DNA of 64,000 nucleotides from Styela clava (Eukaryota > Chordata > Ascidiacea > Stolidobranchia > Styelidae), in assembly GCF_964204865.1 (NCBI RefSeq), contig NC_135258.1, positions 11,647,001-11,711,000 of the forward strand, written 5' to 3'. Shown here one piece after another: positions 1-64,000 of this stretch (position 1 is the stretch's first letter; each line of letters begins with the position of its first letter). The notes beneath the pieces were generated by a model, which saw only the letters and a list, made by a program, of their open reading frames with translations, was not told the origin of the DNA and searched no databases. Position numbers and translations under genes: made by a program.

Positions 1-166
1 CAGTGTTCTGTTTTACATACGGTAATCAGTTTACATGCTTACTTGTTTTAGAATATATATCAGTTTTCCTAATTTGTAATCTCAAACAACTTTCAAAGTC
101 AGCGAGTATGCTTTATCGTAACTAAAAGATTGCTATGAATTTATTACAATGTAAAAACGAGCTCAC

Positions 167-213
167 CTCAAAGTGATCAAAAGGAACAAAATAGTGACAC
201 CGATAGTAACCAT
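167..213 (-). CDS. first coding exon of a small secreted-protein-like gene, copy 1 (partial, rest beyond left edge)
   Basis: Read on the minus strand, an ATG at 213 opens a 47-base exon that encodes a signal-peptide-like start, MVTIGVTILFLLITL, and ends in phase 2 at a GTGAGC donor (161-166). The same exon, with only a handful of base changes, occurs at 2853-2899, and the roughly 180 bases upstream are also similar. The two are therefore paralogous gene starts about 2.7 kb apart in the same orientation. The remaining exons of this copy would lie at lower coordinates, outside the window; none is visible in 1-160. The family is not recognised. Another frame of the exon is also open, so the signal-peptide reading is likely, not proven. 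Confidence 0.4.
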
Positions 214-450
214 GGTAAGTATTTTTCAAAGCACGCCACCCGATAGCTCCAGTCGTTACAATTCACATCACTGCAATAAATTTCGTATTTGTATCAACTA
301 ACTCCTATCAATAACTTTATGCGGAAGAGCAGAAAATTTCTGTCAAAAGGCAAGTGTGACAAATGTGAAAGTCCGGTTCACTGACAAAATAACCTTGATT
401 AATTTTCTGCAACACGAACTACTGGGTTGCCTATTATAGACAGTGGAGCA
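214..450 (-). promoter_or_regulatory. upstream region shared by the two paralogous gene starts (copy 1)
   Basis: The bases upstream of the ATG at 213 share several blocks with those upstream of the ATG at 2899. One is a stretch that includes the plus-strand string atgcggaag near 319. Another is aagtgtgacaaatgt near 351-365. Conservation that runs beyond the coding exon suggests the duplication took the promoter along, or that these blocks are kept for transcription. No TATA box or initiator was identified. Confidence 0.35.
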
Positions 451-1543
451 GGCCAACATTTTTAAACCTGGAAAAAATTTCGTTGTTTCAGGCAAGGGTA
501 AATAAGTAAATAAAAAATCGAATTTAAAGCACAAATCCGATGCTGAAACCGATATTTGTTGTGCACTATCTACTGCTCCAGGAAACATTGAACAGCTAGT
601 TGTCAATAAACAAAGGCACCCGTCACATTAAATGAATATAATGAATTAATTGGTTAATTTCATTTTTTAATAATTGAGCACCATTACGAGCGTTGGATGT
701 AAATCTAGTAACCAGCTTTGGTAAAAGAAAAAAAGTACAACAAATGTTAAGAATCACTGGTATAGGTTATCAAGTTAAGGTGAGGAAACCAAAATGTTGT
801 GCCATTGTATGATACGATGTCAATCAACCAAGTTGTTATTATTACGTCAAATTTATTGAAAACGCATGTCTATGAATTCTTCTTTCTGTAACAAAACATC
901 GAAATTTTGACAGGCAGGTGTTTTTGGGATCCTGGAGCAATTTTTTATAGGCCAAAGTTCGTGCGATATATATGTATCTGATTTTCCTTCCTAAATAAGC
1001 TTCGTCAGCCTGCGGCATTCCGTGAGGCTATTATTATTGCTAGAATGAGTTACAGTTTACACGGAAACGGCGTTTACATCAGATTTATTGAACAAATGTG
1101 AACACTGCATAATAAAATACCGCAATTGTGCAAGAATCTATTTAAGTTTTCTGCATGACCCTGCATGTACAAATAATCATGGCGGTGGTTAACCGGTAAA
1201 TTGGTTAACCGAATCTTCAAGGTAACTATTACGATTGATCACCAAAACATAAGAGCTTCGGGTCTATTATTCAGTTTCCACTACTATAACCTAATAAATC
1301 ATATACATTATTGTAAATATTTATTATCAATCGAACCCTTATAATTGAACTCCAACCCAATAACACTAAATCTTTTCTTTATTCTTTTTCAACATTAAAA
1401 AATTCACACAGGTTTATTCAATCACAAATACATTTACATAAGTCTATGGATATTAACGCAGAAAAAACTCGTAAGACATCAACTTGCTAATATTTTAGAA
1501 CAATTGGTGTTTGAATAATTCGCTATGTTATTTATCATTTTCT
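451..1543. other. no gene seen
   Basis: AT-rich sequence. The only open frames are short and lack splice-consistent partners or recognisable domains. It separates the two small paralogous genes. Confidence 0.5.
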
Positions 1544-2899
1544 TTATTTACGTCTACGGGTTTCAGACGACAGTTCTTGGTGTTCTATAGATTGATTATA
1601 TTCGTCAATTGTGGAGATAAAATACTACGAGTCAATTTTTCAAAAACAAATCTTCTTCTGTATTTATTTTTTTGGATTTTAACCTTTCTTTATAGGAGAT
1701 TCATTCCATTCTCGTGGTTCGTTAAAGCCTGGTCGTCGACCAGTAATCTCAAGCGAATCTCCAGGCTTTACTTCGAAATATGGTAATCCGTAATATGACA
1801 TCTTTTCACTTTTATCTTCGAAACCTCAAAATTAAATGTCAGTGGGTTAAATGTTTGCATGTTCGAACATATTGTAATTATATATATATTGTTTATAATA
1901 TAAACAACGTCTCAGGATGGTGTAAATCTAAAACGACTCTAAATTTATGAACAAAGTAAACGTTATGAAACTGAAATTAAAAAACGACATATAGGATATA
2001 AATTTGATTAAAATTTATAGTGAATGATCAAAAGTTTTGAAGATTTTTTGGTAAGCAATATCTATTATTATTATGTAAGAAATACTCGAAATGTCCTATA
2101 TCTAAAATCCAATATTGTACCAAATAATGCAATGAATGCGATTTAAAAGTATAGGAGTATACGAACCATACGGTAAACTTCGATAATAATAAGGTTACAA
2201 AAACTTTAAAAAACAATTAAAAAACTTTCTTACTTGGAAGTTCAAGTAAGTCGGGATTTTCATCCAACGCACGACCTCTTTCTGCTCCTGGATCTTCATA
2301 TGGGGCGCCTCCTTGTCCAGGCATTTCGAAAATGTTCATCACTAGAATTAGAATAACAGGATTCGGTTACTAAACTATGATAGTATCGTATTGTGTGTCT
2401 CATCATTATAGACCTATTTACTCACCATTGCCTACCTATGGTGGTCCGCTTCTGACCGAGCTGAAATGAAATCATATAGTACATTTAATATGATATTGTG
2501 CTATCAAGAATTCTTATATTTATGACAAAATTACATTTACATACGGTACAAGATTGCACAATAAGAAAAAAATTGAAAATAGGAAAACGTAAGACTTAGA
2601 TGGAAACGCATTATTTTATATTTTCATTTCCATAATTGGAATTGAGAATATTACTACTAACCCCAGTGGTATATGATTTAATCTGGTATTTTTGACCTCA
2701 TTTGCCAGTATGAGCATTCTTCTACAACGCCATTTTAGCTTGCTTGCTTACTTACTATCAAGTATCAGTTTTCTTGGTTTTATATTTTTAAAGCGAATAA
2801 TTGTAAAAACTAAAATCTTTATAAATGTATTTCATAGTAACAACCAACTTACCTCAAAGTGATCAAAAGGCACAAAACTGTGACAACGATAGTAACCAT
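1544..2899 (-). CDS. small secreted-protein-like gene, copy 2, five exons with an in-frame amber codon
   Basis: Exons in transcript order: 2853-2899 (signal-peptide-like MVTIVVTVLCLLITL), 2426-2460, 2234-2341 (MNIFEMPGQGGAPYEDPGAE and onward), 1684-1824 (contains YFEVKPGDSLEITGRRPG) and 1544-1584 (ends ETRRRK, stop). All borders are GT/AG and every junction keeps phase, which is unlikely by chance across five exons. The 35-base second exon, however, brings TAG in frame at 2436-2438, about codon 24. Either the gene is broken, or this exon is skipped or replaced in the real transcript, or the first exon is not part of it. An AATAAA overlaps the stop (1543-1548). The predicted product is small, acidic and Pro/Gly-rich. 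The family is not recognised and no function is proposed. Confidence 0.42.
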
Positions 2900-3100
2900 A
2901 ATAAGTTGTTTTGAAACACGTCTCGTGATAGCTGAAAATAGTGATATATAGCTGTGAAATAGTCCACATCACGGTGGTGATTTATTATTTATATCAACTA
3001 ACTCCATATCAATAACTTCATGCGGAAGCGGAAGAGTAAAACCGTTTCTACCGAAAGACAAGTGTGACAAATGTTAAAATCCGGTTTGTTGACAAGTTTG
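2900..3100 (-). promoter_or_regulatory. upstream region shared by the two paralogous gene starts (copy 2)
   Basis: Counterpart of the block at 214-450, with shared strings such as atgcggaag near 3020 and aagtgtgacaaatgt near 3060. On the minus strand, ACTATTTTCAG lies a few dozen bases before the ATG. This pyrimidine-rich AG could be a 5' UTR or trans-splice acceptor. Confidence 0.35.
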
Positions 3101-3449
3101 CCCTGATCAATGGGGTGGATGCAACGTATGGCTACGATGCGAAAAGAGGAATTTTCTGGTTTTCGCCGCATAAGTATGATACAATTTCAACCAGACGAGC
3201 AATTAGCCTACTGATTAATATTTCAGTATATTGAATATAACCTGTGCATGGTTGGTTTTATTTCTGAAATAAGGTAGTTGTAGTTATTGAACACTAGGCT
3301 TACTTATGGATCGTTTAGCTGAATTGTAATGAACCATTTCAAATTTTCAGTGCTTTAAGAGGGAAGACGGCACTATAGAGCTAATTCATTTTATTCTTTA
3401 TTTTTGGCCCACATGTACCAATATTTTCACTACAAATTTTCTGTTTTAG

Positions 3450-5851
3450 TCCATTTAATGGGAACGCGTTTTTGACATTTGACCTTGAAAGTTATTGTGC
3501 GATCATCGGCGATGACACATTGAAGAATAGTATTATAGGAGTGAATTTGCAATTTTCAAAATGTTTTATTTCCGATTCTTATTCTTCGTATCGATTAAGA
3601 TCGATTTTATCGCTGTTGTAAAATTCAAACAACGGAAAGCGTGCAAATTCTCGTGTGTTCTTCTGAAGTCGGCGAGAATTCAAGGGAATGACTCAGCGAT
3701 CAGGCGAGAGCTGTGTAAAATCCAAGGGTTTGGTTCAGCGAAAAGCGAGCGTAAAGTCGCAAGGGTTTCGTGTTAGCAGATATCCGAATAGTAAAATGCC
3801 ATTTGAATATTTTATATTGAATCAGATTGGAATTCTTTGTACAGCACTATATACTGACGAGTAATCATTTACTTGATTGATTTTATGTAAATAAAATTTA
3901 TTATGTATCGATTTCTAATTCGCTATCGCCAGACGGCTATCATCGATATTGGATGGGTGGTTGCCAGAATCCTTATTAATGATGTACCTATGTTATTTGC
4001 GGAAAAGTTGCATTATGTATGCAAGTTGTATTATGGTATCGACAAATCTGACACAGTTAGCGGGAAAGATTCGTTTGGAATTAAGATTCCGTGACATAAT
4101 TGCAATATAATAATAATTGCAAATTCAGAATACATGAATGCGTTTATTGGAAGGTGGTGTCTGAACACAACTCAACATCTAAAGAAATCTCTATAAATTG
4201 ATGCAAGTGTTCCTTGCGTACGTACTTAGTTACGTTAACATATACAATATATTGATGTAAATAGTATTGGTACTTTCACAAAATCGTAGTAACGACACAC
4301 CATCTGAATTACAAATATCGATTGAAATAAGTAAGTTGATTTCAATTCCACGCGAAGATGTCACGAACAAGCAAAACAAAATAGCGAACTCAGTAAAGAG
4401 ACGAACTTACCTTTTTTGGTCGCGGACTATTTTCTCACCGGCGAAAACCTTTGCGGACTCAAGGTGCGTTCATTGCAACCGTGCTCTGTGCAAAGAAGCA
4501 ATAAAACTAAACACAACAGAAATTTAACGAATTTCAAAATCGAAAATTCGACGCAATTACGCGTTCGTTAAAAGAGCCGACTTTTCTAGTGTATAATGGA
4601 ATTTTCTGTAGCACAGTATTCAATCCATGACAATGACGAGAATTTAAAATGTCTTTCTATTTTAATTTAATTGTGTTCATCATGGTAACTCGCGGTTGCG
4701 TCGACTTACGACAAGATGAAAGCACTACTTTTTAAAAACCCATTGCCATCTGCGAACATAATAATGAGAGAATATATTGCCTGATTATATTCAGCTTTGA
4801 TACATATTTTTTGCGTTCTTATGAATTTGTTATCGCTGTTAGAAAAAATCACACTATCTGCTATAAATTTCCAGAATGTACAACTTAATTTAGTACTTAT
4901 TAAAAATATATTTAAAGTATATATATTAGTAAATCGAAAATACATATTCATCGCCTTGAAATTCTTGCGAACAACTTCTGAAGTAATCGTCGCCTATACG
5001 TCACTCGTTAAAAGAGCCGACTTTTCAAGGATTTTTTCTGTTGCATAAAATATTTAATCCATCCACTTGTGTGATTCTTTTAATCTGCGGTTGTGTTGAC
5101 GAAATAAGAGCAATACTACTCAGAAAATACCATGACAAACCCTGGACGCGAAAATGCGTGGTAAAGCGCCCGATCATATCTTGTTTTGATTCTTGGTATC
5201 TTGGTATTAAGTGAATTCGACATTAATACTGTGCGATATTACTAATGTAGAGGCAGTAAAGCAGAGAAGCCTAAAGGAAAATGCCCTGGTACGTATACCA
5301 CGGTAGCACTGAAATTTTGCGATTTGCAATGTCTAAAAAAGCGTTTTTAATCGGTCGCGGACCGCTTTTCAATTTAGAAAATTTGGGTTGCCACCATTTA
5401 CACCTACCAGAAAAATAATTTATTCCTCGTTGTTCGAACTCGCGAGAAACACCTATTACGAATCTATCGAAGCGTGTACAGACTCTTGTTTTCGTCGGAA
5501 ATCCACAAGTGAGTTGTGAAATCCAATCGTTTGATTAAGCGACTCGCAAGTGACCTGTCGCGTCACGTGTTACCAAAGTTCCGATTAGTAAATGTGCTAT
5601 TCTAATAGTTGAATATTCGAATATATGCCCAGCCCTACTCAGTAACCAGTAATCATTGACGCGATTAATGTCATGTGAATAAATAGACTTTTTATGTTTT
5701 TTTTTTGTAAATTCTAACGCAAATCTTAACTTGGCTGATAGTAAATTGAGTTTCGCAAAACGTTTGCGGCCCGCAGTGAATCTGACTCGTTGCGGACTCA
5801 TTTAAACGCTCTGCGGACTCATTTGAGACCGCGGACTCGGGTTGGGAAACA
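3450..5851. repeat. repeat-derived block with a hAT-like terminus at its right end
   Basis: No gene seen. Segments recur inside the block: the string gttaaaagagccgactttt appears near 4567 and again near 5007 with similar flanks, and about 120 bases near 3680-3800 resemble 5520-5620. At the right edge the sequence gggttgggaaacactg (ending near 5851) is the reverse complement of CAGTGTTTCCCAACC, a terminus typical of non-autonomous hAT elements. The matching left terminus was not found. The open frames here (3561-3776, 4267-4527 and others) look incidental. Confidence 0.4.
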
Positions 5852-5984
5852 CTGGTCTATGTGTTAGGGCGGTAGGACATGGATATAAATCTCACCACTT
5901 GATTGCTAGATTTTATGAAAACCCCACAATCATCACAAAGCTGGTACAGGGTCAGGATATTGAATGAATCTGTAGCCATTCTTA

Positions 5985-6331
5985 GGATAGGATAGGATAG
6001 GATTTACATATTTATCCCGGGGGAGAGGAAAGCCGATAAGACGGCTTATCCATATGGCGAACCACGGCCTCTCGTCCGGTTACCATTCCAAGTCGGGTAT
6101 GGAATTAGTTTTACTGTATTGTTTGTTTTCGGAAGCATGGACTTGGTGGTGGAGGAAGCCGTAACCGACCAGCGGTTACGTGAACCACCCAACGACGGCG
6201 AGGAGTCCAGCAATCCTCTCGCACATAACCGTCCCTGCATGGGATTCGAACCTGCGAACCCACGCAGAGTAGTTAGAGGTGCGGTGGCGAGCGTATTCCT
6301 AACGCTTAGCCCGTTGAGCCACACCGCCGCG
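5985..6331 (-). mobile_element. tRNA-derived SINE, full-length copy with target-site duplication
   Basis: Read on the minus strand, the element starts with a tRNA-like head. It carries an A-box-like TGGCTCAACGG and a B box GGTTCGAATCC, the internal promoter of RNA polymerase III. It ends in a tail of ATCCT repeats (the plus strand shows aggataggataggatagg at 5984-6002). It is flanked by a perfect 8-bp duplication CATTCTTA, at 5977-5984 and 6332-6339. Related copies or fragments occur near 26870, 30660 (opposite orientation), 36840, 41071, 59800, 62751 and 63430, so the family has been active in this genome. Confidence 0.8.
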
Positions 6332-6339
6332 CATTCTTA

Positions 6340-9014
6340 TACAGATATGGATGTGACCATGAAATAGATGGGATGGGTAAGTATAGGGTTGCAACAAGAC
6401 CACAGTGGCACAAGACCTCAGCTTGTATGACTTGATAATACATCCTCAGTATCCATTTCTTGATGCTAATCGTGATGGCAAGTATCTTGTGATTGCTGTG
6501 GATTTGAATCGGTAGAGATAAAGTGTCCAAAGAATGCGACTTCAATATTAGAAAAATAAAACTCATCAAAAATGTATTTTAAAAAAAACAATTGGTTTTA
6601 TCTGCAGATGCCAGGTTGAGGTTGACCATTTCCAAGCTAAATTTTCCTGATTTGGACATCCTTAGTCAAAAGGCGCACTTGATTCGCAAAGTTTTGTAAG
6701 TGCGCACAGTTCACCAATTTGTCTAATGTTTAGATTCCATAGGCAGGAGGTTGTGGATCGGTACTGCCTAGGATGGGATATTTGTGCTTATAAATGCATA
6801 TTACGTGTTCCACATGAATCTTTTGATTATAAGACAGTTTTCAAGCTCCAACTTTTTTCTTTGGTAAACGCTGGAATTTTCAGTATGGTATGCATGGGCC
6901 AATTAGAGTCACTGACATCAAAATCGGTATCAGCAAGGGTAAGATCACCTGGATATAACATTCCATAATTTAGGGTCAAAATGTATCTACCTCTACATCC
7001 CTTTCAAATGAAAGATAGGATGCCTTGAGGGGTAATTTATATCAAAGTTTTACAGTGTTATGGTGCTACTAGTGAAAATGTGTTTAGGCGGCCGCTTTTA
7101 TTTCAAGCGGTAGGTCTAGTCGAAAAACACATTAAATATTTATGCTAACAAATGCAAAGTGATATTGCAACGCACACCAGTTTAACAGAATTTGTTGAAA
7201 TGGTGATAGCGACGCAAGTTCTGTACGAAATAGTTTCAGAATATCAACCACAACTTTAAAATTTTGACTTTGGGCAAGCCAGTCCATGGCAAATTACAAA
7301 ATTTCAGTTTTTCTTTAGCTGTCCAATTTGACAAATTTTCTAACTTCACTCTTATCACTTTCACTGATTTTCTGTTGCACAAATTCCTGTTCCTCCTGTT
7401 TTTCATTCATTTTGCTAAGATTAGCCACGGTACAATGTGCTCAATTTCCAACACCTCATCTTTGCCTTTTGCCTTTCTTTAAAATCCACCTTTTACCTTC
7501 CAACTATTCTTTACTTCTCTGGGAATGACGAAAATTCAATATTGATGGGACATAATCAGCTGATAATGATTTATCATCCTTTTTTCCTAAACGAAAATTA
7601 CGCACTAATCAATTATTTGTATGTTTGTGTATCAATGAATTGATGTCGCTATGATGATGAAGATTTGAAACGCAAGTATGCCTACCAATAACGGTAGTTT
7701 GTCATATGCTTTTCATTAAAATGACGGAGCTTATGAATATTTAAAGAAATCAATAACGGCACATTATCACCCACCACCAACGAAGTGCTGTCCCCAAACA
7801 CGAGCGAGATGGCTGGGACACGAAGTCACCAACCAGTTCTCCCAATAGATGATACCGGTATCCACCTTGCGCAACGTTCTGGATCTTTTGAAAACAATGG
7901 AATATAACTGAAGATCTATTTCGTTGTTTATACGTACAGCACAATACGAATTACCCATTTTTAACAGCCCGGCAAAATGGAAACGAATAACGCGACTTTT
8001 TTTCCGTCCAAAATGGCGGCGTGAATAAACTCACGTGATCCAAGCACATGACACCAACTGACTTTTTTCTATCACTACCCTACCTATTTGTGCGACTTTC
8101 AAATCTTCAAAAAAATTCATATTCTATTTTGTTTACTTTTTCATATTCAAAGCCGTAACGAATCAATCTGTATTAATTACGAGACATATAATTTAAAAAA
8201 AAAACTAAATCATGGCGACGTCATAATTCTAATATGTGACGTCATGACATTGTTTTAGGGTGCAACTGGGAAACGGCCTATATCAGTTAGAGGTGACTAT
8301 ACAATGGCCATGATTATTGTCCCATTTCTTTGTAATTTTACTGACATTTTAGAATTTTTACACACATTTCATACTACAGGAATAATCACGGATCTATGCT
8401 TATTCATATTTATTTCGTTTTCAAACATTTATACTGACGGTTTTATCTTGCGCTTCAAATGCTGTGTTCATAAAATTTACCGCGGTTAATTATTTTGCAA
8501 TAATAATAAACACGCCTCCTTGTAGACCTTGTGCTATTTACATTTCATCGTCGTTACCAGAAATGACTTGGTCGTAAAATAAAGGATAATAATGAGAATC
8601 GGATGAGTTTACATCTTTCGTTCATTTGACTCAATTGTTATAAGCCAACAATCGTCATTTTATGAAAGTCGTGACGATGGTAACAGATGATCGTACAGAT
8701 TTGGGCGTTGCCTAAACTGTTTGGCGTTATAGAATTTAGCAATGTCACGTTTGGCACACACTTGTGTTCATTTTCGTAGAAAACAAATATTTTTGTGTGA
8801 CTGTAAGCATTTCGACGACATGAGCTGAAAATTAGTCACTCAGGGAAAGCAGGTACAAAAGGAGTCTGTAACTGTGCGCTGTATAGACTTGCCGTAAGAA
8901 GAGTAAGAACTACCGCGTAATTTCGAGTTTTTGCATAGCTACGAATTTGTATGAAATAAGGATCATATTGGATTTACAGTTGGGGTTACGTGAAACTCAT
9001 TACATTTCCTTGCT
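6340..9014. other. no gene recognised; one GC-richer block and a CRE-like site
   Basis: Mostly AT-rich sequence with short, unsupported frames. A GC-richer segment at about 7765-7880 is open in more than one frame and could be an exon or a transposon fragment, but no family is recognisable. A palindromic CRE-type site TGACGTCA lies at 8237-8244, with a related CGACGTCA near 8217. There is no adjacent gene to tie it to. Confidence 0.35.
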
Positions 9015-9195
9015 GGTTCCATTACATTTGAACTCACGACAATTGCACCTATGGAAATTTTTTTGTTTTTGTTTCACGGATATTTGAACCCATACTAACC
9101 CTAACCCATGGGTTTTAGCATCCGCATATAGATTGAACCCGCGGATATACACATGGGTTCAAATACACGTGGGTTCAAATGTACGTACGGTCACC
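9015..9195 (-). repeat. short interspersed element with repeated GTACATTTGAACCCA units (copy 1)
   Basis: This block and 32768-32970 are copies of one another in opposite orientation. Both ends carry inverted, partly repeated units of the type GTACATTTGAACCCA, and the middle holds a shared segment around the string acccatgggt. It has the structure of a non-autonomous DNA element, with no coding capacity. Confidence 0.6.
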
Positions 9196-9284
9196 TTCCT
9201 TGCTCTATAGTCTATGTCTTTGCGCAGGTGGATCCGTATGCGTATAACGCAAGGATGCTATATCAGGAGTGAAAATGACTATTC

Positions 9285-9397
9285 TATTCAATTCAAGAGT
9301 CTTGGTGCACAGTAACAGAAATAGTCTGACCTCGGTCAGACGAAACGTTACAGAAATACATTTGTGTTAGTGTGCTGCAAGACTCTTGAATTGAATA
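9285..9397. mobile_element. snap-back MITE with ~38-bp terminal inverted repeats
   Basis: The left arm starts TATTCAATTCAAGAGTCTTG and the reverse complement of the right end starts with the same 20 bases. The match continues for about 38 bases with few mismatches. At the centre lies a hairpin, GTCTGAC-CTCG-GTCAGAC. The whole 113-bp unit can fold on itself. A partial copy of one arm sits at 35005-35034 in a reelin intron. Confidence 0.65.
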
Positions 9398-9654
9398 TTG
9401 GATTTAGTTTGTCAAGTCCATGTCACAAGCGCTTTTCCACAACCACTGAATGACAACCAGAGATGCACACAGTGACCAGATCCGGCATTTGGATGTTTTT
9501 TCAAGATTCCAACAATTTAATAAAGTCTTTGTTTGCGAATTACTCAGATTAATAACTCGGAGTTGATTTTTAATCAATATATACATGTAGTTGCGCAAGC
9601 GAAAAAAATGATCAACGGGAATTTCTAAACTGCGTTCGTGACTTACCTTTATCT

Positions 9655-9666
9655 TTTCCTTTACAG
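9655..9666 (+). promoter_or_regulatory. splice acceptor upstream of the 7TM gene start (5' UTR intron or trans-splice site)
   Basis: A pyrimidine-rich tract, cttttcctttacag, ends with AG at 9665-9666, 46 bases before the ATG at 9713. The coding region has no introns, so this acceptor serves either a 5' UTR intron or spliced-leader addition. Confidence 0.5.
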
Positions 9667-9712
9667 AACATTATTGTAATTGTGATCTAGTTACAAACAT
9701 TATCAAATAAAT

Positions 9713-11077
9713 ATGTACTTATTTGACCAATACAAGCACCTTGAACAAGAAATTCATAACAAAAAGATGAGAGTAGTGCAAAATTCGACGCCGTCTGTAT
9801 TCCAAACAACAACACGCTATTATCCTCCAATCACATCCCATGGATATTGGATAGGTTCGCTTATCGTCAGTTGCACAATTATACTGACAAGTGCATGGAT
9901 TGTATTATCTTATCTGAAGCATGTGAAGTTTATTTTGACTACAAAGAAACTCGATAAATATGCAAAGACTGTTCACAAAGCAGCAATTGCGGCGGTCGTT
10001 GTACCGTTTGGTCGGTATATTTCAACGTTTTGCTTAATCATTGTCACACTAGATAGCAAAAACGATTTTGCGTGTGAAGTTATGATTGACATTGGTAAAG
10101 CCTTATTTGTTTTGTCTCTTACCCCTATTTACATATTTTACTGGACAAGGCAGAGATCGTTTTACATGAATCCAGCTATGTCTCACAGGTTTGGTGGGTG
10201 TATCAGCGTTTTTAGCAATATAAGTCTAGCACTTCTCATTTCCATGGGTTTCATTATGATACCATTGGCTGTATATCCAGATGAATATGAAGCTAGTTCC
10301 GTTGGGTGCATCCTCAGAAACGGAGAGAAAATCTATAACGCGCGCCACTATGTGTACGCCGGTGTTCTACTAACTTGTCAACTAACGGTAGTCAGTCTGT
10401 TCTTGTATCCGTTACTTCTTCACCACAAATCGCAACATGGAATGAACAGGTCAAATACACATTCGCAATCGGCAACACCATTTGTAAACAACGTGACTTC
10501 AATGCAATCAGATATTAGTTTGAAAAAGCCTGAAGCTGCTGACGTAAATCAAGAAGTCACGTTAGTGGACTCCGCTCCTGTAAAAAGCGCAACCGTGCTT
10601 TTTAGAGTTGAATCTTATACGGGAAATGAACCGCCACAGACGGAAAACTTTAAGGAGAGCTGTATTGACACTAATATTCCACGAAGCCACGACAGTTCGA
10701 TTAAACACTGTATATTACCGAAAAGCAGTCCAAGTTTCTTAAGAACATTCAGTATTAAAAGTGATGAAAACCAAAGAGGTGCCGGACTCAAGCGAAGCAA
10801 TTCTGTGAGAACTTCAGCGAAGTTGTACAGGCTTATAAAGCGAACGTTTTTTCTGGCGGTTATTGCAATCGTTTCTGACATGACTACTTTCCTGGTGGTG
10901 GGTACAGTACTTCCAAGTTACATACCTCAGTACATTGTTAGAGTATTTTATGATATAGACTTACTGATAAACGTCATTGCGGCTGTTTCATCATTTGAAA
11001 CTTGGAGACAGATTCTGAAACAGCCGTTTCTTGCGATGACGTCACCATGCAGACGCGAAGGGGAAAATAATGTTTAG
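9713..11077 (+). CDS. seven-transmembrane receptor-like protein, intronless, 454 aa
   Basis: The product has seven hydrophobic segments at about residues 46-68, 88-112, 126-144, 162-188, 213-236, 376-400 and 406-428, so it is probably a plasma-membrane receptor. The N-terminal tail has a possible N-glycosylation site (NST, residues 24-26). Cys121, just before segment 3, and Cys199, between segments 4 and 5, are placed like the conserved extracellular disulfide of G-protein-coupled receptors. The third cytoplasmic loop is very long (about 139 residues) and rich in Ser/Thr. A clear DRY motif and NPxxY are absent, so it is not an obvious rhodopsin-class member, and I do not recognise the family. 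The coding region is a single exon, unlike reelin and ORC5 nearby. The start chosen is the first ATG after the AG at 9666. Ligand and coupling are unknown. Confidence 0.75.
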   Translation: MYLFDQYKHLEQEIHNKKMRVVQNSTPSVFQTTTRYYPPITSHGYWIGSLIVSCTIILTSAWIVLSYLKHVKFILTTKKLDKYAKTVHKAAIAAVVVPFGRYISTFCLIIVTLDSKNDFACEVMIDIGKALFVLSLTPIYIFYWTRQRSFYMNPAMSHRFGGCISVFSNISLALLISMGFIMIPLAVYPDEYEASSVGCILRNGEKIYNARHYVYAGVLLTCQLTVVSLFLYPLLLHHKSQHGMNRSNTHSQSATPFVNNVTSMQSDISLKKPEAADVNQEVTLVDSAPVKSATVLFRVESYTGNEPPQTENFKESCIDTNIPRSHDSSIKHCILPKSSPSFLRTFSIKSDENQRGAGLKRSNSVRTSAKLYRLIKRTFFLAVIAIVSDMTTFLVVGTVLPSYIPQYIVRVFYDIDLLINVIAAVSSFETWRQILKQPFLAMTSPCRREGENNV

Positions 11078-11146
11078 AAATAGGAGGCATTTGAAATGGT
11101 CGATTTCTTCGAAAATTTGTTTAATTGAAACTGTGGGGGTGACTGA

Positions 11147-11171
11147 AATAAACCCGAGCGGTTGAAATAAA
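11147..11171 (+). terminator. two polyadenylation signals of the 7TM gene
   Basis: AATAAA occurs at 11147-11152 and 11166-11171, 70-90 bases after the stop codon at 11075-11077. That is a normal spacing for a 3' UTR. Confidence 0.55.
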
Positions 11172-11998
11172 TCCAAATTACACACAGAGGCACTTTTTAT
11201 TCTATAAAAACTTGGGAGTTTTCTTAACACGATTTCAACAATCATTTAACGTAATGGCGTTCTAAGCAAAATAGGACCGTGGAATTTTGCGTGTTGGAGG
11301 TAGCCCGCTCACGGTTTACTAACCTACATGATTTTCGTACTTACATGAGTCGTTTTTTTAGTCTTAACGACATCCAACATTCACGGGCACAATCGAAATA
11401 GCTGGTCACATACGTCCAATCAGTATTCAGTTCAATAATGTTTTTAGTAAGTTGTATATTCAAAAATCTTGGTTAAAAAATCCTTTTACATTTTACAAAA
11501 TATTTAATTGATAATATACCAAAATCATCAGGAAAACGCCGTTTTAAAATGCCATAAATATAACCTCAGTACATATGATTTTTATGATATGAGCAGATGC
11601 GTAATAATCGATGTTATTTAATCACTGTTGACACAAATCAGAGAAAATAGCTTGTTTATTTTTATTTCTTGTTTTGTAAACAAACGCATTTTCAGTATTA
11701 TGGTACTTGTTTGTACATTTTATTACATTTACATCTGTTACTTGAATATGGTGTTATGATTATTTTTGTTCCTCCGAGAAAGAGTTCAAGGCTGAACAAA
11801 GACTGAGTGCTTGAATTATTACTATAATAACTGAGTTCAGAGTACAATAAATTGAGTAAACAGTTAAATACAATACCTAAAGGTGTAAGAATAATTTATG
11901 ACAGGTTCGTTCGACCGCACATATTTGGCTTAAATAGCCTCCAATTTTGCTATAAATGTAATATTTCTTGGAATAATAATTTTGAGCCATTTATAAGA
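11172..11998. other. intergenic: convergent 3' ends of the 7TM gene and reelin
   Basis: No coding exon seen. It should hold the reelin 3' UTR, read on the minus strand. TTTATT, the reverse complement of AATAAA, occurs near 11656-11668, about 340 bases past the reelin stop, and is a candidate poly(A) signal. Confidence 0.4.
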
Positions 11999-12230
11999 CT
12001 ATGGTAATTCATCATCTGGTGGTACTCGTTCTTGCCCTGAAACCAATGAAGGTATTTCAATACTTTTTAAAGCTTGCACATCTGGGTGAGAATTAAAGTC
12101 TCCAGGTGATGCTTTCAAGTCTGTTGTTACTGATTTTCTTGGGATATTTGGAAAATTGATTTCTGAATTTTCTTGTTTTTTTCTCATTGCCCAGTAATCT
12201 ATCAAATGATGATGCCTTTGGTGTCGATTC
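11999..12230 (-). other. RELN: RELN exon 67: C-terminal tail
   Basis: The 232-base last exon encodes about 76 residues and ends VPPDDELP before a TAG stop at 11999-12001. The acceptor is TTTTTCATGCAG. The first few residues (MNRHQRHHH) are basic and could correspond to the start of the short vertebrate tail, but the rest is mixed and finally acidic. The vertebrate tail is about 32 residues, strongly basic and nearly invariant; the RRRRS-type run is absent. Confidence 0.85.
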
Positions 12231-15200
12231 CTGCATGAAAAACATTTGAATTAATGATGCCCAGGGATATGCATAGTACATTGTAAATTACAATGTATTT
12301 CAATCGAAGGCCAAGATTGATATTATAACAGATATTGGATCTCGAATTTAGATCTTTGGTCGTCTATTGATATTTTCTCAACATTAAAATTTCGTCGATC
12401 GTTTCATGTGGAAGATGCCAAGCTGCGTGACATTCAATATACTGATGACGAGAAGACGATTTTATAAAAGAAAAAACATGATTCTGTTTTAAGAGAATGG
12501 TCAATGTACACGTTGGTTAAGATGCTTCAAAGGCAATTATTTCAATATAGCACAGATATGCACAATGCACAAACTGTAACCTACACCTATTTATGTATCC
12601 AAAAACACGCAAACGTTTGAGAAACAAATGATATATACTCACATATTAATATCAACGTTGTCTAACGCCCACTGATCACGACCTTCCCCTCCATGGGTTG
12701 GTTGCCACCATCTTAATATTGTTGTTTGAGATTTGGCCTGAAAATGAAAAAAATATTACTGACTCACTGAAAGATGAGTTGCAAGTTATCCCGTGGGGAA
12801 AAAAATTATGTGTCAGGTTAATGCTAGACTCTGAACTCCTCGTTGTTATCAGGTGGTTCCGTAAATGCGTGAGACAGGAACTAGTGTGAGGTCGACTTCT
12901 GTCGAAACCATGAGGTGGTTTCAAGATTGAATTTTGCCATCCAGGAATTGAATTTTTGTATGTTTCAAAAATTCTTTTTGTGATTTCAAATTCTACAACA
13001 GATCGCTTAAATTCTAGTATAACAGAGTGAAGAGTTCTGAAAAAAACGTACCATTGCTGGTAATCTTAGTCCCACGCGACGTGGTATACCATAGTGAGCT
13101 GGTGAATGTTCTCTGAGAGTGTGCCATGTAACACCGTTGTTTGTAGTGAATTGCAGAACTATCATTGACATCGGTGTTCCATCATAAAATCCTCTATCTT
13201 CAACTCTACAATCTTTGTTTGGAATCACAGAACCAAACTGTAGAACATACTGAATTTGCCTGAAAAGTGAAGGTTGCAAAGCATCTTCTTAATTAAAAGG
13301 ATTGTTGAGATGGGATTTACTAATTAAAACAAAGAAATTCCACGAGCAATGAAAAGTGAACGGTTTACCTCATATTAACCCACTCACCATGCTCTTGTGA
13401 GGTCCATCTCTCTTGACACAATTTGCCTTTCTCCACAATCACTGAAATATGCGGATCGTGAGAATCCATAAGGTTTTAAAGGCCCACATCCACCAGCTGT
13501 TAACATTCCTCCAGATATATCTTTCCATAGTTTTTTGTTAATAAATTCTTCTTCAAAGTTATCAAGAAATATTGGAACAATATGACGACGTTTTGGACGA
13601 CTACAGTCTTTTCCTGTAGTGGAAAATTAAGAAAAAATTAGCAAGGTGTTTCATAAATGAAGATTAAGCAATTCACTATTATATAGTAATTCAACTAAAA
13701 CTCTTTTCATCATATCTCTTAATAAAGTTTTACGTCTGACACACTCCTAACGAGCATCGTTTGAACATAATGTATTGAAAATAACAAAAATCCTCTATTT
13801 TGGCTTAGTCGACCAAATCCCTCATATCTCATTACTAAACTTATACCAATATCTCTAATTGAGATCTTGTTTCGATCTTTATCAGTGATGTTGGTAGTGT
13901 AATTTGACACCTATATTTATTTCTACTTCTTGTAACAAAGTTCTATTAAATATTGTTAAATTTTATATAAATTTCTACATACCAGTATATCCATTATCAC
14001 AAATGCATTGTTGTGACTTCGTGCATTTTCCATGGCCTGAACAAAAACCAGGACAAGATTCTCCAATGTAAATGTCATCAATAGCCCATGAATGTAACTT
14101 AGATGCATTATCATCTTGAAACCAACGGAATTGGGTAGTTCTGAACAAGTTTAAAACAAATGTGAATTTCTGAGAAACTAATTTCCAGTTTAGATATCAA
14201 CAAATTTATCAACTTTGCCAGTTTTAGTTGTTAATAGAATTAAAAAGGCACAAACTTTTATGGCTTACCCAGAAGAAATATGATTGAGTGGAATAGTAAC
14301 TCTTCTCCAAATGTTTTTATATTCCAGTGTATATGTTGAAGCATCATGGAAAATATATGGCGGACATCTTGGTGAAGGATTATTTGAAGGGAAACATACA
14401 GGCTTAACCAGAATCCAGTTCTCACTACTGGAACATTATAAAAACAAATTCTTAAATTTGAATCAACCTCAAACTTCCAGATCTATCTGAGATACTGCTT
14501 TGTTATGAGATATGTATTATTTTGACAAATATAATCATATTTATGAATATCATTTTTAACCCCAAACTTTAATGTAACCTATTTACATTATCTATTTAAT
14601 GAAATAGTCAACAATATGCTATCATACAAAAAACAGATCATATCAAAAAGAACCCATCAGTCTTTACAAATGGTACTATCGCAACTTAGACATTAAAAAA
14701 CCCTGGACAAAATACACACAGCTCACTTCACTTTTTTGTATATCAAGATTAAAAATGGGAATGGGATTAGAATTCTATCAATTCATATTTGTATTCTCAA
14801 AATTTGAATGAAATATTGATAAATATACTTTTGTGTATTATATTTTAATATTATCATAAACATTTTGTTTACCTTGGGTCCTCTCGATACTCTAATTTTA
14901 TTGGAAAATGTTGTGAGCATGCATGGACATCAGTGCATCCAACTTTAATCTGAAAGAAAAATATTTAAAAACTCTTCCCTCACAGCTTAATTTAGGTAAA
15001 GAAGTGATTGCTCCCTTTTCTGCAATATAAAATATTTCGTTTCAAATATGAATTAAATACTTTAACCACACCAGCATACCTTGAATTGCAGTAGATGACC
15101 TGGAGTAACAATTAACTGCCTGGTAGTTAAACTTTGTTTCATGAATAATCCATGAGTGCCATGCCACATCATGTGACTTGTATTATCACCAGAGCATTGT

Positions 15201-18200
15201 CCAATTCCGATTCTTCCATTTGGATAAAACTCAAACTCTTGCTCATCAAGAGAACCTAATAAGATAGTTTTGTAGTGAAGTTAACAATTGAACTGATGAA
15301 GCATCATGTTAGCAACAAAATAATGCTCATACCGAGCATATATGGATATGAAGGACGAAAAGAAGTGTTACAGCTATCCAATCTTTCACAAGACTGGTAT
15401 ACTACTGCGGTCTTCATGACTTTGGCTGACGATCATATCGCAAAGATTTCTGAAAGCCGAACCGCCACAAGTTACGAAACTTTCAATTTTGATGACATCA
15501 TCACACATAAAAACGAATCCTATAGAGCCCACAGGCCACAGAAATTAGGAAAGTAAAAGCTTTCTACCGACAACAACAAACTTTAACCACTGGAAATTTG
15601 AAAGCAATTGATCCAGTAGTTGAAAAGCAAAGCCAACTTTTCACAACAATGAACTAAAAAAGATTAACAAGATCAACAACAAAGTAATAATATAACGTTC
15701 CATGGGTTCACTTCGTGTCCAATAAGGGCTGGTCATAAACCTGACTTTTATACACAATAAATGCAATCTAGTATCAAGAGCCAAGTTTCTTTTTTGTTAT
15801 TTCTTTCTAAATTTGTATAACAGAACTGAAACATAAACTCTTTTTATCCATATGTGTGAATTTCATACAAATTTGTCAAGGTTTTCTATAATATTGCATG
15901 GTGCTAGAAAGAATAACTTCAATTTACCACGACTGCCATGTCCATCATGATGTACTTCAAATCCATTTTCAAATGAGTATGAATTAATTTCATGACCTCC
16001 GATGTAAACATTATCAATTGCCCAGCCTGCTCGTTCTCCACCCATTTCTGCTAAACCTAGAAAATTTTACAACAATTTTTCACTTTTATAATTCCTCATG
16101 AATAACAAGGTATATTATATATTCTTGTATTTCAACGGATACATCTAATTATGTTTCAAGAATGAATTATACAAATGTTATAAAGACAATTGCATTAAAA
16201 TATGAATGATTTTCATACTTAGGTATTTACTAAAAGAAAGATCACATTCAATCACTCAAAAGAGTGAAAACCCACTCAAAAGTTGTAAGAAGCAAAGATG
16301 AGAGATGCTTAATCTGCTCAGTAGGTCAGAAGAGAAAAGTCACTGTAAAAAAACATTTATTATTCGTGAGCATAGTTAAAATACCTGTAATTTGGTTTAT
16401 GGTAAATGGTTGCCACCATCTCATCCTTGTTGCATTCGTCTTGGCATTTAAAGGCAAACTAACATATTCATGAGTTGAGTTGGAAAATGATGTGTAATCT
16501 AGTTCATGTAGCATTTCCCATGTAATTCCTGTGATGAAATTAATATTCTGTAGTGCAAATGTGCAATACAGTGATATTTTTAATAACACTACAATAGAGC
16601 TGTATTTCAGGAGCCAAACAAATACATTACGGTGCATTCACTACTCAACATGAGCAGAAATTGTTCGGATACAAATTTAACAAAGCATTGTTGTGCACAC
16701 AGTGCTCTGATCATACGATTTTACCTCCATCAGTTGAATATTGCAGTAACAAACCATCTTCTCTTCTTTTAGCTGGCAAACAAGTGTGTGAACCATGTCC
16801 AATGATGGCATTATGTTGTACAAATCTAAATATTGAATGGACAGTATCTAGTTCTGTCAAATTAGCAATATAAAATGAAATGACAAGCGAGAAAAGATAC
16901 GTATGATTATCACCCCCAGAAAGTTTTTCAGATTACTCTTCCAACAATGAATCTGTGATTGTATGAATAATAGAATCAGTGTATTAACATCTTCAAATTG
17001 GTTTATATACTAATTCTAATCGGCGGCCAATGACTGTCAACAATCTGACTTTGTGTGATAAAATAAACAAATTGATAATGATAATTTAACTAACGTAGCA
17101 TCTCTCAAGTCAAGATCTTCAGTTTCAGCTTGTCGCGGTCCAACACCTTTGAATCCCATAGATTTTCCATCAACTAACACTCCACAATGTGTATCCATAA
17201 TATGAGGTTCAATTGTTAACCAGTTACCAATGTGATCTCCAGCATTGAAATCATCTTTCAGATATTTCTACGTAAAAAAGTTTTGTCAAAATAGGCAAAG
17301 GCACATGCATTGATACATTACAATGTACTACATTTTACATAAAAAGTAGGAAAAGATCAATCACATAAGCCTGGTGCAGATAGTTATGCAATTAACTTTC
17401 ATCACTGAATGGAAATATTACAGATTGAGACAAATTTTTAAGATGTATTCTTTCCTCTGAACTGTATTTAAAATTTGAGATTTGAAAAGTTAATATTTTG
17501 TTACCCATAACTTTTCAAGATACGGTAAATATTTGTTAAAAAATGAACAAAATTCTAAATTTATCACAAAAGATGCGAATGAATAAAATTAAATCTCACA
17601 TGGTTTCTGTCAATATTTAGGTAACAATTGGGTCTTTCATATCCAAGGTCACATAAACATCTTCTCAGATCATAGTTAACTTTTCCAGTCTTAAACATAT
17701 CATCCTGCGGAACTCCAACGCAATCACCATGACCTGAACATGCATCTGGACATGAAGGTCCAATAAAAAGACGATCAAGTGCCCATTTTACATCAGATTC
17801 CTCTTGATGAAATCTGAATCTGACAGGTCTGAAAAAATAAAATCGTATTCATCGGTAATTTATTCTCTGGTTACAACAATCTTGTAAGATGGAATGACGA
17901 TACATTGATATTGTGAACATAAAAACACTTACTGGTCATATAAAGATGACGGTATCCATATAGTTTTTCTCCTCCAATCCTTACTTATAAAATGAGCTGA
18001 TGGTTGCTCCATTTTCTTTCCAAAACAATCACGATCAGAAGGAATGCATTGTGGAACCAAGTATTGCCAAGTATCACCAAAATCAGTTGAATATTGAACG
18101 TGAACTGGTTGATGATTCTTTTGTACATTTTCACACAGAACCACAATCTTGAATGTGAATGTTTTCATTAAAAAATGGGAAAGATATAAATATGATGTAA

Positions 18201-21200
18201 AGTCAGATATTAAATTATGATAACTCAAGTCAAAGTAAGATGTAAATACATATATCAAGTATTTCTGAAATAGCTATTTGTTAGCAATATGACTTGAAAA
18301 TGCTATGATTAAAAAATCATCTTATCAAGAAAATTAGATCTTGTTGATACAATGTCAAACAGGTTGAAATAAACTTTAGAAGAGAACTACACGAAACCAA
18401 AATGATCAGATATGAACTTGACACATTTATATCAATTCAATCAATAGCTCCACAATATGTATTCTCCGGCTATGGATATTAAATATTTTTGTACACAGAC
18501 TGATCACATAATTTCCAACTGAATATACTTTGGAAATGAGCATTATTGGAGTTAACCACAGTGACAATTTTTTAAAACACTACTTACTGTATATTGCATC
18601 ATGAAACCTTCTTCAGGAAAGAAGTCCTTTGTACTAACTGTAGTGTCCAGACCTGGTACTGTTCCAGCTAATATTACATTATCTCTTCCACAGAAACTAT
18701 TTGGCTGAGTGTTATCATAAAATTGCCACATGTCTTTGTCACCTCTATCAACTAAGTTAAAATATTTATTTGTTTATATAAAGAAATTATTTGTTCGACT
18801 AAAAACCTTTTATACATCATTTTTGCGCCTTCATTTCAAACAAGGCTGTATACAAGCTGCCACTAATATGTGAAAACTACTAGTTTTTTGAAGGATTAAA
18901 TTCATTCTGATCTAGTATTGCCAATTTATTACATTCTGGGTGAGGTGTTGTGCATTATTTATTATTTATGCCCACTCACGATTACTCATAGGTATAGCCA
19001 ACTAGGTCATGGGCAGAGAATATGTTTATCGATAAATTATTTAACAAAAACAAACTTACACCACAGTCCTGCAGGCCCAATGTTTTCTACTACATTGAAA
19101 TCATCACTCAGCATGACCCTAAACAATGATGATACTTCGTTTTAACCCAGCACAGTAAAAAAAATGACACATGCAAAAAATGTGTATTTATTCCTGAGAT
19201 CAAATACAAAAAAGAACATGCGAAATAAACAAAACATGCAAAAACAAATCCATAATATTTCTGAAAGAAAATGTGTGCATTATATTGAAAGAAATTAGGG
19301 AAACTCCCATATATAGAAACATTATGGCAACAAAACAAATAAAAAAAGTCAAAGTGAAAAATTTATTGTCTAGATATTCCTGAAATGAACAGAATTGAAA
19401 AAAAAAATTCATTCTTAATTGAGAAACATTTTGATCATAAAAACAAAAATTCATGCACAATAGATAACAAATATAAAGCAAGGTCAAGCACTAAATGAGA
19501 ATAAGTCTGTATTTTATTGAATGATAAATTATTCCAGTCACAATAGAACTTACTCTTCTCTTTTCCCACCAATTAATAGATTATCAATTGACCAATCTTC
19601 ATGGTTGAGACCAGAATGTTTTGGCTGCCACCATCGGAATTGTGTACCAACTGCTTTTGCTGCCTCGGGTAACAGAATGTTTATAAAGCTGAATCAATAG
19701 GTTGAATTTAATTCATATGGAAACTATTTAAAACAATGAAAGTAAAAAAGAAACTGAAAATAATTTAGACAACTTTACACTAGTAATTAATAAGGTACAT
19801 AGATAATATGAGCATAAAATAAAAAATGATGTGTCAAATTACTAAAAACATTATACCTGTTCTACTAGAAAGAAATTTCATAATAAAATTTTCTGGCCTA
19901 TGTTGATCAAAAATCTTTTCTAATGTCGTTAGTAAAATATTATTATCCTTATATTAATTATAGCATGAATATTATATCTTTAATATACCTGGGTTTATTA
20001 TGATTTTTGAAATAGAGTTCTGCAAGATTGTGCCAGACTGCTCCTCCATTTGTTGTGTAATCAACTAAAATACCATTGTTTCTTTCTTTCGGCAGAATGT
20101 TTGAACAACCAGTGCGATACATGAATTGTACAAAATCAGCTTTTGTTGTATTCAATTGTATTGTTTCAAGCAATCTACTGCAACCCTAAACAATCAATGG
20201 CTCAAAATCATTATTGCGCAATTACGATTAGGCCTGTTATATTTTGAGGTATGATAATAAAAAACTATTAATAATAAAATCGTTTTTTTTTTTCATTTTG
20301 ATGTTTCTAATAGAAGTAGTTCAAAAAAGTTTTATTTTACCAGCTCTGTACAAGGAGGGAAGAAAACTGTAACGACCAAAAAGGAAATTCCATGTTACCC
20401 CAAAAAAGTGAAGTGAAGTATCATATCCAACTTCTCCGCATACTTCATCAATTTTAGCTCCAACTACTTTCGAAAACATAGACAATTTAGATTTCGAAAT
20501 AAATATTTCTTTCAATTCTTTAGGCATCTGTTTGGTAGAAGTTTCACACATATGACCGGTCCATCCACTATCACAGCTAAAATTGAACATTAATTCACTT
20601 TATACCTTAATTTTCAATTTATGAAACCTGGCTAGGATTAGCTGGGACAGTCACAATTTTGACAAGCTATCCCAGCGTCCTGCCCAGTAGACTTAAATGT
20701 CCCGGTCATGCAGTATGACAGTCATAATTAGTTTTTTATTCAATATCAATAAAAACTTTTTTTTTTTTGGTTTGTTAGAAGTCCATTTTTCACTGATTTG
20801 AGACTCACTGAGAACTACCATATTGTTATGTCATAATTATTATATGTTTAATATGTCAATTTATCATCCAACATTAACTGTACTGTCGTTAAATAACTGT
20901 AATCGGCGAAAAGAATGGGCATGTTTTCCAATGATTTGAATATTAATACCATCTATACGAGTTGATATTACTAAGCTTAAGAAAAATCTTTTTCTATCAC
21001 TTTACACAATAGAACAAACAATGCTCCTCATTAGAAAAATTGTATAATCTTCAATTCATCTTTTCCCTATGAAAATTTTCTCCTACTTTTCCATTTATCA
21101 AAAATTGATTGAAATAAATCTACATAAACATACATGCATCTGGAATGATGACAATGACCATGTCCACTGCAAGCTCCTGGACATTCAACTCCTCCTATAT

Positions 21201-24200
21201 ACACATTATCGATCGACAATAGTTTTGAATCTGCTTTCATCCTTTGCAACCATCTAAATCTTGTTGATGGAGACCATGCATGCTCTGAAATAATGTTGCA
21301 ATGTTTATTCAATTGTTTATTGTTATGTTAATTTCGAACATGTACAGACACATTTAGTGGAACCTAATTTAGTTGAACATGATACAACCGGTGAGTAAAA
21401 ATACATTATGGAAATATGACGAGCAAAATTCTGCAATTATCACAGAGATAATACAAAAAGCGGTTTCATATTTGGCAGATTTCAACAAGTTCAGTGGTAT
21501 GCAATATTATATAGCATAATCAGTGATTTCCCCCACATCCCCCTACAGGGGTAAACTCCCACCCCACCTAATCTTGAGGTGTGACACCAAACTCTAGATT
21601 TCTAACTCGAATATAATTTCATTCGAATACCCAGAAGAATATACCAGTGCAGATGGCCAGTCAGATACATAAAACATTTTAAAATTTTATAAGTTTCAAA
21701 TATTTTAATCGCTGATAGGAAAATATTAACCACCCCCTAAATTTAGGAACTCCATCCCCTGAATTGGGAAGCTGGAGAGCATACTAGGCGTAATTCGAAG
21801 GGTTTTACAGCGTGATACATTGAAAAGCACTGCATCCACATATAAAAGTGATGATTTTATACAATATTCAGCATATTTTAGTACTACACTGTAATGACCA
21901 TACCCATCACAAACATTTCAGACATTAATTAAACCCGAATTAAAACTTAAAAACAAACTGAATAACCAAGAAATGCGCTAACCTATTACATATGTACTAA
22001 CCAGGGATGGGAACAATGATTCTATTTCTATTCTCATCACTATCAGTAGCTGGATAAACATCAGAAAAATAAGAACTCCCTTGGTAGAAATAGGTGCATT
22101 CTGCATTGTTTGGATAACATGGTGGAACTAGTTGGAGCCATGTTTTACCTAAATCTATCGAATACTGCAACTCAATACCTGAAATGTATACAGAATGTAG
22201 AATCAGTAGTATCTAGATTGAATTTTAGTTTATTATTAAAATATAATAATAAATATGACTGGATAATGATAATTGTATTTTTTTCAACCTTCTTTTATGT
22301 AATGTTCCTATAAATAACTTGAAATTACAATACAAATGGTCAGTAGCATTTATAGTACAGACATATAGACCTATATTTATACCATTAAAATGTCCAGGAT
22401 GTCAATAAAATCTAGTAGAAAATTTCAAATTGTAAAAATTGATAAATATAATTGAGCATTATATTTAATTACCTAAATAAAATTCAAATTAATTTTAAAA
22501 TAAAAAAAAATTGATATTGAACAAACTAATTAATAATGACATTAGAACTTTCGATAAGATCTTACTTTCACAGTGATTGGATACAACTGGACAATTCATC
22601 TTTAAATTGAAACTGACAAAACTTCCTTGACCAACATGAACCCCATTTGTTGTAATGAAATTTGTATCACAATCTCTTCTATCAGTTCCGCTACTTCCAA
22701 TTTCGACAAGGTCACATTTCGTTTTGTTAGAAGAAGATGATTTACAGCAACTGGTTCCAACGCTTGGCTGTATTTCTGATCCTGACATCTCAATCCAGTT
22801 GAAAGGAATGTAACTGAACGCAAAAGGTATGTTTCACATTTTGCACTATTTCAATAGCAATGGCTTGCTTACTCACGATTGATAAAATTTAAAATCTACA
22901 GAAATTACAGATATAGTACTAAAACAAAACAATAAGAGCAAAATTTTTACAGGCAAACATGTGGTTCCAAATATGTACCGGTACATCTAGTGATAAAATA
23001 TTATCAGCATATACCAGGTTTGAAAACTATATCACTAACCTGCTAAAATCATCATCAATTTTCCTGTGGTGGTAACCAACGACAATGTTGTCAATTATAA
23101 AACCAAATTCATTTCCATTACTCAACATAGGTTGCCACCATCTCAATCTTGTTGCATTTGATCTTGCTCCTTCAGGTGCTTTTAGGACAACATTTTGAGT
23201 CTAGATTGACAATAAATCATATAATTATTAGAATACATTACAAAAAATAAACAATATAAGATGAATTGTAATTTGAACAAAGAAAAAGTTGAATATTCAA
23301 ATCAAATACTATCCTGAACTTTTGAAATTCATTCTATATCTGTAATTAATCTCAACAAAATTGCAGTTCTAAATTTTTATATTTTGCACTAATTGAGTTT
23401 GAAATGAACCTGCTGACTTTTTTGATGTTTTTATAATTTAGAAGTCTTGAAGATGTGGTTTAGATACCTATACTTTCTGAAACTTCATTTTTTAATTAAT
23501 TGTATGTAAGTTTTTATTTAGTTCAAATTTACTTCAAAATTATGGACGTAATAAAACCATAAATTATGATACCTCATTAATTTTTGCTGATAAAAATGGA
23601 AAACCTTCCAACTTTATCCATGTTATTCCACCATCAGTTGAGTATTGCAGATAAATGTATTCAGTTACTGGATGAATTTCCGCTATTTGTTCTGATATCA
23701 TGAAAACATTATTCATTATGACAGACATCATTTGAGTGAGACAAAATTTCGAGCGAAAGGACAAAAATAAACACTAATTCGATCATATCAGCAGTTTTTG
23801 AATTTATTTTATTTGGAAAAAACTTGTTTTGAACCTTTTTGTCAGAAAATATTATGATTGATTCATGAATGGAAGTAATATAATATATGATTTGCCGAAA
23901 AGTTCTCCCGCTGTGCCTTGAAAGAGCATTATGACATCAAATTTGACCAATGCATTAGGTTTTAGTAATCTGACATAATTTTTTGTAAATTCCCTGTCAA
24001 CGGTCTTAAATACACTATTACCTGTAGATTATTCAACTCCCTTATTATAAATGCCCTGTACTATAAGTAAAACTTAGGAATGAAGTCCATCCAGACAAAA
24101 TACCTGAATTTCTCCCATTTATTGTATCCTCTTTGGATTCGTGAGTAAAGATCATGTAAAACTGGATGAACCTATAAAACATAAATACAATTGATGAATT

Positions 24201-27200
24201 TTTCGTTCATAGGCTCAAAAATAATGCTATTTTCTCGAACAAACAGTATTTCATATTGATAGTTTGAATCAAAAAACATCGGTTATCCTGATGAGCAATT
24301 ATTACAATGGTGAATTATCACAATAGTGAATACAGCAGATGAAATATTTTATATTCAACGTATTTATATGATTTTTGCTTTAAACAAGGCTGTGCAAACA
24401 CAGCTATTGCAAAAAAAAAGCAATTCCGATTCCACATTGCCTAACCTAATTTATTACACCATGGGTGAGGTGGTGGCCATGGGATTTAAACCCAATATTT
24501 TACCCTGCGATTCCATCATGGTCAAGTCCAACACTATTAACAACTTCAACAACACTCACCAAAATGATTGCAACCTGTTAGCTTTTTTTGTATACATGAA
24601 ATACACATACTGGCATATACGAAGGCAAAAATAAAAATTAACAAAGCTTACTAACTTGATAATGAGATTTTTCCCTATTAAATAATCTTTAAAAACATAA
24701 TGTTTTAAAACTTACTCTGCATTTCTCATGTCAATATCTTGTGTTTCAAGCATCCGAACTCCTGGTTTATTAACAATATAGCTCCATTGTCTTATTTCAT
24801 CTTTTTCCTCACATTGTGTTGAGCGTCGAATAATATCTCCTCCAGACAAAGTTTTCCATTTTTCATTTTGAAATTCTGTGCAAATAGTGACAAATACATT
24901 TATTATTACTAAAATTATTTATATTTTTATAGTACCTATGTAATATCAATTTTAAAAAGATAAAAGGTGTTTTACCTTCAATGCCAATATTTTGGTGAAC
25001 ACCTAATCAATAAAACATCTGATGCCACTCAAATGTAATCCTAAACTTGGCTCTATTAAAAACTTATCCTACAGTGCAACAATATTGGAGAAAATATGTT
25101 TTAAAAAAATATAGTACAAAACATGACAATATTGTTTGTTGAAATGTTTTTTTTGTTAAATTGAGGCATATAACTTCACCAGTAATAGCAATGGAATGTC
25201 AATGATGAAAATAACCAGTGTTGGGAACGAGCTTCTGAACCCAGTCTGACAGCAAATTTTAAAGTTTGAGTACCCAGTCGAGACAAGTCAATACACCTCA
25301 GAGTCACTACAAATTCAAGTCACAAGGCAACTTTCAGTCATTGTAGATTTCATAAACAGCAATTTAGAAGAGCGTTAGTTACATTGGTCTACTTTAAGTA
25401 ATTGCTGCCACAAGCCAGTGAATTTTTCAATTTTTCCAATATAGCAATAATCTTATTGGTAAATCGTATTTGGTTCATTATTTTTGCTTTTGAGGACTTA
25501 GTTGAAATGTTCTCTGTGTTCCAAGTTAAGTAGATAACTCAAGTCATTTTGAACGAATCTTTGAAAAAGACATCTGAAGTTGAGTCATTGACTCGAAGAT
25601 TAACAATACAAAAAACGAGAATATCGGTCAGAGACCGAAGACTTATCGATCAAAAGTTAGGGGATCCCCCAAAACAGCGCTCTTACTCCATAGTGACATG
25701 TTGTGTTCCATCACTAATTAAATAATAACTCGCTATTTATACGACATAATTCATCCAAAATCAATAGGCTTCTGGTCCGAGATATGATAAATGCACATGC
25801 AAAATTTGGAGCAGATTCAACCACGCCTTCATAAGATATCGTGTGCATCTAACAGACAGACAGACAGATAAACAGACAAATACCTATCAACATACTTACC
25901 GATTAAAATCGATAAGTAATCACTCACCAGGCTTGTTAAAAGTTTCTATAAAATAGGTCGGTGTTGCTAAATTCAAATCACAGCAAGTTGGTCCTGTGAA
26001 TCCACTATCACAAATACATTTATTTCCCTCATTAGTGCAAACACCATGTCCATTGCACATTTGATCACATCCAGGTCCGATATAAACATCATCTATTCCC
26101 CATGTCACTGCACTCGCTGCTGCAAATGCATCAGCATAAAACCCTTGATACCATCGGAATCTGACAGATCTGTGAAAATCCAGTAAAATTTTAATGTGGA
26201 GCATGACTTTGTATAGAATATAATAGCATACAGAGGAGATCTGACAATAAATAATATGCCTATCGAAACAATATGTAAACATCTAAAATCAATTTCAAAT
26301 GGTTGCAAAATTAAACATATTTTTTGCAAATGTGTAAAATGTTGGTGAGAATATAATAAGTTTCGCACCCACACAAATCTTTACTCAATGGAATTGTATA
26401 TCTTTTCCATCCTGGATGAGTTCCAGGGTAATAAATAGAAGAAGGGTAGAATTTGTCTGAACAGCCACTTGGTAATGGTTCATTCCCATGACAAGATGAT
26501 CGTAAAAGGGACCAAGTTATTCCATGATCTGTTGAATATTCAAGTTGGACTCCATGCAAGGAAGAACTTGCAGCTGAACATCCAACTGCAATCTAAAAAG
26601 TTTGAAAAATATTGATTCTCAGACCGAAAAATCGATAACTAGTTATTTCATTTCGAATAAAAAGATGAGGTCGAAGAGGTCACTGATCACATTTTATATA
26701 TAATAAAATCAATCTATTTAAAAATTTACAAGAATGCTAAAAGCAAAAACAAAGAGTCCTTAATTACAAGCAGAAAAAATACTGATGGAAGAGTTAGGGC
26801 AAGCAATGATGTGCTAAGATCTATCTATATAATATGTATCACTGCATTTTGTAAAAACGTAACCACATGGCGCATCCCCGCATTTCGTCCGGTTACCAGT
26901 CCACGTTGAGTATGAGATTAGTTAGCTACTTATTTGTTTCAGATGCATTGACAGCTCAAAGATTGCAAATGAGAAATACTCCTACCTTGAATTGTAAAAC
27001 ATAATTTTCTGCAATACACAAATCTTTTGTAGTAACAGAATGTTGGCCAACAATAGAATGGTTTACTGCAGCAGCTTTTGCATCAGATTTACAAAAATCT
27101 ACAATCGTATCATTTGTTTCTAACAACCAATTTTTATTGAGCTCATTCCTGTCAAAACCATCTTCCAAAAAGTGGGCTTCACATCCAGACTCATGGCCGC

Positions 27201-30200
27201 CAATAAATAAGTTATCTATTGCCCAAACATCTCTATCTGCTTCAAATATCGAAGATGCTAAAAAGTGATTAAAAACACTGTTACTTATAGCATAAAGACA
27301 AGATTCTTGTGTTTCATATCGATTTCATTATCTAAATAGCTTATTGGAACTAATATTTCAAATCATTTTCTGAAATTTACGAAACTTTTTTTTATCTTTA
27401 TCTTCGATATACTCTCTAAAGTTTGAATCAAAATTTAATAACCCCTTCAAAGTCAAATTCAGAAAAGAAATAATTTGTATCTAAATGAAGTATTTGAATG
27501 GCATAAACATACAAGTGAGACATAATTGAATCAATAAAATAAATATACAAACAAAACAATACGAACCATATTGTCAAAAACATGTAATTTCTATTTAAAA
27601 TAAATTATGAAGAGTAATACACATACCAGCTCCTGCATTGGCTTGCCAAATTCTGAAAGTAACAGCTTCGTGTCGAGCATAATCAGGCAAAGCAATATGA
27701 ACAAAGTTTCTTGATTTTTCATCAGCAACCTTTCCATATAACTTATGAATAGTTGACCAGGATATTCCCCCATTTTTGCTACTTTGTATTATCAACGTAC
27801 TGGTAGGATTTACTGCTAAAATGAAATATTTCAATATGTATTTAATTAGTCAAGAAGTTAATCTTATATAAATTGTAATTTATAGAAATAAAAGTTAATA
27901 AAAGTCAAAAAGTGACCTAGTTCAATATAAGTCAGCTGTAAAAATCTGAACCCCAAAGTTAGATAAAGAAAAAAAAATGAAACTAACAAACAAAATGAAA
28001 CAAAAAATGAAGCAAAAACAAAAAAAAAGAAAACTAACAAAATTAGAGACAGTATATGAACCACAACTTGATATACTGTAAATTAAAATTCTGCCAACCC
28101 CTCAGGTATGATTGTACTCAAGTTGAGAACTTTCTGGTCTAGTTACTGGTGAAAGTGTGATACAGGCATATCCGAGCACTGTGTTCTTCCGCAAATACTC
28201 TTCTGAAGTAACATGCTGAGAGACAGTAACTTAACAGTACATCTAGTACTTCTAATTATTTTAGAATTACTAATGAATTCTCACCTTTTCCAATATATGT
28301 TACATGAAACTGCATATATTTAGTGTCAGTCGTGTTCATAGGTGTAGTACTTATCATACGGATTCCTGCAGAACCCATCTGAATGTTCTCTTCATTTACA
28401 ATTATATCAGAGGTAGACTCCGAATCTTGACCAACTATCAAAGAATACTTGTCTGGAACAAGAACAAACGTTTGAATATCTCAATGAAATGTACATTAAA
28501 AATACGTGTTGTTCCAAATAACTTTTTGAACAAGAATATACTAGAAGATTGCTGGCACTTTAGCTGTTACATATTGGCAATCTAGACTTGTATCTAGCTG
28601 AGCGGCCCGAGTTTTAAATACGATTAATTTTTTTTTCCTTGGTTTAACATACTGAACACCAACTCACTTTCACTGGTCCATGGTTCATCAAATGTGTCCA
28701 TTAGTTCAGGTGACAAACTCACAGATGGTTGGCAATATGAAAGTTTATTGTAACCAGGATCACAACTTTGAAATATAAGGTAAATACATAGTAGACCCAG
28801 AGTTTGGCACAAAATAAATTGTTCTATAGGTACAAAAATTATGAATTTGCACTTCTTATTTTTGGACTGTTCAAGGAACCAAGATAATAAAGCTAAATAT
28901 GGAAGAAAATTCGACAATATTTCTATGAGGCTTCAAATAAGCTTGACACTTTGTATATATATCATGCTGTTCTATCCTAGTGAAACGCTGTTCGGCTGAA
29001 GTTCTAGATATTAGGTCATTTATATATGTCACAGATTTAAATTTGCAGACCCCATGTAATTAATGACCTTCTGGGTGTGTGTACTAAAAATCATTGAATG
29101 CTGCTTAATTAAAACAATGTTGGACATATTCATGATTCTTGTAAAGATAATGTAGTTAAGGTACATAAATACATATTTCATCTACTTTAAGTTAATAAAA
29201 TTGTGCATACATGCAACTGGCTTCAGCGTTTTCTCGGCTAGGCCAACATCTGCCATGTCCATTACACATCCAAGGACAGTCATTTCCTAGATATACGTTA
29301 TCTATTCCCCAACATGACGAACCCTCCGTGAAATAATATTGAATCCAGCGGAAACGAATCTTAGGAGAACTGAAGAAAAAGGGGAACTTTTTTTGTATAG
29401 TTTAATTTGAAAATTATGTCGACAGATACAGCAGGGGCTTGCTTTCCAGCATTTATGAATATGTGTCATAGATGAAAAATCACAAATTGTTTATCTGAAT
29501 AAAATAATTATCATTTGTAAAACTTATTTTGATTACTGAATTAAACAATAGTTGTTGGCTCGTATACCATGATAAATTGGAATTAATACCTTGAAAATAA
29601 TAGTTCAAAACATTATTTTTTCAATACAAAAATTTTCTACGGTATAGAAATTGAAGTTTGAGAACTGCCATCATTGAGAAGAAAAGGAAGCAATAACTCA
29701 TATCAATATCTCAACAATCTGTTAAGGCTTTAAAATACTTGAAAAACATATATTTCTGACCTCAAATTAAACATTCCCAATTATTTGGCGTGAAGAGCTA
29801 ATCACCATTGAAAACAAAGAGTGATGTCCAGTAAAAATAGATTAAATATTATCAGACCCCTTTATACCTTGTTAATGACTCAGGAAGAGATATTGTTCGT
29901 CTTGTCCACTTTTGATGAAGTCCAGCATAAAATAAAGTTCCAAAACCATGGTCACAACCAGAAGATGTACCTGCAAAAAATATAATAGAAACATTAATAT
30001 TGTAATATAATTTACTTAAATTCAAAATTTTGAATTATGTTGATTGCTGTATAAAATGCACCAAATCTAAATTTGTATGTTGGTAATAACAAATTGATTT
30101 TTTCAAATTGTAGTGCTGAATTTTGTGTCAGCAATACCACAATTTGTACTTGTCAAAAAAATATTGAAGTTGTTTCAAGTTTTGTATTTGAACCAACAAT

Positions 30201-33200
30201 AAAATGTCTAAATCTAAAATAATTCCAAATATAATTAGGAACCACATAAAAATACAGATATATAGGTACATCCAAATAGACTTCAATGATTACAAAACTA
30301 TAAATCATATCAAAGCTGAAATAATTGAACGAATTTTAAACTTACTAGGAATACATGAAGGAATAACAAGTTGCCAAGATAATCCCATATTAGTTGAATA
30401 TTCCAGGCTCAAAACATCATTTGCTGGGTTATGTCCTTGACAACTCATTATCAAATCAAATTGAAGAAAACTTCCAGAGTGAAGATGAAAATCCCATGTT
30501 TCAACAACCCCTGTAAATGGTCAAATGTTTAATAGAAAATATAACTAAAAAAGTGTGTGAAGGTGCTGAATAAAGCTGCTATTAATCACATCAATCTACA
30601 TGAGTTTTCAGGTTTGAATTCAGTAACATTACAATTAATTCAGAGAAGATTGCTGGACTCTCAGCCATTACTGGTTCGTGTAGAAGCATTTGCTTACGAC
30701 TTTCTCCCCCATTGAAGTCCATGCATACAGAACGATTCACTGGTTGCCATACCCAGCCTGAACTGGTGATCGAAAAAGAGTTTGTAGATCACTGTATGAT
30801 TAGGCTATTTTTTGAGCTTTTTTCTCCAAGATGAATATGAAAATCCTATCTTACTTTACTCACCACTTGCGGATGATATAATCAAAGCATGTTTGCCCTT
30901 GTCACTAGTTCCATCACAGTGAATGAAATTCCCAATTCTTTCTCCTCTAATTTTGTACCAATATCTATCAGATAAAAAACCACTTTCGAAATTGTCGGAA
31001 AATCCTTCGGGAAGAAGATCAGGAACGCCAATGAAAATATCATCTAGTGCCCACTGTGATCTGTGCTCTTCTGTAGATATGTATTTGAAGTTTGAAGTGG
31101 TAAAATATCATAAAAAACAGAACTTTGAATTTAGTTGATTCCTAAACAAGAGAGCAATGCTCAAATATATGAACACGAAGGTCAAAACAAAGTAGTCTAA
31201 ATCTTTTAGAGTACTAGTAGTCTTACCACAAGATTGCTGAAATGCAATCACAGAACCATGACACAATGCAAATTTTTATGACGTTATCGCACAAAAATTT
31301 AAATAGAAAAACGAGTTCCATATCTAAAAAAAAATAGCCTTCTAGGGACAACAATAATCTTCAACCACTGAAATTTTCAAAGCAATTCAGTAGTTGTATC
31401 ATGTGAAAACTGATTTTTTTACAACAACAAGAAGACAAATACAAGACGATCCATTGGTCTACTTCGTGTCCAATTACATATTACTACTACTCCATTTTAA
31501 AAAAACATGATACGAATGGAAAAAAGAGAAATCTTAAAATTTGCATTACCTTTTTCACGCAGTGGTTGCCACCATCTGAATGATGTTGACAGTGTCTTAG
31601 CTCGGAACGGAATATCAGCAGTAACTTTTTCACTCCGTGAACTGTAGGCATCGAAACTGAGTTCCTATAAAAGTATGAACAATGACCTCATTCAAATAAC
31701 TAAAATAGCATAGCAAAAATGTATCGAAAACAATATAAATATTATATCCTACATTTAAAATATGTCATAATAAATGGTTCCGATTTCTGATGTGGCAAAT
31801 GAAATACCACTGACTAACTACAGCTTGCAATAATATTTATTAGTAATCGATTTGCAAAACTTCCTTTGTTTCACACAAATAATACATTAAGTAGACTTCA
31901 GCTGTTAAAATATCAGTATTGTACTTTCGATTTCTCAAGTTCAACCATGCTTAGCTTTTTCACCTTTCAGTGTGTGTTTAAGACACGTATACAAGTCAAA
32001 CTTAATCCTACATCTATATAAAAAATATAAAAATTAAATAAGAAATTAAGTTATTTACCTTGATCAAATTCCAAGATATTCCATTATCATTAGAATATTG
32101 TAATAAAACAGCTTCATCTCTGTGCTCTGGTGCAAGACATGTTTCTGAATCATCAATACTTCCTATTCTCAAGTAAAACTGAATCAATCTAAAGTAAATC
32201 AAATAATGAATTGAATAATAATCATCATATTTATTGCATTATTGTATTTCACTACAACATACCTAATTCCTCTTGTATCCATGCTTACAGTTTCAGCCTT
32301 TCTAGTTCCTTTTCCTCCAAAACATAATGATCGTCCTTCAAAAACGTTTTCACAAATATTCTCATCTTCAACCCCATTGAAATAAGTGCTCATTAATTTT
32401 AATAATGATGCAGATTTCTTTTTATGTTCACATCCACTGCCAAGAATGTTTTTCCACCATTTATTTTGTATTGATGTTGATGTAAAATGATCCCAGAATG
32501 ATGTCAATGGTGCAGTATTTAACATACAACTTTCTGTGGGAATGTTTAAGAAAATAATATTATGGTATTTGTAAGAAGGTGTGTTTGTTTTTGTGTCAAA
32601 CTATACTATTTTGTCAAAAGCTTCAATAATCACACATTATAACACATCACATGTAAGTATAAAACAAAAACTGTTAAAGTAAAAGGATGCAAAGCATTTT
32701 TCTTAATCAATTGTCCCTAATTTTATCATTTTGTTGTATTCAAAAAAATTCTATAGTTAATTTGGTAGGTGACCGTACATTTGAACCCACGTACATTTGA
32801 ACCCATGTGTATATCCACGGGTTCAATCTATATGCGGGTGCTAAAACCCATGGGTCAGGGTTAGTGTGGGTTCAACTATCTGAAAAATAAAAAAAATTCC
32901 ATAGATGCAATAGCATACAGGTGCAATTGCCATGGGTTCAAATGTACGTTGGTTCAAATGTAATGGAACCAATTTGGTATGCTCACTCACTAGACTAACA
33001 TTACACTTGTTTAAACAAGTATAAAATATACCATTACAAAACGCTTTAAGGAAAATCCCATTATGCAGAGACTTTGCTTCAAAAATTCGAATTATACCTC
33101 CAATAAATCCTGGATCACAAATGCACATCTGTTCAGAATCGAATCCTATTGTACAGGTCCCATGACCAGAACATTGTACCGGGCAACTCGGACCTATATG

Positions 33201-36200
33201 AATATATCGGACAGCCCAAGTTGGGGGAAGATTATCAGAAGTTAAGTTGACAGGAACATGTTGCCACAGACGCAGTCGAACTGACCTGTAACAACAAAAT
33301 TAAGACTAGTATAACAATATTATGTATCAACTTCATGAATAGATCAAAAGATGTTGGAAAGTATCAGAAGATATAAAATGTTGACATGAATACGTTGTTA
33401 CCAATACTAAAATTAAACTGGAATATTGGATTGAGGCTGAAATTACATTACTATGTTTTGAATCATTATCATACTTGTTGACTAAAAAGAGAATTGTTAT
33501 ATAAAATATAAATACTTCAAATACAACTTTTTTTAATTCTGGTGTTTTTCACCAGTACTCATTCCTTAACTCATTCCTCCACATTAACGAAACGAAAAGA
33601 ATATAGAATATATTCTAATCAAAGAGATGACAAATAATTTTAGTAAATCTAGTGCCTTTGAAGTAAATTTAGAGTAAGAAAATCTGTTTTAAAACATTAG
33701 CAGAATCCTATTCACCAAAACATCATGAATGATAGTAACACACCATTTTTTATAAACTGGCGAAACTCTCACTTTGTGAGAAAAAACCTACGTTGCAGCA
33801 ATTCTCTCAGGAACTGAAATAATAATTCTTTTCCATTGGGGAAATTCCCCTTGGTGATAAATTGATGCTTCAGTAAGCTCTCTGGCAACTCCAGTGCAAT
33901 CATGAGCAGAAAATTTATCGATTGGATTTTTTATCATCATCTGTGATCTAGGTCTTCCGTTAGGGTAACAAGCTCTTTTCAGTAGATCCCAGGAATAACC
34001 TTCATCATGACTGTATTCTAATCTTACTGGATATATCCATGAAAAATTTCTTGAGCATCCGATATTGATCTGAACAAAAATGTCATCAATTTTAGTGCTT
34101 AATTCGAACATTGAATACAATTACATTTGTATAGTGAACTACATTTTAATCCCACATTTTGTGTGCCGTTTTTTTTTGTAAATTGTAGAATACAACTAAG
34201 ATAACCAATAAGGTAAGCTCTAACTTCAAATCAATTTTTTTTTCAAATCGATTATTTCAAAATTTTTGAAATGTAAACAATATATTGATAAGACTACAAA
34301 TCAAATGTATAGTTATAAAAGCATAACTGGACATTTATGGAATGTTATGGAAAATACAAGTTACCTAATTTTACACATGATGTCAAAGATAGTTGTATCA
34401 AAAGCTTTTTTTATCAATAATGATGCTGATTTGTATATGAAAATATTTTGTTTTCTTAAAATTTTCAGATTCATTGATTCAAAAATATACAAACATTGAA
34501 TCAAACAAATTTGAACATTCAAATCATTTGATCTGACTAAGAAAATCCCAGAGTCAATTCTAAATCCGATACATCAAAGTATAATATATTAACAATAAGT
34601 TACAGCATAAAATTTTATGCTATATGGTTTTATACCTCCAAAAAAATAGTTTATTTTTGTTATCAACAATTTCTTTTATATACATTAAATTATGATCAAA
34701 AATCGATTTCATTACTTCAAATTGAATTGTATCTCCTGCTCTTAACATTAGTTCATCAGTAACTGCAAATCTGTCTCCTTTTAGTTTGTTGAACACATAA
34801 GAATTGGTTCGCGGATCACAAAAATCTTCTTCATTTCCATCGTTAGACAAAAGTATGAATGCTCTGGGCTAAGAAAAACAGATTTTTACACACACAGTAT
34901 GAATATTAGTAGAAAATAGAGCATGATGCTCAAATAGCTTATTAACACAAAGCAACCGTAAAAGGCGAGTGCAAGAATATAAAGATATTAAAAATTTTCT
35001 ACTATGCAATTCAAGAGTCCTGCTGCACACTAACAATGTAATAGGAATTAAGGAAAGATTGGGAGTTAGTCTCGCGCAACCTCTACTGATAGTTAAAAAT
35101 ATTCATTGCACATTTTTGAAATAACACTTTACTAAAGTTGCTTAGCAACTTACCATAGCTTTTCTGTAGTCTACTATTGATCTTCTACTACTAATTTTCA
35201 AATGATCAACATGGATCGATTCATCGTCAGAAAGCATTGGTTCACCGACAATTATATTTGTGATTGACCACTCATCCCGGTCAGATCCCTGGACAAGAAA
35301 ACGAGAAAATTTTAGGATTACAATCAAATTTTAGTAAAACTGTAGTTCATAATCAAATATTTCTTACTTCATTCTTAGGTTGCCACCATTGAAATCGAGT
35401 TTGCTTTGTTCTGGCTTCTGCAGGAATATCTCTATGAACATATTTTGGAACTAGATACTCATTAAAGTATAGTTCATCAAGAAGATGCCAAGTCACTCCT
35501 CCATTATTTGAATATTGTAGAAGAACACCTACATTATAACATGAAAGTAAATAAAATTAAAACATAGTGACTTGAATATAACTATATATAAAACAATCAA
35601 CATACCGTTTGCTCTTTCTGTTGGAACTTTACAATTCCCTCCACCAATTCTGATGTAAAACTGTATCTGTCCCCCGAGACTTGTATCAAGATCTGGTGTT
35701 GACAATTTTCTTACTCCAGCCTGGTAATACAAAACATAATCATCAGAGTATTATCAGAGACTAGCTACCCATGCATCATCTATGGGTTTGTGCTGGTGAA
35801 TATGTATGCATGGATAAGAGGAACACACAGATAAAGACAAAAATCTAAACACACGTACTAAAATGATTTCTGAACACATAATTTTTTTTTTTGGCAGGAA
35901 GTCTGACATTGATGAGAAGCTAATCAGTTTTTTATTATCATTTTAATTTAGTGAATTTGTACATTAGACAAGGTAGACTTACCTTATAATTTTTAATGAA
36001 TAGGATTTTGAACATTCTTAATGAAATATTTAATTAGACAATTATACGAACCTTGTGGAAATGCATATAAAAACCAGATGACATTGGCCCACATCCTGCT
36101 TTGTCTACAGCACTTGACGCAACTGATCCTCCGAGTAAATTCCATCCAGTTTTATACAATCGATGGACGTCATTGAACACTTCATTTATTCCTGAAGGTA

Positions 36201-39200
36201 GCTGACTCCGTGACAAGCAAGAAGGTCCTTGAGAATCAGCATTACATCTAAAAATTCAAGTTTCAAATAAATGAACTTTATTTCACTAGACACAAAATAA
36301 CAACCAGTCAATATACTACACTATTTATTTGAGTATAACACGCACTCGTGTATAACGTTTTTCACTCCTCAGCTCGGACCAAGGAAGGAAAGGAACAACA
36401 GAGTATTATAGAGGATTCAAAAAACATCAAATCGATAGAACATATTGTGATTGCTTAAACTGAAAAAGGCAAATTAAATCTATTATATCAATTTTATCCA
36501 GTTAAACGTACATGCATTTTCCATTCCTGCATCTTCCTCTATTTCTACAATGCATCGAACAAGCAGGTCCCATGTAAACATGATTCAAAGCCCAAACAGA
36601 ATTCGATTTTTCATTTTGAACAACACGCAATCGTAAACTTGATGACCTACAAAGTGTGAATAGAAAATGTGGCTTAGAATTCATCAATGAAAACAAAATA
36701 GAGTTACAGTAATTCAAATTGTACTTTTACCTCATTGAAAACATACCCCATTTTGAAATATTTGAAATGAAGCAATCTACCAACTTATAGTTACACCCCA
36801 AATTTTGGGTATGGGGTTAATTAGCCAGGGATTTGTTTTAAGATGCATGAACTTGATGATGGAAAGAGGCCGTAAACGACGATTGATTACAACCATTCCA
36901 CAGCACCGAAGAGTCTAGCAACCTCTTGCAGGATTTGAACCTGCGAACCTACACAGGGTAATCAGAGATGTGAGGGTAATCATATTTCTAATGCTTAGCA
37001 TGAAATACAATTCAGAAAAGTTTCATTTAAAGTTTATTAAAGTTTTATAAATAGAATATACATTATGATACCATGTATTTTCTGGCATTGGTACTGTAGC
37101 TGTTCTCCATGTATTATATTCGCTGATATGATATACAGAAGCTGAATGATAGCTATCTTCATTAGTTGAACCTGGTAAGTTCTCCTGCATAATAAAGATT
37201 GTTCAAATGCAATGAATGTAGTAAGTTGAACTATGGTATGATCTATCTGAGAAAAAGTTGAAATCACTACAAATAAACTTTACACTAACCTCCAACACTA
37301 GATGCCAAGTAACTCCTTCATCTTTGGAATATTGTAATAAAACTTCGTGATTCTGATCTTGTATATCATTATTTGAAGGATTTAAACTACATCCAAGATT
37401 AATATCGGCTTCTAAAACATAACCTTCCGATGTTTCCATTGTCTGTGTTTCAGCGTATCTCAATGTATCAATATACTGGGACGGTTGTGGAGAAAACCTT
37501 AAATTATTTTCAATTAATTACTTATATACTTATGACAATTTATTCCCCATACGCACATACTTATTTGGCACAAATATACTTATTTGGCACAGTTTTGTCA
37601 TATACAGAACTTCACCCAAAGTATTCAGCGGTAGCATTTTGCTAAATCAATGATTGTAATAAGAATTTCCAACTACACAATGTTTTTATTAGAGATACAA
37701 AAAAATTTCGTCAATCTTCAAATGAATATGTGTACACTTTATATCTTGTACAACAAGATTAATGCAATCACGAACAATGCCAAATTTTACTGGTAAAAAA
37801 TTGGTTTAATATAATTTTACAAAACAATATAATTGATTCGATTCTCACACTTACAGAAGTATGTTTGTTCCATTGCATTGGTTTGTGAGTAACCCAGTAT
37901 GAAAACTAACAGAAGCATGGTAAATTTTCTGATAATTTTCAGCAGTACTAAAGATAGATTTGTACAAGTCACTGGTTAAAATAACATCATCTAATGCCCA
38001 GACTGCTTTTCCTTGTCGGTTTTCATTGGGTTGCCACCATCGAATTTGAAGCCCAGGAACAGATGCTTCATGTGGTAGAGGTATTGATACAACCCTGTAA
38101 ACAGAGGGAATTAAGAATATGTAATATTTGCTTGAGCTTGCTGGAATGAACAATGCCCAATGTTAATTCTACAAAATACCAAAATTTATTTTTTGATACA
38201 CAAATTACCCTTATTAAGTCATAAGGACGTGAAAATATCACACACTGCATCAAAATACAATACTGAGACTGAGATTCTACTTCAGTGGTTCCCAACCCAG
38301 CACAAAGAAGTTCAAAGGGGGCCGCGACACAAAACTAATAATTGATCATTAGGCGACATCGTTTGCATAATTTCCCTTTAAAATTCTCCGTTATGGCGCG
38401 CACCGCAGTTTCATCACCTAACTAGGTTATTTGCGATCACTGGGTGTATTTATTTTCTTGTGCATGAATTGTTTGATCATAATGAAATTTGGAATCCACC
38501 AATCAAAATAGTTTGCTGGTAGGTCGTCTAACCTGCAGACGGGCGATTTTACTACACTGCGAGATAACCTTCGCTATCGCATTATAGACGCAAAATCCCA
38601 CATGTAAATTCCTAATGCCCAAAATACGAAAATTGAACGACAGTTACGTTGCCTTTACCAAAGTAACTTGAGATGATAGAGAATGTGTTCAATGCCTGTA
38701 TTACTCGTATGTAATGAGCAGTGAATCATTAAGCCCATCTAAACTCCAAAAGTGAAGTGACAAAAATCCTACGCAGGTAAAAGACGATGACATTCGTTTC
38801 TGCTTGTTCAATTTGTCACAATCTATTTGTGCGAATCTGGTTTTTCTGATCTTGTTAGCATCAGAACTGTCTCAAGGTTGACAGTGACATTCATCTGGAT
38901 ATATCAAAGATGGTGCCTAATATCAGAATCCCAAGCGCAAGATTCTCATTGATTGTATACTAAAAAGCTTGGCCTTTCTTGTCTGTGGTTTGTTTTCGCA
39001 TTCCATAAAAGGTTGTAAAAACAATACGATCCAACACGTTTAGTTTTTGGAATGGCGTACAGGGGGCCACGATAGCAAAAAGGCGCCGCAAGGGGGCCAC
39101 GAACCATAAAAGGTTGAGAACCACCGTTCTACCTCATCTCTACTACTGAATTCATAAAAAAAATAACCTGGTTTTTCTCTCAGCATCAAATGGAATAACT

Positions 39201-42200
39201 TCCATAAGATTCCAGGTCACGCCATGATTAGTTGTATAATGAACTAAGATTCCATCACCAGGAACTTGAGGTGATTGACATGTACCAACACTTGAGTGTC
39301 GTCCCATCAGTATAGCAAATTGTAGATACCTGGTTACAATTAATGAAAAATACATAGATAGTAAAAAGATGAATTATTCAGATGTCAATTTAGTCAGAAA
39401 ATGGTTACCAACATTCTTGTAAAATAATCCTACAATTTTAATTCAATTGTGATAATTATAAAATGTGTTACAAAAATTAAAAACTGTCAAATTTGTAAAG
39501 CTGAATAAACTTAATTATGACACACTTAACTTAACACAATTATAATAAAAAAAATTTAATTAATTTGATGTTGAATTGTTCCATTGCTATATTTGCTGCT
39601 TCTATTTAGCTGCAAGGTGTCGCTGACTAGATGACTCATTGAAATTTACGCAACCCCTCGTCAACTGTATCAAGCCGATATCAGTTTTTGTAATTTATGA
39701 CATGTATTTCATTTTTTCTTATTTCATATTGCATATTGGTTTGACACAACAAAAATATTCGTTTGGCTCAAGGAAAATAAATAAATATCCGAATATAGTA
39801 GATTAATTCAGCATACTTTAAATTAGTTCCATTGTACGGTTTTGTGATTAATCTCCTGTCACCTTCACCATTGAACACAAGAGCTTTCCCTGTTCCCAAT
39901 AGCCCACAATCATATCCAATCTCAGAACCAGTTGCCTGATAATACAAGATCCCAAAGTTTAAATACCACGACAATGTAGATAAGAAAAAAGTCTCATTTT
40001 ACAAACATAAATGTTTTAAGGAAATTTGAGAAAGCTAAAATATGTCAGTGAATGACTGTGGGATTCAGAATATATTTAAAGATAAAATGTTGACCATTTT
40101 AATTGAAGATTCTGATGAAAAAACTCACCATTTTAAACATATTGGTGAAGTAATTATTTGTGTTGAAATCAGCAGCTAGCGAAGATGGTAAATCATCAGA
40201 AGTAGTATTGCAAGATATCCCAAAATATCCAACATCACATCTAAACAAATTGATTGCATATTTAAATGTTCGAATTAAGATGTTCAAAGACATAATTTGT
40301 TGAAACTTCTTAAAGTATCATATAATTTAAAAGCAACAACAAATAACAACCGTAAAAGGTATTATAATTTAAATCAATGAAAAGTATATATTCAAGTCAA
40401 TAACATCCACAATAAGGTAAAATATATAGTATTTTGAACATAGTAGCACCTGCAACCATCGTGTAGACATGTTCCATGTCCACTGCACATCCTAGGACAT
40501 TGCTCATCAATTCCAATAAAAATATTATCAATTGCCCATTTTATTTCTTCAACAGTTGAATATCCATCTTGAATAAATCGAAATCTTGTGTGTTTTGTCA
40601 AAGCTGCTTCTGGCAGTGGCAAAGTCAATCGTACCCATCTATTATTCAGCAAAAATTTAGAACACTCTTAATATGTTAGCAACAAAATAACCCGATGCAA
40701 CATGTAAATGACACTCTTACAATGTCTATCCAAACTAAATTATTGTGATGTATTAAATATTTCCCAAGAAATATTAGTAAAAACTTTCCATTTCGCTTCA
40801 AAATGATGATTTTATATTTTTGATTCACCCATTGTATTTTAGGGACCACACGGTGCCCCTAGACATTGTTGAGGCGCCCCGTCAAAAATTTGGTTAGATT
40901 GGGGTTTTGTCCATACATAAAGTGCACCATGCTATAAGACGGAACTGGTGCTGGTACTGGTTTTGAGTGCAGGTAATAAAGCACTACCATAAATTTTCAA
41001 TATGTTTTATTGATATTCAAACCAGAGTCAATTGATAAAATTGGAAAACATTACAGACATTCAATTGCTGTAGGATAGGATTTACATATTTATCCTGAGG
41101 CAGAGAAAAGCCGATAAGACAGCTCAATCATATAACAGAACACAGACTCTCATCCAGGTACCAGTTTATGTTGTGTATGGGATGGCACCTGCAAACTTAC
41201 GCAGGCTAATCAAAGGTGCAGTGGCGAGCGTATTCCTAATGCTCAGCACGATGCGCAACACTGCCAAGCCAAGTTATTACCAACATATAACCTGGAGTGT
41301 AATGCCTTACTCAAAGAATGGTGTGAAGTGAATCACACCTTCTTATAAACTATATTCAGATTTTACATAGTGCAATTGCTTGATTTTTTGTTGAGAGCAT
41401 TCAGTTTATATGACTTTATAACCTTTTATGGATAATTTGATCTAAGTACTACAATCATGACACACTTGATAAAATAACTGTAAGGGAAGACAAAAGTCAT
41501 AATAGCCTAATTATACCCATGGTGAACTCCTGATTTATATATGGAATTGAAAGGCCAATGCATCCCTTGACATGTTTCAGGCAGACATTCTTCCTGAAGT
41601 ATACTCCACGATCTTCCAAAATCATTTGAATATTCCACATTCATTCTACGTAAAAAAATATAAATGCTCTAGAACTGTTTTAAATATCTTGCGCATCTTG
41701 ATATAGCAAAAATGCTTGAATTCTTTAAAAACATGAACTGTCGCAAAAAAACATTTTCACTACAAAATTCATGGTATTGCGACAGCCTTAATATATATTT
41801 TGTTTCCAAATTCTAAAACTTGGTACAATAATTATATTAATACAACAATAGTCAGTTGACAGTTTGGAATCATTCAATTGGTGTTGATAGTGTTACTGTG
41901 ACAGAAATTGCTGGCAGTCAATATACACAAAATGTTTGGAAAAATGAATGCTTTCCTAAACCTGGTAAGACATTTTTTTTTCAAACATTATAAAACATTT
42001 TTCTTTAAGCATTACCCCATTTACAGGAGTATTTTAAGGAAAATCTAATTCAAAAATATTAATTTAAACCTTGAATCAACATGGTTATCAGTGCACTGCA
42101 TGTTGAGAGAAAATTGCATAAAATGATGAATTTCATTTCGTCGTTCAATAAGTTCAACAGAATCAACTGCCCAAACGTCAGTGTTATGGCCATTGTGTTG

Positions 42201-45200
42201 GCCTTGTTCTAAGCATAAAACAGCATTAGCAACTTTAGCAGACTCTGGTATCTGAACAATAGTTTTTCTTGGTTCCTGAAAACAAATACAATAATGAAAC
42301 CTTTTATTAGTTTTTTAAACCAAACTTATTAGCAAACTTAATTTACTTACTTTGTATGCCTCGTGATCAAACACACGAAGAACGGTTTTACTTTTTCCTA
42401 CTCTACTACTAAGTACAACAACAGCAGTGGAATGTCTTGCCTGACAATTACCAGAACCTGTGAATAAAATGACAGATCACCTTAAATTATTGAAATTGTT
42501 TATGATATGTTTTTACAGAAATTAAAAGTTAAATTGGTCTTGAACAATGCTAACAAATATAATGAAGCACATCTTTTATAAATAGCAAACTCGATTAAAT
42601 CTTGGAGTGTTAAAATAACTATCTCAATGTGTAGGATGGGGTTGAAACATCCCTCAGAGTGCGAGTCATTTTTCATTAGGATTGAGGGTTCATTCAATGA
42701 GGGTTGAATTGAAGTATTTCCATATTTCCATTTATTTGTATCATTTCTCCTTTATATATGAATTTCTTTCAATAGTGATTATGCACTTTGTTATTGCTAT
42801 GTAATAGTATCCATAAAGGCATTGCCTCCATTTCTTGAATAGCCAGACATGATCTGTTAACTAAAGTACTAGTTATGATTTAACGAACCAAAACTAAAAT
42901 TTTACCAATGCTCAGCACAAAAGAAATAGCTGTTTTCAGTCGTAGATTATCAGCTGCCGTTGTGCAAAATTTACGAGGTCCGGCCCCATCAAAAATAAAT
43001 GTTGAACTTTCATGAGAATGTCCGCATGCCCCTCGCTCTGATCTGCCTCCTCTGTGATAAACGGCAATATGGAATTGGTATTATGATGATATTTTAGCTT
43101 GGCTATCATTGTGTGGTTTCACATTGTACTCTCTAAATTTTAGCTACATGAGGTATATTTATGAATAGCACAGGGCTTATAAAGTTGGATCATTCGGGAC
43201 TTTCACTGGATCATTTGGCAGGGAGGTCGCATTTTCAAATTTTATAGAAATGACCAGATTTTTTCTTGCAGTTCCCATAGCTGATAATTTGTTACATGAT
43301 CCTTAGCATGTCTTTGTATCATAAATACATAACTTGTTACCCAAAAACAGCTGAACTTTACCTCACAGATAAAATACTGGTACTTGTCCTTTTTCATATT
43401 GCTTATATAATTATGTGACTTCGCCCTATATAACATGGTTACAATTCTACCCAGACAAAATTTTATCATAATCTTTGATATTTTCATTTTCCGTTGATAG
43501 GTATTTGTAAAAAAAGATTCTACTGTATATAATATTTACTCTTAATGTTGTCTTAAGATACTAAATTGCACTTTAAAAAAAGGTCGACACGGTTGTATAT
43601 TCCGTAATAAAATATATACTCAGAACTTGCATGACAAAAAATTAGAAGAATAAAACATGGCAAGGAAATATTTATTTCATACTCAATTTCTGAATCTTCT
43701 AATGGTTCTGCATCGATAGATGCACCAGATAAATCGAGATCTCTAGTAACAGCATATACTGGACTTGTATCATTAACTTCTGCATTGAATACCATTGCAT
43801 TTCCATGAGACATGCATTCGCCCTGTAAATTAAAACTTTTCTAATAGTTGATTTTTGAGATGAAAGAATATATATGCAATATCATATCATGCATATCATA
43901 AAAACATGATATCATATTACTACATCGAAGCACAGGAAGACATTAGCTCAATACGCCAACTACAACTACAAAAGTAAATACATATATACATCTTTTGAAA
44001 TACATTTAAATGCTGTCCATTGTTTGTACCAACTTAAAATAAATCAGTCTAGAAATGTAATAGTTTTTCAAATGCACAAAAATATCTAACAGACTTAACA
44101 ATATTGTAGTTTTTGAAATTCACAAACCTTTTAGTTATTTCCACAATCAAAAATCTTCTGGTTTCCAAAATCAAACAATATTTAACTTTAAAACAGTTAT
44201 TAAAACAGTTAGTTCCAATAATACAATTGCTTACAAAGGGCAAAATCCCACAAACCTTTATTTTTGCACCAGGCATAAAAAGCCAGTTGCTTGTGTCACT
44301 TGGATCCATGTTTTCGTGAAATAAACTTGGTCGATTGTTTGTTTCGCTAATTAATACATTGTCCAATGCCCAACAGCCATTGTCAACAACTTCTTGAGAA
44401 AATTGTAACAAAACGTCTTCCGTTCTTATATCTTTTGGTAAATGGATTATATGAATCTTACTTTGCTGAGTGACCCTGTGAAAATAACATGAGTGATGGA
44501 ATTTTATCAAATGAAGGCATTGAGATGATAGACAGTATATCTTATATTGTAAAATAAGATTAGGAAATTATCAAGGCGAAGCACAATATAATTTACTAGT
44601 TTCTATATCTTCATCCACTTACACTGAAACACTGAAAAAAAAAGAATCTTTCAATTTGTTTTTAATTTGGTTATAGGTGCTACATAAAATATAGGATGTG
44701 TATATCCGCTGAGAAACCCTCAAAAACATTTAGAGAATAATATAAGTGAAAAAATCTTGGAATTATCAACAATGAAATACTCATAATTTCTTACGTTATA
44801 TCTTTAATTAAGTTCCAGAATTCATCATCATGAAAACGATAAGATAAAGTCACAAAAGTCTTGGTTGGTTCACATTTTCCAGATCCTAGATTGAAAGAAA
44901 ATAACTCAGAAATGTTGGAAAACCTAATAAAAAATACAGAAATCAAATATAATACTGTATATGCAGTGAAGTGAAAAAACCATTCAAAGAGTGTCATAAA
45001 TCGACCAATAAACGAAAAACAATTTTAACCAAGAATCTGTTCCGTATAATCCAGATGTAATCATGATTGAATCTGAATTTATTGAATACTATAAATTGAA
45101 AACTAGATTTTTAGCAAAGTTATACTTCAACATGAAATCTGCTTCTTAAAAAATTCAATACCAATAGTAAATTGTATCGCAGAAGCAGATGTCAAGTTAA

Positions 45201-48128
45201 GTGGTGAACTGATCAATTGTCGAGTTCCAGTTCTTCCACAGAACACAGCAGAATTTCCATGAGTTATTTCACCACATTCATTACTGATTTCGACACCATG
45301 TGATTCTCTGGACCTTGTTATTGGAAAAATATAGTTTGATGACATTTGATTAGCAGAGCATGGTACTAGCTATTAAATACACCTGAATTTAAAGCACAAA
45401 GTCACTAGGGCTCAAGCTGCCTTTCAGTGATTCTACCAAGATACTGATATTATTACCGGTAATATTGAACTCAATAAAAAACTAGCTTGACTTGTGCATT
45501 TAAGTTATTTAAATATTCCAAAACACCAGTATAAGAAGTACATTATATAATGACTCCTAATTAATTTATAGTCATATTTCTTACCAAATATCAAACAAAT
45601 CTTCACTGGAATCAAAATCATCTCGAATAATCACTCCATCAGAATGGATATCCGCTAAAACAAGGTTAGAATTATATTGAGAACAAATGATGAAAACATC
45701 CCTTCAAAAAATATATCATCAGTCAAGGTTGCAAGTTTATGCTCTCAGTGATGAAAAGTTGTTGACAAATGTGTCTAACTCACTATTTGTGTTGCAAACA
45801 TTAATATGGAAATCATTACTGCCTCTTTAAATTAAAACTAGATGAATAGGAAATATAAAAAAGTCTCACAACCTATAACAAATAACATTTATGGAGGGCA
45901 GTTATTCACCCCTTTCGCTCTGAACAAGACTCTGTATGAGCAAGAGCCAATATATAACGATCCACTGTTTTTGGAAGGATTTGATTCATTCTAGATTGGC
46001 GTTACCCTGGGCAGGGTGGTAGGCATGGAATTCGAATCCGAGATGTGTAACCTATGACGTCAGCCTTCCTAGGTTTAAATTTAACGCGTTAATCACTAGG
46101 CCACCCAGCCTAATTATGTATGACTGTGTGGATTTGTTACTTAAAGAATGATGGCATTAGAAAGAATTAAGCTTGGATTTTTCTACTAATGATTTTATCT
46201 GATTCTTACTCACTACATAGTTGTTTTTTCTTGGTAAAAACACTAGTTTTTTAACCATCAAGTACAATGAACACATACCTAAACTTGGTCTCAGGTTTTT
46301 CACGTCTTGGCCAGATTCGCATATTTGATAAGCAACAACATCCTGGAAGACAATTTGCATTCGCAAAGAAGCCGTCAGCCTGAAGTAAAATTTTTAAAAA
46401 TGTGTAAGCTTTGTGCTACAAAACTCAATAGCTACAATCTACCATTTTAATCAAGAAATTTTATTACAAAAATCAAAATTGCCCGAACCGTAAAAGCGGG
46501 ATTTTCGCATTAGAAAGGAATATTAACACTCACAGGAAACTGACACAGCCTGTCCCTTCCTCTGGTGCAGTCCATGAAAATGTAACTTCACTGGTTGGCT
46601 TTTTGTAAGGAGATATATCAGAGTATAACAATCCGCAGATAAAATCAGATGAGACGTGATGATGGTGACTAAACCCTGAAGTATATACTGATCACGCATT
46701 CTGGAATTATACGCACAAAACTACGGAGCCACTACGGAAAACTTGAAAATGCAATAACGAGATCGCGGCAATAATGTAGGCACATTCATTTAAAGTTGAT
46801 TGAATATCAGTAATTTTGGCAATTCCGGCTATTAGCTGTCGTGCGCCATTCTTGTCGCAGACCCGTAAGGAACAATATATATCCATAAGATAGATATTGA
46901 AGAATTGTGACGATCAAGTTGACAATAATTGACATTGTGACATTTATGTTCGTTGTTGGCCATTAGGATCAGGCAACCGCAGTATAGAGTTCAAGCTATG
47001 GACTGGACAGTTTGCCACCATGTTACACAACAAAAATATAATGATATATAGTAACCTTGATAACATCCTCCGTTAACCCTTTACATACATTTGCATATAC
47101 ATGTCCAGGGGTGACTGACAGTCTGGTATCAATGGCATATATACTATAAATGCCGCAACGAGGACTAAATTATGTGCGTATTTTGCCGAAGTATAGTTTA
47201 AAGCAAATGTCACAAGCCCGAAAGGAAAATACTCGATTAAGATGGCAGTAATGAACAATCAAATCAGCTTTTGAAATCGCATAGTTTACCACATTTGATA
47301 TACAGTAGTGCGAATCTCGTGCCTGGCGTTGATTAGGTACAATAGCGCACGCGTCATATTTTGTTGATAAATTGGGACAACTCACCGATGCTTGTCATTC
47401 CATACGACGATGGTAATAGTTTCTCTTTGTGTTGTAAAGATGAAAATAACCCAGTGATCAGAAGGCCATTGAAATCTTTGCTACTGGTGACTCTCACTAA
47501 AACGGAAATAGTTCACTATCATTATTTCATGATGCGGTTAAAATCTGAATAAAACAATCAATTTTTACTATTAAACGAGACCTGAAGACGATGCTTAAAT
47601 GATCAAAATTTACACGATTATGTGGTATTATTTCAGAAACCACCATTTGCTTGCATATGGGTTAATTTATCCATTTTCTCCATTCTGCAAACAATAGGAT
47701 ATTGATAATACTTTCCGTATAGCATTACTTATGTTGAGCATTATAATAAAAACACATGTTTATCTACAAATATATATAATCAAATTCCAAATACCCATAC
47801 GTCATAAAAATTCAATGTTCGTTTTTGCACAACTGCAATTTTTATCTGTTCGAACTTTTGTTGAAATCGTGGCAGCATGGTGACACTCCGCCTTACCTCG
47901 GTATGTTTCTCCGGGCTCATATGAGGTTGGATTTCCATCCAACGCGACTGATAAAAGTAATTTATCGTGTGTGTGCGGCATTGGATCCAATTTTCCGTGA
48001 TAATTGCACAAGAAAAAGTGTGGGGAAAGACATTCCACACCAATCCATCGTGATGTTAAAATAGTGAATAATATAAATAATGACGAACTTCTAAGATGGG
48101 CAAACGACCGGAATCGCTCCATTGTCAT
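11999..48128 (-). CDS. RELN: reelin, complete gene, 67 coding exons, 3,610 aa
   Basis: Secreted extracellular-matrix glycoprotein. In vertebrates it signals through VLDLR/ApoER2 and Dab1 to position neurons. I assembled 67 exons by matching translated segments to the reelin repeat pattern. All have GT/AG borders, all junctions are in phase, and the total is 10,833 nt including stop. Human reelin has 3,460 residues and about 65 exons. The order is signal peptide (hydrophobic core near residues 15-24), reeler domain, an N-terminal subrepeat, eight reelin repeats each with an EGF module, and a tail. Hallmarks recur throughout: [15 protein letters not shown], CSGHGxC and YSTDxGxTW. Exon coordinates are in the domain entries. 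The start at 48128 (MTMERF) is six bases before a second ATG; an AG at 48134-48135 lies only 5 bases upstream. Most introns are 150-900 bases. Assignment is secure; a few exon edges could shift by several bases. Confidence 0.96.
12643..16056 (-). other. RELN: RELN exons 59-66: repeat 8 with EGF module 8
   Basis: Exons 15928-16056 ([20 protein letters not shown]), 15080-15255 ([16 protein letters not shown]), 14873-14949 ([11 protein letters not shown]), 14269-14427 (YEFKN-type [13 protein letters not shown] end), 13983-14140 ([29 protein letters not shown]), 13388-13613 (EGF end, [14 protein letters not shown]), 13052-13259 ([24 protein letters not shown]) and 12643-12737 ([20 protein letters not shown]). 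All repeat landmarks are present, and the last one leads straight into the tail exon. Confidence 0.92.
15340..15720. repeat. interspersed repeat in RELN intron 59 (copy also near 31215-31480)
   Basis: Shared strings such as acttcgtgtccaatta/aag, gacaacaa..ctt.aaccactg and caattcagtagttg-like segments link this block to one in intron 31 (31215-31480), in the same orientation. An open frame at 15275-15556 on the plus strand lies mostly inside it and shows no recognisable domain. Confidence 0.45.
16385..19118 (-). other. RELN: RELN exons 52-58: repeat 7 with EGF module 7
   Basis: Exons 19060-19118, 18588-18751, 17933-18147 ([18 protein letters not shown]), 17600-17828 ([22 protein letters not shown] to [11 protein letters not shown]), 17095-17267, 16725-16825 (LLQYSTDG) and 16385-16528 ([18 protein letters not shown]). 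Exon 52 is very short; the roughly 30-residue vertebrate linker between repeats 6 and 7, which holds the C-terminal processing site, is largely missing. EGF 7 contains about 17 extra residues between its third and fourth cysteines. Confidence 0.92.
19554..22813 (-). other. RELN: RELN exons 46-51: repeat 6 with EGF module 6
   Basis: Exons 22566-22813 (Cys- and Ser-rich start of the A subrepeat), 22002-22178 ([16 protein letters not shown]), 21134-21284 ([17 protein letters not shown] start [11 protein letters not shown]), 20399-20576 (EGF end [15 protein letters not shown]), 19989-20185 ([20 protein letters not shown]) and 19554-19688 ([20 protein letters not shown]). Repeat 6 carries the key receptor-binding lysines in vertebrates. 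The A subrepeat here (exon 46) is among the most diverged parts of the protein. Confidence 0.91.
25641..25917. mobile_element. MITE with ACTTATCGAT terminal inverted repeats (copy 1), in RELN intron 41
   Basis: Starts ACTTATCGAT and ends ATCGATAAGT, an exact inverted pair. The 277-bp body, including gggatcccccaaaacagcgc and a run of cagacagacagataaacaga near the right end, matches 51958-52229 closely. No coding capacity: a non-autonomous DNA element. Confidence 0.65.
26868..26945 (-). repeat. SINE fragment in RELN intron 39
   Basis: The segment with tcgtccggttaccagtccac and gagtatgagattagtt matches the body of the full-length SINE at 5985-6331 (its bases near 6070-6110). The tRNA head and tail are missing. 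Confidence 0.5.
27627..31070 (-). other. RELN: RELN exons 32-38: repeat 4 with EGF module 4
   Basis: Exons 30864-31070 ([10 protein letters not shown], then [16 protein letters not shown]), 30346-30510 ([19 protein letters not shown]), 29868-29970, 29211-29369 ([12 protein letters not shown] start [11 protein letters not shown]), 28668-28765 (EGF end, then [13 protein letters not shown]), 28285-28452 (IRMISTT, YMQFHV) and 27627-27815 (FRIWQA in place of RWWQP). The EGF module has about seven extra residues between its third and fourth cysteines. Its intron again follows the fourth cysteine in phase 2. Confidence 0.92.
30655..30775 (+). repeat. SINE fragment in RELN intron 32, opposite orientation
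   Basis: The string tgaagtccatgcatac, followed by gccatacccagcctgaactgg, resembles the reverse complement of the body of the 5985-6331 SINE. It is degenerate and only part of the element. Confidence 0.35.
31550..35288 (-). other. RELN: RELN exons 25-31: repeat 3 with EGF module 3
   Basis: Exons 35154-35288 ([10 protein letters not shown] closing repeat 2), 34716-34868 ([16 protein letters not shown]), 33792-34069 ([23 protein letters not shown]), 33098-33285 (EGF start [11 protein letters not shown]), 32263-32533, 32059-32188 ([13 protein letters not shown]) and 31550-31664 (FRWWQP). Exon 29 holds an insertion of about 25 residues (around [11 protein letters not shown] to ENICE) that vertebrate repeat 3 lacks. 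Repeats 3-6 form the central receptor-binding fragment in vertebrates. Confidence 0.92.
32768..32970 (+). repeat. short interspersed element with GTACATTTGAACCCA units (copy 2), in RELN intron 28
   Basis: Inverted copy of the block at 9015-9195. It opens GGTGACCGTACATTTGAACC with a second unit directly behind it, and closes with matching inverted units ending taatggaacc. Confidence 0.6.
35368..38094 (-). other. RELN: RELN exons 18-24: end of repeat 1 and repeat 2 with EGF module 2
   Basis: Exons 37855-38094 ([20 protein letters not shown]), 37290-37497 ([15 protein letters not shown]), 37072-37184, 36512-36646 (EGF start [11 protein letters not shown]), 36052-36247 (EGF end [10 protein letters not shown]), 35606-35720 ([12 protein letters not shown]) and 35368-35528 ([21 protein letters not shown]). 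EGF 2 departs from the usual GHG (here RNRG). It again has a phase-2 intron after the fourth cysteine. The start of repeat 2 between exons 18 and 19 is shorter and more diverged than in vertebrates. Confidence 0.92.
36838..36995 (-). repeat. degenerate tRNA-SINE copy in RELN intron 20
   Basis: Plus-strand strings gatttgaacctgcgaacct and ctaatgcttagca correspond to the B box and head of the SINE at 5985-6331. The copy is diverged and lacks the ATCCT tail. Confidence 0.5.
38283..39126. mobile_element. non-autonomous hAT-like element in RELN intron 17
   Basis: Starts CAGTGGTTCCCAACC and ends GGTTGAGAACCACCG, an imperfect inverted pair typical of hAT termini. It is flanked by an 8-bp duplication, TTCTACTT (38275-38282) and TTCTACCT (39127-39134), with one mismatch; 8 bp is the hAT target size. 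Sub-terminal gggggccgcgac and gggggccacga are the GC-rich strings usual in such elements. The 844-bp body has no transposase frame. It accounts for nearly all of the large intron between exons 17 and 18. Confidence 0.75.
39168..43051 (-). other. RELN: RELN exons 10-17: reelin repeat 1 with EGF module 1
   Basis: Exons 42906-43051, 42351-42457, 42070-42275 (contains [10 protein letters not shown] and [10 protein letters not shown]), 41517-41645 ([12 protein letters not shown]), 40450-40638 ([13 protein letters not shown] start [11 protein letters not shown]), 40129-40240 (EGF end, [10 protein letters not shown]), 39817-39935 ([16 protein letters not shown]) and 39168-39329 ([14 protein letters not shown]). 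The repeat's final RWWQP and WALDDVILT are in exon 18. The intron inside the EGF module falls directly after its fourth cysteine, in phase 2. Confidence 0.92.
41071..41270 (-). repeat. internally deleted tRNA-SINE copy in RELN intron 13
   Basis: Begins on the plus strand with the tail remnant taggataggatttacatatt and ends with a head remnant near 41270. The central part present at 6120-6220 in the full copy is missing. Its A and B boxes are decayed. Confidence 0.6.
43683..45654 (-). other. RELN: RELN exons 5-9: N-terminal subrepeat before repeat 1
   Basis: Exons 45585-45654 ([19 protein letters not shown]), 45162-45313 ([16 protein letters not shown]), 44795-44885, 44256-44475 ([10 protein letters not shown] and [11 protein letters not shown]) and 43683-43822 ([13 protein letters not shown]). 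The order and spacing match the unpaired subrepeat that precedes reelin repeat 1 in vertebrates, including the junction W|S split in phase 2 between exons 5 and 6. Confidence 0.9.
45950..46110 (-). repeat. second tRNA-derived SINE family, in RELN intron 4
   Basis: Read on the minus strand: head GGCTGGGTGGCCTAGTGATT with an A-box-like segment, then a B-box-like GGATTCGAATTCC. It differs from the 5985-6331 family. Similar plus-strand stretches containing gggtgaggtg lie near 18940 and 24465, suggesting more members in other reelin introns. Confidence 0.45.
46279..48128 (-). other. RELN: RELN exons 1-4: signal peptide and reeler domain
   Basis: Exons 47897-48128, 47386-47496, 46534-46675 and 46279-46379 (residues 1-195). 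After the signal peptide the protein continues [11 protein letters not shown], close to the vertebrate start of the mature protein (FFFLCTHHGEL). GETYR joins [17 protein letters not shown] across the first intron, and [15 protein letters not shown] matches the end of the reeler fold. In vertebrates this region mediates higher-order assembly. The second exon ends SIG, followed by [14 protein letters not shown], as in the human order. Confidence 0.9.
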
Positions 48129-48135
48129 TACAACT
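48129..48135 (-). promoter_or_regulatory. RELN: AG acceptor 5 bases upstream of the RELN start codon
   Basis: On the minus strand GTTTAG precedes TTGTA and then ATG. If used, for instance for spliced-leader addition or a 5' UTR intron, the mature leader would be very short. The tract before it is only moderately pyrimidine-rich. Confidence 0.3.
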
Positions 48136-49928
48136 AAACATTAATAAACGAGGGAATAATAAGCTTGCTTGAAATAAGAAGAAGAGCATATAAACACATC
48201 TCGGCATATTTAATTCTCGTTGTCACCGAATTCGCCCGTTACAATTAAATACTGACTTTTTACAGATAATTAATTGTCAGAATATAATAAACCAAATAAA
48301 ATAGTCTTTTATTGTCTGCGGTTGTTCACTAAACTTATTTATATAATTGATAAATATTAACTGAATCAATTGATATTTTACTGATCATCTTTGTAGTAGG
48401 CATAAAAAAAGAAAGCGATGCATATGTCGAACCTGCTTATGTCAAGTTATGCAACGTAAACGCATTCTGATTTAAAACTTTGGATCTATCTTTACCTCAT
48501 AGACCATAAATTATTATGTAAGATACATTGCTGAAAAGCTCCACTAAACGCTGCAGATTCTCCCTCTCTTTCAAACAGCGAATATTTTTTCAACATAAAC
48601 TATACTTCCTGTGAACACAAGGCGCCGATTTTACGAGTACTTTTCCGTGAAGCATAACGAAAACTCTAGTTTTTGAGAACAAGTACGGATTAAGGGAAAT
48701 AATACGATTTAAACGATTTGTTTTTCCAGACGTCCGGCAAGCCATTGGCATAATATTTTGCATGTGTATGCGGAAATCGATTTCCGACTCTGAAGATTCT
48801 GGACACATGTTACTCCCGGGTAAGCAAGGGCCGGACAGTGACAGGTGCTTGATTTAATGGCCGTATTATTGAGTGTAACTTTTATTACGTTTGTGCGTGA
48901 AATTGACGTAGAAAGACAAAAATAGGACTTGTTGTATAGTTGATAAAATCATTTATATGCTCTTGACATATGGAGAATTAATTTAGTCATACCCCACTTC
49001 AGTTTCGATTTCTTCAACTTAAAAGGGTGTTGACCTATCCTGCTTGAATCTATGATTAAACACATTTTCTAAACTTCACTTATCTACACTGTAAAGAGAA
49101 TTGGAGTTTTTGATAACTTTTCCACCAAACTAGCGCGTGTAGCGCATCTATAACTGATCGCCTCTCGGCCAAAAAGCGCATAACTTTCAAAGAAGTTACA
49201 ACTACAGTTATAGACCATGGCGATCCACTGACCCATCGGTCATAAGAAGAACCACCATGTCTTCCGACAACTATGTCACGAATTAACGCAAAGGAAACAT
49301 AGTAACATTTTCGTGATAACACAACCGACTTTAATTCACTCTAACAGAACTTAAACTACTATAGTATTTCAGAAAGCTGCAGACAACAATGCTGTCACGC
49401 GGTTTATGGCATGGTAAAAATGTTCTGTTCATTTATGAAATATCAATAGAGCTGGAACGCTTAAACTTTAATTCCCTTTCAAACTCTAAAAATCATGAAA
49501 TATCCCCCCATAGCATTATGAACGTTCTTCGGCAATTCATATGTTTGCGAAGCCGTGTTTTCGCCGAAGTCTTGCTTGTGTAAGACACAGAACTACACAA
49601 TACCAATCAATGATTATAGGACTCGATTAGAAGATGCTAAAGAAAGTTACTATTTGATGCACCCATTTATTAGGTTCTCCATTCCGATACAGTCTTTTTC
49701 TTCAATGCGTATCATAATGGCATACGATACTTCCAAGGGTGGAAGAAAATCGATTCTGTTTTTCATACAGTTTCATCCAAACCAAGTATTTACATCCAAG
49801 AAACGATTTAATAGCGAAAAACGCCTAATCGAACGAACTTTTTTGTAGTAATCTTTGTCACCGAAGCAATTATTTAAATCATTTGAAACCAGCGCTGTGG
49901 TCTTTGTTACCGAAGCAATTATATAAAT
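48136..49928. other. upstream region of RELN; no gene seen
   Basis: Presumed to contain the reelin promoter, but no core element could be assigned. The open frames on both strands are short, overlap one another and lack splice partners. Confidence 0.4.
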
Positions 49929-50582
49929 CAGGGTGGTCCAAGGTTGCGAAGTTGACGGGCGGCAAAATTTTTTGAGGTCTCGCAGGCCGCAGTCGGAGAA
50001 AACCCTAAAGTGATCAAAAGATCGCGAGTTTACTCACTTTAAATATATTTAAGAATGAGAGTTTAACGTTCTAGTTAGTTTTTCATGGAAACTATATAAA
50101 TCCTTTAGTTATTTCGTGACAGATATTACTTGAAAACACACAAGACACTGTGGTTTAACGTTGTTGTGGGTCAGGAAATGCGTTGGCTCTCAGTTTACTT
50201 CGGTAACCTTTTTTTCTATACTCACTGTATGCTGAATTTATTACTTGTAGCATGAGCAGGGCTAGTGCTACCGTAAAAAAAATTCCGTCCAAGTTGGGAC
50301 CTCGATAAAAAAAAACTGGATCGCGCGGGGCTAAGTTAGCTCTGCGGTTCGCCACTGGTGTCAGGCCAACGTTTGAAATAGAGTCCAGTGTTTTGACTAA
50401 AATTTTACCAAACCCCAATCCCGACGTCGGGAGTAGGAAAAGGACTAATCCCAATTGGAATAGTTTAAAAATAAAGCGAAATTGTTCTGATGATAAATCG
50501 GCCAATGGTTTAGTAGTGTACGCTAATATTGTTCTGCGGGCCGCACGGAATGTGTCGGCGGGCCGCAGTTTGGACCACTCTG
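49929..50582. mobile_element. hAT-like non-autonomous element containing a 146-codon open frame
   Basis: Left end CAGGGTGGTCCAAGGTTGCG, right end GCAGTTTGGACCACTCTG: an imperfect inverted terminus with the GGCCGC-rich sub-terminal strings usual for hAT MITEs. The flanks share ATTATA..AAAT, but no clean 8-bp duplication can be read. A minus-strand frame, 50155-50595, overlaps most of the right half and has two hydrophobic stretches. It resembles no transposase and may be incidental. Confidence 0.55.
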
Positions 50583-51957
50583 AATTATAAATCATGTTAA
50601 ACCAGCGCTATGGTACCGAAAAAAATTTACAATGGTCAAATAAACGAGCTTGGAGAAAATCCTATTTTGATAACAATAACACTGCTGTATGCGAGCCCCT
50701 TCAATTAACAGGCTGAACTCAAACACAGCATACGCGATTTTACAACCACCCAGAAATATCCCTTTCGTCGCTCTCCGACAATATTTTACACTCGACCGTT
50801 TCCTACCCCACGCCGGCGCAAAATATAACATACCGGCGGCGGACGTCGATATTTGAATTTAACGAAACATTGAAAAAGTTCTATAAACTTTTACTTCCGG
50901 TGAAGTTCAAAGTTTAAATCATTTCTGAGCTCATGATATCATCACATCCGTTAAAACAGTGTAATCATTTTATTATTTCAATCATGATGAAAAATAAACA
51001 TAAACAAAACATCGCTCATAATTGATCAAAATTTGTTCTCTACTAAGCATGAACAAAAGAAAATTGATCACAAATTCATAGATGAGCCATATTAAACCAA
51101 TGATAATTTGGGAACCCTGTTCATTATATAGAACGATTATAGATTATTATTGTTTAGTTTTCAATGATCAAACTTGAATCTTGAGAAATCGTACATCACA
51201 TAAATGTATTCAAATTATTGTTTATAAATATTAACTTTGATCAGAAATCACTTCCTACATCTTGCGAAATCCGGAAATCTATTTGATCACGTTTGATCAT
51301 ATATGGAATATATATCATTCTAGTCTGCCGCACATAAAACTCTTCATACGAAATCATACAGATATCTGATCACATCGAAATTAACAGTTCTGAAAAGGGT
51401 AAAAATACCATAATTTAAAACATTTTCATCCTTGAAGGATTCATTATTAGAAATAGTTCCTAAGTATCAAGGTGTTACTGGTAATTGTCATCCTTGACTA
51501 TATATATTTTGGTGCAGTGCAACTGCCATATTTATCAGAGATGCAGCAACAATGGTTTTATTTATTTAAATGTTCGTTTTAGATAAAATAGCAATTAAAT
51601 AACACATGAAGATTTCTCCTGAAAAAGCAGTTGAACAATATTATAATTGAAAGAAATTCAAGCATTTATTATATTCATACAGAAGCACATAATAATAAAC
51701 AAAAGAATTCAAAACAAAACTATCACTATCAATATTAACTACAAAATACATCAATTTTACCATTATTTTTCAATGTTTATGTTTATAAATAATTTCATAA
51801 ACTTGTGATTTCATCACATCCATTAATAAACAAAAAAAATCATCGACAATAATTACACTCGTCCAAGCATTGAACAAAAAATGGTCACACTTGATCAGTG
51901 ATGTGCAGCCGAATAAATACAAATTTTAAAATAATTTTGAGCAAACACACAAACAAG
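50583..51957. other. no gene seen; contains a short GC-rich patch
   Basis: The patch at about 50755-50860 is far richer in GC than its surroundings (strings such as cgccggcgca and ggcggcggacgtcg). It could be an old transposon end or a promoter. A short repeat, atcatcacatccgtt, near 50940, recurs in altered form near 51805. Confidence 0.35.
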
Positions 51958-52229
51958 ACTATCGATCGGAAGTTAGGGGATCCCCCAAAACAGCGCTCTT
52001 ACTCCATAGTGACACCTCGTGTCCCATCACTAATTAATTAATAACTCGCTAATTATATGACATAATTCGCCCAAAATCAATAGGTTTCTGGTCCGAGATA
52101 AGATGAATGCACATGCAAAATCTGGAGCAGATTCAATCTCGCTTTCGTGAGATATCGCGTGCATCTAACAGACAAACAAACAGACGGACAAATACCTATC
52201 AACATACTTACCGATTAGAATCGATAGGT
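51958..52229. mobile_element. MITE with TATCGAT termini (copy 2), just past the ORC5 3' end
   Basis: Close copy of 25641-25917 in the same orientation, with slightly different tips (ACTATCGAT on the left, ATCGATAGGT on the right). It lies about 80 bases beyond the ORC5 poly(A) signal. Confidence 0.65.
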
Positions 52230-52309
52230 AATAAGAGTAGACTTCAAGCAATGCCCATAAATGAGTAATTTGAAATATGAGTTTACAGTTTTTTAAAAAT
52301 TCAAATTTT

Positions 52310-52315
52310 TTTATT
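52310..52315 (-). terminator. ORC5: poly(A) signal of ORC5
   Basis: AATAAA on the minus strand, 81 bases after the ORC5 stop. Confidence 0.55.
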
Positions 52316-52395
52316 GTTCAAGAGACTTGGGGCAATATAGAACCAGAAGTTTGGGAAATATAAAATTGCACAAATAAACTGTAAGAAAACAATAT

Positions 52396-55300
52396 TCACC
52401 TTGATATTGCTTGTATGAAATCAAGTGAAACAACACATTTGTATTTTGGAGAATCAATTTGGTCTTCATGCCCAACTTGGGAAAGTAAATGTAGTGAAAC
52501 AAGAGAGGTTATCTGAACAGAAAAATAAAGGAGAGAAAGATTACAAATCACCTCAGTAAACAGTATATACGTTACATATAGAAATGAAAGAATATTGAAC
52601 TATGATACTTGAGAACGTTTTATACAAATCTTGAGGAAAGGAGTTATTTTATTGAAGAATATTAACACCAACGACAAACATATATGATGATTTATATAAA
52701 ATAAATGAATTCGGAAATATTATGTCAAAAGTTTTTAGCATCCATATTTGGTGATAGAACAAACTAAGGTGTTGGGGAGATTGTATTGTACAAACGAACT
52801 GTCATTATCTGAGAGCGTAGATGTAGATAGATAGGTGGTGCTATTGAATAAATTTACCAATAAAATGTCAATGAAAAGAATTCGTCAGGCTGTTCAGCAT
52901 CTAATTATGAGCAAGTTGAGTAAATGATAGAGTGTGAGGTTTGACCATACATTTACAATTTACCTGGGAGAATATATTGGCAGTAGGAGGAACTTTTCCA
53001 TCTACTATAGAGTAAAATATTGCCATCAATCTATCAAGCGGGAAGGCTTTTGGTCCTCGTAAATGAGCACTTTTCTGTTCATCTTTTTTCATGCTTTTCA
53101 AAGTTTTCTTATTTTTTCCAGCGCTCTGTTAAAAAAAACTCTCTCAGAATGCTTTGTGGTTATTTATAGAGCATGAAGTAAATATAATAACTAGCATAAC
53201 AGAAACATAATTTATTTAATTAGACTAATTGGGTCGAGCAGGACTGGGACTAGTAACTAGTTGTCATTCTTCATGTTATTGCTCTATTGGATCCTTCGGG
53301 AGAGTAAGGATGAAGAAGTGATTCTGAAGTCTTTTTGTTTTGTCTGTCACAAGTTATATTTCTGACATATTATCCGACTAAGGCCATAATTCCGCAGGCA
53401 ACTATGTTTCGACTTAATTAGATGATAAGTTACAGTTTAAGCCTAGATTTTTTTGCCCCAAAACACCCTTTTTATGTCGTCTTGCGGAACAAACACCAAG
53501 AAATTAAAATGTAGAATTGGTCAGTGATTTCCAAAAAACTTCGCCTATGGCAAAAATGAAATGTTCAATGTAAACTTGACAGTTAAAAAATTAGGCCGAC
53601 GGTTAACAAAATTGAACGGTTAATGAAAACTCCATGCTTTCCATACTAGTACGAGGCCTGTCCACCTGTTTGTCGCTATTTGGGAGACAGCTTTATGACC
53701 CAAAGTCGCCGAAGTAAGTTCTGTTTCACACAGTTCGAGAAACGCTGGCTTATACCCTCCAACCTATGATTTAAAACTAGATTCTGAATATATTCTATCA
53801 TTTTGACATATTCATCACACCACATATATTCTATCATATCACCCAAATCAAAGTGTTAAATAATTCAGGGATAAAACCCATCAGAGCATTAACCATCTCA
53901 ATAAATCAGAACCACCCACCTTGACAAAGAAACGAAGGTCAGTTTTCACAGGATTATATGAAGCAAGATAAGCAGCAATGACAAGAAATTTAGAATAGAA
54001 AGGCAATTCAACAATTCCTGATTTGGCACGTTTCGGTGTTGTTGATGTCACAGACTCTAAATCTTTAAAATTGCTTGGCAAACTAATTTCATCTTCTGTT
54101 GACTTTACATGCAACTTCGTCCATTCAGAACTAAATTAAACATATAACTTTGTATTACTTCAGGTTGAAGGCATGCTAGAAAAATTGAAGTATTTGAATG
54201 CTTTTATACATTGAAGTAAGTTTGTCTAACATAGTTTCTCAACATCAGATTGAACTGATTCAAATATAATATCTATTTTAATTATGCATAAATAATTGCC
54301 ATGTGAAAGTGCCATATTATATACTCAACAGGAATCAAATCAATCTATAAAATAAAGAGAACAATTTCATTCCAACCTTGATATTTCTCTGAGATATAAT
54401 GAATGCAATGCATTCTTCAAGTATGGTTCAATGTTCTTCCATAGTTTATGTTTATCAGATTCCGTTGCTTCTTCTTTCTTAATTGGTTCACAGTAAATAG
54501 GAAAATTGATCTCTGCCTGCAATAAGAAAGATTCCTATAGAACAAGCCCTAGAACATATAGGTACTGATTTGGCATTCATATTTTTCCTTTTCCATATAG
54601 GGAAAAAAAAATGTGACAGCATATTGACGTCAGATCAAATCCACGGCTAATAATAGATTGTTTAAATATTATTCTGTGTAATAGGTATTTGAACCAGATT
54701 TCTAAGATGTGCCAAAATGATTGTCAGCGGGCTTAACAACCTGAATTATATACGCTCATGTAATCACAACTTTTACAGAGATGCTTTTTAGAACACTTGT
54801 GTGAAGATTGATATTCTAGAATCAATTATAAAAAACGCATCATGTTAAAGCTGGAACAGCAACCATGATAGCTCAGTTTACAATTACGCTACAAATATTA
54901 TCTGAATACCAATGGAAAATCATTTTTGTATCGCATTCATTCTGATAAGCATAACCTATAACACAGTACTATAATCTGCATTCTGCAATAGAACTCAACT
55001 GAAGAACAGTAAGAAACATACCAAGTGACGTAACTCTCTCAAGTCCCTGCATGCAGTGTAAAACACAGACAATACAATCCCTATATAATCCTTGTAAAAT
55101 TCTTCTGAAGAATCTGGAGGCCTCAATAAAGTAATTATCTTTTGTAGTTCCTCTGTTAATAAAATAAACTACACATATTAACAAAAGTGTATGAAAAACA
55201 GTCTATTTCCAGTTGATTACCCTTGTTGAGAATGTAGCACAACAAAAGTGGAGTTTGCATAAGGGTCTGAGTGCGAATCGTTATCTCCCAACTCTCCAAA

Positions 55301-58071
55301 GTTGGTGGTAAAAATTAAAATTGTCCGCGGCCTACTGTTAAAATTAACACTTCCTAAAACAGCACAGGAGTCAAAATTTTAAATGAAGTCGATTAAGATT
55401 GGCTAATGCCAAAATTTTTGTAGTTAAAATTTTTTAACCCCTAAACAGAAAATCTAGATTATTTCAATTTATACCAACCACATCACTTGAAATTCATGTC
55501 AATTACTCATAATTATACAACTCAAATATAACTTCACCTTTGGTATAGTCTGGGAAAAACATGATGAAAGGACTCTTCCCTGCAATACCGTTGTAATATT
55601 TTTCCCAGGTAACTTCGCTCTCAAAAATGACACATATATTACAGCCACTCTAAATAAAAATGTGTATCCGCTAGTAGGTAAGTGGCATTTGTCATAAGAT
55701 GAAATTTTTATACTTGCCGAGATAAATAAACAGATATGACGACTTCATAATATAGCAACCATGACATCTCATTTGGTTACAAATCCATGTCAAGATTCGG
55801 AATACTTACCCAGTTATTTGCTTCAGATGCATAGAATTATACTGATCAGTGGCTACACACGACTTTCTTTGGTGGTGACTAGACGCCCAGCAATACTGTT
55901 GCATTTAATTATAACCCATTAGACTTAAACCAGCAAGCAGGTCGGCATCTCAGAATGTACCCTCAGAATGTTTGGGAACCCTATAACCACATGGTCTTGA
56001 AAAATGGCCAAATTTACAACCTGTGGCCAAGTTACAAAGTAAATTTCCACGTTTAAGCTATATTTTTGTATAAGCTATAAGTGTTTAAGAAATTTTAAAC
56101 AAACTGATGAGAAAATTCATATACTCACAATTTCTTGCAAATTCAATAATGCAGGAATGAGATTTACTTCTCGATCTCTCAGTCGATCAGCTTTGCTCAA
56201 AATCTAAAAATGACGAAATAGAAAAAGCGCGATTCTCCGAATATAACAACCTTGCCTTAAAAATTAGCATTCCAGCAAGAAAAGTCCTTTACCAGAATAA
56301 TGGATAAATTGATTCAAGCAAGACCAAATATGATATATCAAGAATTATGTCCATTGTTGACGTAGATATGCCATTTTAGCCAATTCCCAATAAGCACATT
56401 CATTTCAACTACACTAATAGTAATAACTCACAATATATGTTGTTTCATTCGGAAAAAAAGAAGTCAACATTTTCTTCAAAAATCGAACAAAGTCATTTGT
56501 ATTTTCGCATTTCTTTGGAGGTACAAATTCACTTCTTGCATCATCCGCTTTACTATGAAAATACAAGCCACGCAACACTTCTTGATAGAGGATATTGGTT
56601 GTGTAACATTCTACACAGTTCACTACAACATGAGGAAGCTATAAAAATAAATGGGTAGGTAATAGTGTATATAATTAGGAGATTGACTTGCTATCAAATT
56701 AAAACTTAATTCAAATGGTTTAAGTAAGAGGTATGCAACATTTTTTGTGGGTGAGCTATATAACTACCGAAAGTTCAGACATCTAGCCCAGCCACACAAA
56801 AGATTTAGCGAGAAAGGCAAGAGAAGAGAATGAATGCGGCTATCGCTTAGCCTTGATTACAATTATAAAATGGCAAAAGATTTAGTAACGCGGCAACAAA
56901 AGCAAGAACACATTATGTATTTTTATCCATGTGAGCCCCTTTCCAAATATAAACTGTAGGATTATGATTTCGTGCCTAATGGGGAAAAACCAAAAAGATG
57001 AATTTTTGAAATCTTACTTTCAGTATTCAGTTAACTTTTTGTGTTCATGAGTGCAGCTTAGCTAAATCATAATAATGTACTAAAGCACTCAGTCAAGAGA
57101 GCCAATTCCTACTACAATACAAAATCTTTATTCCTTACATTGAGTTTAGGAAAATTGGCCAAACCAGTAAATAAATAAATGGGTTGATTATAGAAAAACA
57201 GTATACCAATGTTTAAATCTCACATTTAATTTTAGCTATCAGTGGATTGCTAGTTTGGTCAATCAATCATCAAGCAAAAAATATTATTCAATATAAAATC
57301 AAATACATTCAATGCAGATAACAATTATTGTACTTTTTAATATCAATCAATATAATAGATATCCATAACATGGACTTTAGCACACATATTACAATAGACA
57401 ACATATCAGGAAAAATGACATCAGACAAAATAAAACTAAAACACAGCCACAGATTACAGTGACATGACAAGCATGTGACACTATTGCATAACAAACGATA
57501 AACATCAGGAAGAGATATAAAGGATAATACATCATTACATTGTATGGATAATACTTTCCTATTGAAAAAAAAATGCTAAACGTTGATATACTACAGTATA
57601 ACTATTTCTACCATTCTTATTTGTACATTGTGCAAAGACCCAATAGTTTATGCATTATATATTATAAAAAAAAATTATTGTAAAAATTGACCCCAAACTG
57701 GATAACAACATAATTCTTATGTAAGAAGTTGCACCTGACATAATTTTTCCTTGAAAATTACGATTATTCGAATTTAAATTTAAGTTAAATATTCAAATAA
57801 ATAACTATAAATGTAATAATGTTTTTATTAATTTGAAGGCACTTACCTCGTAATATTCCATTATACTTTCAAGAACAACGGATTTACCACAAGATGCATG
57901 ACCGTACATAAATATAGAAGAAACAGTGTATTGATAAGGTTCACCCATAAGTGTCAAAAGATCACTAATTTGTTTTTCTCGGCATGGGAGTAACGAATGT
58001 AAAGCCTGAGTGTCATAGTCATCTTCTTCTGGATGATCTTCGACTGAAACATTTTTTCTTTTCTTGGGCAT
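52396..58071 (-). CDS. ORC5: origin recognition complex subunit 5, 9 exons, 459 aa
   Basis: Subunit of the nuclear complex that marks replication origins and loads the MCM helicase. Exons: 57847-58071, 56432-56638, 56129-56203, 55538-55649, 55022-55152, 54377-54516, 53920-54130, 52964-53125, 52396-52512; all in phase, 1,380 nt with stop (human protein 435 aa). Landmarks: N-terminal PKKRK basic run, Walker A GHASCGKS (57-64), [83 protein letters not shown] and PTANIFSQ. The Walker B segment reads IILSKAD where human has IVLDKAE, so the aspartate is a serine. The frame stops shortly after SLDFIQAIS, about 14 residues before the human end; a further 3' exon cannot be excluded because a GTGAAT donor overlaps the stop. 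Its ATG lies 19 bases after the SNAPIN stop. Confidence 0.93.
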
Positions 58072-58092
58072 TATGTATTCGACTGTTTTATT
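58072..58092 (-). promoter_or_regulatory. SNAPIN-ORC5 intercistronic junction: poly(A) signal plus trans-splice acceptor
   Basis: Nineteen bases (58072-58090) separate the SNAPIN stop from the ORC5 ATG. On the minus strand AATAAA (58087-58092) overlaps the stop codon, and a CAG (58083-58085) follows at once, leaving an 11-base leader TCGAATACATA before ATG. No room exists for a promoter. This is the arrangement expected for an operon resolved by cleavage/polyadenylation of the first message and spliced-leader addition to the second. Confidence 0.7.
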
Positions 58093-59264
58093 ATTTCGAT
58101 TCAGCTGATGTTGATGGTTGATTTGATTGAGTTGAGGTGCTTTGAGTCTGAATATTGAGATCTAACAATGCTTTTTGCGTTTCAGAATGGGCTTTGTGAC
58201 GAATTACTTCTTTTTCTGCGTTCCTATAAAATTTGAAGACAAAATTTATAAAATGCATATGTTAGGAAATAAGAGTGGGGAGACATGAGAGTTATTCATT
58301 TTTTGCACTCACCATACAGCAAAGAAGATAAAGACAAATTATTCTTAAATATTGCTTCAAGCTCGAATAAAACACAAGCACGAATCTAATTGAAAAACAT
58401 GAACACAGATAAAGCTGTGGAACTTTGTTAGTTATTAGGTAATAGGCTTGATGGAAGAGATAGAGACAAATCATAAATATTTTACAGCTATTCTTATTCA
58501 AAACATTTTTCTAATATCACTCACAAACTCACTTGTGAAGTTTAATTAGTCTTTCTTGAACGTTCTGAACAATATTACTTATGAGAACAACTCTTCTTTT
58601 TGTGCTGATGAGGCGTTGTACATAAGGCTCAAGATCAATATTAACTTGATGTTCTTCGCTGATCTTTTGCAATTCGTTTGTTACTGCTTCTATTTGCTGT
58701 CGCAATTCCAACTGAAAATATACATAATAGAAAATAATGAAAATTAGTTTTATATTTTACAATGCGAACATATATTTTACTATGCGAAAATATTTCCCTA
58801 TTTCAAGGAAGTACCGATAATGTATCCCATTTTTTTGCCTATCTAAAAAATAAAAACCCTATCGAAAGTAATAACGCACACTACAATAATTGTGGAACAT
58901 GAACATTGGGAACGCTAAAAAGACACTGTTGACAAAGTCAACACAAGCAAGGAAAAATATTTGAGTTGAATATTAAAATATTTGAATGGCATTTGCTATT
59001 CGAATATTTGATAACACACGACCTGTGGCACTTTACTTGCTCAGTACATTTGTGCCCAGGCAGAAATAACATAATGGGTAGATGGTATTGAAGCTAGGCT
59101 ACTAAAAGGCACATGCAAACAAGGCATTAAGAACCACATACTTGGCTTTCTCTGACTTTTTGAACCTGAGTGTCAACTTGTTCTACAGCAGGTTTCAACA
59201 ATTGAAATATTCCATTACTTATATCTTGACCAGATGACGAAAGAACATTTGCAGAAGCAGCCAT
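58091..59264 (-). CDS. SNAPIN: SNAPIN (BLOC-1 / SNARE-associated protein), 3 exons, 144 aa
   Basis: Small coiled-coil protein. In vertebrates it is a BLOC-1/BORC subunit that acts in lysosome and endosome positioning and binds SNAP25 in synaptic vesicle fusion. Exons: 59142-59264, 58533-58711, 58091-58223, in phase, 435 nt with stop; the human protein has 136 aa. The N-terminal part LLKPAVEQVDTQVQKVRESQ matches human LRPAVQQLDSHVHAVRESQ. The core LDLxPYV-like VNIDLEPYVQRL, then RRVVLISNIVQNVQERL, is closely conserved. The C-terminal end is rich in Ser/Thr/Gln and diverged. The predicted helices cover roughly residues 20-115. Start: the first ATG in the conserved frame, with two very short upstream ATG frames before it. 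It is the first gene of the apparent pair with ORC5. Confidence 0.93.
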
Positions 59265-60833
59265 TAAATCATAACCCAATCATCAATTAAACACAATTGA
59301 AAAATTAAATATCTTAAAAAAAGATTATACCGTTAAATATTATATATACACATAAATGAGTGTCTAAAATTTTGGTGAACTCGTGGGAATGGCTACGTTA
59401 ATTTTTATCTTCTCTGAATTAATCAAATTGTTTGCAATATCAATTAATCATATAATACAACTTTTATTATCATGGAAAAAGATGCACTTCAGTAGAAAAA
59501 AACTGTCTGGTATCGTGGCATAGATGTTTAAGTACTTTTTTCAAGATAAGAACAATTATGGTACATATCATGAATATGATAATCACAAATGCTTTTATAA
59601 AAAAAAAAACAGTATTATATGTATACACTCTAAATAATCTCATGTTGAATACACAGGAAGTTCAAACTTTACGTCAACATTTTGAATATACTTCTTGAAA
59701 AATGAAATTTGGGAGTAATTTTAACAGGATTATAGTAGGTAAGTATAATTTTCAATGTAGATAAGAAATTTAACTTTGTTCTGAAAAGAGGGCAAACCAT
59801 ACAATTTGGCTTAAAATCCAGGTTAGGTATGGAAATTGATGACTATACATATGGATATAGTTGGTGGAGAAAGCCATGACCGGATCACACCTGTGTAGAT
59901 TATTTTTTAAAGAAATGTTCTGAAAGAAAGATCGCTCGCACTCACACGGAAATAAAGAGAGCAAAGTTATGGACGGGTTACAATTAAGGTGCTAGGATCT
60001 ACCGAGACTATAAAAAATTATAGCGTAGAGAGTAGCATATAAAATACAGTAACTCCAGTTATTTATTCGCACATAATAATCACCACATTTAACTTACAGG
60101 CTAAGCAGTAGCATATGAGTGCGTGTGTTTCTAATGAAAATTTACCTAAAAAATACTCCAAGTCAGAATATAAATTATATGCTTTTGGAACATGATTCAT
60201 ATGGCAAGAGTTGAATACGAAAAAATATGTTCCTGAGTATAATATGATTAAATGGAATGAAAAACCTCTCCTTAACATCAACATCATTTAAATTAAAAAA
60301 CCATTTACCATAAAAAAACCATGAAACCATTTAAATTCAGAAAATATAAAATGACGACAGATATCCAGAATACCAACAAATTTTTGCAGAACATTAATAT
60401 AGGTGATATCATGACTGATACTTAGTTGAAAACAGGTTATTTTATAAAAATACATAATTCCAATGCAATTAATTCGTTGAATTCAAATCAAGAAAAATAA
60501 CAATGATGCAATGATGAAACGAAACTATAGACTATGGGAAATAAATACTTGTTACATAGTTTAATGATCTTTTATACAATATTACAAATCATGTGACTTT
60601 GATGCATACAGGCATTATTGAAAAGGGCAAATTATTTAGTATGGTGAGACGCAATTTATTATGCACGAATTTCTCATATTTGTATGAAAGGCACACACAA
60701 CTAAATTGCTTTGAAAGATGAATAGCCAATGGAGAAGTACATATTTTAAAAGGAGTTCGATGCCATGCAGGATTGGCTTTACTGAATACTAATATATTTG
60801 ATCAATTGACCACTATACAAATGATATAACATA
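59265..60833. other. intergenic; SINE fragment near 59800-59900, otherwise nothing recognised
   Basis: AT-rich. The segment with aggttaggtatggaaattgatg and tggtggagaaagccatgaccg resembles the body of the tRNA-SINE family. No coding exon was supported. The SNAPIN promoter should lie at the low-coordinate end. Confidence 0.4.
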
Positions 60834-60843
60834 TTTATTTATT
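60834..60843 (-). terminator. poly(A) signals of the aldehyde dehydrogenase gene
   Basis: Two overlapping AATAAA hexamers on the minus strand, about 165 bases after the stop. Confidence 0.45.
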
Positions 60844-61003
60844 GGTTTGTTTTATATTGCATAATAAAGCAAAACCACAAACGTTTGGATAATAATTGAT
60901 CAATACCAGACTACCAGTCGATAAAATGAATAAGGCTTATTATAGAATAGTTCACGAACAAAATAACATTCGGACTTGATATAAAAATGCTGCGGGTTAT
61001 TTA

Positions 61004-62473
61004 CTACATTGAGCCATAAAAGTATGAAACCAAAGCTCCAAATGCAGCCAGCAAGAATAACTTGAGAACAAACTTCACTGCAGCAGGAACTGGACCTTTT
61101 TTGAATCCTACAAAACCAAGAATTGAATGCTGCCAATCAGTATAGGGTGGGTATCGCAATCTGTTAATCATTTCTGGTGTTCCACATTCATAATAGGAAC
61201 GTTGATGACAAAATGAATCGAATGAAAATTTACCATGATACATTCCCATCCCGCTACCACCAACACCTCCAAAAGGTAATTCAACCTCATTATGCTGCAT
61301 CAAAAGTTCATTTACCGTCACTCCTCCACTTGAAGTTTCAGCGATAATTTTATCTATCACACGTCGATCTCTGGCGAAGATTGACATCTGCAGAGATTTT
61401 TCTTCGTTGTTTATTACTCTGATGGCATCATCAACGTTTTCCACCGTAAAAATAGGTAAAATGGGACCAAAAATTTCTTCCTTGCGAATTGGAGCATCCT
61501 CTTTTATATTTGTTACTATTGTTGGAGAAATGTATTTTTCCTTTTCATCTACGACTCCGCCATAAACAACATCAACACCTTCTAGAAGCCCTTCAAGGCG
61601 TTTTACATGTCGTTCATTGACAATTCGACAAAAGCTTGATGATTTCCGAGGATCTTCCCCAAAATACTCCTCAATGAATTGTTTCAACTTCTGAATTAGT
61701 GGTCTTACCATATGCTGTTCGCATAGAATATAGTCAGGAGCTACACAAATCTGACCACAATTCGTCCACTTTCCCCAAGCAATTCGACGAGCAGCAGATT
61801 CGAGATCGCAACTCTTGTCAACAACACAGGGATTTTTTCCTCCAAGTTCGAGAATAACAGGCGTCAAGGTTTTTGCGGCGGCTTGCATAACTAATTTGCC
61901 TACATGGCATCCACCTGTATAAAAAATCAAGTCAAACTTATGATTGTTGACCAGATCACTAGATTCCTTCGGTCCAGCCATGACTACTTTATAACAATCA
62001 GGATCCAGGTATAAGGGAATTAATTTATGCAATAAACTTGCAGTTGCAGAAGTTAGTTCAGACGGCTTCAAGAGGATACAATTTCCTGCAGCGATTGCAC
62101 CAGCCATGGGCTGCAAAGACAATAGCAAAGGATAATTCCAAGCCCCTATGATTAAACACACACCCAGAGGCTCTTTCCTTATATGCACTGTATTCAAAAT
62201 AGCCAATAAGCTTTTAGAACATTTTTGAGGTTTGACCTGTTCATCTATACACCCTAACATTCGAACAATCTCATTATGAATCCCCATTATTTCCATTATA
62301 TCAGTTTCCGCTGGATTTTTGTGAAGATCTTGATACACAGCATCACAGAGTTCTTTCTTAGCTTCTCGTAACATTCTCAGAAGAGCCAACAGTTGAGTCT
62401 TTCTCCATCCTGCTGACCTGGTCTTCCCAGATTTAAAATTATCCTTGAGAGTTTTGACTTCATTTGCAAACAT
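61004..62473 (-). CDS. class-3 (fatty) aldehyde dehydrogenase with C-terminal membrane anchor, intronless, 489 aa
   Basis: Oxidises medium- and long-chain fatty aldehydes to acids with NAD(P)+, by similarity to ALDH3A2/ALDH3B. Catalytic Cys239 lies in WGKWTNCGQICVAPDY and the general base Glu209 in LELGGKNP. GAWNYP contains the oxyanion Asn113. EEIFGPILPI and LPFGGVGGSGMGMYHGK are family signatures. The cofactor-loop motif usually FTGS is YTGG here. Residues about 464-485 are hydrophobic, like the tail anchor that holds ALDH3A2 on the endoplasmic reticulum. Length fits the family (about 485). The whole gene is one exon, whereas vertebrate ALDH3 genes have many introns. That suggests a retroposed copy or lineage-specific intron loss. 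The start MFANEVKTLK aligns with the usual family start. Which vertebrate paralog it corresponds to cannot be settled from sequence reading. Confidence 0.93.
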   Translation of the reverse strand: MFANEVKTLKDNFKSGKTRSAGWRKTQLLALLRMLREAKKELCDAVYQDLHKNPAETDIMEIMGIHNEIVRMLGCIDEQVKPQKCSKSLLAILNTVHIRKEPLGVCLIIGAWNYPLLLSLQPMAGAIAAGNCILLKPSELTSATASLLHKLIPLYLDPDCYKVVMAGPKESSDLVNNHKFDLIFYTGGCHVGKLVMQAAAKTLTPVILELGGKNPCVVDKSCDLESAARRIAWGKWTNCGQICVAPDYILCEQHMVRPLIQKLKQFIEEYFGEDPRKSSSFCRIVNERHVKRLEGLLEGVDVVYGGVVDEKEKYISPTIVTNIKEDAPIRKEEIFGPILPIFTVENVDDAIRVINNEEKSLQMSIFARDRRVIDKIIAETSSGGVTVNELLMQHNEVELPFGGVGGSGMGMYHGKFSFDSFCHQRSYYECGTPEMINRLRYPPYTDWQHSILGFVGFKKGPVPAAVKFVLKLFLLAAFGALVSYFYGSM

Positions 62474-62936
62474 CCTTGATTCTTGATATCACCTATGTCA
62501 CTAGATATTAAGCTACCAGCAATGAATAAATATGAATTAAAAAAAGTTTTCCAGACTTTTTGATTTGAGGTCATAAAGACAGGAATAGCATATCAGCATG
62601 TTGCTATGTAATATGCAAGTCAGCAAGTGAAATATCTATCTATGGAACAATATACAGATTTTGTTTGGCTGTCAGTTATTCCTCAATTCTCTCTGATCCA
62701 AAACGACTAAGTTGCTATTCCAAATATATTCATGTATTCTGAAAGCAATGCTAAGCGTTAGGAATGATCACGCCACCACACCTCTGATTACCCTGCGTAG
62801 GTTCACAGCAAGTGTGAAAGGACTGCTAGAATTGCTGACTTAACCTGGTGTCCCGGTTACGGCTCCCATCATCATCAAAGTCTGTTTACTGCTAATTAAG
62901 TGTTTGTTGTATGAAAGAATCTCCACGATGTGGAGA
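62474..62936. other. spacer between ALDH and the U2 array
   Basis: Contains the left part of the first U2 repeat unit, with a SINE remnant from about 62751. No coding exon seen. Confidence 0.4.
62751..62870 (+). repeat. tRNA-SINE remnant in the first U2 spacer
   Basis: The plus-strand string gctaagcgttaggaatgatc, then cacctctgattaccctgcgt and aggttcacagc, matches the head of the 5985-6331 SINE family, with the B box damaged. The second unit carries the same remnant at 63428-63560. Confidence 0.6.
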
Positions 62937-63124
62937 GTGGGCCGAACCTGAAGGTACTGCAATACCAGGACAACCCGTGGGAGTGGTGTGGCAAGCCACA
63001 AAACCAAACCCTGAGGCACAAAAATCAAATTAATACAAGAGTGGGGGAGTACCCCACATTTCAGGTATTAATCTGAAAAGAACAGATACTACACTTGATC
63101 TTAGCCAAAAGGCCGAGAAGCGAT
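62937..63124 (-). ncRNA. RNU2: U2 spliceosomal RNA, copy 1
   Basis: Core RNA of the U2 snRNP, which pairs with the intron branch point. The minus strand starts at 63124 with ATCGCTTCTCGGCCTTTTGG, identical to the conserved U2 5' end. It continues with the branch-point recognition sequence GTGTAGTA, stem IIa (TTTCAG...CTGAAA), an Sm-site-like GATTTTTG and the terminal stem around CCTGGTATTGCAGTACC. The 3' end is set at 188 nt by comparison with the family (ends GGCCCAC). Relative to copy 2 it has three substitutions in the 3' half; one, CCTTCAGG for CCTCCAGG, falls in the terminal stem. Confidence 0.93.
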
Positions 63125-63173
63125 ACCAACTGCTCCTCAGGCCCCCATGCTATTTGACTAACTATTCTTACAG

Positions 63174-63198
63174 TTATGGTGGCTGTAACAAAACCACC
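63174..63198 (-). promoter_or_regulatory. candidate proximal sequence element of U2 copy 1
   Basis: A 25-base block (plus strand ttatggtggctgtaac, then aaaaccacc) lies 50-74 bases upstream of the U2 start. It is identical in sequence and distance at copy 2, although the bases between it and the gene differ. That is the position of the snRNA promoter element PSE. Confidence 0.55.
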
Positions 63199-63427
63199 AA
63201 ACTGATCTTTTTTCATTGTGGTAAAAATACTACAGCATTTCTGTCCGGTGAGGCATTCTATTCTATACTTTGAAAACAATGTTATTATTGTTATTGCAAG
63301 TGTAATATCTAGCCTATCTATGGAACAGTATACAGATCTTGTTTGGCTGTCAGTTATTCCTCAATTCTCTCTGATCCAAAAAGACTAAGTTGCTATTCCA
63401 AATATATTCATGTATTCTGAAAGCAAT

Positions 63428-63560
63428 TCTAAGCATTAGGAATGATCACGCCACCACACCTCTGATTACCCTGCGTAGGTTCGCAAGTCGGAATCCTATG
63501 CAAGGATAATCAAGTGCGAAAGGACTGCTGGACTGCCTAACTGATGTCCGGTTATGGCTT
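63428..63560 (+). repeat. tRNA-SINE remnant in the second U2 spacer
   Basis: Counterpart of 62751-62870 with a better preserved B-box region (gtaggttcgcaag and ggaatcctatgc). Its presence in both spacers places the insertion before the duplication. Confidence 0.6.
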
Positions 63561-63633
63561 CCACCGTCATCACAGCCCTTTTTTACTGTTAATTAACTAT
63601 TTATTGTATGAAAGAATCTCCACGATGTGGAGA

Positions 63634-63821
63634 GTGGGCCGAACCTGGAGGTACTGCAATACCAGGACAACCCGTGGGAGTGGTGTGGCAAGCCACAAAG
63701 CCAAACCCTGAGGTACAAAAATCAAATTAATACAAGAGTGGGGGAGTACCCCACATTTCAGGTATTAATCTGAAAAGAACAGATACTACACTTGATCTTA
63801 GCCAAAAGGCCGAGAAGCGAT
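63634..63821 (-). ncRNA. RNU2: U2 spliceosomal RNA, copy 2
   Basis: Same 188-nt gene as at 62937-63124, with the 5' end at 63821. It has the canonical CCTCCAGG in the terminal stem, so this copy looks the more typical of the two. Confidence 0.93.
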
Positions 63822-63870
63822 ACCAATTGCTCTCAGGCCCCCACTCTATTTGACTGAACTAATCTTAAAG

Positions 63871-63895
63871 TTATGGTGGCTGTAACAAAACCACC
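63871..63895 (-). promoter_or_regulatory. candidate proximal sequence element of U2 copy 2
   Basis: Same 25-base block at the same -50 to -74 position as for copy 1. Confidence 0.55.
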
Positions 63896-64000
63896 AAAAT
63901 GAACTTTTTTCATTGTGGTAAAAATACTACAGCATTTCTGTCCGGTGAGGCATTCTATTCTATACTTTGAAAACAATGTTATAATTGTTTTCATAACATC

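Follow-up and report, generated by a model that had tools for sequence, protein, structure and literature searches.

SNAPIN and ORC5 lie 19 bases apart on one strand of a tunicate genome and may form a dicistronic operon

Introduction

In Ciona intestinalis, 1,310 candidate operons have been counted as same-strand gene pairs less than 100 bp apart (Satou et al., 2008; PMC2760879). Tunicate operons are resolved by a spliced leader and have little or no gap between their genes. The Ciona pairs mostly abut directly where 5'-full-length ESTs exist, as they do for 1,158 of 1,599 downstream genes (PMC2760879). A re-analysis put the median distance at 1 bp (PMC7986045). SL1-type operons of Caenorhabditis are likewise described as being without an intercistronic region (PMC9258526), with the acceptor of the downstream gene adjoining the 3' end of the upstream gene. 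Botryllus provides another close tunicate pair, fuhc-sec and fuhc-tm, for which linked transcripts were detected; its gap is 227 bp, and no leader was found on its downstream gene (PMC3691228).

Here we describe a pair, SNAPIN and ORC5, found in a 64-kb window (the whole stretch of DNA that was analysed). Like the dicistronic operons of Ciona (PMC2760879), it belongs to a tunicate, its genes share a strand and its gap, at 19 nt, is far below 100 bp; barring overlap, therefore, no more than a few bases can part the 3' end of the upstream message from the 5' end of the downstream one. The Caenorhabditis SL1-type operons show a similar adjacency, and the Botryllus pair is far more widely spaced. 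An operon of SNAPIN and ORC5 was not found named in the literature searched, which covered few subscription journals.

Results

The two genes and their setting

SNAPIN is a minus-strand gene of three coding exons encoding 144 aa, and its identity rests on PF14712 (E 1.1e-23) and on a SNAPIN homolog in the PDB (E 4.5e-5); intron 2 occupies 58532-58224. The features of the locus are as follows.

59142..59264, minus strand: SNAPIN exon 1, from the ATG, coding; PF14712 is matched by the joined protein
58533..58711, minus strand: SNAPIN exon 2, coding
58091..58223, minus strand: SNAPIN exon 3, coding, with the stop TAA at 58093-58091
58148..58149, minus strand: alternative AG within the coding sequence of SNAPIN exon 3; score 5.9, 76 bases to the ORC5 ATG
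58087..58092, minus strand: AATAAA overlapping the SNAPIN stop, read from the sequence
58072..58090, minus strand: gap between the SNAPIN and ORC5 coding sequences, 19 nt
58083..58085, minus strand: CAG, the proposed trans-splice acceptor, weak (T at 3 of 17 positions, score -2.5)
51344..58071, minus strand: ORC5 gene, with some ten coding exons joined by hand
57847..58071, minus strand: ORC5 exon 1, from the ATG, coding; matches PDB ORC5 chains together with exon 2
58071, 56638, 56203, 55649, 55152, 54516, 54130, 53125, 52512, 51389, minus strand: starts of the ORC5 exons, joins by hand

For ORC5, exons 1 and 2 together matched PDB ORC5 chains with a best E of 1.2e-24, in an alignment that begins at residue 4 of chain 5uj7_E, presumably the human protein. 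Three later frames scored above the cut-off of ORC5_C and two gave matches to ORC5_lid that fell short of its cut-off, while exon 1 alone gave an AAA_16 match just under its cut-off and exon 2 alone matched no Pfam family. Exons 3, 4 and 10 were placed solely on what we take to be a resemblance to human ORC5. The alignment with the PDB chain begins no earlier than residue 24 of the predicted protein, whose N-terminus reads MPKKRKN (58051-58071, minus strand) and, we presume, resembles a basic nuclear localisation signal.

The genome searched comprises 376.6 Mb in 379 contigs. It holds a CesA-like glycosyltransferase (GT2) frame (PF13632, 1.6e-16; PF03552, 7.3e-7) and, about 2 kb past it, a GH6 domain (E 1.5e-6 when the genome was searched and 9.9e-11 for the frame), a close combination that we take to be a hallmark of tunicates and on which the tunicate setting of the pair is based. 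COX1 (PF00115) had no match, leaving the mitochondrial code out of the evidence.

Several other genes were recognized in the same window. A single open frame at 61004-62479 encodes an aldehyde dehydrogenase (PF00171, 4.3e-87); like SNAPIN it is on the minus strand, and it lies about 1.7 kb upstream of that gene. A reelin-like gene at about 12700-48140 (minus strand) lies about 3 kb from the pair, its extent and distance being judged by eye; one of its frames contains Reelin_subrepeat-B (1.3e-10), another EGF_2 and a weak Reelin_subrepeat-B, and a domain search of a third frame from this region (47802-48140) gave no match. Two tandem U2 snRNA genes occupy 62932-63124 and 63629-63821 (minus strand; Rfam 174.3 and 178.7 bits), with starts 697 bp apart.

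Layout of the junction

The sequence-only reading had described a 19-base same-strand gap, an AATAAA over the SNAPIN stop and a CAG 11 bases 5' of the ORC5 ATG, and we find all three features in place. On the minus strand, the gap at 58090-58072 reads TAAAACAGTCGAATACATA (19 nt), the AATAAA at 58092-58087 shares two bases with the stop TAA at 58093-58091, and the CAG lies at 58085-58083, ahead of the ORC5 ATG at 58071-58069. The SNAPIN stop is followed by an in-frame second TAA. As the two reading frames are offset by one base, with two stops between them, a simple SNAPIN-ORC5 fusion protein is excluded.

How much of this layout could arise by chance was gauged within the 64-kb window, where 156 arrangements of a stop, 19 nt and an ATG occur in any frame on both strands, SNAPIN–ORC5 included. 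A YAG falls within the gap in 54 of these 156 arrangements, so the CAG by itself is unremarkable; AATAAA is present in 16, and AATAAA followed by YAG in two. What stands out is that two genuine genes on one strand are parted by just 19 bases. Across the 152 nt from the start of SNAPIN exon 3 to the ORC5 ATG (58223-58072) there is no ATG in any frame; the same was true of 16.8% of base shuffles of those 152 bases, and the lack of ATGs is therefore a mere hint.

The gap CAG is a poor acceptor

The proposed acceptor was compared with 11 cis acceptors gathered by hand from SNAPIN and ORC5, from which a weight matrix was built. Between positions -20 and -4 (17 bases), the CAG at 58083 has 3 T, as against 8 to 12 in the cis acceptors. 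In SL1-type operons of Caenorhabditis, AAUAAA and the acceptor have a pyrimidine tract between them; unlike these, the CAG is preceded by only 4 pyrimidines in 17 bases (8-15 in the cis acceptors), which is the poorest tract of the 12 acceptors compared. Its matrix score of -2.5 lies below the range of the 11 cis acceptors when each is left out (0.5 to 8.7) and places it at the 45th percentile of the 6,220 AGs on both strands of the window. The matrix comes from few sites and does not cleanly separate true acceptors from chance AGs, with as many as 30% of AGs outscoring the weakest true site, so the case against this CAG is mainly the absence of a T tract. Two AGs further upstream, at 58148 and 58224, are stronger acceptors than the CAG. 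The former scores 5.9, and the latter, which is the acceptor of SNAPIN exon 3, scores 7.9 as a training site and 1.7 when left out. A message joined at either AG would have the ORC5 ATG as its first ATG. The earlier proposal that a leader is joined at 58082 is thus not supported, as this AG lacks a pyrimidine tract and scores low.

A second tight pair

In Ciona, URM1 belongs to the operon DTL-URM1-CHERP (PMC2760879). URM1 was chosen as a probe for this operon membership and is hence a non-random choice; one probe gave one tight pair (n=1). Here URM1 (PF09138, 1.8e-36) is followed on the same strand of contig C4, after 6 bases (AAAACG), by mTERF (PF02536, 1.7e-10), each gene consisting of one open frame, so the partner differs from the downstream gene in Ciona. 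The 6-base gap contains no AG. The 140 bases leading up to the mTERF ATG hold five AGs, each with one or more further ATGs after it; the closest has 35 bases between it and the mTERF ATG and scores -3.4, and the best of the five scores 2.8. The nearest AATAAA or ATTAAA motifs to the junction are inside the coding sequences of URM1 and mTERF. Directly before the URM1 ATG is a good acceptor (score 6.5), which fits a leader or a 5' intron alike. After mTERF comes an opposite-strand gene, methyltransferase-like by eye. On the strength of this single probe, tight packing may be common in this genome.

A codon-usage scan of 194,570 bases for tight frame pairs was uninformative: at the first threshold it returned no matches and missed the true pair too, and it gave 18 matches at the true pair's own scores, 33 at 0/0 and 4 at 3/3, with one training piece out of frame.

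Search for a spliced-leader gene

The exact pattern of the Ciona leader had no match anywhere in the genome, and at up to 3 mismatches it had 644, against 466 for a reversed control. Thirty loci were cut out from the first matches listed, and a near-match variant that recurred among the best of them, inspected in 9 of the 30, was rejected as a dispersed repeat containing ATTCTATTGGAAAAAGGTA.

In Oikopleura, leader genes are linked to 5S genes. The 5S rRNA genes of the present genome form a tandem array on contig C14 (1.615-1.807 Mb), mostly of units of about 1.33 kb, with all 47 scored matches on that contig. A candidate within the 5S unit has a donor GTGAGT followed by AGCTTTGA, which resembles the Ciona Sm motif AGCUUUGG (PMC7986045); it is one of 3 donor-plus-Sm-like matches in one unit. 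All 30 of 30 5S-array loci carried a GTGAGTGCACGTAACCTAGCTTTGA-like sequence in one or more copies. Three such loci, compared with Rfam at E up to 1, matched 5S alone, and the candidate folded no better than its shuffles (z 0.64 and 0.94). Nucleotide diversity was 0.013 in the candidate, compared with 0.019 for the spacer as a whole and 0.026 for the 5S itself (44 of 46 units, the two 934-base units being left out), in a test that had no power. The 5S-array sequence is a weak candidate for a spliced-leader RNA.

A second route to the leader, through retrocopies, used 118 LSM matches in the genome, from which 20 upstream stretches were taken. Four of these 20 contained, at up to 2 mismatches, a stretch of 17 bases that precedes SmG-like copies (SmG being, we presume, SNRPG), and genome-wide this tag occurred at 112 places at up to 1 mismatch, against 5 for the control. 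As a leader this tag was rejected: all 20 of the 20 places fetched away from LSM matches continue into SmG-like sequence and share more than the tag, 17 in one form and 3 in a shorter form. The tag belongs to a dispersed repeat that carries the SmG 5' untranslated region and first codons. These searches established no spliced-leader gene in this genome.

Discussion

On the present analysis, we think it somewhat probable that SNAPIN–ORC5 is a dicistronic tunicate operon of the 'no intercistronic region' type known from Ciona, with a trans-spliced ORC5 message. The 19-nt same-strand gap, the tunicate setting and the second tight pair all favour that part of the sequence-only reading, as does, weakly, the ATG-free stretch before ORC5; its leader site at 58082 is not supported. 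The likeness to described systems has its limits. Unlike the Ciona pairs, whose downstream 5' ends were shown by leader-bearing ESTs (PMC2760879), SNAPIN–ORC5 is known from the genome alone, and the AG in its gap is weak. In contrast to the SL1-type operons, the organism is not a nematode and its genome has the CesA-like and GH6 markers. The coding gap of 19 nt holds both an AATAAA and a CAG.

If the operon reading is correct, a single promoter upstream of SNAPIN would produce one SNAPIN–ORC5 precursor transcript, and a separate ORC5 message would result from joining a spliced leader to an AG that lies at the junction or slightly upstream of it. Cleavage usually takes place 10-30 nt past AATAAA; as just one base separates the AATAAA from the CAG, usual cleavage would land in the leader of ORC5 or within its first codons. 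Processing of each precursor would then probably be an either/or event, giving SNAPIN mRNA or ORC5 mRNA and not both, so that SNAPIN 3' end formation and ORC5 leader addition are probably mutually exclusive on one precursor.

Within the operon reading, addition of the leader exactly at 58082 would agree with the direct abutment typical of Ciona operons (PMC2760879) and with the place of the CAG, one base past the AATAAA and 11 nt before the ATG. This narrower version seems unlikely, given the pyrimidine tract that was the poorest of 12, an AG score that is average and the frequency of YAG among chance arrangements. About as unlikely, on our estimate, is that neither SNAPIN-ORC5 nor URM1-mTERF is resolved within its gap: the leader might be joined at an AG that falls within the coding part of the upstream gene, giving one protein per precursor, or the message might be truly dicistronic.

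An ORC5 promoter within SNAPIN, in intron 2 or in exon 3, would explain the tight packing without trans-splicing, and the ORC5 5' untranslated region would then cross the last exon of SNAPIN. The weakness of the gap CAG is in keeping with such a promoter, as is the ATG-free stretch from the start of SNAPIN exon 3, through which ORC5 would be translated from the first ATG. Against it, most downstream genes of such pairs in Ciona have 5'-full-length ESTs that fit leader addition (PMC2760879), and we judge it rather improbable for ORC5. The operon reading is also preferred to export of a dicistronic mRNA that serves for both proteins without trans-splicing, with ORC5 translated through leaky scanning or reinitiation. 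In favour of such an mRNA are the shortness of the gaps (19 and 6 nt), the weak CAG, and a URM1-mTERF junction with no AG in the gap and its nearest AATAAA or ATTAAA within coding sequence. Against it, the AATAAA over the SNAPIN stop points to a separate 3' end for SNAPIN, and reinitiation after a frame as long as 144 codons is usually poor in eukaryotes, making this the least probable of the alternatives and a distinctly unpromising one.

If SNAPIN–ORC5 is an operon, a known class gains one more member, and packing of this kind would seem to have been kept in a tunicate genome of 376 Mb. A weak acceptor in the SNAPIN–ORC5 gap and the AG-free gap of the second pair raise the question of whether leaders are joined inside the upstream coding sequence. 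Were that so, two proteins would compete for each precursor, a coupling that would be notable for ORC5, which is essential for replication.
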